A stretch of 64,000 nt of DNA, from positions 248,001-312,000 of the forward strand of contig NW_026251732.1 in NCBI RefSeq assembly GCF_025024155.1, given 5' to 3'. A model generated the notes under the pieces. It was not told where the DNA came from. It made no database searches and saw only the letters and a list, made by a program, of their open reading frames with translations. Source of the stretch: Gamsiella multidivaricata. Lineage: Eukaryota; Mortierellomycota; Mortierellomycetes; Mortierellales; Mortierellaceae. The position numbers and the translations under genes are program-made. Positions 1-64,000 of the stretch are shown here, piece by piece. Position 1 is the first letter of the stretch; each line of letters begins with the position of its first letter.

Positions 1-547
1 TCGCTCTTGAAGGTGAATGTGGATAGAATGAGGCTGGGAGGAAGCCGCGCAAAATGTTTGCACAGGGACATGCGCTCCTGAAGGTGGAGGAGGAGGAGGA
101 GGGGGGAGGAGCGTCAGAGCGGAACTTTGACTCCGGGGCATGGGCCAGGGGTTTTCCCTCCTTTGACATAGTTGTAGATTGTTCATAGTGTGCTATGACG
201 GCAAGTTGGCATAGCTCAAGACCGTTAGGCTGCTTACAGGTCAGAATACGCACCGGAATGATGTATTCTTAGGGTTGGTGGCGACTCCGTCTCAGGAACA
301 CCAGAAGCATCACCTCCTTTTTGGACTAACGGACGTAGAATAGGACACAGCACAAGAAGTAGACATGTGTACTTCAACAAGTACCATCAACGGTGATACT
401 ACAAGGCTTTCATCGTCTACATTATCTTGTGCGACCACGATCTCCACCTCCCTTGGACTTGAGTATCGTCTGCAGTCTAGCGCGTATCTGGATAGTTTAG
501 ACAGCACGCGTAGAAGGATTTCATCGCCTGCTGTCAATCATCTCATC

Positions 548-568
548 TTTTTTTTTTTTTTTTTTTTT
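548..568. repeat. Run of 21 T
   Basis: Uninterrupted T homopolymer in the upstream non-coding region. Confidence 0.9.
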
Positions 569-982
569 CGATAAAACTATCGCTTCGAACTTGTGTATTG
601 GAATGTGGAGGTAAGCATGTGCCATGCGCCCCAAGGTATCCCTTCAAGGTTTGCTCCGTTAATTGCTCTGTGTCATTGTTGCAGTTGCAAATTGTCTCGC
701 TGTGAAAACGCGTTTCGCGTCAGGGGCGCGAGCACGATGTCTGCTGCGCTGTATATAGGACAAGCACGCCATGTGCCTCAGGGTACGTTTTACGAAGCGT
801 ACCTGAAATACTCCGTGTTTGTACATGCACGCGTGCATGAACTTGTACACATGTGCATTGATGCCAGGCAGGCTCTCGATCTTTTGCGCAGAAAAGTCCC
901 AAAGGCATGCGCGTGCAAGTAAAAAAGCAAAAAGGCAGTTGAGCGCGCTCTCCTTTCCGTCTTGTTTTTCCGTTCCCCCTCC

Positions 983-1045
983 CTTCATCGCTTCATCGCT
1001 TCATCACTTCATCACTTCATCATCTCATCACCTCATCCCTCATCG
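983..1045. repeat. Tandem 8-bp CTTCATCR repeat
   Basis: About five direct copies of CTTCATCG/CTTCATCA, then decaying CTCATC units. It sits just upstream of the ORF at 1072 and probably lies in its promoter or leader. Confidence 0.8.
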
Positions 1046-1071
1046 TCACAACCGCATGCACCTCATAGACT

Positions 1072-1699
1072 ATGCTGCCTCCGGTCGCACTCACTTTCGC
1101 TCGACAGGAAACTCTTCGTGGTCGAACAGAATCTTCATCAAATTTGTCCTGCGATCGTCGTCCCTGTGGGCTAAGCAGGGTCGCCAAGACTGTCGATCAT
1201 GCCAATTGCAGTTCAGGCACCACAGCCACAAGTCTGATTACTGCGAGCACCAGGGTCCGCAGGAGGAAGAGGACAGGGTCGCATAGCGCCCTGGTCAACT
1301 GCCTGACCAATGTGACAGCAGCAGCAGCAGCAGCAGCAGTGGCAGCAGCGGGTGGTTGCACTAACAAGCATGCACATTGCTGTCAGGGCTGTCAATTGCA
1401 TGGTGGCAAACCATGTCCAGTCAGTTCGGCCGCTTTGCTCTCCACGACCTCGCCACTGCCGCTGACCCTGCCCTTCTTCTCAGCCACTCCCTCTCATGCC
1501 ACCACCGCCAATGCTCAAGCCCTGGTCCGTTCGCAGGGTCCGCGAGCCCATTCTTCTTTTGCCTCCACCTCCCTCCACACATCCAATTCATCCTCTCCCG
1601 CTCCCCCACAACAACCCGTAGCCCTTTCTGCATACTACTCCGAGCACCACAATCCTCAATTGTCCCACTCCCGGTCTAATCAATCACACCAGGGTCCAG
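1072..1699 (+). CDS. Possible first exon of a low-complexity Cys-motif protein
   Basis: An open frame from ATG 1072 runs to 2019, with a plausible donor (CCAG|GTAGGA) after 1699. I end the call there because the later sequence becomes pyrimidine-rich and unlike protein. The translation has a poly-Ala run from a GCA repeat (about 1315-1347), then a Cys-rich motif, C-x2-C-x-L-H-G-G-K-x-C-P, and a Ser/Pro-rich tail. The same CxxCxLHGGK core recurs in the small ORF at 58437-58778, the main reason to take this frame seriously. Downstream exons were not found and no function can be named. It could equally be the leader of the gene at 3564. Confidence 0.3.
1315..1347. repeat. (GCA)n trinucleotide tract
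   Basis: Interrupted GCA repeat. In the frame of the 1072 ORF it encodes an alanine run. Confidence 0.8.
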
Positions 1700-3563
1700 G
1701 TAGGAATCATCCCTTCGTTGAACTCCTTTATCTGCTTCTACAGCTTCTTTCTTTCTACTCTCTCCTCTTCCCTTCCCATCGCATCCATCAGTCGAGATCA
1801 ACGCTATCCCTGTTTGGCCTCACCACAGCAACACAAATGGAAGAATTTAACATGCCTTCGGCCTTATTTCAGTACCGCTACCTGTCTGGAGGATGCGATG
1901 GTGCCTCAATCACCCCTATCATCTACATACGGACATCCGTCGTCGCTTGCAGTTCTCTGCTACTTCACGTTATCGTCAATCTCGCCATTCTCACCATGAT
2001 CGCATCAGCCCTGCCGTAAGCGGCCTTGTAGGGGGCACAAGGACCGCAGTTTGCATTTCATGCTACGCCATTTGGTCCGTGCTATCGTTCTTTTCCCTTC
2101 CCCATGGTTTACAATGCACTGTGCATTATTTTTCTTCTTTGCTGCTTCTTTGCCCAGCAGTTTTTGTCAGCTTTATTGAATTCGTATGGCCCCATGAGTC
2201 AAGTGGATTCTAATAATAATATCTGTATTTCTTGTTCTGTCGTCGCCACTATCGCCTATTCCCCAAAACCGCTGCTGTCAATATCATTGCACAGCGACTA
2301 CCTCGTTCACGGTTCCAGCAGGAAGTCCAATTTGGCAAGGTAATGTTTGCACGTTATAGGCTATCAATCCGTCATTTCCATTCATGTAATCTTTGTCTCT
2401 CATATGCAAGCGTTTTTGCAATTAAGCTACGAGACATGCCCGATGAAGAATGGCCGCCAATGGATCTACTTCCATAGTTCACTCTTATCTGCTGTCGCCT
2501 GCCCCTGCCCCCATTCTCCTCGCTCTTTCTTCTCACCGTTTCATTTTGTGGTCGGGGTCCGCATTTGTCGAGCAGAATCACACCTATTCCAGACCAAATG
2601 TCGCTATTATACAATTCGACCCCCTTCATTTTCATTATTGCAAGGGTCAATCGTTCATAGCACTATTGTTCTTGCCTTCATTCATCCCTCATTTTTTAAT
2701 CACTCACTCTCCGTTGAGTACACCGCCATATCTATCTATCCTCGTGTATGTGAGCGTACAAAGGAGGTTGTTACATGCAATGTGGGTAGCGATGGACGCC
2801 GCTATCTGCAGGGGCCGCCATAACGCTACAGGCATTCCCTTGTCTCTTCCTTTACATTCACTTTGGCTATCAACGCCCCACCCTTACTTCGGCAAGCCCT
2901 ATCTAAAGAAGCGCATGCATGGCTAAGTCGGATGTATAGGTTGGCATGTGTTTGTGCAGCTCTCCCGTTTCAGGGCACGTTTATTTGATCAGTAATCACA
3001 TTCTCTTCAGGAACTTTTGTTTATGTTCATGCCCTTCAGATTCGTCTGTCGTAGCCTTCTATGGCGAACGGCATCAGTTCCCAGGGAACGTCTTTCAGCG
3101 AACGCACAGATGGTGGACTCAAGATATTTCGTCAACAAACAGCGCACAGCACTAGTAGTGTGTATTTTTAGAAAAATAGAACCATCTACTGCATGGATAT
3201 CGTACATACCACACAACGGCCTTAGTTTCCTTTTCCTTTACAAAAGCAAGTATCTATCCATGAATCCTCCCTTTCACTGGACTAATTTCCTTCCGCCAGC
3301 CTCTTTTCCAATCATTTATGGTTTATTACTGTACATGGTTTGCTACATGGTCCTCGTTACAGTCATTCAACAAGTGCGATCCACGGCGATTTGTGCTGCC
3401 CTGTGTGGTCCATGTGTTTGGGATACCCAAATAGGATGATAAATGGGATTTCAGGATTTCATTTCACAAGTCGTGATCGAACAGTGCACATACCCCCATG
3501 GCAATGTCAACAATAGGAGCGTAGCATGCCCAAAGCAAACATGCGCTTACCCATCAACAAAGC
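1700..3563. other. Gene-poor upstream region
   Basis: This is mostly pyrimidine-rich AT-moderate sequence. Several overlapping short open frames exist but none has coherent composition, splice support or recognisable domains. It is probably 5' regulatory or leader sequence for the gene starting at 3564. Confidence 0.45.
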
Positions 3564-5909
3564 ATGATTATCGATTTGCAATTCATTGACATCCCGTTAT
3601 TTTCGACCTCCTTAGCGTACGAGAGTGTCAAAAACAAAATCATTGCGACACAGCAGCGACGGTGGCAAGCCCTCAGTGAATACTGTCAGTGGCAACTGTG
3701 GGATCGTGAACCTGTCTTTGTTGAGCACGAATACGATCAAGAGAGAGCAGCGCAGAGATCAATGTCTGCGACATTAAACACTACAGCCCCTACGATGAGC
3801 CTGCTTGTTCACTATCACTCTCCTTCACCACATGTGCCTGCAGGTGCAGGTGCAATGCACTCACAAGAAGTCGGACTTGAGTTCGGCCCCAGCATCCATA
3901 AACCCTATTACGCCCAAGGGGGGCCAATGAGAGCCGACAGTGGAGTGTGCAGCAACGTGAACAAGAAGAAGAGCCATGTTCGATCATCATTAACGGAGGC
4001 AGGGTGGACACCGACGGGCAGGGCTACGCTGAACAAGGATAGCCGAAGACGACAGGGAGGGGAGCGCTCAGCGGAGCCTAGACCGGATGCGGAGTTGGAC
4101 CTGGCCCGTGAGCCAATAATGAAATCCGATAGGGCTGAGAGGTCCTCCTCTCCTTCTCCTCCTCCTCCGCCAGAGATAACGTTATCACTGTCTTCAAACA
4201 CACAGTTGACATCTTGTGCAGCATCCATGCTATGCGTGCCTTCTTCCTCTTCTCTCCATTGCCCTTCTTCGATCAGCTCTATACCACATAGCCCTCCTCT
4301 GCCGCCCTCATCTTCATCCCCACCACCTACAGCACCAGCACTCAACTCATGTTTTATCGCCAGTCCAAGCATGCCAGTCGCAACACTCTCGCCTCCATGC
4401 TCTCAGTCGCTCACAGCCAAATGCTCGAAACCACACCCTGACTGTCCGCCGTCGCCGTCGGTCCTGGCATCGTCTCTGCAGACGGTGAGATATGCCAGCG
4501 AGCGTGGTAGGCACCTGGCTAGGCAGTCAAGGACAAGTCTCCACAGACTGCTAGACTCAGTCATGGACAGTACCCCGCCCTCACTGGCAGAGTCCAATTC
4601 CAGGCACTATTTTTATTCCGAAAATAATTGCTCGTCCAATATCAACACAGCCCCTGGATCGTCTGCTATCACCTCATCGCACACTGCAATCATATCAGCA
4701 CACCGACCGACGATAGGTCCACGAGCGAGTACCAAAGCCAAGTTCTTTGTCTGCGACGAGGACAGTGAGGAGGAATTAGAGACAGGATCTTTGGATCAAG
4801 ATATTGACCGGGGCACAGGCGCCCTTCAAGCAATGCCGAATATGGAACCCAAATGCGACCGTGGTCAGGAGCGCGTACATGGCGATCAGAGTGAATTCGA
4901 AGACGATAAAAAGAGCTTTCCCGGATTGGCGGTACCACATACTCACCACCGGATATACTTCCAGCACCCGTCGATTGCTTGCGCTTCTGGGGTGGAGGGG
5001 AGGAGGCAGTCGCTGCTCTCAGATTTGTTTATGGCAGAAAAACTCTTGGCGGCTCAGCGCGCAGCATTAAACAAAGGAGCACAGGGCATTGCGGCACAGA
5101 AGACTCCATCGACATTGTCAAATTCGTCCTCATGCTGCCACAGCACTGCAAATTCCGATGGAGAGGCTTCACCATCCAAGACTACTTTGCTTCACCAGCA
5201 TTATCGCTCAACTCGGGAACAGCCGCACCAGACAATATCTGAATTAGAACATCAGTTCCTTCAATCCAACCAAAGCCAGCGTTTTGGCGATCATCTCCCT
5301 GCCCAGCAGCATGACGATCTGGTTGTGACCAAGGATGTAACCAGTTATGACAGGACGCCTAGCTCGCCCTTGAGGAGGACCAAAAAATCCATGTTCAAGA
5401 AGCTGGACGAGCTGGCAGTGGATACTGCGCTCACGGAGGACACTTCAGAAAGGGCGGCATATCTCTCGCCAGCATCCTTGCCACAGTTTGCGCCACCTTT
5501 ATCCATTCCATTTCCAGTCGCGCCAGCAACAACTGCATCCGACAAAGCCATTTGTAAAACAAATCTTGTAACAACATTACCATCAGCTTCTGCACTTCCC
5601 CCATTCAAGTGCTCAACCAAACAAAATAATCTCTCCACTCCACCATCATCCGCAGTCAAGACCTGCCGCTGTACACCGGCGACGCCGACCACAACTACTG
5701 CCTTTGCGACTGCGACATCGAAATACACAGCGACTGCGTCATCAGAATCTGCCGCGAGTATCGCTGCCGCTGCTGCCAATTCTGTTGGCGGAGGGGGCGT
5801 GTTTTCGGGCTGGTCCCGAGTATATCATGTCCAGACACAGGTCCATTCGTTGTATGGACAGTTGACTTCATCCATTCAGCGCGCACTTTCGACTGCTACG
5901 GCAACGTAG
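3564..5909 (+). CDS. Large low-complexity protein, unknown function
   Basis: A single open frame of 781 codons from ATG 3564 to TAG 5907-5909. It is rich in Ser, Pro, Thr and Ala with homopolymer-like Ser/Pro stretches (residues about 195-260) and an Ala/Gly tract near the end, so most of it is probably disordered. Three short conserved-looking islands stand out. One is an acidic KFFVCDEDSEEELE segment (about residue 392). The second is a predicted helix, RRQSLLSDLFMAEKLLAAQ (about 480-500). The third is KSMFKKLDELAVDTALTED (about 610-630). Islands of the type K-F-F-x-acidic followed by a leucine-rich helix occur in fungal nitrogen-regulation-associated DUF3295-type proteins, but this match is from memory and weak. 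Upstream exons cannot be excluded. Coding status is supported by frame length and composition. Confidence 0.6.
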   Translation: MIIDLQFIDIPLFSTSLAYESVKNKIIATQQRRWQALSEYCQWQLWDREPVFVEHEYDQERAAQRSMSATLNTTAPTMSLLVHYHSPSPHVPAGAGAMHSQEVGLEFGPSIHKPYYAQGGPMRADSGVCSNVNKKKSHVRSSLTEAGWTPTGRATLNKDSRRRQGGERSAEPRPDAELDLAREPIMKSDRAERSSSPSPPPPPEITLSLSSNTQLTSCAASMLCVPSSSSLHCPSSISSIPHSPPLPPSSSSPPPTAPALNSCFIASPSMPVATLSPPCSQSLTAKCSKPHPDCPPSPSVLASSLQTVRYASERGRHLARQSRTSLHRLLDSVMDSTPPSLAESNSRHYFYSENNCSSNINTAPGSSAITSSHTAIISAHRPTIGPRASTKAKFFVCDEDSEEELETGSLDQDIDRGTGALQAMPNMEPKCDRGQERVHGDQSEFEDDKKSFPGLAVPHTHHRIYFQHPSIACASGVEGRRQSLLSDLFMAEKLLAAQRAALNKGAQGIAAQKTPSTLSNSSSCCHSTANSDGEASPSKTTLLHQHYRSTREQPHQTISELEHQFLQSNQSQRFGDHLPAQQHDDLVVTKDVTSYDRTPSSPLRRTKKSMFKKLDELAVDTALTEDTSERAAYLSPASLPQFAPPLSIPFPVAPATTASDKAICKTNLVTTLPSASALPPFKCSTKQNNLSTPPSSAVKTCRCTPATPTTTTAFATATSKYTATASSESAASIAAAAANSVGGGGVFSGWSRVYHVQTQVHSLYGQLTSSIQRALSTATAT

Positions 5910-6626
5910 GAAGCCATTCAGGAATAAACACATACAGCCACGTAGCTATTCAAAGACAGCTACATTACATTCATACTCTTTGTTTTATTAGGAATGGTAA
6001 TTCCAGGCAGATAAAATTGCTTCCTGCATGAAGAAATGGCACTGGCATCAGAAATAGTACTAGAGCGCTCCGCAAAGTGAACAAAGGGAAATGCCATGGA
6101 GGAAAGATAGGTTTTATTGACCTAGATAGCCATACGACCAGCACAGTTTGCAGCAAAGCCTAGAATAGACAGCTTGATTAACGTGATGGGTAGTACCGAG
6201 TAAGAACTAGATGATCTGCCTGGAAGCAAGGTTCTACTTGTTATGAGGATAGAGACCGATGGAAGTGTAGCCGCAGTAGTAGTACGCGATCGTGCGAATG
6301 AAAGAGTGGAAGACAACGAGGTGCGAGATAGGGGACTCGCGCGGTAGTTGATACCGGAGTAGCATTGTGCTTATGGTGCCTACGTGGGTGGTAGGTTTGG
6401 AGAAGAGAGAGGCGGTGGGCCTTGGGGATGATGATAATGATATTATGATGATGGTATCAATGGACTCTTAGGATTCGACGAGGTAGAAGAGGTACCCCAG
6501 TATTCGGGTGCGCTGCTCTAGAAGCCATGCATCAAATCACAGAACTAATAAAAGCTGTCAGAAGCAGACGTATAAGAAAAGAAGCTGTGGGCAACAGCAT
6601 CTAACAATCAACGGACACGATCATGG
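5910..6626. other. Intergenic region
   Basis: Nothing identifiable. It contains the 3' flank of the 781-codon gene and ATGATG-rich sequence around 6425-6450. Confidence 0.5.
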
Positions 6627-6860
6627 CTAGGCCGAGACTCTGTGTTCTAGGCAGCCTTGACATTTGAGGGACCTTGAAACGACGTGTGAGAACCCGCCGA
6701 CCTTGGGGATAGACAATGCGACGACGAGGCAGTAGACACCGGCAATGGCGAATGATATCTTCCAATGCACGAAGAAGCCGAAGTACTTGGGGGGGGGGGG
6801 GGGAAGAGGATGTTGGCGGGTATCGGTGCTGGCTTGGATTTCGAGAAGCATGATGTACAA
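6627..6860 (-). pseudogene. Fragment resembling an ELO/GNS1-type fatty-acid elongase N-terminus
   Basis: The minus-strand frame reads a proline run, then KYFGFFVHWKISFAIAGVYC followed by a VVALSIPKVGG segment and a HVVSRS tail. The spacing F-F-x2-W-K-x3-A-I-A-x2-Y, then P-K-V-G-x2-S-x-V-V, is what I recall for the first membrane segment of fungal long-chain fatty-acid elongases. The frame stops soon after, no HxxHH catalytic box follows, and the proline run comes from a 15-G tract (6789-6803). I read it as a decayed single-exon fragment. It lies next to the left end of the DNA transposon. The identification is by pattern only; it could be an unrelated membrane fragment. Confidence 0.35.
6789..6803. 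repeat. Run of 15 G
   Basis: Uninterrupted G homopolymer, inside the elongase-like fragment. Confidence 0.9.
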
Positions 6861-7140
6861 TACATGTCTCCGGTCGAGGGAGTGATCTGACGAGTATCAA
6901 TTGGAAAGAGCAGAAAAAAGCGAGTAGCAGGTGAATAGATTGAAGAAAAAGGGTATGTTCAAAGAAAGGATTAACCCAGAATACGCAGGTGCCGGTGCGG
7001 GTTGAAACGTGCCTTCGAAAGGTAACTTAAACGGTAATGACATTGCTGGTTAAGATCGGGTGTAGAATGTGGGATACCGACGTGGCGGTGAACCTGCCAT
7101 TGCGGCGGTTTGGGTGCTTCATGGAATCGATACGCGCGTA

Positions 7141-7200
7141 GATTCCTCGCCAAGAAGTAATGCCCCAAATATTTTTTACAATAAAACCAATTCAAAAATT
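7141..7200. repeat. Left terminal inverted repeat of the DDE transposon
   Basis: Inverted copy of 9607-9666; see the element entry. The first 28 bp are best conserved, then an AT-rich portion with AATTCAAA. Confidence 0.7.
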
Positions 7201-7395
7201 TCGTTAAGCCACTGAAGTTCAGGACGAAATGTTCCCCAAAAAACCAGTTCCTTAGAATTCTCACGATGGGAAAATTTTTTTGTTCCCCCGCACAAAATCC
7301 ATGCAAAGCCTTTCGCCTGCGCAACTGCCTCATCAAGGACTCCATCACCATCATCTCCCCCTCAATCTCTAGACAGTTTCTAAGACGCGTAGCCG

Positions 7396-9551
7396 ATGTC
7401 TGGACGGAAAGACGTGTCTACTCCTGCTGGATCCCCGGCTCCTGAGGAGCCAGTCGTCACGCCTACAAAGACCGCGCCCACCAAGACCCAGCTTCTGAAT
7501 ATTTCGCCCAGAAGAAGCACGCGACTTATTTCAATCTCCCCCGTCCAGAAAACATTGGACTTTGGCGACTCCCCCCATCGCAACATGGCATCGTTCAACA
7601 GCTCCCCTATCCGCTACGGTGGCAGACCCCAACCAATCCTCCACTTCGCTACGCCGGTACTTCCACTAAAGTCACCCCTAAGCACAACAAGCCTGTCACC
7701 ACCTCTTCTCCAGATCCTGTACCAGGCCCAGGGGGACCGCCTCTAACAAACGACAACGATCCTCCTGTGGTTGATCAAGTCGGTCAAAAGGACAACCCAT
7801 TTTGGAGCGCCGAGTCTTCCGCCGACGCCAGCATTGGCATTGATATGTTCAAGCATGGCAGTTCAGTCTACGTGCCCTCTGAGTACCGACTCCTGGCACA
7901 TGTCTTCAAGAAGCTGACTTCACCTGACACTCCTCCCGCCGTTCAAGACTGGATGAAAATCCTTGGGAGGGGAACATCGCATCAACTGTCAGCTCTGACT
8001 GGTACAGGGGAGCGCACTTGCAGGAAGGCAGTAGCTTTCGCAGAAACTGGATCCATTGACAAGGAGGAGATTGACCGACCGGGACGACCTCTAAGTGAAC
8101 TGGACGAGAACCTTGCAGCCAAGATTCGCGACATCATCACTCGATCTAACAAAAAGAGTATCCCCAACTCAGCTAGCCGTATTTCGAACGAATTGAGGAT
8201 GGAATACAACATCAAGAGGTCTGCACGATCGATTACACGCGACCTCCACAAGCTTGGGATGTACTGGGGAAAAGGTGTGCGTCAGAACATGATGCACGAC
8301 TCACCGGAAAATGCTACCTATCGGCTCGACTATCTTGAACGCCGCTTGAAGAACCTGATTGGCAATGATGGTGAGATCAGATCACGTCGTCCCGAGGTGT
8401 TTTTGGACGAGTCGTATTGTCAGCTTGACCATGCTGCGGCAAACCGATGGGTTCTTAAGAAGGGCGGCATGGTTTCGGAACCAGGTCGGAAACCGCTCCT
8501 TGTCATATTCGCCGCATTCGCTGTGTCATGGAACAAGAACAAGCGGCAGTTGCAGGCCCGATTTGTGCAGGACAGTGTCTACATCTGGCCTGCGATCGGG
8601 AAGTCCCACCTGGCGACGAAGCCGAAAGAAGGCAAGGAACAGTACGACTCTGCGCTGTGGCGCAATGTCCCGAAGGAGATCCGAGATTCCAAGGTCATTG
8701 CTGACAACCGCGATTATCATGGAAACTTCTCAGCAGATTTATTCGACAGCATCTTCAAACGGCTATGCATAAACCTTGGCAAAATGGGATACGGTCCTTG
8801 CAATATTCACTTGGACGGTGCTTCATACCACTTTCGCAAAATCAACAAAAAGCCTACCAGCTCCACCAAGGTGGATGATATGCTCAAATGGTTCCAGGAC
8901 GGGGGCCATGAACTGCCGGCGACTACACGGCCAAATGGAAAACCAACCAAAGCGGAAATGTTGCAGCACATCAAAGACCATACCGATCGATCTAGTTATA
9001 CCATTTATGACATTGCAGCTGGCAATGGTGGCCACTTTATATACAAAACTCCTCCCTACCATTGCGAGCTCCAGCCAATTGAGAAGATCTGGGTCATCGT
9101 CAAGCAGATGGTCGCTAGCCAAACCACAGGGAACCTGTCACGCTTGAATCTCAAGAGGATGCTTGATAGACATTTTGTTGACACACCTTCCAGTACTTTT
9201 ATCTCTGTGTGGAAAGCCAGTGTTAGAATCGGAAGAGAGCAATATGCAGCCGGTAATAAACCAGCGCAAGCTTCCTTGACAGCAACGCCTTTAGTGGAAG
9301 GGCCTGAGGAGGATGAGGAGAACTATGAAGAGATGGTACTGAGTGTGGATCTTATGGGAGAAGAGGCATGGACAAGAGCCCTTGAGGTGGTAAACGCTGC
9401 TGATCCCTATGAAAATGGCAACCTTTTCATTATGGAGCCGTCATCAACGGATGATCTAGAGAACGACCGCGACGATGTCCACGATGGCTATGCAGGCATC
9501 GGGGATGATGGTGTTGAAATTTGTCTGGCCGAGGATGGCCTCAGGAAGTAG
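7396..9551 (+). CDS. DDE transposase (IS630/Tc1-like), N-terminal region frame-disrupted
   Basis: The main frame (7767-9551, 594 codons) has an N-terminal helix-turn-helix/winged region (about residues 65-175) and a DDE_3-type catalytic core. The catalytic triad is visible: D214 in FLDES, D350 in HLDGASYH and E439 in the L-Q-P-I-E-K-I-W motif, which corresponds to the usual N-P-I-E. The C-terminus is acidic. A basic, proline-rich N-terminal stretch lies in another frame from ATG 7396 to 7746. The main frame stays open upstream to about 7620, so a single indel or a small unrecognised intron between about 7600 and 7740 would join them. The core looks intact. It would cut and paste DNA between TA sites using the flanking TIRs. 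A shorter start at a Met in the main frame is possible. Confidence 0.8.
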
Positions 9552-9606
9552 CTCCATTGAAAAATATATCACCTTTTGGGAGAAATTTTAAATTTTTTTG
9601 GAAAAT

Positions 9607-9666
9607 AAATGTTTGAATTAAAAATGTATTCTATAAATATGGGGCGTTACTTTGTGGCGAGGACTC
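9607..9666. repeat. Right terminal inverted repeat of the DDE transposon
   Basis: The outermost bases read ...GGCGAGGACTC followed by TA. The sequence pairs with the left end at 7141. Confidence 0.7.
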
Positions 9667-9740
9667 TATTCAATTCGATTCTGGCAAATTTTAGGATGGC
9701 ACTTTTTGACGCACAATCGCCATGCAATCGACTGAATTAA

Positions 9741-9790
9741 AATTTATTATTGTAAAAATATAGGTATCGCTACTTTTTGAGGCGGACTCT
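9741..9790. repeat. Second, diverged copy of the transposon right end
   Basis: Reading inward from 9788 on the minus strand, the sequence starts GAGTCCGCCTCAAAAAGTAG, then a TATTTTTACAATAA block and AATTCAGTCG. It resembles the left TIR, including the TTTTTACAATAA block, and is also followed by TA. It is therefore a related transposon end 120 bp beyond the first. It marks either a nested or older element, or the edge of the neighbouring XPG-Fanzor element. Confidence 0.6.
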
Positions 9791-9924
9791 ACGCGTGTTC
9801 ACAACCCTAGACGTCGTGAATGTCGTGCAGATTGGCTGGACCCTTTGGACGGAAATAAGTATTTTTGAAGGATGGCAATAAGGACCTTCAGTGTCTCTCG
9901 TACCGTCTTCGCAAACCACCTTTC

Positions 9925-10061
9925 GCTCCCCAATAAATACCCGCGTGGAAGGAAAAAAAATAGATCTTTCCACCTTTCCATCCCTCGATCATTTCTCAGT
10001 CATTACATCCTCCCTCTACTGTCTTTTTCCCATTGCCACTATTATCCACATATCCCTCGCC
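9925..10061 (+). promoter_or_regulatory. Putative promoter and leader of the XPG-Fanzor gene
   Basis: An AATAAATA box at about 9931 is followed by a pyrimidine-rich leader and the strong start context CGCCATGGG at 10062. This is inferred from position and composition only. Confidence 0.35.
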
Positions 10062-13000
10062 ATGGGGGTGCTGAAACTTTGGCAGTTTATCAAAGAACAA
10101 GGATACATTGCCCTCCTCAAAGCATTCCCTACCACCCCTTCACCAAACACTCGTTATCACATTGACATTCTCGGTTCGTTCTTTTCAGTCATTCGCCGCT
10201 GTTTCCTTAACCCTGACACGACAGTCGCATGTATCAACTTCGAACGACATTTGATCGCCTGTCAGTTTCCCAAGGCAACGACGATTCTGCACATGGACGG
10301 ACCTTCTCCTGCTGAGAAGAACGCCACCAACGAAGACCGTCAATCGAAACGCACAAAAGCCCTTTCCAAGACCAACAAGCTCTTGACCAACATGGAAGAG
10401 ACCCTCGAGAACAACAGAAAACTACGGAAACAGCAGTTCAAGTCTGTCAACAAGGCCATTGTTGACTCCTTCTATTTCAATCATGATCTCCGCCAAGCAC
10501 TTGTCCAGCATCTTGTCACAAATGGCTGGAATGTCTGCAGATGCCGTTCGGAAGCAGATACCTGCATTGGGTCCATTTGCCAGCAACAGGATATTATCAT
10601 CACTCGTGACAGTGACTCGCTTATCTACAGCAACATCACCACAATCTGGAGACCCTTTAGCCGAAACCGGTACCTCGTCTATAATATCCCGGAACTATTA
10701 CGCCACCTTCAGCTCTCAAGAGCAGGATTGACTACCCTTGGAGTCGTTACCCAGAACGACTACGGCAAGGGGATCCACAAGCTCGGTGTCAAGACAAATT
10801 TCATGATTATTTTGGCTCTGGAAAAGGATGGTAAGCCGAAATAGACTATGTATTCTCCCTTGTTTTCATTGCCTTATTCATCTCCATCTCACCTTTTTTA
10901 TTTTTCTTTTGTTCAGTTCCGTCGACGGCTGCGAGTGTTCAGGGGCTTGTTCAGGCCTACTTGGTACACACTACTATATCTAGCAAGCACCCGACGGAGG
11001 GACTATTTGACTCGGCTATTCGGATCTTTACCGTACAGCAGTGTACGACTCTTACTCTACCCCACATTCAGGATCCCATTAACGAGCTACAGGAGATGAC
11101 GCAAAGGGTCGCAGACATTCGCCTGCATCTCAAGATTAGCCGACAAACATCAAGGTACAGGCCCACGTTATGATAATGAACAAATTCAGGTTTCTTGACG
11201 GCAAAAAAAAAGGATCTTTTTTTTAACGGCTGTGTTGATGGATGCCCACCATTTTTAGATCCGTCCCTGGTGGTCAAGAAGAAGAGCGAACAACAGATTT
11301 CATTCGATACTCCACTGTTGATCGTCCTCTGAGTCAGTTACCGCCTCTGCACAGCTCGGGAAGACAGTACAAGTATCGGGAACGCTATGCGATTAAAACT
11401 CGATCACGTCTCATCCAGCACGAGAAGCCCGACATATTCAAGCAGTACGTCTGGAAGGCTCCAAAAGAGAATACCAAGTCAACCAACAATTCCAGCAGTA
11501 CCATAAGCACCAGCACCAGTACCGAGGCGGGCCCCAGCACAAGTACCAACGTCGGCGCGACCAATCCGCCACCGAAAAAGAAAAAAAAGTCTACGCCCAA
11601 AAAGGCTCAACTTGCAGCGGATGAGATGACCAAGATTCAACTGATCAGAGCGATGCAAATAGAGCACCCTCTTCGAACCTTGGACATTGGAACCTTGAAG
11701 GCGAATACGTCTCGAGCACTAAAGAAGGAGGTTCCATACGACGAGGATCTACAGGACAAGCTTCTGCACGCTGTGACCACCTGTCTCTCTGATATCTCTA
11801 ACCTGGCTTCGAAATCGGAACATGCGTGCCAACAGGTTATTGGTCAGTACCTAGAAAGCCTGTCAGTCGATCACCTTGACGAGGACGACAGAACCATTCT
11901 TAGCTACTTGACTCCTCACTTCTCGGTCCAGGAAATCGTGCGGCTAAAAAAGGCACCACCCCGAACCCAGAAGATAAGTCATCTGACGACGAGGACGACT
12001 CCGAGGCCAGCAACGAAAACAAGAACTCTCCAGTTGGATTCTTCCTGTCGCTTCTGATTGCCATCTACAAGGCCAGCACTCCTCGGGGAAAAAAGAAGGC
12101 GAGTGCAGCTGCGGCTGTGTGCTTGTTCTTACGTAAAGCCAAAGACTATTTGCCACCGAAAACTGGCAGTGGTAGGTTTGCCTCTTATAATTGTGGCAGT
12201 AATGTGACCTATTGTAGAACCAACTCTCTAATAGCTTCTCATTATCTTCTCCATTTCTTATTTACACGCACTACCTGCAGAATCTTACAACAACCCCTCA
12301 GTCTTTCTCCAGTCCACAGCGAAGCAACTCGCAACTGAGTACAGAAGGCACTTCAAGAACGGTTCCTTTGATCTTTCCAAAAAGGTAATAACAATTCAAA
12401 TGGTTCGAGACCCTGATTACAAGAAACGTGCCTGACATTATTTCTTTTTTCTTCTCTTCATTTCCGCTGTAGATCCAGCAGCAGAAGAAGAAAGGACTCT
12501 TGCCCCAGAGTACCCCAGGTCGTGTCGATCCAGACAAGACTCCAGCGGAGAACTTTATCATTCCGAACAGAGCCATCGGAAGAAGTTGGCGACTATCACC
12601 AATGTCACCCCGCGGAAGCAAGTTCGTCAGTCTCTCGGAGGATGATCTGGTCAAGGTCTTTTGGAAAGACGAAACGCTACGGAAACAGCTCCGGCTCTAT
12701 ACCCATTCAACTGTCATCAAATCTGTCCCAGAATCTGGCCGCGTTGCTCAAGATGACGTGGTTGGGTGGCTCAAGAACCTCGACCCGGGAGAGTTGATCA
12801 ACAGGCTTTTGACCGACATTGGAAGATTTACAAAGGAAGAGAGGAGGAAAAAGAAGCACTGGTCACGATCCGCGCACCGTATGTCGATTGGCGATATAAC
12901 TGCTCACATCTCCAACATTCGGCACAAGGATTTCAATCCCAAGTTTTCGTATTCGGGAAAGGGCTATGCTCTCCGAGGATCGATCAAGACGGACGGATTT

Positions 13001-14347
13001 CGGATCCAGCTGCTCGCCTTCAAATTGAACGAGCTCAAGTGTGTCAAGTACCAACGATTGGATGAGGACAAGCTACCAGACCCGCTAACATCGACGCTTA
13101 GAGGCGCCGACCACTACCTCACCGAGATCCGAAACGTGGTTAAGTCAAAGGAGGACGTCAAGAGGATCTGGAAATGCGACCCGGAGGATATCAAGATTCT
13201 CGGGATTGACTTGGGAAAAGCGTTTGTTGTCGGTGCCAGTGCCCTCTTACCCTCGTCCGCACCAACCGCACCAACTGATGGAGTGGAACAAGGAGCCATC
13301 ACCGAGATCGGTATACCCTTGTCAACACAATTCCACAACCTGGCAGTCAGTCAGAAGGCAGTCTACCAGCCAACATTCAAAAACAGAAGGTGGCTCGACC
13401 AAAGAAAAAAACGTGCGGCCGAGGGCGAGACGTCAATCGCTCACGTCGAGTCCAACCTGCCTCCACTCCGCGGCCCAGATTCATCGATCACCAAATTTGT
13501 CAAGGAGTCAAAGGACAAAGAGTCGGATCTCGATACATTTTACAACAGCGTTGTACTCAAGAAACATAACTGGGATGCCCGCAGAGCAAGAGACCAGGAA
13601 TTCAAACTTGTCGCGAAACGTCTTCTGGAGATGGTGGGAGGTACCCCAGGCGCGAAACGGGATGACAAGAACAAGGTCATTATCGGCATAGGACTCGGAG
13701 AGTTCTCTTCGAACTCGCGCTTGTCCTCCCTTCACACAGCGTTTTCCACGTACTTTATTCAACTGGTAAGTAATTAAACGTGTTTGTACCCACTTTTTTA
13801 CTGACGATGCAAGGATCCTAATTTTTTTTACTCTGCTATTGTTTTATTTAGGCGCGATCCTTGGGATATATTGTAGTTGGTGTGAACGAATATTACACTT
13901 CAAAGAGATGTCCGGTCTGTCACGAGTTTGTTGGCCAAGTCGACATCCGTCAGCTCTATTGCCCAACGCCAACATGCGGAGCCAAGATCCACCGAGACGT
14001 GATGGCAGGTCACAATATGTCCAATATCATTCAGGGCAGAGACCTGTGCTGGTTGATTTATTTGGTTAGACCTTGTCAACTACAGGGGGTTTGCTTAACA
14101 AAATATTCATAATTGACAAGGTCTAACCAAATAAATCAACTAGCACCTTCTTCACCAGCAGCGACCTCACTGTTATCAGCCGTACGACAAGGACGGAAAT
14201 TACATTTGGGAAATGGAAGACTGCGGTCAGTCTGTCGAGTCTTTGATGGGACGATTAGGTGTCAAGGAGGCGGAACAACCAGAAGAATGGATGGCACTGG
14301 AAGAGGAGGAGACTGAGCCAGATCGGCGCAAGAGACCAGTGGCATAA
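10062..14347 (+). CDS. XPG/FEN1-like nuclease fused to Fanzor (eukaryotic TnpB-like) nuclease
   Basis: Exons: 10062-10830, 10917-11154, 11259-12171, 12281-12384, 12473-13765, 13852-14064, 14144-14347. The product is about 1244 aa if one -1 shift is made at 11946-11952 and the last intron is real. The N-terminus (1-255) begins MGVLKLWQF, like FEN1/XPG enzymes. It keeps an acidic residue at each position expected for the two-metal site: D35, D79 (MDG-x-P), E164/D166 (SEADTC), D183/D185 (RDSDSL) and D233 (NDYGKG, helix-hairpin region). A Ser/Thr/Lys-rich linker follows (about 400-460). The C-terminus is Fanzor/TnpB-like: RuvC-I D921 in GIDLGK, RuvC-II E1085 in GIGLGEFSS, zinc ribbon C1126/C1129/C1143/C1148, and RuvC-III D1155 in HRDVMAGHNMSNI. 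Fanzors are RNA-guided DNA nucleases carried by eukaryotic transposons. The fused flap-nuclease domain suggests a second DNA-cutting or processing step (inference). Whether it makes active protein depends on the frameshift and the 3' insertion. Confidence 0.8.
11946..11952 (+). promoter_or_regulatory. A_AAA_AAG slippery heptamer, possible -1 ribosomal frameshift site
   Basis: The upstream frame reads CTA AAA AAG. The downstream coding frame (GGC ACC ACC ... through the donor at 12172 and into well-phased later exons) is the -1 frame and starts exactly at G11952. The heptamer is therefore in the phase needed for -1 slippage. Without a shift, translation ends at 12057. A plain one-base loss from a seven-A run would give the same picture. 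Confidence 0.45.
14046..14146. mobile_element. 101-bp palindromic (MITE-like) insertion in the last coding part of XPG-Fanzor
   Basis: Arms 14046-14079 and 14113-14146 are inverted copies, perfect over the inner 28 bp with one mismatch in the outer six, around a 33-bp spacer. The relic copy at 34.5-36.4 kb continues from its VEYNICNVV region straight into a HLLHQQ motif, which here resumes immediately after the palindrome (14144). The element therefore looks inserted. CT abuts both ends and could be a 2-bp duplication. The 3' arm also supplies a branch-like CTAAC (14123-14127) and an AG at 14142-14143, so the insert may be spliced as a 79-nt intron (14065-14143) that keeps the frame. The donor, GTTAGA, is weak. 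Confidence 0.65.
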
Positions 14348-14372
14348 TTTTTTTTTTCCTCAAATAGTTAGA

Positions 14373-14410
14373 CAGACCAATTTGTGTGTATAAGTCAATA
14401 CATTGGTCTG
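14373..14410 (+). ncRNA. 3'-flank hairpin of the XPG-Fanzor gene, candidate guide-RNA or element-end structure
   Basis: CAGACCAAT (14373-14381) and ATTGGTCTG (14402-14410) form a 9-bp perfect stem with a 20-nt loop, starting 26 nt after the stop codon. In TnpB and characterised Fanzors the guide RNA comes from the 3' end of the element, overlapping or following the ORF, so the position is suggestive. A simple 3'-UTR hairpin is the alternative. Confidence 0.25.
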
Positions 14411-14613
14411 CGTTTGGGTGGCAGTGTAGGGCGTGCAACTATGGCATTTCGATGACGTAGTTTACGCCTGAAATGTACTGCTACCCAACGTGCCTGAAGG
14501 CCCATTGTCGCTCCAAAGCCAAAAAGGACCTCTTTCCCTTCCTCTTCTCCATCCCTTTAACCCGACGTCGGTCATCATCATCGCGAAGGGCACGCCATGC
14601 ACCCCTGTCCAGC

Positions 14614-17600
14614 ATGAGCTCTGCAGAAAAGATATCCAGCTCGAGTCAGCCCACCGCTCTGTCCTCTTCCAGGCTAAGTTTTCCCTCCAAAAAATCCAGC
14701 TTCCTGACTATTGTCAAGGCCCAGGTCGCTTTCCTGCTCTCGACCCTATCTGATAACACCTATGCCCGGAGTGTTAGCGAGATCTATTCGGTAAAAATCC
14801 TTTGCTTATTCAGCAACATCTTCAAAATAGCGTTTGGGCTTGGCGCAGTTAAAGCGTCTGTCAAAGGCTTCGGCAGAAGAGTCGATAGTCAACAGGATCG
14901 CGTGCTTTTTACTCAACGGCGTATCATAATATCCTGGGCGTTTTTTTTTTTTTTTTTTTTTTTTACTTATATGGCCTTTGATTAATTGTATTTCCATAGC
15001 TCATCGAGGACAACGGCAAAGCGGTCTACTTGCACTTTATCAGGCGACTCTTGCATGCTTGGCAGACTAGTCAGGAATCAACTCAGTCGAGCGACTATAC
15101 CAGGACCCCGATACACAAACTCTTGATCGAGCAACTGCACATCCTCACTAAGAGTCAGGAGTCGACCATATTCTTTTGCGAAGCCGTCAGTTCCACAGAC
15201 AGAACGGACGCCTTGAGAAATTTTGATTTTGAGGCCTTTATCCAGAATCAATCGTTGACGGCTGTTGAAAAAGTACGTCTAGCCATTGCGGTTCTCCAGT
15301 CCCCCAAAGCTGAGCTCTCTGCGCAAGGTATGTTCCTCCTTATTTTTTTTCAGTCCGTTGCAGTCTTTTGTCGTGTTCCACACTGATGAGTGACGAGCAT
15401 ACATTGTTGATGACGCTTTTTAGGCGAACGTGTGATTAAGATGAATACAGCTAGTATCAAGGAGAAGCTTGCATCGCAAGATCAACTATCGCAGTTTGTT
15501 CAATCTCTCGACACCTCGACCTACAAGTCCTGGAATGAACCCAATGACGCTGTCGCCCATCTCATCAACGCTTTATACAGTAATAACATCCCAAACGACA
15601 TTAGTGCCATAATCAAAGAAAAGCTGTGAGTGCCGTGGATGTCGCCGTTTCGCATTGATATCGATTGAAGTAGGTTTGTTTATTTGACCCTAACCAACTG
15701 GCTATGCATTTTCATTTTTTTCACATCCAATCCATTAGTGAGATGAATGACAGCTCAGAGACAACAGCCTTGGCGAGAGCCATGCGTGAGGCTGGGTCTT
15801 CTTGTCTCAGAAGCGTGACAGCCATGAATGATGTTTTGCGTCGTGCAGGATACGACAACTCGAGGATACCAAACGAGCAGGAGATAGCACGCGCACTGGG
15901 CATGATGGCATCGCAGCAGACAAAGTCCACCGCAGAAAATACATGGGATCTCAAGGTCTTTGTCTCGGTGTTGAGCAAAAACACCGTCGACTGGGTCAAG
16001 GTCATATGGGCCCTGGATTATCCCGACTTTAAGATTCCCAGTACCTCTGGACTCGAGTTTATTGTTGCTGTATTCAGAGCTGCTGAAAAGGTATGTTTGG
16101 ATCATGTTTAGAGTCCAATCGTTCTCTTGCCGAGACGAGAAATACTCATCAGATTGTTACTTCTTTCGTCACTTTTCCCAATACAGAGTGACCGTCTGTT
16201 CCCATTGGAGGCCTTCTGGGGACGATGGAGCAATGTTGCAGGACAGATTTCGCTTTTGAGGGGTCTTGTCGCTGCACCCGTGACAATACTAGAGCAGGAG
16301 TGGGCATCATCTCCCCGAATCTTTGTCAGAAGCCAGTTTGCACAGTCGAGTCCTGAAGTTCGGTCGCATGCCTCTGCAGGCCTGGAGTCGAGTGTATGGA
16401 ACTGCATTCCTCTGGTTGAGACGTTAATGGTACTCGCGGATAACGACTCCAATGACGATGTCAAACCCATCCTGGACCTGGACCTCAAATCAAATACGGA
16501 ATTGTTGTTCTTGGGACTCGTCCAGCTGAAAACCCCCTGGAATTCGTTGCATCAGGATCTCGTCTCCAAGCTGCTTCATGTTTATCTGACGGGAATCGGT
16601 ATTATTCCCCAGTTTGTTCAAACGCGTCTGTGGCAGGTCAATCAGGGCCTGTTTGTTTCTGGACTTTTGGATCTCTACGACCACGACCGGACATCGTTAA
16701 TAAAGGTTCTCAAGATCACGGAAGATCTCTCGGTAGGGCAAGGCTACATTTGCCACCGGATGCGAGCTGGATATTCCCTTGATTACCCGTTCTGACACTA
16801 TATTTGTACCTATAGATCCTTGACAAAGTCCTTGAAGTCAAATCATTTGCGTTTGCGATTGATCTTGCAGTACTTGCTTCCAGTCGGAATTTGTTGACTC
16901 TGGACACGTGGCTGCAGAATCGGATTCAGGCTGGTCAGGATGCTTTTGTCAGAGCCTGTCTGGATTTTCTCAGTGAAAGGATCATCAACAACGGTCGGCG
17001 GGATGTCCCCACAAGCAAGGAGCTGCCGGTCGAAACTATTGCCATCTTCTTGCAGGTCCTTCTGGCAAGGTAAGAGAGTTTTTATCACATCATAGACGCT
17101 CCAGTATACCTTAATGGCTACGATTTGACACGTGCTCCTCAATGGTTTCCCAATAGCCCCATTTCGCCAGAAAACTCGGAAGCATTTAAAAATCTACACA
17201 ATACCTGCCTCCAGCTTCACCCACACCTTTCCAGCATCACTCCAGTTCCAGAAGGAGGCGATGCAGGAACCGAGACATCGTTTTCAGCAGAGGTTGAGGA
17301 AGCAACAAATGAATATTACAAGCGCATCTACCGAGGCGACATTTCCATTATGGATATCGTGGAATTACTCAAGCGCTTCAAGAACTCTTCCGATTCAAGA
17401 GAGCAGGCCATTTATTCGCGCATGATCCATAACCTGTTCGACGAGTACCACTTTTTTGCAACGCATCGGGAGAAAGAGCTGTCAATCACCAGCGACTTGT
17501 TTGGTGCCATCATCCAGCACCAGCTCGTGTCTTATATCCCTCTCGGTATCGCCCTCCGCTACGTCCTCGACGCTCTGAGGAATCCGCCTGGCTCGAAGAT

Positions 17601-20600
17601 GTTCAATTTCGGTGCTCGAGCTCTGACCTGCTTCCAATCTCGACTACAGGAATGGCCAACCTACTGCACTCATCTCCTTCAGATCCCACATCTTATACAG
17701 GCCCGTCCGGATATTGTCCAGTACATCGAATCAATCCCTCCTTCGGTTAATGCAGGAGTTCAGGACAGCACAGCGTCACCATCTGTGCAAGCATCTGCAG
17801 CTATCCCGCAACTGCCCAGTCTGCAGGATGTCCAAAAGCCAGCACCTCAGCCTACAAATCTATCGACAGCCTCCCCTCGATCAGCCTCCGCGCCTGTCTT
17901 TACTTCACTGAATGTGGACACATTGCTCCTAGCACGAGATAGTATCGACTACGAGATCCCGAATGAGCAAGTGCAGGATAAGATACTGTTCATCGTCAAC
18001 AACGTGTCACTGACCAACATTGAGGCAAAAATTGAGGAGATGAAAGGGCTTTTACGAGAAAGTGCCTACCGCTGGTTCAGCAACTACATTGTTGTGAAGC
18101 GCGCTTCCATTGAGCCTAACTATCACGGATTGTACCTACAATTCCTGGGCGGACTCGATAGCTCACTACTCTACCGGCACATCCTGCATGAAACCTATGT
18201 CAACATCAAGATTCTCATCAACTCGGAAAAGACGGTGCAGTCATCTTCAGACAGGACACTGCTGAAGAATTTGGGATCATGGCTTGGAGGCATGACACTG
18301 GCTCGTAACAAGCCCATCAAGCACAAGAACCTTGCTTTCAAGGTAATGGGCGTCAGCATTTTTAATTTCAGTCAAGGATTATCTGCAGCCGCAAGTCCTC
18401 TAACGAGCGCTTTGTCTTTCTCCTTTAGGAATTAATTATCGAGGGTTATGACAGCAACCGCCTTATCGTGGTCATCCCGTTCGTATGCAAAGTGCTGGAG
18501 CAGTGTAAGAAAAGCAAGGTGTTTAAGCCGCCAAACCCTTGGCTTGTAGCCATCCTGCGGCTTCTTGTGGAGCTCTTCCAGTTCGCAGACCTGACTCTGC
18601 AGCTCAAGTTTGCGATCGAGGTGCTGTGCAAGAGCCTAGAGCTGGATCTAAAGGAGATTGAGCCGACCAGCATTCTCAAACACAGACCACCGCAAGGGAT
18701 GGCGAATCAGCAAGCGGCCCTCGCTCAGGACTTTAAGAGGCTCTCAATGACAGGATACGCTACGTCGGGGGGTGCACTAACTCAGTCCACAGCACAGCTT
18801 AATAGTACCATGCCCACTCAGCAGGACGTTTCGACTGACATGATCCCCAGCCTGGCCACCTTCGTCACCTTCAATCCTCCAGCGTTCTACAACGAGAGAC
18901 CCGCCCTCAAGCGTCTTGTGCTCATTGCCATCGATCGGGCTATTAAAGAGATTGTGGCACCTGTTGTTGATCGCTCTGTCACCATCGCCGGCATATCCAC
19001 TCGAGAGATGATCATTAAGGACTTTGCAATGGAGCCCAATGAGGAGAAAATGCGTAAGGCAGCCCATCTAATGGTCCAGAACCTTGCTGGCAGCCTCGCC
19101 CTCGTTACTTGCAAGGAGCCGCTCCGCGTCAGCATGGCCAACATCATGCGCACACTATTTCTTCAAAATGGGTTCACAGAGCAGACCCTGCCGGAGCAGG
19201 CAATTTTATTGACCGTGAACGACAACCTGGAGTTGGCGTGTTCTGTTATTGAGAAGGCCGCCATCGAGAAGGCTATCCCAGAGATCGAGGAGAGTTTAGC
19301 AACCGCCTTCAACAACAGAAAGAAACACCGCGAGCGTACTGGACAGCCTTACTACGACATGGGCACCTACCAGGCCTCCCGCTATCCTGCCAATCTTCCA
19401 GAACCTCTACGCATCCGACCAACAGGACTCTCGCCCCAGCAACTTCTCGTGTACGAGGATTTTGCCCGCATGCCACAGCCAGCACTTGAGCCTGTATTAT
19501 ACGATGCTGAGCATGGTATCCAAACGCCTCTCAACACCAAAGTGGAATCGGGTCAAGGATACCCATTCGATACAAACGAGGTTGGATTCGAGTCCACGGC
19601 ACCCGTATACTCGTCACACCAAGCACTTGAGAAGTTTGCGCAAATTATCAACGAACTCGACAAGCTGGTCAGCCTTTCACCAAACGTCCCATGGGCTGTT
19701 CTGCCGCCCAATCATGACGTGAAGATGTTGGCGCGACTTGTACCGATGGTTCCTGCTCAATCGTACAACCCAGAAGAGACTGCTCTCAAGTTCTCTCAAA
19801 AAGTCGTCCAACTTCTGTACAAGTCTGAAAATATCTTGTCCCGCGAGCTGTACGTGATTCTTCTGGAGCAGCTGTGCGAACTGTCGAACAAGGTCGCTAA
19901 GGAGGTGATGGAGTGGCTTATCTACGCTGACGACGAGCGCAAGTTCAATGTGCCGGTTACAGCGATCCTGATCAGAGCTGGATTGGTGCCCTTGGTGGAT
20001 CAGGATATGCAGCTTGCAAGGCTGATTGAAATGGGACGCCCTGGAGTGTTTGATTTTGCCATCAAGCTGATTCGGGAGTGTATCCTCAGTGAGCAGCCCT
20101 GTGCCAACCGCAATGAATTCATCAACTCGCTGAATGCACTCAATCGTCTCGCACAACGTGGAGGCAAGGCTGTCGAGCCTATCGTGTTGCTGATCGACGA
20201 CATTCGAGAGCGATTACAGGTCTCTACCCAGTCGGCTACGGAGATGAATGACAACAGCGTGCTCAGGGAACAGCTGGCGTTTATTTTTGCCGAGTGGATT
20301 CGTTTGTACCAGCTTCCGACTTCAAACGAGAAAGCGTATGGCGCCTTCATTAACTCGATCCAGCAGCAGGGTGTCTTGAAAGGCGAGGAGATCTCATCCT
20401 TGTTCTTCAGAGTATGCACCGAGATGAGCGTGGAGAGTTATCTCAAGTACATGACAACGAACACTACAGCGGCGTATCAGGGAGTGGATGCCTTTGTGAA
20501 ACTGATCGTGACCCTTGTGAAGCATTACTCGGACCCTCACGGAGTGAACAACAGCACCGCCAAGGTCACATACCTGACCACGCTACTGTCTATCATTGTG

Positions 20601-22002
20601 CTTGTACTCGCGCAGGCCCACGAACAGCGTCGCGAACAGTTTAACCAGAAACCGTTCCTGCGTCTGTTCTCGGGACTGTTGACAGAGATGAATGTAGCTT
20701 ATGAGTCTAGCCCTGGCATGTACATCCAGATTCTGACCGCTTTCAGGTATGATAGGACGATCATTTTGTTTAACTTGAGCTTTTGAACGGTCCTCGAGAT
20801 CCGACTTTGCTAACCTACTCTTCCTCATGCACCGATTCTCTCTAATACAATAGCAACACGTTCCAAACCCTCCAGCCGATGGTCTTCCCGGGGTTTACTT
20901 TTGGCTGGCTGTCGCTGATTTCTCACCGTGCATTCATGCCCAAGCTCCTTTTGGCGGAGGGTTCCAAGGGTTGGCCATTGTACCAAAAGTTGCTGATATC
21001 GCTTTTCAGATTTTTGACTCCGCTTTTGGTCAATAACGAATTGCAAAATACGACTCGAGCGTTGTATCAAGGAACACTCCGCGTCATGCTTGTGTTGCTA
21101 CATGATTTCCCCGAGTTCCTGTGCGACTATCACTTCAGCTTTTGCGACGTGATTCCGAGTTCATGCATCCAGCTCCGCAACTTGATTCTCAGTGCCTTCC
21201 CTCGCAACATGCGTTTGCCGGACCCGTTCACGCCTAACTTGAAGGTCGACCTTTTGGCGGAAATTCATCAGCCCCCCCGCGTGCTTTCGGACTATACGGT
21301 TAACCTCCCTGTTATGTTTAGGCGAGATCTGGATGCGTACCTGCAGAATCGCGAGCAGGCAGCCGTCCTTGAGAATGTGGGCGAAGCTCTGACTGCAGAC
21401 TCGAACGGACAGGATTTGATTGCTGGAGGATCAAAGTACAATGTTCCAATGATTAATGCGCTGGTTCTTTATGTGGGCGTCAATGGAATCGCACAACTCC
21501 ATGTCAAGACGGCCGAGAGTTCATCGCCGATTGCTCAGACTCCGCCGATGGATATTTACCAGCAGCTTGCGAACGAGTTGGATGCGGAGGGTCGATATAT
21601 CTTTTTGAGTGCGATCGCCAACCAACTACGGTACCCTAACAGCCATACACATTATTTCAGCCGAGTGTTGCTGTTCCTGTTTTATGAGACCAGCCAGGAA
21701 TCGATTAAGGAGCAGATCACTAGGTAGGGCCTAGCCTTTTTTTATTGGGTACTGCTGGATGGCATCTATGGTAGACCATGGCACTAATGGTGTTTTTCTT
21801 TCTTCCGGTGCTGTTCGACTTTAGGGTGTTGCTGGAGCGATTAGTGGTCAACCGTCCTCATCCATGGGGTCTCCTGATCACGTTTATTGAACTGATCAAA
21901 AACCCGCGTTATGCGTTCTGGGAGCATTCATTCACAAGAATCGATCCGGATATCGAGAAGTTGTTTGATTCAGTCTCGCGCTCTGTGAAGCGATCTGCCT
22001 AG
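14614..22002 (+). CDS. NOT1: CCR4-NOT complex scaffold subunit NOT1 (CNOT1)
   Basis: Ten exons: 14614-14790, 15000-15327, 15424-15625, 15739-16090, 16187-16732, 16816-17069, 17157-18342, 18429-20746, 20854-21723, 21825-22002. The 2136 aa are close to the family length. This is the scaffold of the cytoplasmic and nuclear CCR4-NOT deadenylase. The N-terminal helical HEAT region spans about 1-850. The MIF4G-like CAF1-docking segment lies at about 870-1100. The DUF3819/CAF40-binding region is at about 1150-1320, with the recognisable [20 protein letters not shown] and [10 protein letters not shown] stretches. The NOT1 superfamily C-terminus (about 1600-2136) contains [19 protein letters not shown] and ends in [13 protein letters not shown] Ser/Pro/Gln-rich linker lies at about 815-870. 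The start at 14614 puts a Ser-rich lead before [18 protein letters not shown]. The first intron holds a 24-T run. Confidence 0.95.
14941..14964. repeat. Run of 24 T in NOT1 intron 1
   Basis: Uninterrupted T homopolymer immediately upstream of the acceptor region. Confidence 0.9.
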
Positions 22003-22401
22003 AATGCCTAGAGGAGAGCTTCAGCCGTGCGATCATGGATAGACCAACTTGGGTTGGGAAGGGGAGCTGTCTTCAATGCTTTTACAGGTCTGCAGCAGCG
22101 GACGATATTATTTCGTGTTGTTTATTGCATTGTTTTATTTTTTTTCCCTTGTATTTGTTGTTCTTTTTATCTATTTCCCTTACTCTTGTACCATACTATG
22201 TTGCTCATATTGAAAGAAAAAAAATACACGCTCGCATGAGTCCCAATAATTCTTAGTGTTTGTGTCAAGACCGCTGCCCATAGTCGGAAACAGGTGCTTG
22301 ATCATCGTATCCCGAAATAAGGTTTCAGAAATGGTGTAGACAAGTCGGATCAGATCAGCCCTGGATCTTTTCATTTGCATTCATTTTCTGATCAGGACAA
22401 C
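22003..22401. other. NOT1-BUB3 spacer
   Basis: The T-rich 3' flank of NOT1 is followed by the short upstream region of BUB3. No further signal was recognised. Confidence 0.5.
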
Positions 22402-23891
22402 ATGAAAAACATTGTTCTGCAAAATACACCAGCAGGGACCATATCCTGCATGGCATTTCATCCCATTATAGAATATTTGCTTCTTGTCGCATCTTGGGAT
22501 GGAGTAAGTCCAAAAGCCTAGATAATAAAAGCCCTATAGGATACGCGGCCTCCTGCCAGGAGTGTGAAAAGAAAACTGACGATTCTGCAAATTGCCCTGC
22601 ATAGACAGTCTCGCTTTACGATATCAGGACCAATGTTCGGACAGCGCTTTATCAAGGACACAAGGGGCCAGTATTGACGTGCTGCTGGGGACAGGGATAT
22701 ACGATATTTAGTGCAGGAGTAGACGGCAGGATCCTCGTGTGCGTTTTTAGAGCTTCTCACCTCGTGTTGATTGAAGTCATTTTTGTATCATGGGGGTTTA
22801 CGACTAACATGGCATTTGGTCTAATAGGGGCAGCGATAAATGGAAAGAGAAAAGGTTTGGTAAACATGAGGATACGATCACTTCGTTGGCATATTGCCGT
22901 TCGCGCTGTAAGTCTCATTAACAAAAAAAAAAAAAAAAAAAAAGAATAGAATTGTCCTATGAAGAAATTTTTTCCTTCATAAAACTTCATGATGCTAATG
23001 TAGAGAACACTCTCTCCTTTGCTTCTTTGATGATCACCCAGGTCTGCTTGTATCAGGATCAAGCGACAAGACCGCCCGTATCTGGAGCGATTATACGTCC
23101 CTGGACATCATGCCAACAACAAGAGCACATGAATTTGTTTTCGAGGGTCCCGTCGACTCTTTGGATATCTCACATGATATGCTGGTGGTCGCCGTCAATC
23201 AAGAGTACCATATTTTCAACATCGGGGTCTTGAATGCTTCGGCAAAATGGGTCATACCATCGGCATTGACCTGTCGGACGCGTGTGATGAAGCTGTCGTA
23301 CAATGGTTATTGGGGGGCGTTTGGCTCGGTCGAAGGACGGGTGCTGATGAAAAATATGCAGGACAGCACACGCGATTTTTTGCTCATGGTCAGTCGAAAC
23401 GAAACAGTGAATCCACCGAGTATCTTTCCGATGAATGCTATTGCGTTCCATCCAGTGTAGGTGCTTGTGAACCCCTTCCCCCCCGTCAAAGTCCTCCCAA
23501 AGGGACGTATATGGAGATTAACGGTTTATCTTTTATTATCGATTGATATTCGATACAATACTTTGCTTTATTTACATGCGATGCTAGGTACCACACGTTC
23601 GTGACAGGATCGTCCAATGGCTGGGTGGCATCTTGGGATCAATTCAATATAAAGAAACTAGCGGAAATTGTACCGGCCGCCTCGTCCTCATCATTATCAG
23701 CGAACTTGGGTCCCGTATCCGCTTTGGCGTATTCTTGCAGGGGGGAGTATCTTGCAATCGCCACAGGTGACACATTTGATTCCGGTCCGAGTTTTGCGGG
23801 GCCCGCAACGGCAGCAGCGATGCCGAGGACGACGGTCGTTGTGAGACCGATGGTGGTTGAGAAGGAAGTGCGACCTATCACGAAGAATTGA
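22402..23891 (+). CDS. BUB3: Mitotic checkpoint WD40 protein BUB3-like
   Basis: Exons 22402-22503, 22605-22738, 22828-22907, 23042-23456, 23588-23891 give 344 aa, the usual size of BUB3/RAE1-type seven-blade propellers. WD-like blades are visible: SCMAFHPIIEYLLLVASWDG, VSLYDIRT, LLVSGSSDKTARIWS and YHTFVTGSSNGWVASWDQF. The segment GSVEGRVLMKNM before the late blade, and PMNAIAFHPVYHTFVTGSSN with WDQFNIKKL after it, match BUB3 better than RAE1 (BUB3 has EGRVAVEY and NAISFH). BUB3 binds phosphorylated KNL1 MELT motifs and recruits BUB1/BUBR1 at kinetochores. The donor of exon 2 (GTGCGT at 22739) was chosen because the alternative two bases earlier hits a stop. The MKNIVLQNTPAG start is RAE1/BUB3-like. 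Divergence in the middle blades is notable. Confidence 0.8.
22923..22943. repeat. Run of 21 A in BUB3 intron 3
   Basis: Uninterrupted A homopolymer just after the donor of exon 3. Confidence 0.9.
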
Positions 23892-24090
23892 TAAAATAAC
23901 CTGCAATATGCACAAAGCATAAGTGAGGTCCAGCTGTACGCGAAAAACATATCGCGTGCAGAAACATGCCTGAATTAAGGTTAAATTGAGAGGGAGGCGG
24001 TAAGGTCAGAAGGCAAGAAAAGCTTTTTTTTTCCCGACATTTTAAACGAAAACCATCGGCATTAACATTTCCTTCTCTTGCACTCGCTAG

Positions 24091-24760
24091 ATCTACTTGT
24101 TACAGGACCGGTAGACAAAGCCATACGCTTTTGGCGCGATTCTCTTCTCGGTCACATCTTCAGAATCCATCTCCTTCCACGTGGAGAGGAGGGAGGGTAT
24201 TGATGTTGCTGCAACAAGGAGTTCTGTGTATTTGATGTTCGAATTCTAAACGCTCTAGCCGTAACGGTCAATCCGTCAGGCTCTCATTCTCGAACTCCCC
24301 TGCAGAAATTCCCGTCTTCGACAAGGTTAGTGTGTGCTAGCCTTCGTGAACGGATGGATAGCATTGAAAGATAAGCTAAAGATCAGTCGAGTAGACAAAA
24401 TTGATAAACTAGACATTTTCCCGGTCAAGGCCTTTACAGCTCATCCAAGGTAAGTATTTGGAAAGCAACTGGAACCCACATTAAAACGGCACCCATAGGT
24501 CATTCAGTCGCATCTTCATATCCAGTAAGGTGCCTTTTGTGCAATCTGCATAATTCTACACACCGCACTGCACCTTGGTGACAGGATCGTCCAATGACCA
24601 GGAGGAACCATGGGGTGCATACAATAAACATAAACTGTCTATACTCGAGCGTCTGCCTCGTCACTAGCAGACCGGGCCCCTGTCTCAGAACTGGCATATT
24701 CATATACAGAGTCACTTCTTAAGATCGCCACAGGAGACACATTTGATTCCACGTCGAACA
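24091..24760 (+). pseudogene. Decayed tandem copy of the BUB3 3' half
   Basis: Three collinear pieces match the neighbouring gene. At 24091, after an intact-looking acceptor, DLLVTGPVDKAIRFWRDS parallels LLVSGSSDKTARIWSDY. At about 24415, FPVKAFTAHPR followed by a GTAAGT donor parallels the end of BUB3 exon 4. From about 24580, GTGACAGGATCGTCCAATG is identical to the start of the last exon, and similarity continues to GCCACAGGNGACACATTTGATTCC near 24755. Stops and length changes break the frame throughout. The pieces keep the order and exon layout of BUB3, so this is an old DNA-level tandem duplication rather than a retrocopy. Confidence 0.75.
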
Positions 24761-25049
24761 TTGGGATGCCAGAGAGACCTCAGTGACAAGAATTATTATC
24801 AGGAAGATACAGACCTCAGGAACGACGCAGAAACTCGAGGAAGTGAAATATACGACTCTTTTGCACGATCTGTATGAAGAGAGAAAAAATTGTGATTGTC
24901 GAGGTTCTGGTGTTCTGCGAGTTCATTTCTTGATCGGCGGGCGCGGACAGAAGCGCCTTTCTTGTAGATCAAACAGGTGAATACCATCTTCAGGAGCAAT
25001 ATAAATCATATTTTCTGTTGAAGCGGCGTTGCTTTGTTTATCAACCATT

Positions 25050-26713
25050 TCATACAGCATCTAACGTTGGCATGTTCTCTAGCCTACTCAGGTCTTTGAT
25101 GTGTGTCACGATCTTGCGCTTCTCCTCTGGTATGGGTGCAGGGGAAGTACCCTGCGGAGTGCAATTCGTGGATAACGATGGTGACGACGATGAAGAAGGT
25201 CCCGGTGACAAGCTTGCAGACTCATGCATTCTTCTAATTTTAGTTGTGTGCCCGATACCAAGCTGCGGTAGTCCCTTGTTCAGGCCTTCGAGGAGTAAAC
25301 ATGCCTTACACAGCTCGTTTGAAGAAATGTATCCGCACCGTGTACAATTCGACATGGTGGGCAACTTTGTTGATTCGTTTGCCTGCACGGAGGCCGAGAG
25401 TGCCTCTCCAGAATGGATAATGTCTATGAACAGAGGGTCAGGGGTTAGCTATCATTTGCCACGAAATCAAGTCCTTCTGCAGACATGAACAGCAAGTAAA
25501 GCAATAACATACCAACGATGGCTGTCCGGCGAATGGCTTCCAGATCCTTGAGGAACACACGTGCGTAACCACGGTAGGCGTTGGGCGAATAGATGCACTC
25601 TGTTGAAAAGTAGTCCAGCTTCTTGAAGTATGCATACATGACGATCTCCTTTTCGTATGTGTATTTGAACGGCTTGGATCGCAGGATCTTTGAAGTCTCA
25701 ATTTCTGAAGAGTCCTCTGAAGAGTCGTTCGTAATGATCGAAGTGCATCTCTGAAGGCGTGGAAGATCTCCACGTAGGACTAGTAGAGTCACATAGGAAA
25801 ATCAATACGCGGAGAGATGAATCATATTAGCTGTCCTTATGTCTTTTCTTTGTAGAAAAAGGAGATGGAAAGACGAACCAAGCGCTACGTACTGTTCATC
25901 AGGACGGTCTCTGCAATGTCATCCGCGTTGTGTCCTGTCACAATATGGTCCACATTCAGCATGATGGCGCCTCGATCCAATGCCTGGCGACGGAAGACGC
26001 CACAAAACGTGCCTGTGTGAATTATCCATGAAGGGGTCTCGATTAATGGGATGCGGATAAAATTATCCAGCACTGTAGCATGGCGAAAACGCTCACTTAC
26101 AGTTGTTCTTGCGACCGATTTCCTTGACAATGTCATCCATGCTCCATCCATAGAGATCCTTATAGCTGACGATCAATAGAGGAATTTGGTATTGGTCCCT
26201 ATTCCTTTTGACGGTCTCCAACGAGTCATCCCTGTATCCAGTAATGCCTTCGTCGATCGAGAGTAGTACCAAGTCGAGGCCATAGGAATATCTGTCGTTA
26301 AGCAACTTCATGACATACGCCAGGACCGTAGAATCTATTGCACAGAAATCGATCCGCAGTAAGTATCTAATCCACAGTATATGTGGATAAATAAACGACG
26401 GATCGCTGCCAGTCGTACCTTTTCCTCCGCTGGCACCAATGGCGACTCTGTCACCTTTGTTGAAGAGCTTGTTGTCGACGATCGTGTTGTGGATCTCAGT
26501 CTCGAAGACATGAAAGAAGCACTCCTTGCATAGCTGCTGCCCAGTCTTTGGTCGTTTGAGGATAGCACGGACGCACTGGCATAGGTTGCAGGGGTTCCTT
26601 AGTGGTTTCGCTGCCCTTTCCCCCGGTGGCCCTGCTAGTCCTGCTGGTCCTACTGGCGCTGTTACTCCTGTGCTGAGTGCTAGTGGCGATGAGGAATGGT
26701 CCTGGTTCTCCAT
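25050..26713 (-). CDS. NCS6: Cytoplasmic tRNA 2-thiolation protein 1 (NCS6/CTU1)
   Basis: Exons in transcript order: 26713-26419, 26334-26101, 26012-25893, 25779-25513, 25423-25050; 429 aa. With NCS2 it transfers sulfur from URM1 to U34 of tRNA-Lys/Glu/Gln. The N-terminal Cys cluster ([10 protein letters not shown]...CKECF, about 42-68) and the C-terminal zinc motif ([16 protein letters not shown], about 330-345) are present. The adenylating PP-loop [13 protein letters not shown] lies at about 94-107, and its intron falls between GGK and DST. The [16 protein letters not shown] motif, with catalytic-type cysteines, and the [19 protein letters not shown] motif identify the Ctu1/TtcA family. A Pro/Gly-rich extension precedes the first Cys cluster. 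The C-terminal tail after about 365 is Ser/Pro-rich. It is divergent from the Rsp5-type gene, with 282 bp between the starts. Confidence 0.95.
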
Positions 26714-26995
26714 GGTGTCTATTAGTCTTCGTGCTGATCAGTCGAGGGTTCTTTTTTGTCTGCGAAGAGAGCGAAGCGCCTGCACCAATAAAAAAAACGA
26801 TCGACGTCATTTTTCCGCCTCCCAGCTTGCCTCTTGACTTGTCCTCGCTGGCTCTTTTCCCATCCTCGACATCATCCCAAAACCCCTACATCCTCTCCTC
26901 TCTCTCTTCTCCCATCCCATTCCCGTCTTTATTCTCGACTTGGGGGACTTATCCGCTCCTGCCTTTCAGCCTTTCAGATTCCAAGAGAAGGCGCC
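26714..26995. promoter_or_regulatory. Bidirectional promoter between NCS6 and the Rsp5-type ligase
   Basis: The 282-bp spacer between two divergent start codons carries a long CT-rich tract on the + strand (about 26870-26930). No TATA box is obvious. The role is inferred from geometry. Confidence 0.5.
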
Positions 26996-30975
<3,980 letters not shown>

Positions 30976-31418
30976 TAAACAGAAATGGAACCAAGACTCG
31001 TCGATCATGGGCCTCAAGAAGTAGTGGGCAGAACGCCTTTCTTTGAACTTTACAAATAAAAACTAGTTGTATCAAAACAACACAGTAGTCCTTGGACTTG
31101 CGAACCAAGGAATGCGATCGGTGGTGCAAGTGATCGATTTATTGTGTTCTCTGCAATGAAATCCACATTACTGCAGGTTTAGTCGCCTGTCGGCAGTTGT
31201 CGCTCGGATTTCCTGTCCATCGTACGATGAGCCCAATGTCTTAGGTGTATGCAAAGGTCTCCCATGAGTCTTTCACCTGCTCACTCTCCTCTTCTTGCTT
31301 TTTCTTTCTTTCTTTCTCTTCTTCGTTCTTCACTCTTCGCTCTTCGCACCATCGATTGCCGTCCTCTACCGACAAACTGCTACGACACCCACGAAATAGA
31401 ATACTGAATTCTGCCACC
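30976..31418. other. Intergenic region
   Basis: 3' flank of the ligase gene, then a TTCTTTCTTTCTTTC pyrimidine tract (about 31295-31330) upstream of the COX7C-like gene. Nothing else seen. Confidence 0.5.
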
Positions 31419-31789
31419 ATGATCTTTACACGCACCGGAATCCGTGCTCGCGCGTCTCTGGGAGCAACCCCGCTCCGTAGCGGCACTCACCACTACACCA
31501 ACACTGGAGGCAAGGTAGGGGAAAGGGACACCCATGCCTGCTATATCTCTTCTAAAATTCTGCACACGCTCGTTCCTGACAAAAATTCACCCATGTCGCG
31601 CTCTTCCTTCTCACACTTGCCACCTTTTATTTCATTACATATTCCCTCTGTATGTATGTTAAGAACATCCCGTTATCAACCAAGAACAAGACCGCGCTCG
31701 CGCTCAAGATGACTATCTATTGCGGCGGCGGCTTCGCAGTCGGGTTCGTCCCTGGACAGTGGCAGAGCTACAAGGCTAACCGTATTTGA
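31419..31789 (+). CDS. Cytochrome c oxidase subunit VIIc-like (yeast Cox8 family)
   Basis: Two exons, 31419-31514 and 31664-31789, give 73 aa. The Arg-rich presequence (MIFTRTGIRARASLG...) targets the mitochondrion. The mature part starts near HHYTNTGGKNIPLSTKNK, matching the GKNLPFSVENK pattern of COX7C. A single membrane helix (about 48-65, LALKMTIYCGGGFAVGFVPG) and a basic end follow. It is a structural subunit of complex IV in the inner membrane. Start context ACCATGA is good and both splice sites are regular. It is too short and split to stand out as one frame, but the family pattern is clear. Confidence 0.85.
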
Positions 31790-32203
31790 GATATACTTTC
31801 CTCGCACCCCTCTTTGTCCCCTTCCCCTTGCACTTTCGCTTCTGGCATTTACATACTCGGCGCTCTCGCGCAGGCATTGTTTCCGAACGGAAGTGTAACA
31901 AAAAGGGAAAGGGAGGGTACAGGGCGCAAACGAGGCAATTGAAACCATGCATCCCAAAACGAGAAAACCCGAAATAAAAAAAATCAAAGGTCAACTTTTG
32001 CATTTTTTGTCATATTCGAATCCCATAGACTATGAATTTGTGTGGATGAGGACAGACATCGGTGAACATTGGCACATAGGCAAGGTATATATAAAGAAGC
32101 AAACAGTACGTGTTTATTACCATCCAGCAGGCCTCAGCAGCAACGTACTCACAAACATCCTGTTAAAATATATTCAAATACCCTCCTCAATGATCTGCAA
32201 GAA
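31790..32203. other. Convergent 3' region of COX7C-like and KH genes
   Basis: AT-rich sequence between two gene 3' ends. No gene supported. Confidence 0.5.
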
Positions 32204-33568
32204 CTATTGCAGTCTTGTCTTCTCGCTCTCCAAGCGCGAATATAACAAATAGACAGCCATCTGGTTCGACTCTGGTGTTCCCGTAATCGTCACCAACCGC
32301 TCGTTTCCTGAACCCTGGTGGGAGTCTGCAATCTTAATATGCGATCCAGAGATCTGTCGAATCTCCTGGATCTTACTTCCATTCTTCCCAATCACCGTGC
32401 CGACCATATCATTCGGAATAAAGATCTGCTGCGCCTGGGTCACAGCGCCACCACCGCCCGCAGAGGTTGGTGCATAGTCCAGTCCATAAAGCCCATGCAT
32501 GCTGCCACTGCTACTGCTACTGCCACTGCCCCCACCTCCGGAATAGGATGATGGACCATAGTCGGAATAGTGTGGCTGCGAATGACGCGAGGAGCTGTGA
32601 GGTTGAGGCGAGAACCCAATCGCTGGCGGGTATCCACCATAATCATTCCGGCGCATGGGTCTATACAGGACCGTCTGTACGCTCCGACCACGGCTTTCGG
32701 TCTCGTTGCCTTTCTCTTGCAGGATCTGACCCACATGATAGACCGCAATATGGATCGCGTCGGGTACACCCGTGATTAAAAGCGTGCGTTCTGTCGATCC
32801 GGGCAACATCTCTTCCGATGCCTTGGCGCGCGCTCCTGAGGCTTCCTGAATCTCTTTGATCTTGGCTCCGCCTTTTCCGATCACGAATCCCATGAGATGA
32901 TGTGGGACAAGCATGGAGATCGAGGCTGACTCGGTCTCTGGGGCAACATCAGTGCCACCTTGTTCCGCGACCATTTTATGTCCGACGAGCGCGTACGCCT
33001 ATAACATGCCACAACACATGCACGTTCAACATATTGTCAATATATTGGACTGAAAATCCTGTGCCAACTGCATAGATGCCAATTGAGTACCTTGGCGACT
33101 GTGTCCAGGCGTCCCTTGACAGTCAGAATCCGCTCCGAAGCTCCAGGGATGATTTCCGATATGCTCAACTTGGCTCCTGACTGCTCGCGGATCTCGTTGA
33201 CGTTCTTTCCAGACTTGCCGATAATGACACCAGCCTCTTTAGTTGTCACCAAGGCTCGCAGCGCAATGTCCGTATTCATCAAATCGGTCTCCGCGTCGTC
33301 TATAGTGCTCATCTTGACTATCAATTTGATTGCAAGGAAAAAAATATTCGGTTAGAACAAAGGCTCATTTGTTGCAAACCCACATGTGATAGAACTTTTA
33401 AACAGTTGGCTTACCATCTTCGTCATCGCGACGGCGGTGTAGGGGCTTCTCCGGATTGTCAGAGTCGAGGTCCGGGACGGCAACACGCTTGTGGCGGCGT
33501 TCGTCAGAGTCAGAGTCGGGGCCCTCCAAATCGTCCAAACTTCTCTTCTTGTGCTCGTTATCAGACAT
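32204..33568 (-). CDS. Three-KH-domain RNA-binding protein (PCBP/hnRNP K, yeast Pbp2/Hek2 type)
   Basis: Exons in transcript order: 33568-33415, 33317-33091, 32998-32204; 391 aa. An acidic and basic N-terminal tail (MSDNEHKKRSLDDLEG...) precedes KH1 (about 65-125, GVIIGKSGKNVNEIREQSGA), KH2 (about 145-215, GFVIGKGGAKIKEIQEASGA) and KH3 (about 305-375, GTVIGKNGSKIQEIRQISGS). Each carries the GxxG loop. A Ser/Gly/Tyr-rich low-complexity linker lies between KH2 and KH3. The spacing KH1-KH2-long linker-KH3 is that of poly(C)-binding proteins, which control mRNA stability, localisation and translation. The exact orthologue cannot be fixed by eye. Confidence 0.9.
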
Positions 33569-34489
33569 GTTGTTATACGTACGTTCCGTGTCCTGTCCGT
33601 TGATCGCTCAATTGACCAGGTTATAAACGTGGCTCTTCACCAAGATTCAAATGGAGGGTGAGAGTAGTAGGAGAGTGAGACAACGAAGCAGCCTCTTTCC
33701 GCGAGATATTGGGCGTTTGACGAGCTGGTGTTTAGAAAGATAGTCGAAACGCTTTTGGACAAGGAGGGAGAGAGAAAAGAGAGGAAGTTTGTGCGTGAGA
33801 AAGGCCAAGCTGGATGCATATTGTCGAGGCAGAAAACGAAGAAAGCAAAGGCATTAAGGAAGAGAAAAAAAAGGATGCGTGCATTGGAAGGATAGAGTTG
33901 TGTGTGGATCAGATGCTTCGCCCAATGCCCAAGACAAGTACCCCGTATACCACTCCTTTACCGCTTCCGCTGAGGAACTGAAGGCGCGGCTGTCATCATA
34001 TAAACAGTTCGTATCAGGGCAAGCTCCTTATTATTCGCGATGTGCATCATTCTACTGCTGTTGAGCTCGCGTTTTGGCATATCGTGAAACGTGCTCTCGC
34101 CACCAAATTCAGACAGAGTAAAAAAACGCGTATTTCCAGCCGCAGCAACGAATAAAAAGAAAAGGGCAGCTGTCAGAGGAACAAAGAAACAAAAAAAAAA
34201 ACAAAGCAGTTGTTGCGCGTTGTGCTTTACCGTGGAGAAAGTTATTGGCTGCTCATCCGGCAGGTGTGGCGACAGGATGAAATGAGGGATCGAGATTGCA
34301 AAAAGGTCAAAGGGAAGGCGAGTGTAGTTTGTGCTTGCGAGAGCGCGACGAGAGTACAGGCCAATTCTTGCTCAAATACGTCACAGAATGTGATCTGAAC
34401 GGGCGAGGCTGCTCGCTTGCATCCTTCAGCTCGTCCTTGTCCTTGCCCTTGCCCCACTGCGCTACTGCTGCTGCTACTGCCCTGGCTTC
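33569..34489. other. Intergenic region upstream of the KH gene
   Basis: Promoter side of the KH gene, then A-rich sequence (about 34130-34210). Some open frames overlap the flank of the Fanzor relic. No gene supported. Confidence 0.45.
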
Positions 34490-36434
34490 TGTGTGTAGTC
34501 TTGCATCTTGCATCCAAGGATAGTGCCCTTCCTTATCTACTGGCTGAAGATAGAGCGGCCATTGTTGGTGGAGTAAATGGCTGCGAACGACGTTACAAAT
34601 GTTATACTCTACCATAATATCCCGGCGCATGAAAGTGCCGCAGGTTGAGCAGTATAGCCTGCGACAGACTTCTCGCACGTCGGGCACCTCTTCGAAGTAA
34701 TACTCATTCACTCTAACTACAATGTAGTCTAGGGACCTGGCCTTGAGACAAAGTCAACAAAAACATAAAACGATTCTACATAACTTCAAATCTCTAGTAA
34801 TAGCGCTCTTACTTTCTGAACGAAGTGCGACTGAAAGGACTCGTGCAAAGAGGAAAGTCTCGTCTTGGTCGAAAACTTGTCCAGACCAATCCCAATCACA
34901 ACCATGTTGACTTCCTCTCTCTTTCTGCCGATCGATCCTCCGACCAACTTGAGTAGGCGATCCGGTATGAGTCTGTACTCCGCATCCCTGGCTCTTCTCG
35001 CGTCCCACTTATGTTTCTTGAACCGGTGGTTGCCGTCGTAAAATCATCAAGTCGTCCCTCTACTCTCTCCAGTTCCGTAGCATAGCTCGCAAAGCTAGCT
35101 CCATCACCGCGTAGTGGTGGCAGTTTAATCTCAATGCTGCTGATGGATTCTATTCCGTCACCTAGTACAATGCTTTGTTACTCCTCCATCCGTCTTCTGT
35201 GCTTGAACGTGGACTAGTACACAGCCTTCTACTTCACTGCGAGATTGTGATAAGTGAGAGGAACGGAAGTTGGTGTTGTATCCTTGGGAGTTGCTCATGT
35301 CGACATCGTCATCCTTTCTTCCTGGCTCCGGTGTCGTACTGCCGGGATCATCGTCCTTTGGTAGCAATGCGTTGGTTCCGAGTACACAGGCTGGCCGAGA
35401 TCGTGCCCTAGGACCTTGATTTGATCTGGCGCACATCCCCATAGGCTGGTGACGTCCTGATGGGTCTTCACAATATTTCGGACCTCGACCAAATAATAAT
35501 CCATTTATTCGACAGTGAATGTGATTCGAAGGGGCATGACACTCTGCGGGAATCGCCTGTATCGGACTGGCTGTAATTCTTTTAAATTGAAAGCCGACAG
35601 GTGAAGGCAGAAACCGTCTGTCCGAATGGAGCCCCTGTGAACATAGCCGCGTTCCTTATAAGCTATAGGATCAAGGTTGGTCTACCGAATGGATTGAAAA
35701 TGTTCCCGCATCCTGATCAAGTCTATTACGGACGTCGAATCCTTGTAATCTCGGGGTCCTTTGCGTGGCTCACACCTGCCGATATTCGAAAGCATCTCTG
35801 TGATAAGGAACCCAAGATCCTTCTGCCCAAGTCAATTCATTAGGACCTGCTGAGAAGGAATGATGTCCTTGTTCTCGTAGTCCACCAGTACTAGCTCCCG
35901 GAGTTTTTTCTTCAGCGCAGCATTTTGCCAAAACAAGATACCGAGCTCACACTCAGAGAACGACATGAAAGGCTGCTCTGTGCCCGTTAGTAGGGCCGTC
36001 TGGTGATAACTCTTGGGACCAATAGAAGGCCGAGCTAAGAGTTTTCTGGTGTCGATGAACTGGTGTTTTCGTACGCGTAGCTTTTTACCCACACAAACCT
36101 CAAGCTCATGCATACATTTATCGGCACGTTCAACAGCTTTCTTGCGAAGATTTTCTCGATGCACTTGAGTAGGTTCTTTTTCGACCGAAGGAAGGCCGTT
36201 CAGGTAAAGAACCAAGTTCGTCCGTGTCCCAAGCTTCAGTATCTCTCGCACGACAATGCGGTGAGCATCATCCATAAGGTACGAGGAATAAACGTAGAGA
36301 ATGGTAACATAAAAAGACCCAATGATATCGACTCGAATCGCCGAATCGTGGTCAATGGAACTGGGGAGATTGGATAAATGGGGGGACTGATAGCGAAGAA
36401 CGGGTTCATACTTTTTCTTTTTAGAAAGGGTCAC
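34490..36434 (-). pseudogene. Decayed second copy of the XPG-Fanzor gene
   Basis: Pieces collinear with the gene at 10-14 kb run down the minus strand. At 36330-36000, RVDIIGSFYVTILYVY parallels HIDILGSFFSVIRR of the FEN1-like domain, but the metal-site MDG has become LNG. At about 35960, PFMSFSECELGILFWQNAAL parallels KFVSLSEDDLVKVFWKDETL. At about 35630, GSIRTDGF parallels GSIKTDGF. At 35500-35400, DYYLVEVRNIVKTHQDV and IKVLGHDLGQPVYS cover RuvC-I. At about 34880, GIGLDKFSTKTRLSSLHESF covers RuvC-II with the catalytic Glu changed. At 34700-34580, VNEYY, then a frameshifted zinc ribbon and RRDIMVEYNICNVV cover RuvC-III, followed by HLLHQQ. Much of the XPG I-region and linker is deleted, and several frames are broken. 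It shows that the fusion architecture belongs to a dispersed family. Confidence 0.8.
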
Positions 36435-39400
36435 AGGCCCTCAATGCCCATGGTAGTCTACACGAACGAGGAATATGATACTTTATTTCAAGGGATGACA
36501 ATGGAAGAAGAATGAGGATATGAGAGAGGGTTGACTACAGAAAGTGTGTTTGAAGGAAGAAAGAAGAGTGTAGCAAAAGGCGATGGACGTTAACGGACTA
36601 CTTGGATACGCTTCGCTATTTTCATGGCCAATCAGAAAATTTGAGCGACGAGAGAGGGAAATAAGGCGCTGTACTGATCGCGTTTGGCTTAAAGTATGCT
36701 TAGTGACAGTGCAGACCAGCGTAAACCTCGTCTATTTTCTTTTCATCTCACGCATTGACTTCGTTATAGAAGTGATAACAGACTAGAAATAAGTCAAGGC
36801 GCATTTTCGAGCCTTGTCGTTAAAAGCTGACCTACTGGAGTCCGCCCACAAGGCCCTCAGCTCTTCTGTTCTTTTCACATTGCTCGCCTGCTCAGCTCAC
36901 TTCAAACGCAATTGGAATTTTTTCAGTCCGAGTCAGGCTTCAGCCAAGCTTAGGCTAGATGGGGAAATGGTAGAGAGACAACAAGGACTTTGTAAGCTAG
37001 ATGCCGTGATTTTGTCCCTTCGTGGTCTTCGCGCCAATTCCATCGTCTTCTACATTCACAGCACTTTTTGCCACGCGTTGTTTTGGTGATAAAAAGGGCT
37101 AATGAGCATTGGTGTGTGCACACAAAGATCGTTTTTTTTTTTTCAGAACGGCACATGCCCCGGAAATTCATAATTGCCTACCCTATATAGCCTGCATCCC
37201 GCTCGTTGGGGTCATGAGGGCCCCTCTTTGCTTACCTATTTGTTTACTTGTTTGTCTGCCTGCCTTGTGCCTGAGCTGTTTGCTCTGTTACGCCAAATAT
37301 ACCCACAAGGCCATGCGTGCGCGAGGTATGAACCGCGAGGCAGACACCTCTCTCTTCGACTATAATCGGCAATGGGACCAAAAGCACAATATATACAACA
37401 CCTTAGTATGGCCACGTTGACCAAGCCCGCTTTCAGTCAGTGGGACAAAACGTTCGCTTTGAGGTAATTTTGGGGGCTATTGATCCCCCCAGAAAATGGA
37501 ATGCATTACTGGTACGTTTCAGTTCGTTCTCAGTCACATTCCGCCTCTGCAAAGGACTGCAGCGCTATTTTGCTCCGCTTACTGTCTTTGAAAGAAATAA
37601 CGATTTCAGTCGTACAGGAGGTGCAGCAAAAGTAATGATGAATCAGCAATTAGGGACATTGGGTATAAATGATTCGTATGTCACAGCGGGATGGGTCCTA
37701 CCAGCGAGGCCGTGTGAGTAACTAGCTAAGGAAGGGAAAAGGCAAGTATCTTCTCCACGTACCAGGTATACACGGCGTCAAAGAAACAATCAATCCCCTT
37801 CCCGTTTGTCATTCGTAAGTGAACCGAACGATACATACCATTGCCGCAGAGCTGAAGGGAGTGAAGAGGAACGAACGGCAGATGGGAAACGGGAGTAGAA
37901 ACTGGGGTGGGAACGATTGTCGAGTCATATCTGATCATGGTGAAAATTAATGTGCTTTTGGATCGGTACCAAGGGACGAGTACATAGCATGCGCAAACGC
38001 ATGCAGTACCCGTAAATGCGCTCATTGATGGGGACATCTATGTCGCACAGCCAGCAAACCAGTCAATCGTGGCACATCGATCGCCATGAGGGCTGGGGGC
38101 CGTCATCTCTGGGCACAGTACAGAAGTTGCCTGCTCCTTCTTTCTTTCTTTTCTTTTTTAATGTTATCCTATCCTTCTCCCTCTCTGTATCTCGCTTTGT
38201 CATCTCTTTTTGACACCTCACTTGATTATTTGATCCACATAAGCATATAAGTCTCGCCACATTCCTCCCACCCTCACCCCTCCAAACTCAACGTCTCTGA
38301 TCTCTAAGTGGATCGCTTTGGGTAAGAGACGTCTTTTCCAGCAAAAATACAAGTGGGATGACAACCATGAGCAAGCATATACAGTAGCCTGCATCTACCT
38401 CTTCCGCTGGTTCATCAGTCTTCTCTCAGGCCTCCCATTCTCTCGCTCTCTTTTCGTACTTATCGCCAGCGTTGGCTCTTCTATCGTTGAACATTGCCCT
38501 TAAAAAAAAAAGTTATTGTTTCTCCTTCAACTTCACACTATTCATCAACAAGCCTGGAGGCAACTATACTTTTTTTGTCTGCAAGTTACGCGTTCTACAA
38601 GAACGTAGTGTTTTGTAGCGTTTGGCTATCATATTTAAAGGCAAATGTTTATAACGTCTGTAATTCTGTATTTAGTGGCAATTTGCGTACTCGTCTGCTT
38701 CGCATCCAAGGCGACTCATTCATGTTCATTCTTACTTCCCCCGGTCCACTCCTCGCTTGGGAATGTCTTCTTATTGAACCGCAGATCTCGAGACGGTATG
38801 TTCCATCTGCCCTATTGTCTACGTTGAATAAGAAAATAAAAAAGACATTCATCTCCCCAGAGCTTACAGAACTTTGATCTGTTATCCATACAAACACTGC
38901 AATCTATCCGAACCTCCTTCAGCTTTCTGCAGGAATGTGTATCGATATATGCCTAGGGCAAACGTGGTCCGTGCATACTTCATTGGGCCTTTTGATCGTT
39001 ATCAATGCATTTTGAGGAGTGTATAGACGCACCCGAACTCTCTTCAGCACGTTTGGCTCGTTTTATTTTATACAGTGGTCTCCATACGTATCCGTCGCGT
39101 CCTGAACGCGTAGTGAATATTACAGTGTTCCCTCGTTGTTCGTCTTGATAACGCATCTTTCTGTGTAACTTTCCAATCGATGAGGTGCTCTTATATCTTT
39201 CATTGCTTCTCCGCACGCGCGTTTCTATACTTCTACTACGCGTCGCGTCGGCCCATATGCTACGCGGCTGTAGTATTTGATTTGCATGCAATGCAGAATA
39301 TCATGGCCGTTTTCGACAAAGCCCAAGAGGGCACCAAACATGATATGAAGGATGATGGAACAAATTGGGCACTACAGAGCCGTGGACCACCACCCTCAAC

Positions 39401-42315
39401 TGCTGCATTTTTCTTTTCTTCTCGCATCTATATGTATTACTTCTCTGTCATTGTCTGTCCTTACTCCCCCCAGGAAAGTATTTTGCGCCCAAAACGGTAA
39501 CGTTAACCAACAAACTTCTTTTACGTTAATCTTCACGTAGGTCAAGTCTTCGCGTACCTATATTTCTTAATCCCCGACTCAGCAAGAAGTCGCAGTTTTT
39601 CTTCGACCACAACTGAGGTGTACTCAATCTTACCAAACGATCACGCCCAGGCTTTTGCTGACCATAACTACAGCCTACGCACAGTTCCAAGCAAAAAGGT
39701 AAAATAACAACAGCTGGTACACAGTGCTGTAAAACTCCCCTTTCTTCCCTCTGTAAGGGTACAGCCCAGCCTTCATTTCACTGTAGGATCCGGGCAAACG
39801 CCCGACCAATCCTGTTCAGTTATTTCATAAGTAGGCTTACATTAGCTTCGAGTATTCGGCACCTTTCCGCTATGATCCACGGGCTCCCAGTTCCTTCGAC
39901 CCCAGCGATCGTCTCCGGATGCAATCACATATCTAAGCAGTAAGACATGCACACACATTTCTATGCAAAGGCGCGCGGCGAAAACACCCAACAGCCGCAT
40001 GCTACAGCCCTCAAATTATACACTCCTGGGAGAATCATTTACATCATGTATAAGGGCGGTCAGAAGAGGGTACTCAATATAAGAAAAACAGCTATAAAGC
40101 AAAAGAGTGGCCCTATGAGCAAAGTGGGTTTAGTATTACATTCAACGCAACGAATCGAGAACAGCCGAAGGTGGGCTTAGCCTTATTACCATTCTGGCCA
40201 GCACTGCTCCATTAGAAAACATTTAACGTTTCATTGTTCAAGTGAATAAGATGAGGTGGACCCAGGCGCTTGGTGGGGGTACAAATGCAGCCCAAAATTT
40301 TTATGATCGGATCGCAATGAACGCACTCAAATATGGAAGACAATATTTTTATTTTTTAATATTTCTTTTGGCAAGAGAATACAAGAAACAGCCCAAATGG
40401 ATGTCCTACGGATAGACCTTCCACCATCCCCCGCGGAAAGTTTTTCCCATTTCATCTGCAGGCTAAAAGAAGATCCAAAAAAGGGGGCGGTGAGGGAGGC
40501 TGAACGTGCTCTCACAAGGACAGAGACTAGTCGATCGGCGTGGTTGCTCCATTCGGTTTGTCCTACCGAGAGTAGATTCGGCCGCTGCAGTGCCGTACAT
40601 CCGTCATTGTTTAATTTTCCTTGGCAAGGATATTTCTGATTTGGCCGATCGAGTCTGAAGTGTGGTCGATGGTGGATAGGGAAAATGAAGAGAGTGCATT
40701 GCAGCTCCAATTGCTGTTATTCTATACACACAGCTTTCAGGTAGACAAGCGTATGTATTGTGATGAAGGTACGGACTACGGTGCTGTTGGGCATACTTAC
40801 CGGAACCTCCCCTACTACAATACTCCTCACTCCCTCCCATTGTCCATAATCTATCCGTCTGTTTAAAAAGCAGGCGAATCCGCAGACGCGTGGCGGGCGC
40901 TCCTTTCTTATTTATTTCTCAACTACAAAAGCGTACCATTGTATTTTTATTTTTTTTATGACAGCACCTTGACTCGTCCTCTACCCGGGGTGCCATAGTT
41001 CCTCGAATTCCAACGCCACGACGCTGCGCCCCTTTCCTCATACTCTACTTGGTGCTCGCTACCATCAAAGCTGAACAGCTCGTCCACCCCGTTGTCCACT
41101 CTCTAGTTCTCTTTATCGTTGCGTTCCTTCAGCTCCAAATTCCTTCCATTTCTGGTCTTTGGTAAGGATCTTAATGTTTTTCTCCTATGGCCAAACCCCT
41201 GCTCCATACTACGTCCCACGGTGTTTAGTGCACAAGCTTACTCTGTGTTTTCCTCCTTTACACTGGCGCGTATACTATTGACTGTAACGCTATCATTGGA
41301 TCGTCAATACAATCATGATGTTTAGTCGTCTTTGCGATATTTGAGGGCTTTTTTTTTTTGTCAGGTTTTCATATTCCTGGTCAATAACATGTATGTCTAT
41401 AAGCTGGGACTAGCATGTAATTTCTTTCTACTTCCGCCTGTTCTCTCCCTGTGATTCTTTTTCTCTTCTATGTTGACGACTGCATCCGTGTCAATTAATC
41501 CATTCCCGTCTGTGGTATAGAATTTGTTTTGTTTTGTATTGATCTGCCATTGAATTACTTACACCCTCAATGGATTTGCATGTTTGTTTGGTTTCAACTG
41601 CAGTTGATGAAAATGGCCAGAAAAAAATCTGAGCTATATCATCGGCAGGATGGGATGGGGTCCAATCATTACATATCCTTCATTCGTCCCTGCTTAACCA
41701 TGGTCTGGCAACTACCCGATGCAACATGTACTAACCAAAAAACTCTCTCTCGCCTCTTATTTCTCCTTCACTCGTGCATTTTTCCATGCTGCTGCCATGC
41801 TTCTGATCCCCGCTTCCTTCCCGCATCCTCGTCTTCATCGTGCATTGTCCTCTTTCTCTATTTCTTTCTTTCCTTCTTTCTTTCTTTTTTCGTTATCCCG
41901 CTCTTTTTCCCATCCCCTGTAAACGCATCTGCTTTTTTTATCGACCGTTAAATGATTATCAGCGCCCATTGCCCCTGTTCACCTCCTCTTACTCACAGAA
42001 TAACTATCGCCATCCACGTTGACCACTGCGGAGGAAAATATTTTCCCATCCTTCACATTCTCAGTGTCGTTTTGTTCCTCTTCATTCGCGCTTCCTGAAT
42101 TTCACGCTTTTTCATTTTTCAAAAGAACCTGAGAACTACCGCCTACAGTGCTTTCACTCTTCGTTTTCAAATTCAGAGAAAGCGCGGTTGCAACGCAAAT
42201 ATCCCATTGCTTGCTTCGGCAATAGTATCAGTAGCCACATCCGCTCCATCTGCAACCATCATTCCTTGTACACTCCTCAGTATCGCTTTTCTTTCCTCGT
42301 TGCAATTTCTCTACA
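36435..42315. other. 5.9-kb gene-poor region
   Basis: No coding region could be supported: the open frames are short, overlapping and without domain content. The sequence is AT-moderate, with pyrimidine-rich tracts (38130-38200, 41760-41900). The last 0.5 kb is probably the leader and promoter of the zinc-finger gene. A long upstream region is plausible for a regulatory gene. Unannotated ncRNA cannot be excluded. Confidence 0.45.
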
Positions 42316-44412
42316 ATGGACGCTTCTTCCGCATTTATTCAGCAGCAGCGCCATCCACAGAATCATCCTCAAAATTCTCTCCAGAAGATGTCACTTGGGA
42401 ACATTGAAGAAGAACTGCAAGACCCTACTTCAATCGACGCGGTTTCCCTTGAGACCATTGGGGGGTCAAACAATTCCAGTAGAGCAGGTTTTCAGCTGCA
42501 TGATCCAACATCGAACAGCTCTGCCTCTTTTGGCGCCTCCGCGTTTGACCGTTCAAGTATCATCGCCGCGGATAGTCCCGCCTCCTTGTCGGCTGTGGTA
42601 CCACATCAGCGGCCACAGCAATTTGAAGCGACGGCCGATTTCCCAAGAATTGGATCAAGCATGGTATCGATGGGTCAACCAGGCTTTACAGTATCCCAAC
42701 AACATCACCAGCAGTCTTCGCATATGCCACTTTCGGCATCAGTGAACCTGTACCCGGCCCCGTTATCAACGCCGGGTACCCTATCGAATAGCAGTAACAG
42801 TGGCAATAACCACGCGCCTGATCCAGTTATCCCTGGTACATACGGGCAACAATCTTCGTGGCTGTGGAATGCCTACCAAGTAGAATATGTTCCAGGACTC
42901 GTCGACTCGATGCTTCAAACGCGGCAGCAGCATCAGCAAACATTACAGCAGCATCAACAACAGCAGCACGTCCAAGCTATCGAACACCCGCAGTTTCATC
43001 ACCAAGGATCTATGGAGACCGGGTTCTGGCGCCCCCCGAATCAAATGGATATTGGAATAGACGCGTTGAGCTCGGTACCTGCAACAGTATCAACCTCTTC
43101 CTCCTCTGTCAACTCACAGAACTCTCCGTTATCCTCGACGCGCCAGGAGGGAGAGGTCATGGTCCGTAGACGATCTTCAAGGGCCAAGGCGCTGTCATCT
43201 CCATTGTTACCAATCGGCCATAAGATTCATTCGCCGCTTGTTGGAAGTGGAGCCATGCGCAGACCACGGGCGCGTTCGACCGTAACATCGCCCATCTTTA
43301 CAGAGACAGCACTCTTGAGTCCACGCTCATCCTTCTCGTCTCCAACCTTGACCACCTCTGGAATGCAAGGGGTCGGAAGACCTGAGGTCAGTGGAGGGAC
43401 CGAGATGATGGGATTCCCAAATCAGAACCAGCAACGGATCCAGAGCCAAAGTGGTGCACATCCGTTGTCGCCGGAGATAAACTATCCCACCATTGGAGAC
43501 ATGCGATCACTACAGTACTTTCAGCAAATCCCTAACAACAACTCGACAATATCTGCGCCCGATACTGTTCTGGCCGGGGGAGTTCCCTCGATCCTGGACT
43601 CACGATTCGAACTCGACTTGGCGAGTCTTCTTTCCAGTGATATCAACGCATTGGGTTTCCAGGATTCTCTGTCGCCTTCGCTCACACGTTCGGCCACATC
43701 CTCGCCTTCGCCTTCGACATACTCGTCTCCGTCGCCATCTCCGACCATGCCCGCTTCGACCGCATCCACGAATACGTACGCGATCGCCAGTGGAGCTCAA
43801 CACCATTCGCTGCTGTTGCCGCCACTGTTGCCTTGCCCTGCCACCGGATGTCCCAAGGCGTTTTCACGTGTGCACAATCTCAGCGTCCACCTCACCACGG
43901 TTCACAATATCAATGCGCAGGATCTGGATCTGTCGTCGCTCTCCGCTCAGCTCTCCCCATGCCCCTCGCCTTCATCTCCACCCGGTTCTATCGCGTTTAA
44001 ATCCTCATCCATGTCGCCTTCCCCCTCTTCATCTTCGTTCGCGTTATCCAGTAGTACCGGTAGCAGCAACGCTGGAGTGCCTACGCAGCCAAAGCCCTTC
44101 CCATGCCATTTGTGCACACGGATCTTTTCTCGCAAACACGACCTTCAACGACACATCCGCGTGCACACGGGTTCGAAGCCATTTATTTGTATGAGCTGTC
44201 AAAAGGCCTTTGCAAGGACAGACGCGCTATGTCGCCATTACAAAGTCGAGGAGTCCTGTCGAAAACTCCTGGCTCAGCTCGAGGCGGATCAGGCAATAAA
44301 GAAGTTGCAGGACAGTCAAGTTCAGCAAACGTTGCAGCTCGAGGCCAAGGAGCTGCAGAAGGCACAGAAGCTGAGGCAGCAGACGCAACAGCAACAACAT
44401 CTTCAACAGTAG
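42316..44412 (+). CDS. C2H2 zinc-finger transcription factor
   Basis: One intronless frame of 698 codons. Residues 1-500 are Ser/Gln/Pro-rich and probably an activation region, with His/Gln repeats at about 205-235 and a basic RRRSSRAK stretch near 280. Three fingers follow. The first (about 507-531, CPATGCPKAFSRVHNLSVHLTTVH) stands alone. After a Ser/Pro linker comes a tandem pair, CHLCTRIFSRKHDLQRHIRVH (595-617) with a TGSKPF linker, then CMSCQKAFARTDALCRHYKVEESC (about 624-648), which ends in an H-C pair rather than H-H. The R-K-H-D-L-Q-R and R-T-D-A-L-R contacts resemble Crz1-type fungal regulators. The C-terminus is a Gln-rich coiled coil. Target genes are unknown. The long empty upstream region may hold its control elements. 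Confidence 0.85.
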   Translation: MDASSAFIQQQRHPQNHPQNSLQKMSLGNIEEELQDPTSIDAVSLETIGGSNNSSRAGFQLHDPTSNSSASFGASAFDRSSIIAADSPASLSAVVPHQRPQQFEATADFPRIGSSMVSMGQPGFTVSQQHHQQSSHMPLSASVNLYPAPLSTPGTLSNSSNSGNNHAPDPVIPGTYGQQSSWLWNAYQVEYVPGLVDSMLQTRQQHQQTLQQHQQQQHVQAIEHPQFHHQGSMETGFWRPPNQMDIGIDALSSVPATVSTSSSSVNSQNSPLSSTRQEGEVMVRRRSSRAKALSSPLLPIGHKIHSPLVGSGAMRRPRARSTVTSPIFTETALLSPRSSFSSPTLTTSGMQGVGRPEVSGGTEMMGFPNQNQQRIQSQSGAHPLSPEINYPTIGDMRSLQYFQQIPNNNSTISAPDTVLAGGVPSILDSRFELDLASLLSSDINALGFQDSLSPSLTRSATSSPSPSTYSSPSPSPTMPASTASTNTYAIASGAQHHSLLLPPLLPCPATGCPKAFSRVHNLSVHLTTVHNINAQDLDLSSLSAQLSPCPSPSSPPGSIAFKSSSMSPSPSSSSFALSSSTGSSNAGVPTQPKPFPCHLCTRIFSRKHDLQRHIRVHTGSKPFICMSCQKAFARTDALCRHYKVEESCRKLLAQLEADQAIKKLQDSQVQQTLQLEAKELQKAQKLRQQTQQQQHLQQ

Positions 44413-44614
44413 CAAGAGCAGCAGCAGTACTAAGGTTCATTAGATTATTTCTTGTAGATCAATTTTCTGTCTTGTATTTCCTCCCATCTCAATTTTGCGC
44501 ATTTACATCACCTTGTACAACTCCTCTTTCCATAATACATTATAGAAACTCTTTTGAAAACAATCATTTATTCACTCCGTGCTACTCATGCATAAACTTT
44601 ACAAAGTGCTCGCC

Positions 44615-47216
44615 CTAGATCTGGCGTGGACCCTTGTCGTAGATGGCCTTGACAGTTGGGAACCGGAGACTCCAGACTGCACCCGCATCGTCGGTCTGGA
44701 CTATCACGCCATCTCCCTCCGCTGCCGCGGCTACCGCTGTACCCATCGGCTGGCTCTCCTCAAAGTACTGGACCGTGATGGTTTTGCCAACGATCAGGCT
44801 GGGATCCTTTCCGAAGCGGATGCGATCTTCAGCTGAGAAGCCCGATCCGACTCGGACACGGTTTCCACGATGGTGGATCACGACGTTGGTGAGGACATTG
44901 TCACGCTCCTCAAATTGGCCTTGTAGAGGTAAGCGCATCGACCCAAGCATGGCTTCCTCGACCACGAACTCTGCGTCCTGGAATTGTTTGATTTTTAACA
45001 GATTGCGGCTATTTTGAGCGAGAGAGAAGAATATCGGCGTTAGATCAAAGATCAAGATCGCGATAACCCTGAACGCGTTCTCTTCGATTACTTTTTAAAA
45101 AAAAAGAGCTATACCTTCGTTTGCCCTCATATCCAATATCCTTCCGCAGCATCACACCCTCCCATCCACGCTTCATTCCCTTATTGACCATCCGTTGCAG
45201 CTGCTCAAAGCTCTCGATCTTCGTCTGCTGTAACACTCTCATCAAACCTACAACACTGCCTCCTTTCTGTTGGCTAACTTTAGAAAGTGCATCGGCGATA
45301 CCTCGGATCCGCTGCGAGAATGGCCTCGTCCCTATACGTTCCCTGAACTCCTTGTCCGTCAGGCAATCAAAGATACAGTACACAGGCATCTCAGTCCCCC
45401 CCAACGATGATCCAGACGTGCTATCTCCTCTGTCGCCTCGTCCCTGAAGATCCAAGGATTCCTCTGCGTCTTTATTGGTGCTGCTCTCGAAATATGCATT
45501 GTCATCCTCGTCAGTCATCCCTCGTCGGACAAAACTAATCGCCTTCAAGAAATTCTCCCGCCCGAACCCGTCATCCGTTCCACCTACAACAACGGCCTTT
45601 ACGTCCACTGCGGCCTGTGCATCCTCGACCGCCGCCGCTGGACTCTCATGCAAGGGCTCCGTCAAGAACATGCACACCTCTCCATCCATTATGAGCTGAT
45701 CCGGCAACTCCGCTCCTGAATGACCATCCAATCCTAGTGCTCGTGCAAAGAACCCATCCCAGCCCTCTTGTCCCCCTTGATCAGCAGAATATCTCGTTCT
45801 GACGACGTCATGTAGCGCGTCCTGTATTAAGGTTAGGCCTTCAAACCCCTTCCCGTTCCTCGATATTGTCTCGATCCCACCTGTGAGGCGATCCACACGG
45901 ACCAAACACCGTACTCCATCCAGCTTTCGAGACGCATACCATTCTGCCACTTGATCTGTCTCCACATTTGAATCCGTTGTCACCTTCTTTTTCTTCTTCG
46001 CCTTCGATTTTGCCTTACCGCTCTCAGCCTCCGAATCTGCCGCCGCCTCGTCCTTCGCAAACAACGGCTGTGCGGCCTCCACGGTTGGAAGGCTATGCCC
46101 CAGCGCCACATAGAAGCCGGGAATCAGTGTCGGGAACACCTCCCGGAGCATGCCAACGCTGCATCCAGCCTTCAGATTTTTGTCCAGAATCTTCATCAAG
46201 ACTTTTGATCGGGGCATTGTTAAAAGCTGCTCCATCCTGACTCCATAACTCAGTCCGTTCCCTTGACTCCTGCTCTTCCCAGTGGTAGTGGTGATGGTCT
46301 CATTTCCACAGAACCTCTCCATGAAGATCAAGATCGCATCGAGCGCTGTATGTCCCGAAATGGCTCTTGTCGAGAGCGCGTTTAGAAGCTGCGATAAGGT
46401 CGTGTACCCTTGTCCTAACGCCGTCGCTCGTGCCTTAGCCTCAGATCGCTGCCTCGTCGACATGTCCGGATGGTTCATCCTCGTCACCAGTCCGTCCTCC
46501 TTCTCGAAATCAACTGCTTCTCCGATGCCACCTGGAGTCAGAGACGAGGCCGCTTCATCCTGTCGTTGAGTGCGCGCAACCGCATACTTGATGATCCGAG
46601 CCGACGTGACATGAAACTGTCGTAGGGGATCATAGATCCAACCGAGCAATGGAGCCTGGTCTGCATGTTGAGCCAAGATCTCGCGTTTTTCAAGTGAAGA
46701 ATTCGTTAGCGAAAGTTCTTCGATCAGGACTTGCAGGGCGTCAAGTTCTTGAGACGGTGGGATCGTTGAGTGCTTGTAGTCGGGTATCTCAGCCCGGTGT
46801 ACAATCCCAGCAGCCGTAGCGGCAGTAGTAACATCGTCACCTATGAATGATGTTGTTGTTTTCGAGGACTTGGTCGCCGTCTTTCTAGGTTTGACTGAAG
46901 CTGATGTGGCAGTTGTACTTGATGAATCTGGAGTATCCTGAGGGACAGCCGCCTTTGTGCTCCTTGGAGGTCGGTTACGACCGCTGCTGGCGCTGGCTGA
47001 CGCCGCTTCACCGTTACTACTGCTACTCTTGGTGGTAGTGCGACCAGTGCTCTTGCGTGTTGAGAGTGTTCTGAACTGATACTCGCGAGGCCCTTGCACT
47101 ACCACGATTCTTTTTGGACCACCCGCGACATTCCGAATCAGATTCGCATGGAATGCCTCAAGTCCTGGCAACCGATGAAGACACAGTGCATATTGAAGAC
47201 GTCTTCCGGAGAGCAT
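44615..47216 (-). CDS. ATP-dependent DNA ligase, possibly mitochondrial
   Basis: Exons 47216-45115 and 45008-44615; 831 aa. A longer start at 47342 is open but lies in a less protein-like lead. The first 60 residues are rich in Arg/Leu with few acids (LSGRRLQYALCLHRLPG), like a mitochondrial presequence. A Ser/Thr/Lys-rich spacer follows. Nucleotidyltransferase motifs are present: motif I KLDGV with nucleophile K431, SRNGKGF (Ia/III region), LIMDGEVCMF, EGVMLRKDIGYEGKRS (IV) and LLKIKQF (V), which is reached only after splicing. The OB-fold domain (about 725-831) ends RFPTVKAIYD. Short-domain ligases of this pattern resemble kinetoplast and phage-type ligases more than DNA ligase I or IV. Likely role: sealing nicks, perhaps in mitochondrial DNA (inference). 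A Lys-rich KSKAKKKKK insert lies before the catalytic domain. Confidence 0.85.
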
Positions 47217-47361
47217 CTTGCTTATGGTCTTAAAAGTGCAGGGATATGTACGAAGGAAACAGCGGGATTTAGAACTAGCTATGATCAAATTGGTACAACT
47301 ACGCCGTAGTGGACATAGAAAAAAGTATATTTTCTTTAGCATTTAGACTGGAAAGAGGTGT

Positions 47362-50300
47362 CTATAAAAAGTAATCGTCGTCTTCATAGAACCTATCCAT
47401 AAGCTCTGTCAGGACCTCCCCGGCCTCCAGGATCCTGAACCGCCGGTCCTTGATTTGCTGCACCGCCCAGTCTAGGTCTTGCGTCCCGTTCTTGGTACCA
47501 TGTTGCAGCCGCATTCGATGCTCTGTCAGTGCACTAGCAGAACCAGAACTCGTTGCTGTTGCTGTTGCTGCTGTTGTTCCAAACCTCCTCTGGGTCGCCA
47601 TGAGTCTCTGACCGGAGGAAGGAGCGCCATTGGGTTCAGACATACCTGCAAAGTGCAATAAAGATCCTGTGCTATCGTCCCAACTGCTCCCGCCCAACGA
47701 GAACCGAGAATGATGCCTCTGGAACGACAAGCGTTTGCTCGACTGGCTGCTCGTCTTTCGTTCCCTCAGAAGCGGACGCGAAGAAGACCCTATGAATGAT
47801 GAAGACGGCGATGAAGATAACGGCCGTGGAGGCGAGGTAGCGCTGGTCGATGATAGCGAGGGCGACATGATCGTCTTCTTGACAAGGTCTAGAGGTGAGG
47901 ACGCCAGCGCTGGAATCATGGACATGGATGCGGCAATTGCAGGAACCGTGATCGCACTACTCGTCGTTGCTGCTGGCATGACAAAAATCGCAGCATAATC
48001 CTTGTTTCTGGCCGGTAATTGGGCTAAAGATTCGATCAATGACACACTCGCATCCCTGCCAGTGCTCTTGGTATCAGGGGATGGCAACCCGGCTCCATCA
48101 GTGGTATTGTATCTTCCCTTACGCCATGCCAACACACCACCGCCTGGGCCGTTTCCTGGCTGGATCGAGATGTTCTTGTCTGCGAGTCTTACGACCACAT
48201 AGATGTAGATGATCCGGACCACCAACCTAAACTTCGTATCGAAACTGGACCGTGTGCCCATGCCAATGGAGCTAAGCATTCCTTTCGTGGAATCTCGATC
48301 CTGATACCAAACTTCCAGAGTTCTGCACACCTGTTTCAGCGAGCTCAAGAAACGGCTTTGCACAATGCTATAACACGTGGAATCAAAGTCAAGCAATAAA
48401 AAATGTCAGCAGAGAGTAACGAAGCGCTGCTCATAACTAGGCGTATACAGCAATACGTCGTTTGGCGACGGAGTGTACCTATGAACGGACTCCTTGGCCA
48501 CGAGGGTGAAGAACATTCTCAGCAGCAGCAGGCTCTGATACGCCTTCCACGGCTCAATCGCCATCAGATCCAACTTCGAAATCACCTCCGCCAGCTCCTG
48601 TCCCAGTCCTAGTATCTCATCAAAATCAAGACTCTGCTCACAGTCCTCAAGTCGCTGCAGAAACCGTCCGTAGATCGTCAAAATTGCACCCTGCTTTAAC
48701 GCCTGCTCCAAGAACTCGTCCTCGCTTAATTCCGGTGCCTGTATCTGAGCCTTGATCCTGCTCCACGATTGTCGACCTCCATTCTGCGGATCACCAGAGC
48801 TACTACTGTGCCGATGCATAGCTCGCGAGTGACCCATTATCTGAATTGGGGACACCATCTGCTGCACTGCGGTATCCTTCAGTCCAAAAATAGATCCAGA
48901 GGTGACAGAATGGCCTCCGGAAGCTGATCCATTGAAAGATGAACCCTGTTGTCCATCCCAGAGATCGAATTCGTGTTCGATAGCCTCCTCCAAAAGATTG
49001 ACCATAGCCGGAATCGAGTTGGCCCTTTGGCAAACGACTTTGACAATATCCAGCTGAATCACCCCTACATCTGAGATCATCTTCCGGAGCCCACACTGAA
49101 CTGTGTCGAATGACTGGACGTATGATGGTGGCGATGAGGTAGCAACAGAGGGTCCTCTCTCGGACTGGTTCAACACACTGATAAGACTTAAAAGTGGTCG
49201 GTAGATCGCAGGATGCTTTTCTTCGTAGCGACTGCCAGCAATGCGGTCAAGGACCTGTCCAAGGTGAGCAATTACCAGCGGAATTGAGTCCATCTTGTAG
49301 TTCACGTTCTGAGAATCCTCCGCCGAAGACGCCAAGCGGGCCTGAAGCAGGCGCAGGACATACTCGAAGTAGACCATAACCCTCTCCTGACTTAAGCGAG
49401 TGCCACTCTCAACGCCAGTATCGTCGTCCAATTCGTTCAGATCTGTGCTCTCCAGACCTACGGCGATTCGCATCCAATAGAGCAAGAAGCCCAAGGGACT
49501 GGATAGATCATCCCATGTTCCGGCACGGTCCCAGAGGTCCTTGAGTGATTCCACTTGAGATTTCAGCTCGTCCGTCGAGAGCAAAGACCAGTCACCGGCA
49601 TCAAAGATCGTTTTACAAAGCCGGTCCAAACACTGCTGTCTCATTTCCGCGTCGTTACCGGCAATCAGATCGATATCTTGCAAGATCATCAGACCGAGCT
49701 TCAAAAACGCCGCCTCAGTTTGATGCCACTCGATCGTACCCCTGTGCGCCCCGTCTTGCAGTCCCTGTGGCCGCAGATCAGAGTCCGCCTTTTCCATGAC
49801 CATCGTGGTCAGATAAGTCCAAAACTCGAGCATGACCTCCATATCCAGTTCAGCTGCCACCTCGATGATCCTCTCCACGCGCTCCTTGGATAACTCCAGG
49901 CCCTTCCACTCCAGTCGATGGAAATGCTGGTGGATCAACATGATCTGGTTGATGCAACCTTCGCCCTCGGAGCTTTCATACATCATGTCCAGCCAGTAAT
50001 CGAAAACCTCCGCCAGCATGGGGCTGGTATCGTGGTAATGGGACTGGAGAGCACCCATCATCTTGGATACAACACCTACAAACGTGAAGAGCAGGCGGCT
50101 GGCGCCGCTCTGCTGCCGCTGGAACCGTTTCTCATCCACGGAATGTTTCGTCAGACATGCGATCCAAGGCTGGAAGACCATCACAGTATCATGCCACATC
50201 CTGCAATGCCTCGGGTCCAGATGCTCTACTCCTGACCGCTGTACCCCGCCAGAATAGGGTCGATCCTCTTGAGCGTAGTGCACAGTCGAGTATCCAATGC

Positions 50301-53300
50301 ACTCCAGAGACGGTTGCATCCACTTGGTTAGATAACGTTCATCACAGAGCACGACTGTCAATAGGGAAGCAATCGACACGGCATATCCACTGTACCGATC
50401 CAGCAAATTACTCCTAGCCATTGTCTCCTGGCACCCGTTAAAGTAATCCGCCAAGAATTGGACCAAGCGATTGAAGTCGTAATCTTGCAGCCCGATATTC
50501 GTATATGCCTTGCTTCCCTTAATCAATGACCCGGTATCGTCTACAACGTCTGCCTCGTCAAGGAGGGCAGGAAGCAATCTCGGCTCAACACCCATGATCC
50601 GGATAAAGTCCTCCAGCACCTCTGGCTCGAGACACATGGTGCCACAGGTGTCGAATAGAATCCTCAGATAGTCGATATAATCCCGCTGCAAAAAGTTGAG
50701 AAACAACGTTCCTGCTAGCTCACGATGTGATTTGATGATGGCCAGCCGGTCGCGTGTACTGAGCTCCGTCGCCTCCTGAATCTGGTTGTCCTGCTTCTGG
50801 AGTCGCTGTTGAGCTACCATTGCCGTAAATGCAGCCTCATAAAACGCTAGTCGATCCATGATAGATGGTCCGTCGTGTTTATCCTTTTTCCCGGGAGCAG
50901 AATGTTTACAGACCCAGGCTTGAACATCAAACTGTCTTAAGAGTAGATCCTTCGATGCCAGCCCATATTCCTTGCATGTCGCTATACGCTGATAGAGCTT
51001 CACAAAATCAGATGAAACGGCAGCTGGATAGAAGGTCTTGTAGAGCACCGCAATGGTGAAATCATCCATCCCCATCAAATTCAGAATCGGCTCTGTCTGG
51101 GCTGGGTCCTTTGCTACGAGCTCCATTCCCAATGAATCTACGACTGAAGCAAGTACCATATGCGCTGGCGGGTATGTACGTGCGTCGTCTAAAAGGCTCC
51201 TGCAAAGGTAATAAAATGATTGAACTAGCAGGTCATAGAGCCCACTGTCGTCAGGACGTGAGTTCAGATGCTGCAACAAGACATCGGTCGTCTTGAAGAT
51301 TTCTAACGCAGCCAGGCAAAGTCCGTGCTCGACGCTCCCCAGTCGAAGTGCTCGGGCTCGTTCACGATTCTCGACAATGGATCGCTTGATTTTATCGTTA
51401 AGCACGATCTCCTCGTACTTGAGCTCGATCACCGCGGGACGTTGACAGCGCGTGTTCGGGGTTGTGTCGCAGGCAATCTCCAGGTTGGTTGTCTTGATCT
51501 CGTTGTGATAAAGCGCGCTGAGCTCCAACAAGTATGATGCGTCCAGGCTCTCATAAGTCTTGATGGAAGTATGAGACGCCTTGCAATATTCCCGAATGGC
51601 CTGGGTTGTTTGATTGAAAAGGCCCTGCGGACTCGATGTACTACCGACAGTGGCAGGCTGGACGAGCATCCGTGGTATATAAAAGTCGGGTCCTGGCTTC
51701 GACTGCTGAATAAGGCAGTTGCTGATCTTTTGTTCCTGCCACGCCTGGCTGTGCTTCCGCATGGCGCGTGCTTGGTCGTAACTCGCGGTCCTTGGACGTG
51801 GCGATCCACTAAGAATCTGCGACGACGGTCGTTGATGAGGAGATGACGACGGCGGTGTACCTGAACCCGAGACTGGCTGTGAAGGGGCCTTCCTTTCGAT
51901 GAGAAGATCCTTCCAAAGATCCGCATTGCACTCAAGTGGATCAGGCAGTCGACAAGTCATAAGACGACTCGCTATCAGATCCTTACGAATCCTCTTGAGA
52001 TCAATTTCTGCAGTCAGTAGGAGCGGCTCGCTGATCCATCCATGAAGGGCGATATAAAACTCGTGCAGCGCCGTGAGGGACGATGCTTTATTCGTGTCCA
52101 GTTCCTGAATCGCCTTCCGTGCCTCCTGCCCAAAGTAGGCGTACGTATTTTGCAATTTGTCCCGAAGCTGCTCCACAATATCCGGGCTCGTTTCCAGGAA
52201 CTTGTAGCCATAAAAGAGATCCCGCTGCTCGACATGCCCAAAATAAAGATAGAAAAACATCTGCCAGAACAGGGGCAGCAGATATGTGTCGTAGGGAAGA
52301 ATAAGCAGGTGCTGCGCCCAGCGCCAGATCGAAAAATTGTGTAAAGTCTTCCGAGAAGTGATCCCTAGCGTCTTCATTACCGACTTAATGTTGCCATGCG
52401 CCTTGAGCTCTCCCAGGTGCTGTTTATAATAGTTTCCGATTTTTATCCTCATATCTTTCTCCAGGGTGGTCTCGATCGACAGGACATAGTATGCGAACCA
52501 TATCGAGGTCGACTCCACCATCGCCTGCTGGGTAAGCAGATTCATCGCGAACGACCTAACGGACCATGTACCCATCAGCAGACTAGGGTCGTTCGATCCC
52601 TGTGGAACAGGTAACGTCTTCAACAGGCGCTCTGGCAGCATGTCCATGACACGATCCAATCCTGGCTGAGCGAGTCCCATCAGCTCAGCAGACATGCCCG
52701 GCGCTCTCCGGAAGTCGATCGAGAGCAAGATCTGTTGTTCCATAAGCGCGTCCTTAATAAGCGCATCCAGCCCCAGCTCGAAGCACCGAAGACAGACAAC
52801 GTCCAGAAACTGAACATACTCCTGGTGGACCATCCAATCTTTTTGAGAGAATACCGCGGACATCCAGAATTTTAGGACTTTTGAAGGATCGTCAGATCGG
52901 GCTCGGCTGTTCTCGATATGGAAGTTAAGAAGGCACCATACTCCCACAAGCTCCTTGGGAACCATTGCCGGAAACAAACCCCGTGATTCAACGAGATGAG
53001 CTCCAGCCGCAGCAAGAAATGGGTCATGTTTCCAAGTTGCCAGCTCATGCAATACCTGACCGAGCCGCCTGGCATGTGCGTCCATGTCGGTTCCTGAGGC
53101 AATAACCAAAGGAATCAGCTTTCCTGCCAGCTCCAGAAACACAGATCCCGCTCCTGTCTGCAAAATCGCAATCAGAGTCGTCCAACCCTCCTGAAGAAAT
53201 TGCTCTGCATCTCGACTGGCCGGTGTCAGCAGCAGGTGGATTGTGTTGATTAAGGTAAGCTGGCCTTGACTGAAGAGTGGGTATTTTGCCAACCCTGAGT

Positions 53301-56300
53301 CCTGTACGTGCAGTCGAGAAGCCTCCACCAAAGACAGAACTGGCACTTCTGTCAAATCCAGTTTCCCAAGCATGCCCCAGCACCATTCCATGAAAGTCTT
53401 CATTGAGATCTGTTCTGCAGAACGGTGGATTCCCGAATGAGCCGCGAGGTTTGTGATCGCATGAGGGAGACTCGAAGCAAACGACGAGACAAATTTGTTG
53501 TCGGATGATTTGGTCCGCGAAAGGCTGTTTGTGAAATCTTCTTTAACATCCTTGCTGCTTTCCGTGAACTCTGCCTCGCTATTGTGGAAACTGCTCAGGT
53601 TCTGAATGCATATATCCGCCATTGCAAGAGCCAGATCCTTTCTGAATACAGGCGATATTCTCGCTCGATCATCCTCGTCGGACGTAGTGTCGTCCTCTAC
53701 TATCCGCAGAACAGAATAAAATCAAATCTTAGTAGATGTGAAGTAGCTGTCAGGGCTTTAGCTTACGTCGTATTACAACGTCGCCTGCTTCATACCTGAG
53801 GTCCAGCGTAGCGAGCAAAAAACATAGCGGGCGAACATGGATTGTTGGCTGCTCAGCGGAGATGTAAGGAACAACCGCTTGAGTGCTAAAAAATCGCCGT
53901 CGCTTAACTTCCATTCATCGAGTAGCAAGCCGCGAAATAGGTATTGGGCCGTATCTCTCATCTCTGAAAAATTCGCCTCCACGAAGCAGAGGATTGAGGA
54001 AATGATTGCGGGACGGGAATCGCACACAGAGCTCAGAATCTCACGAGCCGGCTTCATGAGCTCCCTGCGGATATCATGGTCCAAGTAAGCGACGTCAAGC
54101 AGAAGAAAAGACACAATTACAGCAATCTTGTGCTCCAAGGACGTATGATCCAGATAATGAGAGCTGGCTTCGTGCTGAAATCTGGATGTCGCCATGTTGG
54201 CCAGGGCTGTCAGCATGAATACTGCCTCTCCTGGATTGCCACCGAGTGTATGTCGCAGCTTGTTCGCCTTTTGCGTAACTGAAACCAATGTTGTAGGGTC
54301 CCCAACCCACTGCTGAACATTGTCCAGGGCAATCTCTTCCAGCACCAGCAAAACAGTCGGACTGGACATGAACTTGAAAGGGAGCGAGGGTATAAATGTC
54401 CAAAAACCATGACCAGGCAATGCAAGCAGCGCTCTCGTAACGTCCACTAATATATGATCAACTCCGATCTGGGGTGTCATTGTTAAGTTCCTATATTAGG
54501 GCGCAATTGCAAACGAAAAAAAGTTAGGCGTGAAAGTCATGTAACACAGGATGGTCCAATTGGTAAGGAGCGTACCTGTCCAAAGATATTTGCATGTTTG
54601 CCTTGGTGGCGGGCTGCATCGGTCCAAGAACCAATAGGTGATCGCCTAGGATTTGCGATAGCTGGCACAGGAGCTGGGAGATCCGCTTCGAAACAACAGC
54701 GAACTTTGTCAGACGCTGCAAGCCATGCAGGACAATATCAAACAAGCGTCGAGTCGTAGTAAGGAGCCGTATCGCAGCGCGCTCAGAAAGCTCCTTTTGA
54801 AAAATCGAACCATCATTGTTATGCATGTCCTTGTGCTCTACCAATAACCGGTTGAGGAACAGCGTGATGCCTAATTGATCCAGAATGCCTAGATAATCCT
54901 CCTCCTCCAGCTCCGGGCTAAGCACGAGTGCCGTGTCCAAGAGGAAATCCGTCGACCTCGCTGAGGATTGTTTGTTTATTGAGGTGCTGCGCAGTACGAG
55001 CTCCAGCGCTGTGATGTAGTAATCCTGGAACATGCTCGTCCAAACTGCCGGCACACTGCATTGAATAAAGCTAGTCGCCCAGCTTGACACTTGGCGCGTA
55101 CGCAGCACTTGTATGGTAAGGTATTCGTAATCCAAGAAACTGCCGTACTGCAATATAACCGCCGCCAGAAGAGATATCCAGTCCTGAATAGATCGTACAA
55201 GTAAATTCACTCTTGTTCCTCCAGAGTCACTGCCAACGTTGTCCAGTGGCGAATTAGGGCCATTTATGTCAGTGTTCAACCCGTCAAGCTCGGCTTCGAA
55301 ATCTGGTTGTCGCCGAACAGCCCGTTCAAATTGGAAGAGAATGTCGAGATAGCTCTTGACGCGCTCCAGGTTCTGCTCGTTCGAATGACTCTCTGCCCGC
55401 GGTGTCCTGCCAACATTCTGCTTTGCCGCAATGCTATTATCTTCTTTCCACGAAATATTACTCAAAAATGTTGCGATATGGTCTTGAATCCAGAGACGGC
55501 AGGTTGTCTCTTCGAACTGCATCTGAGTCAAGATCTTTGTTCTCTGCTTGACATGTCGACTCAGCATTTTCTTGAGTTTGACTGCAACATCTGGTTCGTA
55601 ATGTCCATATCGGTAGCTGTAGTTGTGAGAAATGGTCGCCCCATCGCCGCAATTGGCCTTTGCCACCCCGGACTTTGTCTGCACGGTCCATAGTTTGCTC
55701 GCGTAACCCTTGGCCTTTTGCTGTAGTGTGAAAATCGCCAGCCTGGTTTGCTGAGCGGCTTCGTGTGCAGCCTCATAGGATTTCATGCGTTCAGAGAACG
55801 CATCAGTCTCTCCGTCCTTGGCACGGATGCTCGCATACTCTGCAAGTCTTCGAGAGAAGGTCTTCAGGTAATTATTAGTGTAAAGCTCCCGAAGACGGCT
55901 TGAAGATTGCTCTGCCTCGACACGAAGACCGTTAAGATTGAGATCAAGATCAAGTCGAGGTTGATGGAGCTGATGACCCTGTACCCGCTCAAGGACTCGG
56001 TACGGCTGCAATGCCTCATGAGGGTATGACTGATGCTGGGCCTGATACGGAGGCGAGCCAAAACGTGGTGGTCCTGAGGGCTCTAAGGGATAGAGTCGCT
56101 CAGTTTGAAGATCTGCCGCAATGGGGTTATGAGACGGAGCATACCATGGCTCCTGAACCGATAGGGGAGTGAATGCCGGTCTTGGGGGTGCTGAGGGAGA
56201 ATAGGCGATATTTGGATAGAGCGCAGAGGATGACGGTGACGCAGAATGCGATACAAAAGTCTCAGGTGGCGCGGAGGATGGTGCTGAAGGCGGTGCTGAA

Positions 56301-56392
56301 GGTGGTGCGGATGGTTCGTATGTATAAGATCTCGAGGAAGCTGGTGGCACTGAGGCGAGCGAGTAAAGGCTTGGCGTTTCTGGGCTGTCCAT
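47362..56392 (-). CDS. Very large helical protein, tentatively EPG5-like autophagy tether
   Basis: Exons in transcript order: 56392-54576, 54490-53796, 53699-48479, 48367-47362; 2912 aa, all phases consistent. The third exon's donor (AG|GTACAC) and the acceptor TTATAG were chosen because they restore the frame into IVQSRFLSSLKQV. The N-terminus (1-190) is a Pro/Ser/Tyr-rich disordered lead with SAPPSAPPSAPSSAPP repeats. The rest is mostly alpha-helical without a simple repeat. The region KLWTVQTKSGVAKANCGDG with a following HNYSY, and the W-x-D-T-V-M-V-F-Q-P-W-I stretch, remind me of EPG5, the Rab7 effector that tethers autophagosomes to lysosomes (about 2600 aa in animals). The C-terminal 330 residues include a Ser-rich linker and an acidic end, YEDDDYFL. 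The identification is tentative; a helical scaffold of another kind is possible. Confidence 0.6.
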
Positions 56393-56879
56393 GCTATGAT
56401 ATTCATGGGATTTGGGATGCGGAATGAAGTGTTAGTTACTATGCCAATTCCAATGGATTCCAGGTATTGAATAATTACTTACTGGCTGTGCTTGGCTGCC
56501 AAAGACCGTTTTACAGTGGAAGGCGATGAGAAGAAGAAAAGGTCGATGAAGGGGATTGCAGAAGACGGTGCGAGGTGGGAAGAAAATTGAACTCAAAGGT
56601 CGAAGTCGAAGTCGACGAGGAGCATTGTCCCGTGGACATCCATGCAAATAGAGAGGTCTATACACCAAGCCCAAATGGAGGGGAGGGATGGATGTGTAAC
56701 AGGGTCATAGGTCATAAGAGGACAAACAGTTGCTTCCTACAACTTCAGCATCCTGTCCCTACTTCCTCACTCATTCCTTCCTCTTGTCATCATATTCCCG
56801 TCAGTGTCAGTCTGTCGCCCGTCCGCAAGGAAACCAAAGAAACAAACACCAGGACCGAGAGTATTAGAACAACAACACC
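56393..56879. other. Divergent promoter region
   Basis: 487 bp between the divergent EPG5-like and VPS68/TMEM50 genes. No specific site recognised. Confidence 0.5.
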
Positions 56880-57830
56880 ATGGCACGATGGGATCTGGAC
56901 AATGGACGGGCACGCATTTGCTTGATTCCTATGCCAAGAATCCCTCATCTTAGGGCCAAGGCACGCGACGCAGCCGTCTATCTCGCAGGAGCATTGGTAC
57001 TGTGATACAAATGTAGTAGAGCCCAAGGAAGAAGCTCAAACAATGGACAGTACACCGTAGAACAATCTTGAGCCATGATCACTGATATCTCTCTTGCATG
57101 CACTTTCTTTTCCGCTACTAGTTTGCTCTTGGATGGTGGTTCTTCATCGATGCTGCTGCACTGTCTAAGAACTTTGAAGGTGACGAAAAGTCTGTCTCTG
57201 TCGAGTTTGTTGACTGGGTGCCTGGTATTTGCAGCACTCTTGGCATGATCATGTAAATCAATAGTCGTTGCTTGAATCTGGTCAGGACTGTAACAACATA
57301 GTAGCTCCCATTAATCAACTTATTGTTGACGTGTTGTTCATCGATTGCTTTGCTTGCAGTATCAATTGCGTGGACAAGGCATCTCTTCGAGGCGACTCGT
57401 TCGCGTTCTCCAGTGATGGGGGCACCAGTGTCGCCTGGATAGCAAGAGCGTTTTTATTCATTGGGTTCGCCTTTATGGCCGGAGGTCTTGCCGGCTCGAT
57501 CGTACGTCCACTATCCAAACATACGCTCTTGAACTATCGCGTTTGTCTTTGCCAACTCCATCTGACACGTCTTTTTACGTCTGTTTACTAGAGCGTGATG
57601 TGCATAAAGTACTTGATTCCTGATTACGGGGAGCCCTTTGCATTCTGGGGGATCTGCAACGTGGTCCAAAATGCGCTTATCATGATCAGGTACAAGAGCT
57701 CCTTGTGGGATGTCATATGCGTACAGCTAAGCACATTTTCTCATCCTTCCTTTTTCTTAATGATAGCGCCGCGATGCTGTGGGTAGCAGAGAACACTGAG
57801 TCCGAGTACGAATACAATTTTGCGATCTAG
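56880..57830 (+). CDS. VPS68: VPS68/TMEM50 (UPF0220) family membrane protein
   Basis: Exons 56880-56996, 57122-57252, 57360-57501, 57592-57689, 57767-57830; 183 aa. Four hydrophobic segments are visible (about 34-50, 66-88, 113-135, 148-166). Family signatures are G-W-W-F-F-I-D-A-A near the first helix, then INCVDKASLRGDSFAF, which parallels the INAVSNGQVRGDSY motif of TMEM50, and an R-A-F-L-F-I-G-F helix. Yeast Vps68 works with ESCRT-III at endosomes and in vacuolar sorting. It therefore sits beside an EPG5-like gene of related (endolysosomal) theme, though divergent neighbours need not be co-functional. Start context ACCATGG is optimal. Confidence 0.9.
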
Positions 57831-58436
57831 AAGAAGTCTAGTGAGCACAACGTGTGCAAGCCTAGTGACAAAGAACCATAAAAACCACCGTTCATAACGT
57901 TCGATCGACTTCTCCTATTTGGAAGCGCTCAATGACAAGAGCCGCCGATATCCCTCATTTTGATGGCAAGTGCGATCAAACAGCAGAAAAAGGGAAAAAA
58001 AAAATCAATAAGCCAAGGCAGGCTTCATGCGGATGATGATGATACGGGCCAATAAGTCCAAGACCATTCGGTGCTGCGCTGTCCACACATGCGCCGAAAT
58101 CGGATTTTTTTTTCACTTGCTCATGCAGGCTGTGCCAAGGTCGTCAAAAGAAGTAATTAAAGCAACATGCTTTTTAGATATAAATACTAGAAGCATTTCC
58201 CGCAGAGAAAAAAAGAAGCAGCCCTCTATTCCGCTTCAGCCTCTCTTACCGTACTTTCACAACCCTTCTTTTCACGTCGTTCTGAACCACGGAACACACA
58301 TAGACGGCTATATCCATCACTCACTTCATAGCCTATATATCACGTTCCGTAGAACCACGCGAACCTCACTATCATTCCTCAACACGCAGCGCAGACCACA
58401 CGCAACCATCAACTATATACCATTGTGACCAAAATA
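57831..58436. other. Intergenic region upstream of the small Cys-motif ORF
   Basis: Contains TATATA-like sequence at about 58325 and 58420, and an AT-rich leader. No gene supported. Confidence 0.4.
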
Positions 58437-58777
58437 ATGTCCGCACCTCTTCACGTCGTCTTTGAAAAGCGCCTCTCCATGAAGCCCACGCTGCCCTCGC
58501 CGTCGATAATACCGCAGTCGATTCTGATCAAAGAAACCACAATTCCATTTCACACAAGCTCAGATGCAGATCTTTACGTCCGACGCGGTAGTAACAGTAG
58601 TACAGCATCGTCTCGCTCCCTCACGCACGACTGCTACACGTGCGGTCTGCATGGGGGCAAGTGCGAACCAAGGCCCACTGACACGTCCAGGAGTACCTCC
58701 CAGTCGTCTTCTCCAGACTCTTTCACACTCGATGCCTCATTCAGACATCGCCGGGTGCAGTGGGTAGACCGAGTGTA

Positions 58778-58778
<1 letters not shown>
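58437..58778 (+). CDS. Small protein with CxxCxLHGGKxC motif, unknown
   Basis: 113 codons from ATG 58437 (AATAATGTC) to TAG. The frame has basic and Ser-rich composition, a P-S-I-I-P-Q-S-I-L-I-K segment and a compact Cys motif, DCYTCGLHGGKCEP (about residues 66-79). It ends in FRHRRVQWVDRV. The CxxCxLHGGK core is shared with the ORF at 1072-1699 of this window, which argues for a real family. It could bind a metal through the three cysteines and His (inference). No signal peptide. Immediately followed by a TAA repeat. Confidence 0.45.

Positions 58779-58807
<29 letters not shown>
58779..58807. repeat. (TAA)n microsatellite
   Basis: About nine TAA units directly after the stop codon of the small ORF. 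Confidence 0.9.
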
Positions 58808-58812
<5 letters not shown>

Positions 58813-59145
58813 GGGTGCCGCGAGTAGAAGTACCGTTATCAGATCCAGAAATCGTTATATCCAGATTAATCTACGTCAGAGGTAATCATATCGTGAAATA
58901 AGGGCCGGACCCAGGATTTCCGAGGGCCAGCACGCCCAAACGCCAGCTGGAGACAGATCGCGCCTATCCTCTCCCCTCTTCCGTCTCTCTGTCGTTCCCA
59001 TTCCTCCACTCCGTTATTCCTTTTATTCGTCTTCATTCGAATCTTTTTTCTCGTCAAGGAGTCAGGAATAGAAAAAAAAAAAAACAGAGACAGGACAAGA
59101 CATTTATTCATCGGCAATTTAAATCCGACATATTCACAGATCACA
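58808..59145. other. Upstream region of cytochrome c1
   Basis: 338 bp with a pyrimidine-rich block (58970-59040) and a short A run (about 59070). No gene supported. Confidence 0.45.
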
Positions 59146-60955
59146 ATGTTCCGCCTCTCCGCCCAGTCCACCCGCCAGGCTGTCCAGCGCCTCGCTGTTC
59201 AGGTACAAATATCCTCCCGCCTAAATTATTGTTATGTTCAAGAACGAATGGCAGCATTTCCGACAGTATCCCCTCATTAACGACCTAATTGCGGGATCAG
59301 CATGCAGCTTGTGGACGCTTTCAAAATGCCGGAAAAGCTCGAAATGCAGATCACTTTTCCTAAGCCAATGTTTGCTACTCAAGGATGTCCTTCGCTTCAA
59401 TTCAACCTAACTAATCTGATTGTATTCATCAAATCAGATCCGTTACCAGTCCACCAGCTCCTCTGCTGCCGCTTCTAGCAAGGTATAATATCATCGCATG
59501 CTAAAGGATATCCGGATCGCCCTTTTTATACTTTCCTGCCTAACATGTCTTTCAATTGACATTCGACGTGTTGAAATAGAGCGCCATGCACATGTCAATG
59601 GCCGCTGCTGGTGTCGCCACTGTTGGCGCTCTTGCCTATCTATCGATGGAATCTGTTGATGCCAACATGGCTGCCGATGGTCTTCACCCCCCAGCCTACC
59701 CCTGGGAGCACAAAAAGAACCTTGTTACCTTTGATCACGCTGCGTAAGGGTCTTTAAAAGCAGATCATTTCACACTCAATTGACGAGGAAGACAACAGGA
59801 TCGTGACATGGATTAATTGACGGCAATTGATAACTGACAGGAGATGGCAGGATGTAAGGATACAGGACAAGGAATTACGACCAGTTCATTGAGCGCGGAG
59901 CCAATCTGGAAGGAGTTTCCTATTCAGCTCGACGCGAGTGACGCGAGCAATTTTGGCTGCAGCAACACGACTATGGTGCACATCTTGGCAACGCACAGTC
60001 TTTACTTCAAGACATTTATTTCAGGACAATCATCTTCTCATCACCAACACTGACATCCTATATCCTTCACTTATCTGTTCAATTGATCCGGAACAGTATC
60101 CGCCGTGGTTATCAGGTTTACAAGGAAGTCTGCGCTGCCTGCCACTCACTCGACCGCATTGCCTGGCGCAACTTGATCGGTGTCTCCCACACCGAGGCCG
60201 AGGTCAAGGCCATGGCTGAAGAGTTCGAGTACACGGATGGACCCAACGACGTTGGAGACATGTTCCAACGCCCTGGAAAGCCTTCGGATTACATGCCGCG
60301 CCCCTATGCCAACGAGGAGCAGGCGCGTGCTGGTAACGCCGGTGCCTACCCCCCAGATCTATCGTTGATGATCAAGGCTCGCCATGGTGGTGCCGTAAGC
60401 TGATCTCCTTTTTGCAGTTCCTTCATGATGGATGAATACTACGCCGTGAACATGGATCCTTACCAGAACCGCAAATGTATGCATTTTCTTTCGCCATAGG
60501 ACTACGTCTTCTCTCTCTTGACCGGTTACCAGGATCCCCCAGCTGGTGTTGAGATTCGTGAGGGACTTAACTTCAACCCTTACTTCCCTGGCGGTGCTAT
60601 TGGTATGGCTCGTGTCTTGTACGATGGTTTGGTTGAGTATGAGGATGGTACTCCTGCTACGACCTCGCAGATGGCCAAGGATGTCACTATCTTCCTTAGC
60701 TGGGCTGCTGAGCCCGAGATGGATGAGCGCAAGATGATGGGTATGAAGGCCCTGACTATTCTGGCGCTCTTGACTGGCCTCTCGATTTACCTTAAAAGGC
60801 ACAAATGGGCAGGCCTCAAGACCCGCAAGATCCTGTACAAGTAAGTAGTATGCTGGTACGCCTTTTCGCCTTCATGATGGATGGTTGTGTCGATCTAACG
60901 CGTTGCTTCTGTTTCTTCTACGCGTGCTAGCCCCCCTGCACCAAAGAAGCACTGA
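59146..60955 (+). CDS. CYT1: Cytochrome c1, complex III
   Basis: Exons 59146-59202, 59438-59482, 59580-59743, 60097-60394, 60500-60840, 60931-60955; 309 aa. The bipartite mitochondrial presequence is spread over three small exons ([19 protein letters not shown]..., then a hydrophobic [15 protein letters not shown] sorting segment). The mature part has the covalent heme site VCAACH after RRGYQVYKE, the [22 protein letters not shown] stretch, the axial-Met region (about 240-250, [13 protein letters not shown]), then a C-terminal membrane anchor ([17 protein letters not shown]) and KR-rich tail. It passes electrons from the Rieske protein to cytochrome c in the inner membrane. The long third intron (353 bp) holds nothing recognisable. 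Confidence 0.96.
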
Positions 60956-61067
60956 GAAAGGAAAAGCATAGACACAAAAAATAAAATATCGTATAACATA
61001 TTCAGCTTTATACATTTAGCTACTCTTGCTGAAGGTAGGTTTTAGCCTGAAGTATTCATTCCAATTG

Positions 61068-61107
<40 letters not shown>

Positions 61108-61977
61108 TAGGCGACAATGTATGTTTTTTCTCACTCATACTTCAGCAATCGAAGCCTATCCTACTAAACTCACTACTAATTCTACTGATGCCCGTCCATC
61201 TGTCCACCAGTCCATCTTGGTGGTGTTCCATAAGCGACGGCAAAAAAAACATGTCAGTGGAAATGTCTGCGAGTGTCCGCGAAGAAGAAAAGCGTAGGAT
61301 TAGTAGGGTTAGTAGCGGTTTCAGTAGGATCAACACACCACCTGCAGAACCATGCCATGTGCGCAGGTGTGTCACAAATACCCTAAGACTATGATGTCGA
61401 GTGTACCTTTTTGCTGACCTGGAATAGAGTGTAAGTGGCATACGGAAAGACCTACGAGGCTATGCCTTTGGATATGGTTGCACTTCCTGGACCTTGTGCC
61501 AAAAAAAAAAAATAGCTCGGCTCGCTCATGGCTTTCAAGAATGACATAAACCTTAATGGCGGATTGATGGTGAAAATTACAGCCGCTTTGATTCATTTGA
61601 AATTGCCAGCTTTTTTTTTTTCAATTTGGAGCGACATCTAGGGGATACACATCATGTCAGCAGCATTCATGTTCAACAGTGAATAGCAGTATGTCGTTTT
61701 ATTTTTGTGTATTTCGTTGCAATTTCATGCTTGCTTCCAACAAGAGAACGAGCAATTGATTGCTCTAATGCTTTGTAGAGTAGAGGAAACGAATCGGCAG
61801 CTGAATAGCCTTGAGCAAATATCCCATTAGCATGACAGCAAATTCCATCTCTTGGGTGGAGCGTGGCGTCTTGGCTCAGAGCGATGGTTTTCTCCTATCT
61901 CGGGACGCAACGCTGTACGAGAACAAGGTTAGTAGAATTAGAAATTAATCTGACCCGACATGTATCATGAACAATGG
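60956..61977. other. Intergenic region with long A tract
   Basis: The 3' flank of CYT1 contains 37 consecutive A (61068-61104) and an AT-rich remainder. No gene or RNA recognised. Confidence 0.5.
61068..61104. repeat. Run of 37 A
   Basis: Longest homopolymer in the window, 113 bp after the CYT1 stop. Confidence 0.9.
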
Positions 61978-63889
61978 CTACTTATCTTCTGGCCAAGGCA
62001 TTGTGCTAAGCAGCGACTCCAACTCTTCCGCCTCGTACTTCAGAAATCCTTTCTCTCTTGTGAATTCCAAGCGTCCAAAGTCGATGAAAAAGAACTGCGA
62101 GTTTTCACCATCGCGCCGTACCACAATGTTGTACGGTCGAATATCACCATGCAGGACTCCTAGCCTGTGGATTGCTGACAGTGCCGCCCGGACCTTGTCC
62201 CGATCAGATGAATCCAAATGTTCATCGCAGAGGTCAGTCCCCATAAATTCCGTCGCCAGAACCATCTCCATTCCATATGCTATTCCAGCTGCCTTCAACT
62301 TGGGTATCCATTGCCCTTGCAGCTTCTGCAGAACCTGGTAAGCCCTTGCCTCATGCTCCAACTCATGAACAGCCCTCGCCGATTATATACGTCGGCTTTC
62401 TTAAGCACAACGTCCTCATTTGACCATGACACCAGGAACGTACGGGCACCTTCTTCACGTTCAGCGATAAGCTTCATGTTTTTGAAAACGGGGAAATCGG
62501 TAAGCTCTCGTTTCGTGGCTCTTGGCTGTTCTCTGACACTGTATTACCACCTAGTATGGGACGGTTAATCATCTATGATCAAAAAAACCTTTCCAACCGG
62601 AATGCATCAACCTATTTGTTTCTTACCTGCTTCGCGTACAAATTCTCTTCATTCCTTGTTCAAAGCTTCAGCTAGGTCCTGGCTCCCAGTCGTGATCACG
62701 TTTCGCAACCCTGTCTTCAGGCTGTTTGTCTGTGAGTATGTTGTCAACCGTAGGACTATCGAAACTGTCCGGCTACCATTCATCGTCCATGGCTGCCGTC
62801 CTGATCAACCACAAGTAACACTAAAGTAATGTTGGCTCTCTGCCATCGAATTGGATTGTAGGTGAGACTAAGATGTCGTCCTCATGCTCCTTGACTCTCT
62901 TGATAAACCAAGTCTGGGTGTAGGTAGATAGTACGCCATATCGAAACCCGTTGAACCGCATGTATCCGAATATTTGCTCTAGCGCACCAGCCGGGCCTTG
63001 TGTCTGTGATCCTTGTGCCAGATAAGCGGCTGGATAACTGGTGCCGCCATCCAAATGCAAGTAGGAGGGCTTTTTCATTTGGATCGGAAACAATACCGAG
63101 TTGAAGTCATTCTGGCGCGAGCATACCAGGTCGGGTGTACCGTATGGCAGGCTAACAGAACAGAAAGTGTCTGCAAAGGGGGACAAGCTTTGGAACTCAG
63201 CTCGGCTATAAATCTCCTGTCTGATCGAAACCTTGGACATGGATGGAGTAGTTCAGTCTCAAGTGGCATTTGGCGCACCAGGGCTAAAAAATCGCCCCAC
63301 CCGGCAACTGACGCAGGGGCCAACGGGTATGTACGAGTCGAGTCGGTCGTCGCTCCATGCGCCCTTTGGCTTATGTCGGCGACAGGTTCTAAACCACGTT
63401 GCACGAACTCGCGCTCCAATATAAGGTCTGTATATTGAATTACAAGAGAAGGAAAAGTGACAAGAAAAGATTAGGTCAAGAATCAGTATTTCGCACAAAA
63501 AAAAAACAGATGCAGCGGGTAAGTCCATGCACCGTTAGGAATGTAACTCGCGATGTATTACCTGGTCGTGGTCGCTGAACAATGATGTGAACTGTTTTCT
63601 TGGCTGGCGTGTTTGGGAAGACATCAGAGACGTCGTTTGTCGGACTGAGCTCCGTCTTGGAATCAATCTCGTTCAGGAAGACCGCACTGCGGATGCTGGC
63701 AGCGACGACAGGAACCGAGACACGCCAGAGCGTGAGATTGTCTGCTGCGAGGTCGTCAAATTTTGGCGTTTTCTTGGCCTTGATGAGGCTCTTGAGGATA
63801 TACACGGTTTCTGTCGAGGGGATCTTGACGGAAAATTCATTCGACGTGGGTTCTCCATCGGTGAGACAGAAGAGAGTGAGGTCGGGCAT
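61978..63889 (-). pseudogene. Broken Crinkler (CRN)-type protein with kinase-like C-terminus
   Basis: The first exon (63889-63562) encodes a typical CRN ubiquitin-like N-terminal domain: a LFCLTDGEPTS start, KIPSTETVYILKSLIKAKK, a LTLWRVSVPVV strand and a TVHIIVQRP end. The second region (from about 63428) continues in frame, then the similarity jumps frame near 63200-63240 into a segment with GYMRFNGFRYGVLSTY and TWFIKRVKE. A TAG stop at 62823-62821 interrupts PTLL-x-CYLWLIR, and another lies at 62775-62773. After a further frame jump (about 62371-62382) comes a kinase-like end with HGDIRPYNIVV (catalytic loop), FIDFGR (DFG) and a stop at 61978. CRN proteins are modular effector or conflict proteins common in oomycetes, chytrids and Mortierella relatives. 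The multiple lesions make this copy non-functional. Confidence 0.75.
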
Positions 63890-64000
63890 GGCCGAAACTA
63901 AGGGTGATGGAGTGACCAGGCGGCGTGGTTTGTTGGCGCATGGAGGAGGACAGGAGCAAAGAGAAGTCGAGTGAGGGGCGCCATGGCGGAAAAGAGGACG

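Follow-up and report, generated by a model that had tools for sequence, protein, structure and literature searches.

Results

Gene structure and damage of the window copy

The window, i.e. the whole stretch of 64,000 nucleotides of Gamsiella multidivaricata DNA analysed here, belongs to a genome of 37.5 Mb in 180 contigs. The gene at 10062-14347 on the plus strand was modelled with seven exons and six GT-AG introns (Table 1); an earlier note on this DNA had described a single spliced gene fusing two nucleases, and its coordinates indeed fit one such model. Another copy, L040 (contig C2), is 91% identical to the window copy over 4,055 bases. Comparison of the two revealed a frame break at ~11,938-11,942 in the window copy, where L040 is in frame, and the intron phases are in frame on either side of the break. 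Further, the window copy carries an inverted-repeat insertion of ~110 bp (14,036-14,146) that is absent from L040 but has more copies elsewhere in the genome; the last intron of the earlier model (14065-14143) lies inside this insertion. The frame break and the insertion refute the intactness that the earlier note had implied, and the window locus is a damaged copy. It also looks partial, since neither a transposase nor a left end was found; a left terminal repeat was not found either.

L040 is itself interrupted by frame breaks and has visibly diverged more in its 3' part than in its 5' part. Frame breaks or stops were present in the XPG region of L040, L039, L041 and L048 and, therefore, many copies may be dead; no proven-intact copy was found among the copies examined, and many of the public proteins of the family are partial. 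Two observations were made on the side. The GT-AG sites in the window gene would remove the MITE-like insertion (~105-110 bp) in frame, and in three further XPG-Fanzor copies a diverged version of it (83%) is located shortly before the XPG start (G000:C122:220692, C101:353323 and C1:1052733). The window also contains a second, degraded XPG-Fanzor copy (34586-36371, minus strand) with zinc-ribbon, RuvC and XPG pieces in correct order and with stops.

Table 1 Features of the window copy. Positions are those of the window.
Feature	Positions	Strand	Remarks
5' flank common to L040	9830..10061		left homology limit; no left terminal repeat found; candidate end only
Exon 1	10062..10830	+	predicted FEN1/XPG-type nuclease core, residues 1-256
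Exon 2	10917..11154	+	end of XPG region and linker; GT-AG gene model
Exon 3	11259..12171	+	linker, with matches in further copies and in proteins; contains the frame break
Exon 4	12281..12384	+	gene model
Exon 5	12473..13765	+	WED/RuvC-type part, RuvC-I D920; 136 pieces in own genome
Exon 6	13852..14064	+	repositioned Glu E1118, C4 zinc ribbon, RuvC-III D1154
Inserted inverted-repeat (MITE-like) element in gene tail	14036..14146		absent from L040; other genome copies
Exon 7 (model of the earlier note)	14144..14347	+	C-terminal tail; gene model
Structured 3' end, candidate guide-RNA scaffold	14377..14484	+	right end ~14484; fold z -2.76; boundary from L054; shared core

The N-terminal half is a predicted FEN1/XPG-type nuclease

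The acidic residues that had been assigned to the two-metal site of FEN1 (D35, D79, E164/D166, D183/D185 and D233) are all present and kept in relatives; since they all lie within exon 1, they are independent of splicing. D79, E164, D166, D183, D185 and D233 were invariant in seven aligned sequences, and in a 12-row alignment D35 was found in all eight rows that reach its position, with Asn at the D183 position in one fragment (P0007). K86 and R93 retain the FEN1 spacing, and structure modelling predicted a FEN1/XPG fold for the N-terminal half. The XPG_I profile gave the window sequence 14.9 bits, below the Pfam cutoff of 24.9, which was passed by relatives in the same genome and by the public proteins P0035, P0036 and P0039; the XPG assignment rests on the relatives, the profiles and the structure model. 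Structure and profile comparison found the XPG similarity that the earlier note had placed in residues 1-255 and led to the DNA enzymes FEN1, EXO1 and XPG. The N-terminal half is, by prediction, a FEN1/XPG-type 5' nuclease with a conserved active site.

Weak matches to XRN_N, a 5'-3' exoribonuclease profile, were also obtained (E 0.018). Together with the structured 3' end that adjoins the gene, and with the ability of some TnpBs to process their guide, they speak for an action on RNA: a guide precursor, derived from the 3' region of the gene itself, would be trimmed on its 5' side by the XPG half, and DNA would be cut by the RuvC half only. This is unlikely, given that structure and profiles indicate DNA enzymes and that K86 and R93 stand at FEN1 spacing, and we prefer a DNA flap nuclease.

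The C-terminal half is a Fanzor-like RuvC nuclease

With the Cas12f1-like_TNB profile, the zinc ribbon scored 46.5 bits (cutoff 26.3). The available text of PMC3627910 gives D-X(125,275)-[TS][TS]-X-X-[C4 zinc finger]-X(5,50)-RD as the motif of Fanzor/TnpB proteins, and the window protein agrees with it through D920, TS 1121-1122, CPVC and HRD 1152-1154; the motif distances were 151-255 in the nine proteins with both motifs. RuvC-I and RuvC-III, previously given as D921 and D1155, are present as D920 and D1154, the earlier numbers being one higher, and the C4 zinc ribbon and the HRD noted before are both part of the gene model. The RuvC-II residue had to be replaced. The proposed E1085 (E1084 in our numbering, within GLGxF) is not the catalytic Glu because its position varies among the 14 of 28 proteins that have the motif (K 6, Q 4, E 2, D 2). 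A RuvC-II Glu six residues upstream of the zinc finger is a mark of Fanzors according to the available part of PMC10711439 and, indeed, E1118, six residues ahead of the CxxC, is Glu in all ten motif-bearing proteins among 28 scanned; it is likewise Glu in 12 of 13 distinct genome matches, and invariant in six aligned sequences. The second mark in that part of the source, DPG in RuvC-I, described as near exclusive to Fanzors, was not found: RuvC-I reads DLG in the window and DLG (4), DGG (1) or DAG (1) in six aligned sequences, the 20 out of 20 DLG in the 28-protein scan being true by construction, as its RuvC-I pattern required LG after the Asp. Therefore, we call the protein Fanzor-like and assign it to neither Fanzor1 nor Fanzor2.

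The RuvC triad and the zinc ribbon are conserved in relatives. The core profile matched LaTranC (2.7e-6), the mimivirus TnpB-like L79 (3.2e-6) and Cas-phi3 (6.7e-6), and known Fanzors weakly (GtFz1, E 0.67; SpuFz1, E 8.1); a pattern search for viral relatives gave 304 matches, none of which was confirmed. By its motifs, the C-terminal half is a Fanzor-like/TnpB-type RuvC nuclease that is predicted to be RNA-guided.

The fusion recurs in the genome and in public proteins

The XPG exon was found in 121 pieces and the zinc-ribbon exon in 131 pieces in the genome. The XPG pieces form 101 clusters, 70 of which are followed by a Fanzor piece on the same strand within 8 kb (chance ~1.5% per cluster); this count used the rows of both exons and a hand-picked part of the 136 exon-5 rows. 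A Pfam search, from which 17 rows were picked by hand, added nine pairs and raised the number to 79 of 101. Conversely, an XPG cluster lies upstream of 69 of the 137 Fanzor clusters and about half are without one, perhaps as a result of truncation, contig ends or divergence.

The fusion was looked for elsewhere in Mortierella-type fungi, as the earlier note had suggested, and was found in proteins of other genera: the first search of public proteins gave at least 25 proteins, at least 16 of them with both halves, and all matches listed came from Mortierella-type genera. A search with the core gave 80 matches, and one with alignment A4 at least four proteins. With a profile built from 12 members, and E-values that refer to 86 sequences, both halves were found in 60 of the 86 collected proteins and in 37 of the 38 core-bearing proteins of at least 1,100 amino acids, the exception being P0047; P0035, P0036 and P0039 were above both Pfam cutoffs. 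In the aphelid Amoeboaphelidium occidentale, two proteins matched the XPG profile (60 and 68 bits) as well as, at ~30% identity, the Fanzor core, and their XPG-then-Fanzor order is that of the fungal fusion. The genus and phylum labels of the matched proteins follow from the names of the records.

The frame break of the window copy falls between the two halves, which would fit two neighbouring genes joined merely by gene prediction. This is very improbable: the linker is conserved across copies and proteins, both halves occur together in nearly all long proteins, the intron phases fit in frame around the break and the order of the halves is kept in the aphelid proteins. The fusion of XPG and Fanzor halves is real and recurrent, with dozens of copies spread over this genome and related species.

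Distances in the two halves were correlated (0.81, 42 proteins) and the XPG and Fanzor trees had 16 of 39 splits in common, against a mean of 0.2 after shuffling. Seven of 20 strongly supported XPG splits contradicted the Fanzor tree, pointing to some recombination. Between the window copy and L040, dN/dS was 0.28 for the XPG half and 0.20 for Fanzor exon 5; the XPG values tabulated ranged from 0.28 to 1.24, the high ones reflecting few changes or the frame-shifted L040.

The copies probably belong to MuDR-like transposons

A second gene is located divergently upstream of many copies; its 37 pieces form 24 clusters, 19 of which lie at most 5 kb from one of 48 hand-compiled copies and point away from it. 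Two of the remaining five are at contig ends and three are without a neighbour in the copy list. The gene joined from L046 encodes a putative SWIM/MULE-type transposase with a SWIM score of 20.4, just above the cutoff of 19.6, and with MULE (18.1, cutoff 27.6) and RNaseH-like matches that are both below cutoff. L046 has inverted ends that agree at 24 of 29 aligned bases, and a 9-bp direct repeat, GCTCAGCTT, immediately outside both ends. This pattern of inverted ends and 9-bp target duplications is described in the available text of PMC3627910 for three Fanzor elements of MuDR type in related fungi. An XPG exon was not detectable in L046, the sole element with both ends, but its relative L045, 99% identical across the 3' regions, contains one. 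In L057, a target duplication was not seen and the inverted match was limited to 18 bases (E 0.1-0.25); the remaining loci tried yielded no convincing left end, several of them being cut off before it. The family probably consists of multicopy MuDR-like (Mutator-like) DNA transposons with a two-nuclease cargo of ~1,240 amino acids, a judgement that we make jointly with the mechanism proposed below and whose end pattern comes from one copy, L046.

Several other readings were dropped. That the elements have no terminal repeats came from too short a searched range, as the divergent transposase revealed. The left boundary first taken for subfamily A was ruled out as an element end. A 701-aa open frame just upstream of the element (7446-9551; DDE_3 16.4 against 28.6 bits, Tc1/mariner-like by eye) is not part of it, as homology to L040 begins only at 9830. 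A subtelomeric placement was rejected, since a run of at least three TTAGGG was absent from 61 loci; near-identical copies are a more likely explanation of the contig breaks than telomere proximity. Separately, a tandem array with a period of ~278 bases adjoins the left end of one element (L057, 5299-6928), and L028 and G000:C32:72446-72586 are 5'-shortened copies with the exact 3' end, one of them ~140 bp long, which perhaps resemble the ORF-less "ghost" elements described for SpuFz1.

The 3' end is a candidate guide-RNA scaffold

Widely differing subfamilies have a common core near TTCGGTGACGTAGT, ~30 bases before the right end, and, in one subfamily, nine copies terminate at an identical base, each followed by a different flank. 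Fold z values of nine 3' ends were -0.95 to -4.76, compared with +0.79 and +0.64 for the only two flank controls. Exchange of arms between subfamilies weakens the pairing: the subfamilies' own pairing was reached by 7 of 720 permutations for six subfamilies and by 10 of 40,320 for eight, two ends of which were set by analogy. RNAalifold found four pairs only in the 3'-end alignment, and a search for known RNA families gave three matches, none reaching the gathering score. In SpuFz1, the guide RNA consists of a conserved 3' part including the terminal repeat and 14-15 nt of flank (available text of PMC10432273).

In L046 the terminal repeat overlaps the conserved core, whose conservation could therefore reflect transposase binding. 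Since the core is at the same time the inverted end of L046, we treat the 3' end as a candidate guide-RNA scaffold, inferred from layout and folding. The overlap, the departure of RuvC-I from DPG and the transposase gene adjoining many copies would also fit a protein that is no longer RNA-guided and serves as a transposase accessory in the processing of transposon ends, the 3' hairpin being the transposase-binding end only. Such a loss of guidance appears improbable to us, because the RuvC triad and the zinc ribbon are conserved, the arm exchange favours RNA-like pairing and the layout is that of SpuFz1.

Discussion

The best explanation of the whole, and in our view a probable one, is that the window holds a damaged partial copy of a MuDR-like element whose cargo, a fused two-nuclease protein, would combine a guided cut with a flap cut. 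The 3' end of the element would be transcribed as guide RNA, with the flanking host sequence as guide, and the RuvC half would cut guide-matching DNA such as the donor site emptied by excision. Repair of the guided cut could copy the element back. The FEN1-like half may cut a single-stranded flap or a displaced strand that arises from the cut or its repair, which would favour recombination. The earlier note had considered flap trimming, guide processing or repair as possible roles of this half. We regard as about as likely as not a broader proposal, that these proteins form a separate lineage of eukaryotic RNA-guided effectors with two catalytic centres, in which the RuvC half would make the guided break and a structure-specific second cut by the flap nuclease would steer repair to transposon copying, and which is old or mobile enough to occur in Mortierella-type fungi and an aphelid. 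If true, targeting and repair outcome would be coupled within one protein, which bears on the role that Fanzors play for their transposons. The protein would be a natural two-nuclease enzyme to study, and its many copies and the proteins in many genera make it testable.

In the literature searched, we found no paper on an XPG-Fanzor pairing, a prior mention in supplements still being possible, and none on XPG in Mortierella transposons. Queries for Fanzor with FEN1 and for a TnpB-flap endonuclease fusion returned only a review on another matter, and TnpB with XPG in fungi only a Cas12a paper, as far as their available text goes; term look-ups in the available text of four main Fanzor papers gave no mention of XPG. 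Public records already name some of the proteins "XPG-I domain-containing" or "Cas12f1-like TNB domain-containing".

FEN1, XPG/Rad2 and EXO1 have the fold and the catalytic residues in common with the XPG half but are cellular repair enzymes without an RNA-guided half. SpuFz1 of Spizellomyces punctatus is also a RuvC/zinc-ribbon nuclease of a multicopy fungal transposon, and its conserved 3' end beside a variable flank is the guide RNA there; its RuvC-I motif differs, it matches the core profile only with E 8.1, and the available text mentions no XPG domain (PMC10432273). The MuDR-type Fanzor elements are without a MuDR transposase, and XPG is not mentioned in the available text (PMC3627910). 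The mariner element PGv-1 from the same source combines a Fanzor with a transposase and one more nuclease in a single element, but this second nuclease is, in the text available, a separate, unfused GIY-YIG protein (PMC3627910). PpFz1 of Parasitella parasitica is a fungal Fanzor1 that has, like the Fanzor-like protein described here, an added domain; there, according to the available text, it is a non-nuclease FRI domain within RuvC that binds cyclophilin (PMC11423790). New here is a Fanzor-like transposon nuclease with a built-in predicted nuclease of the FEN1 type, the active site of which is conserved.
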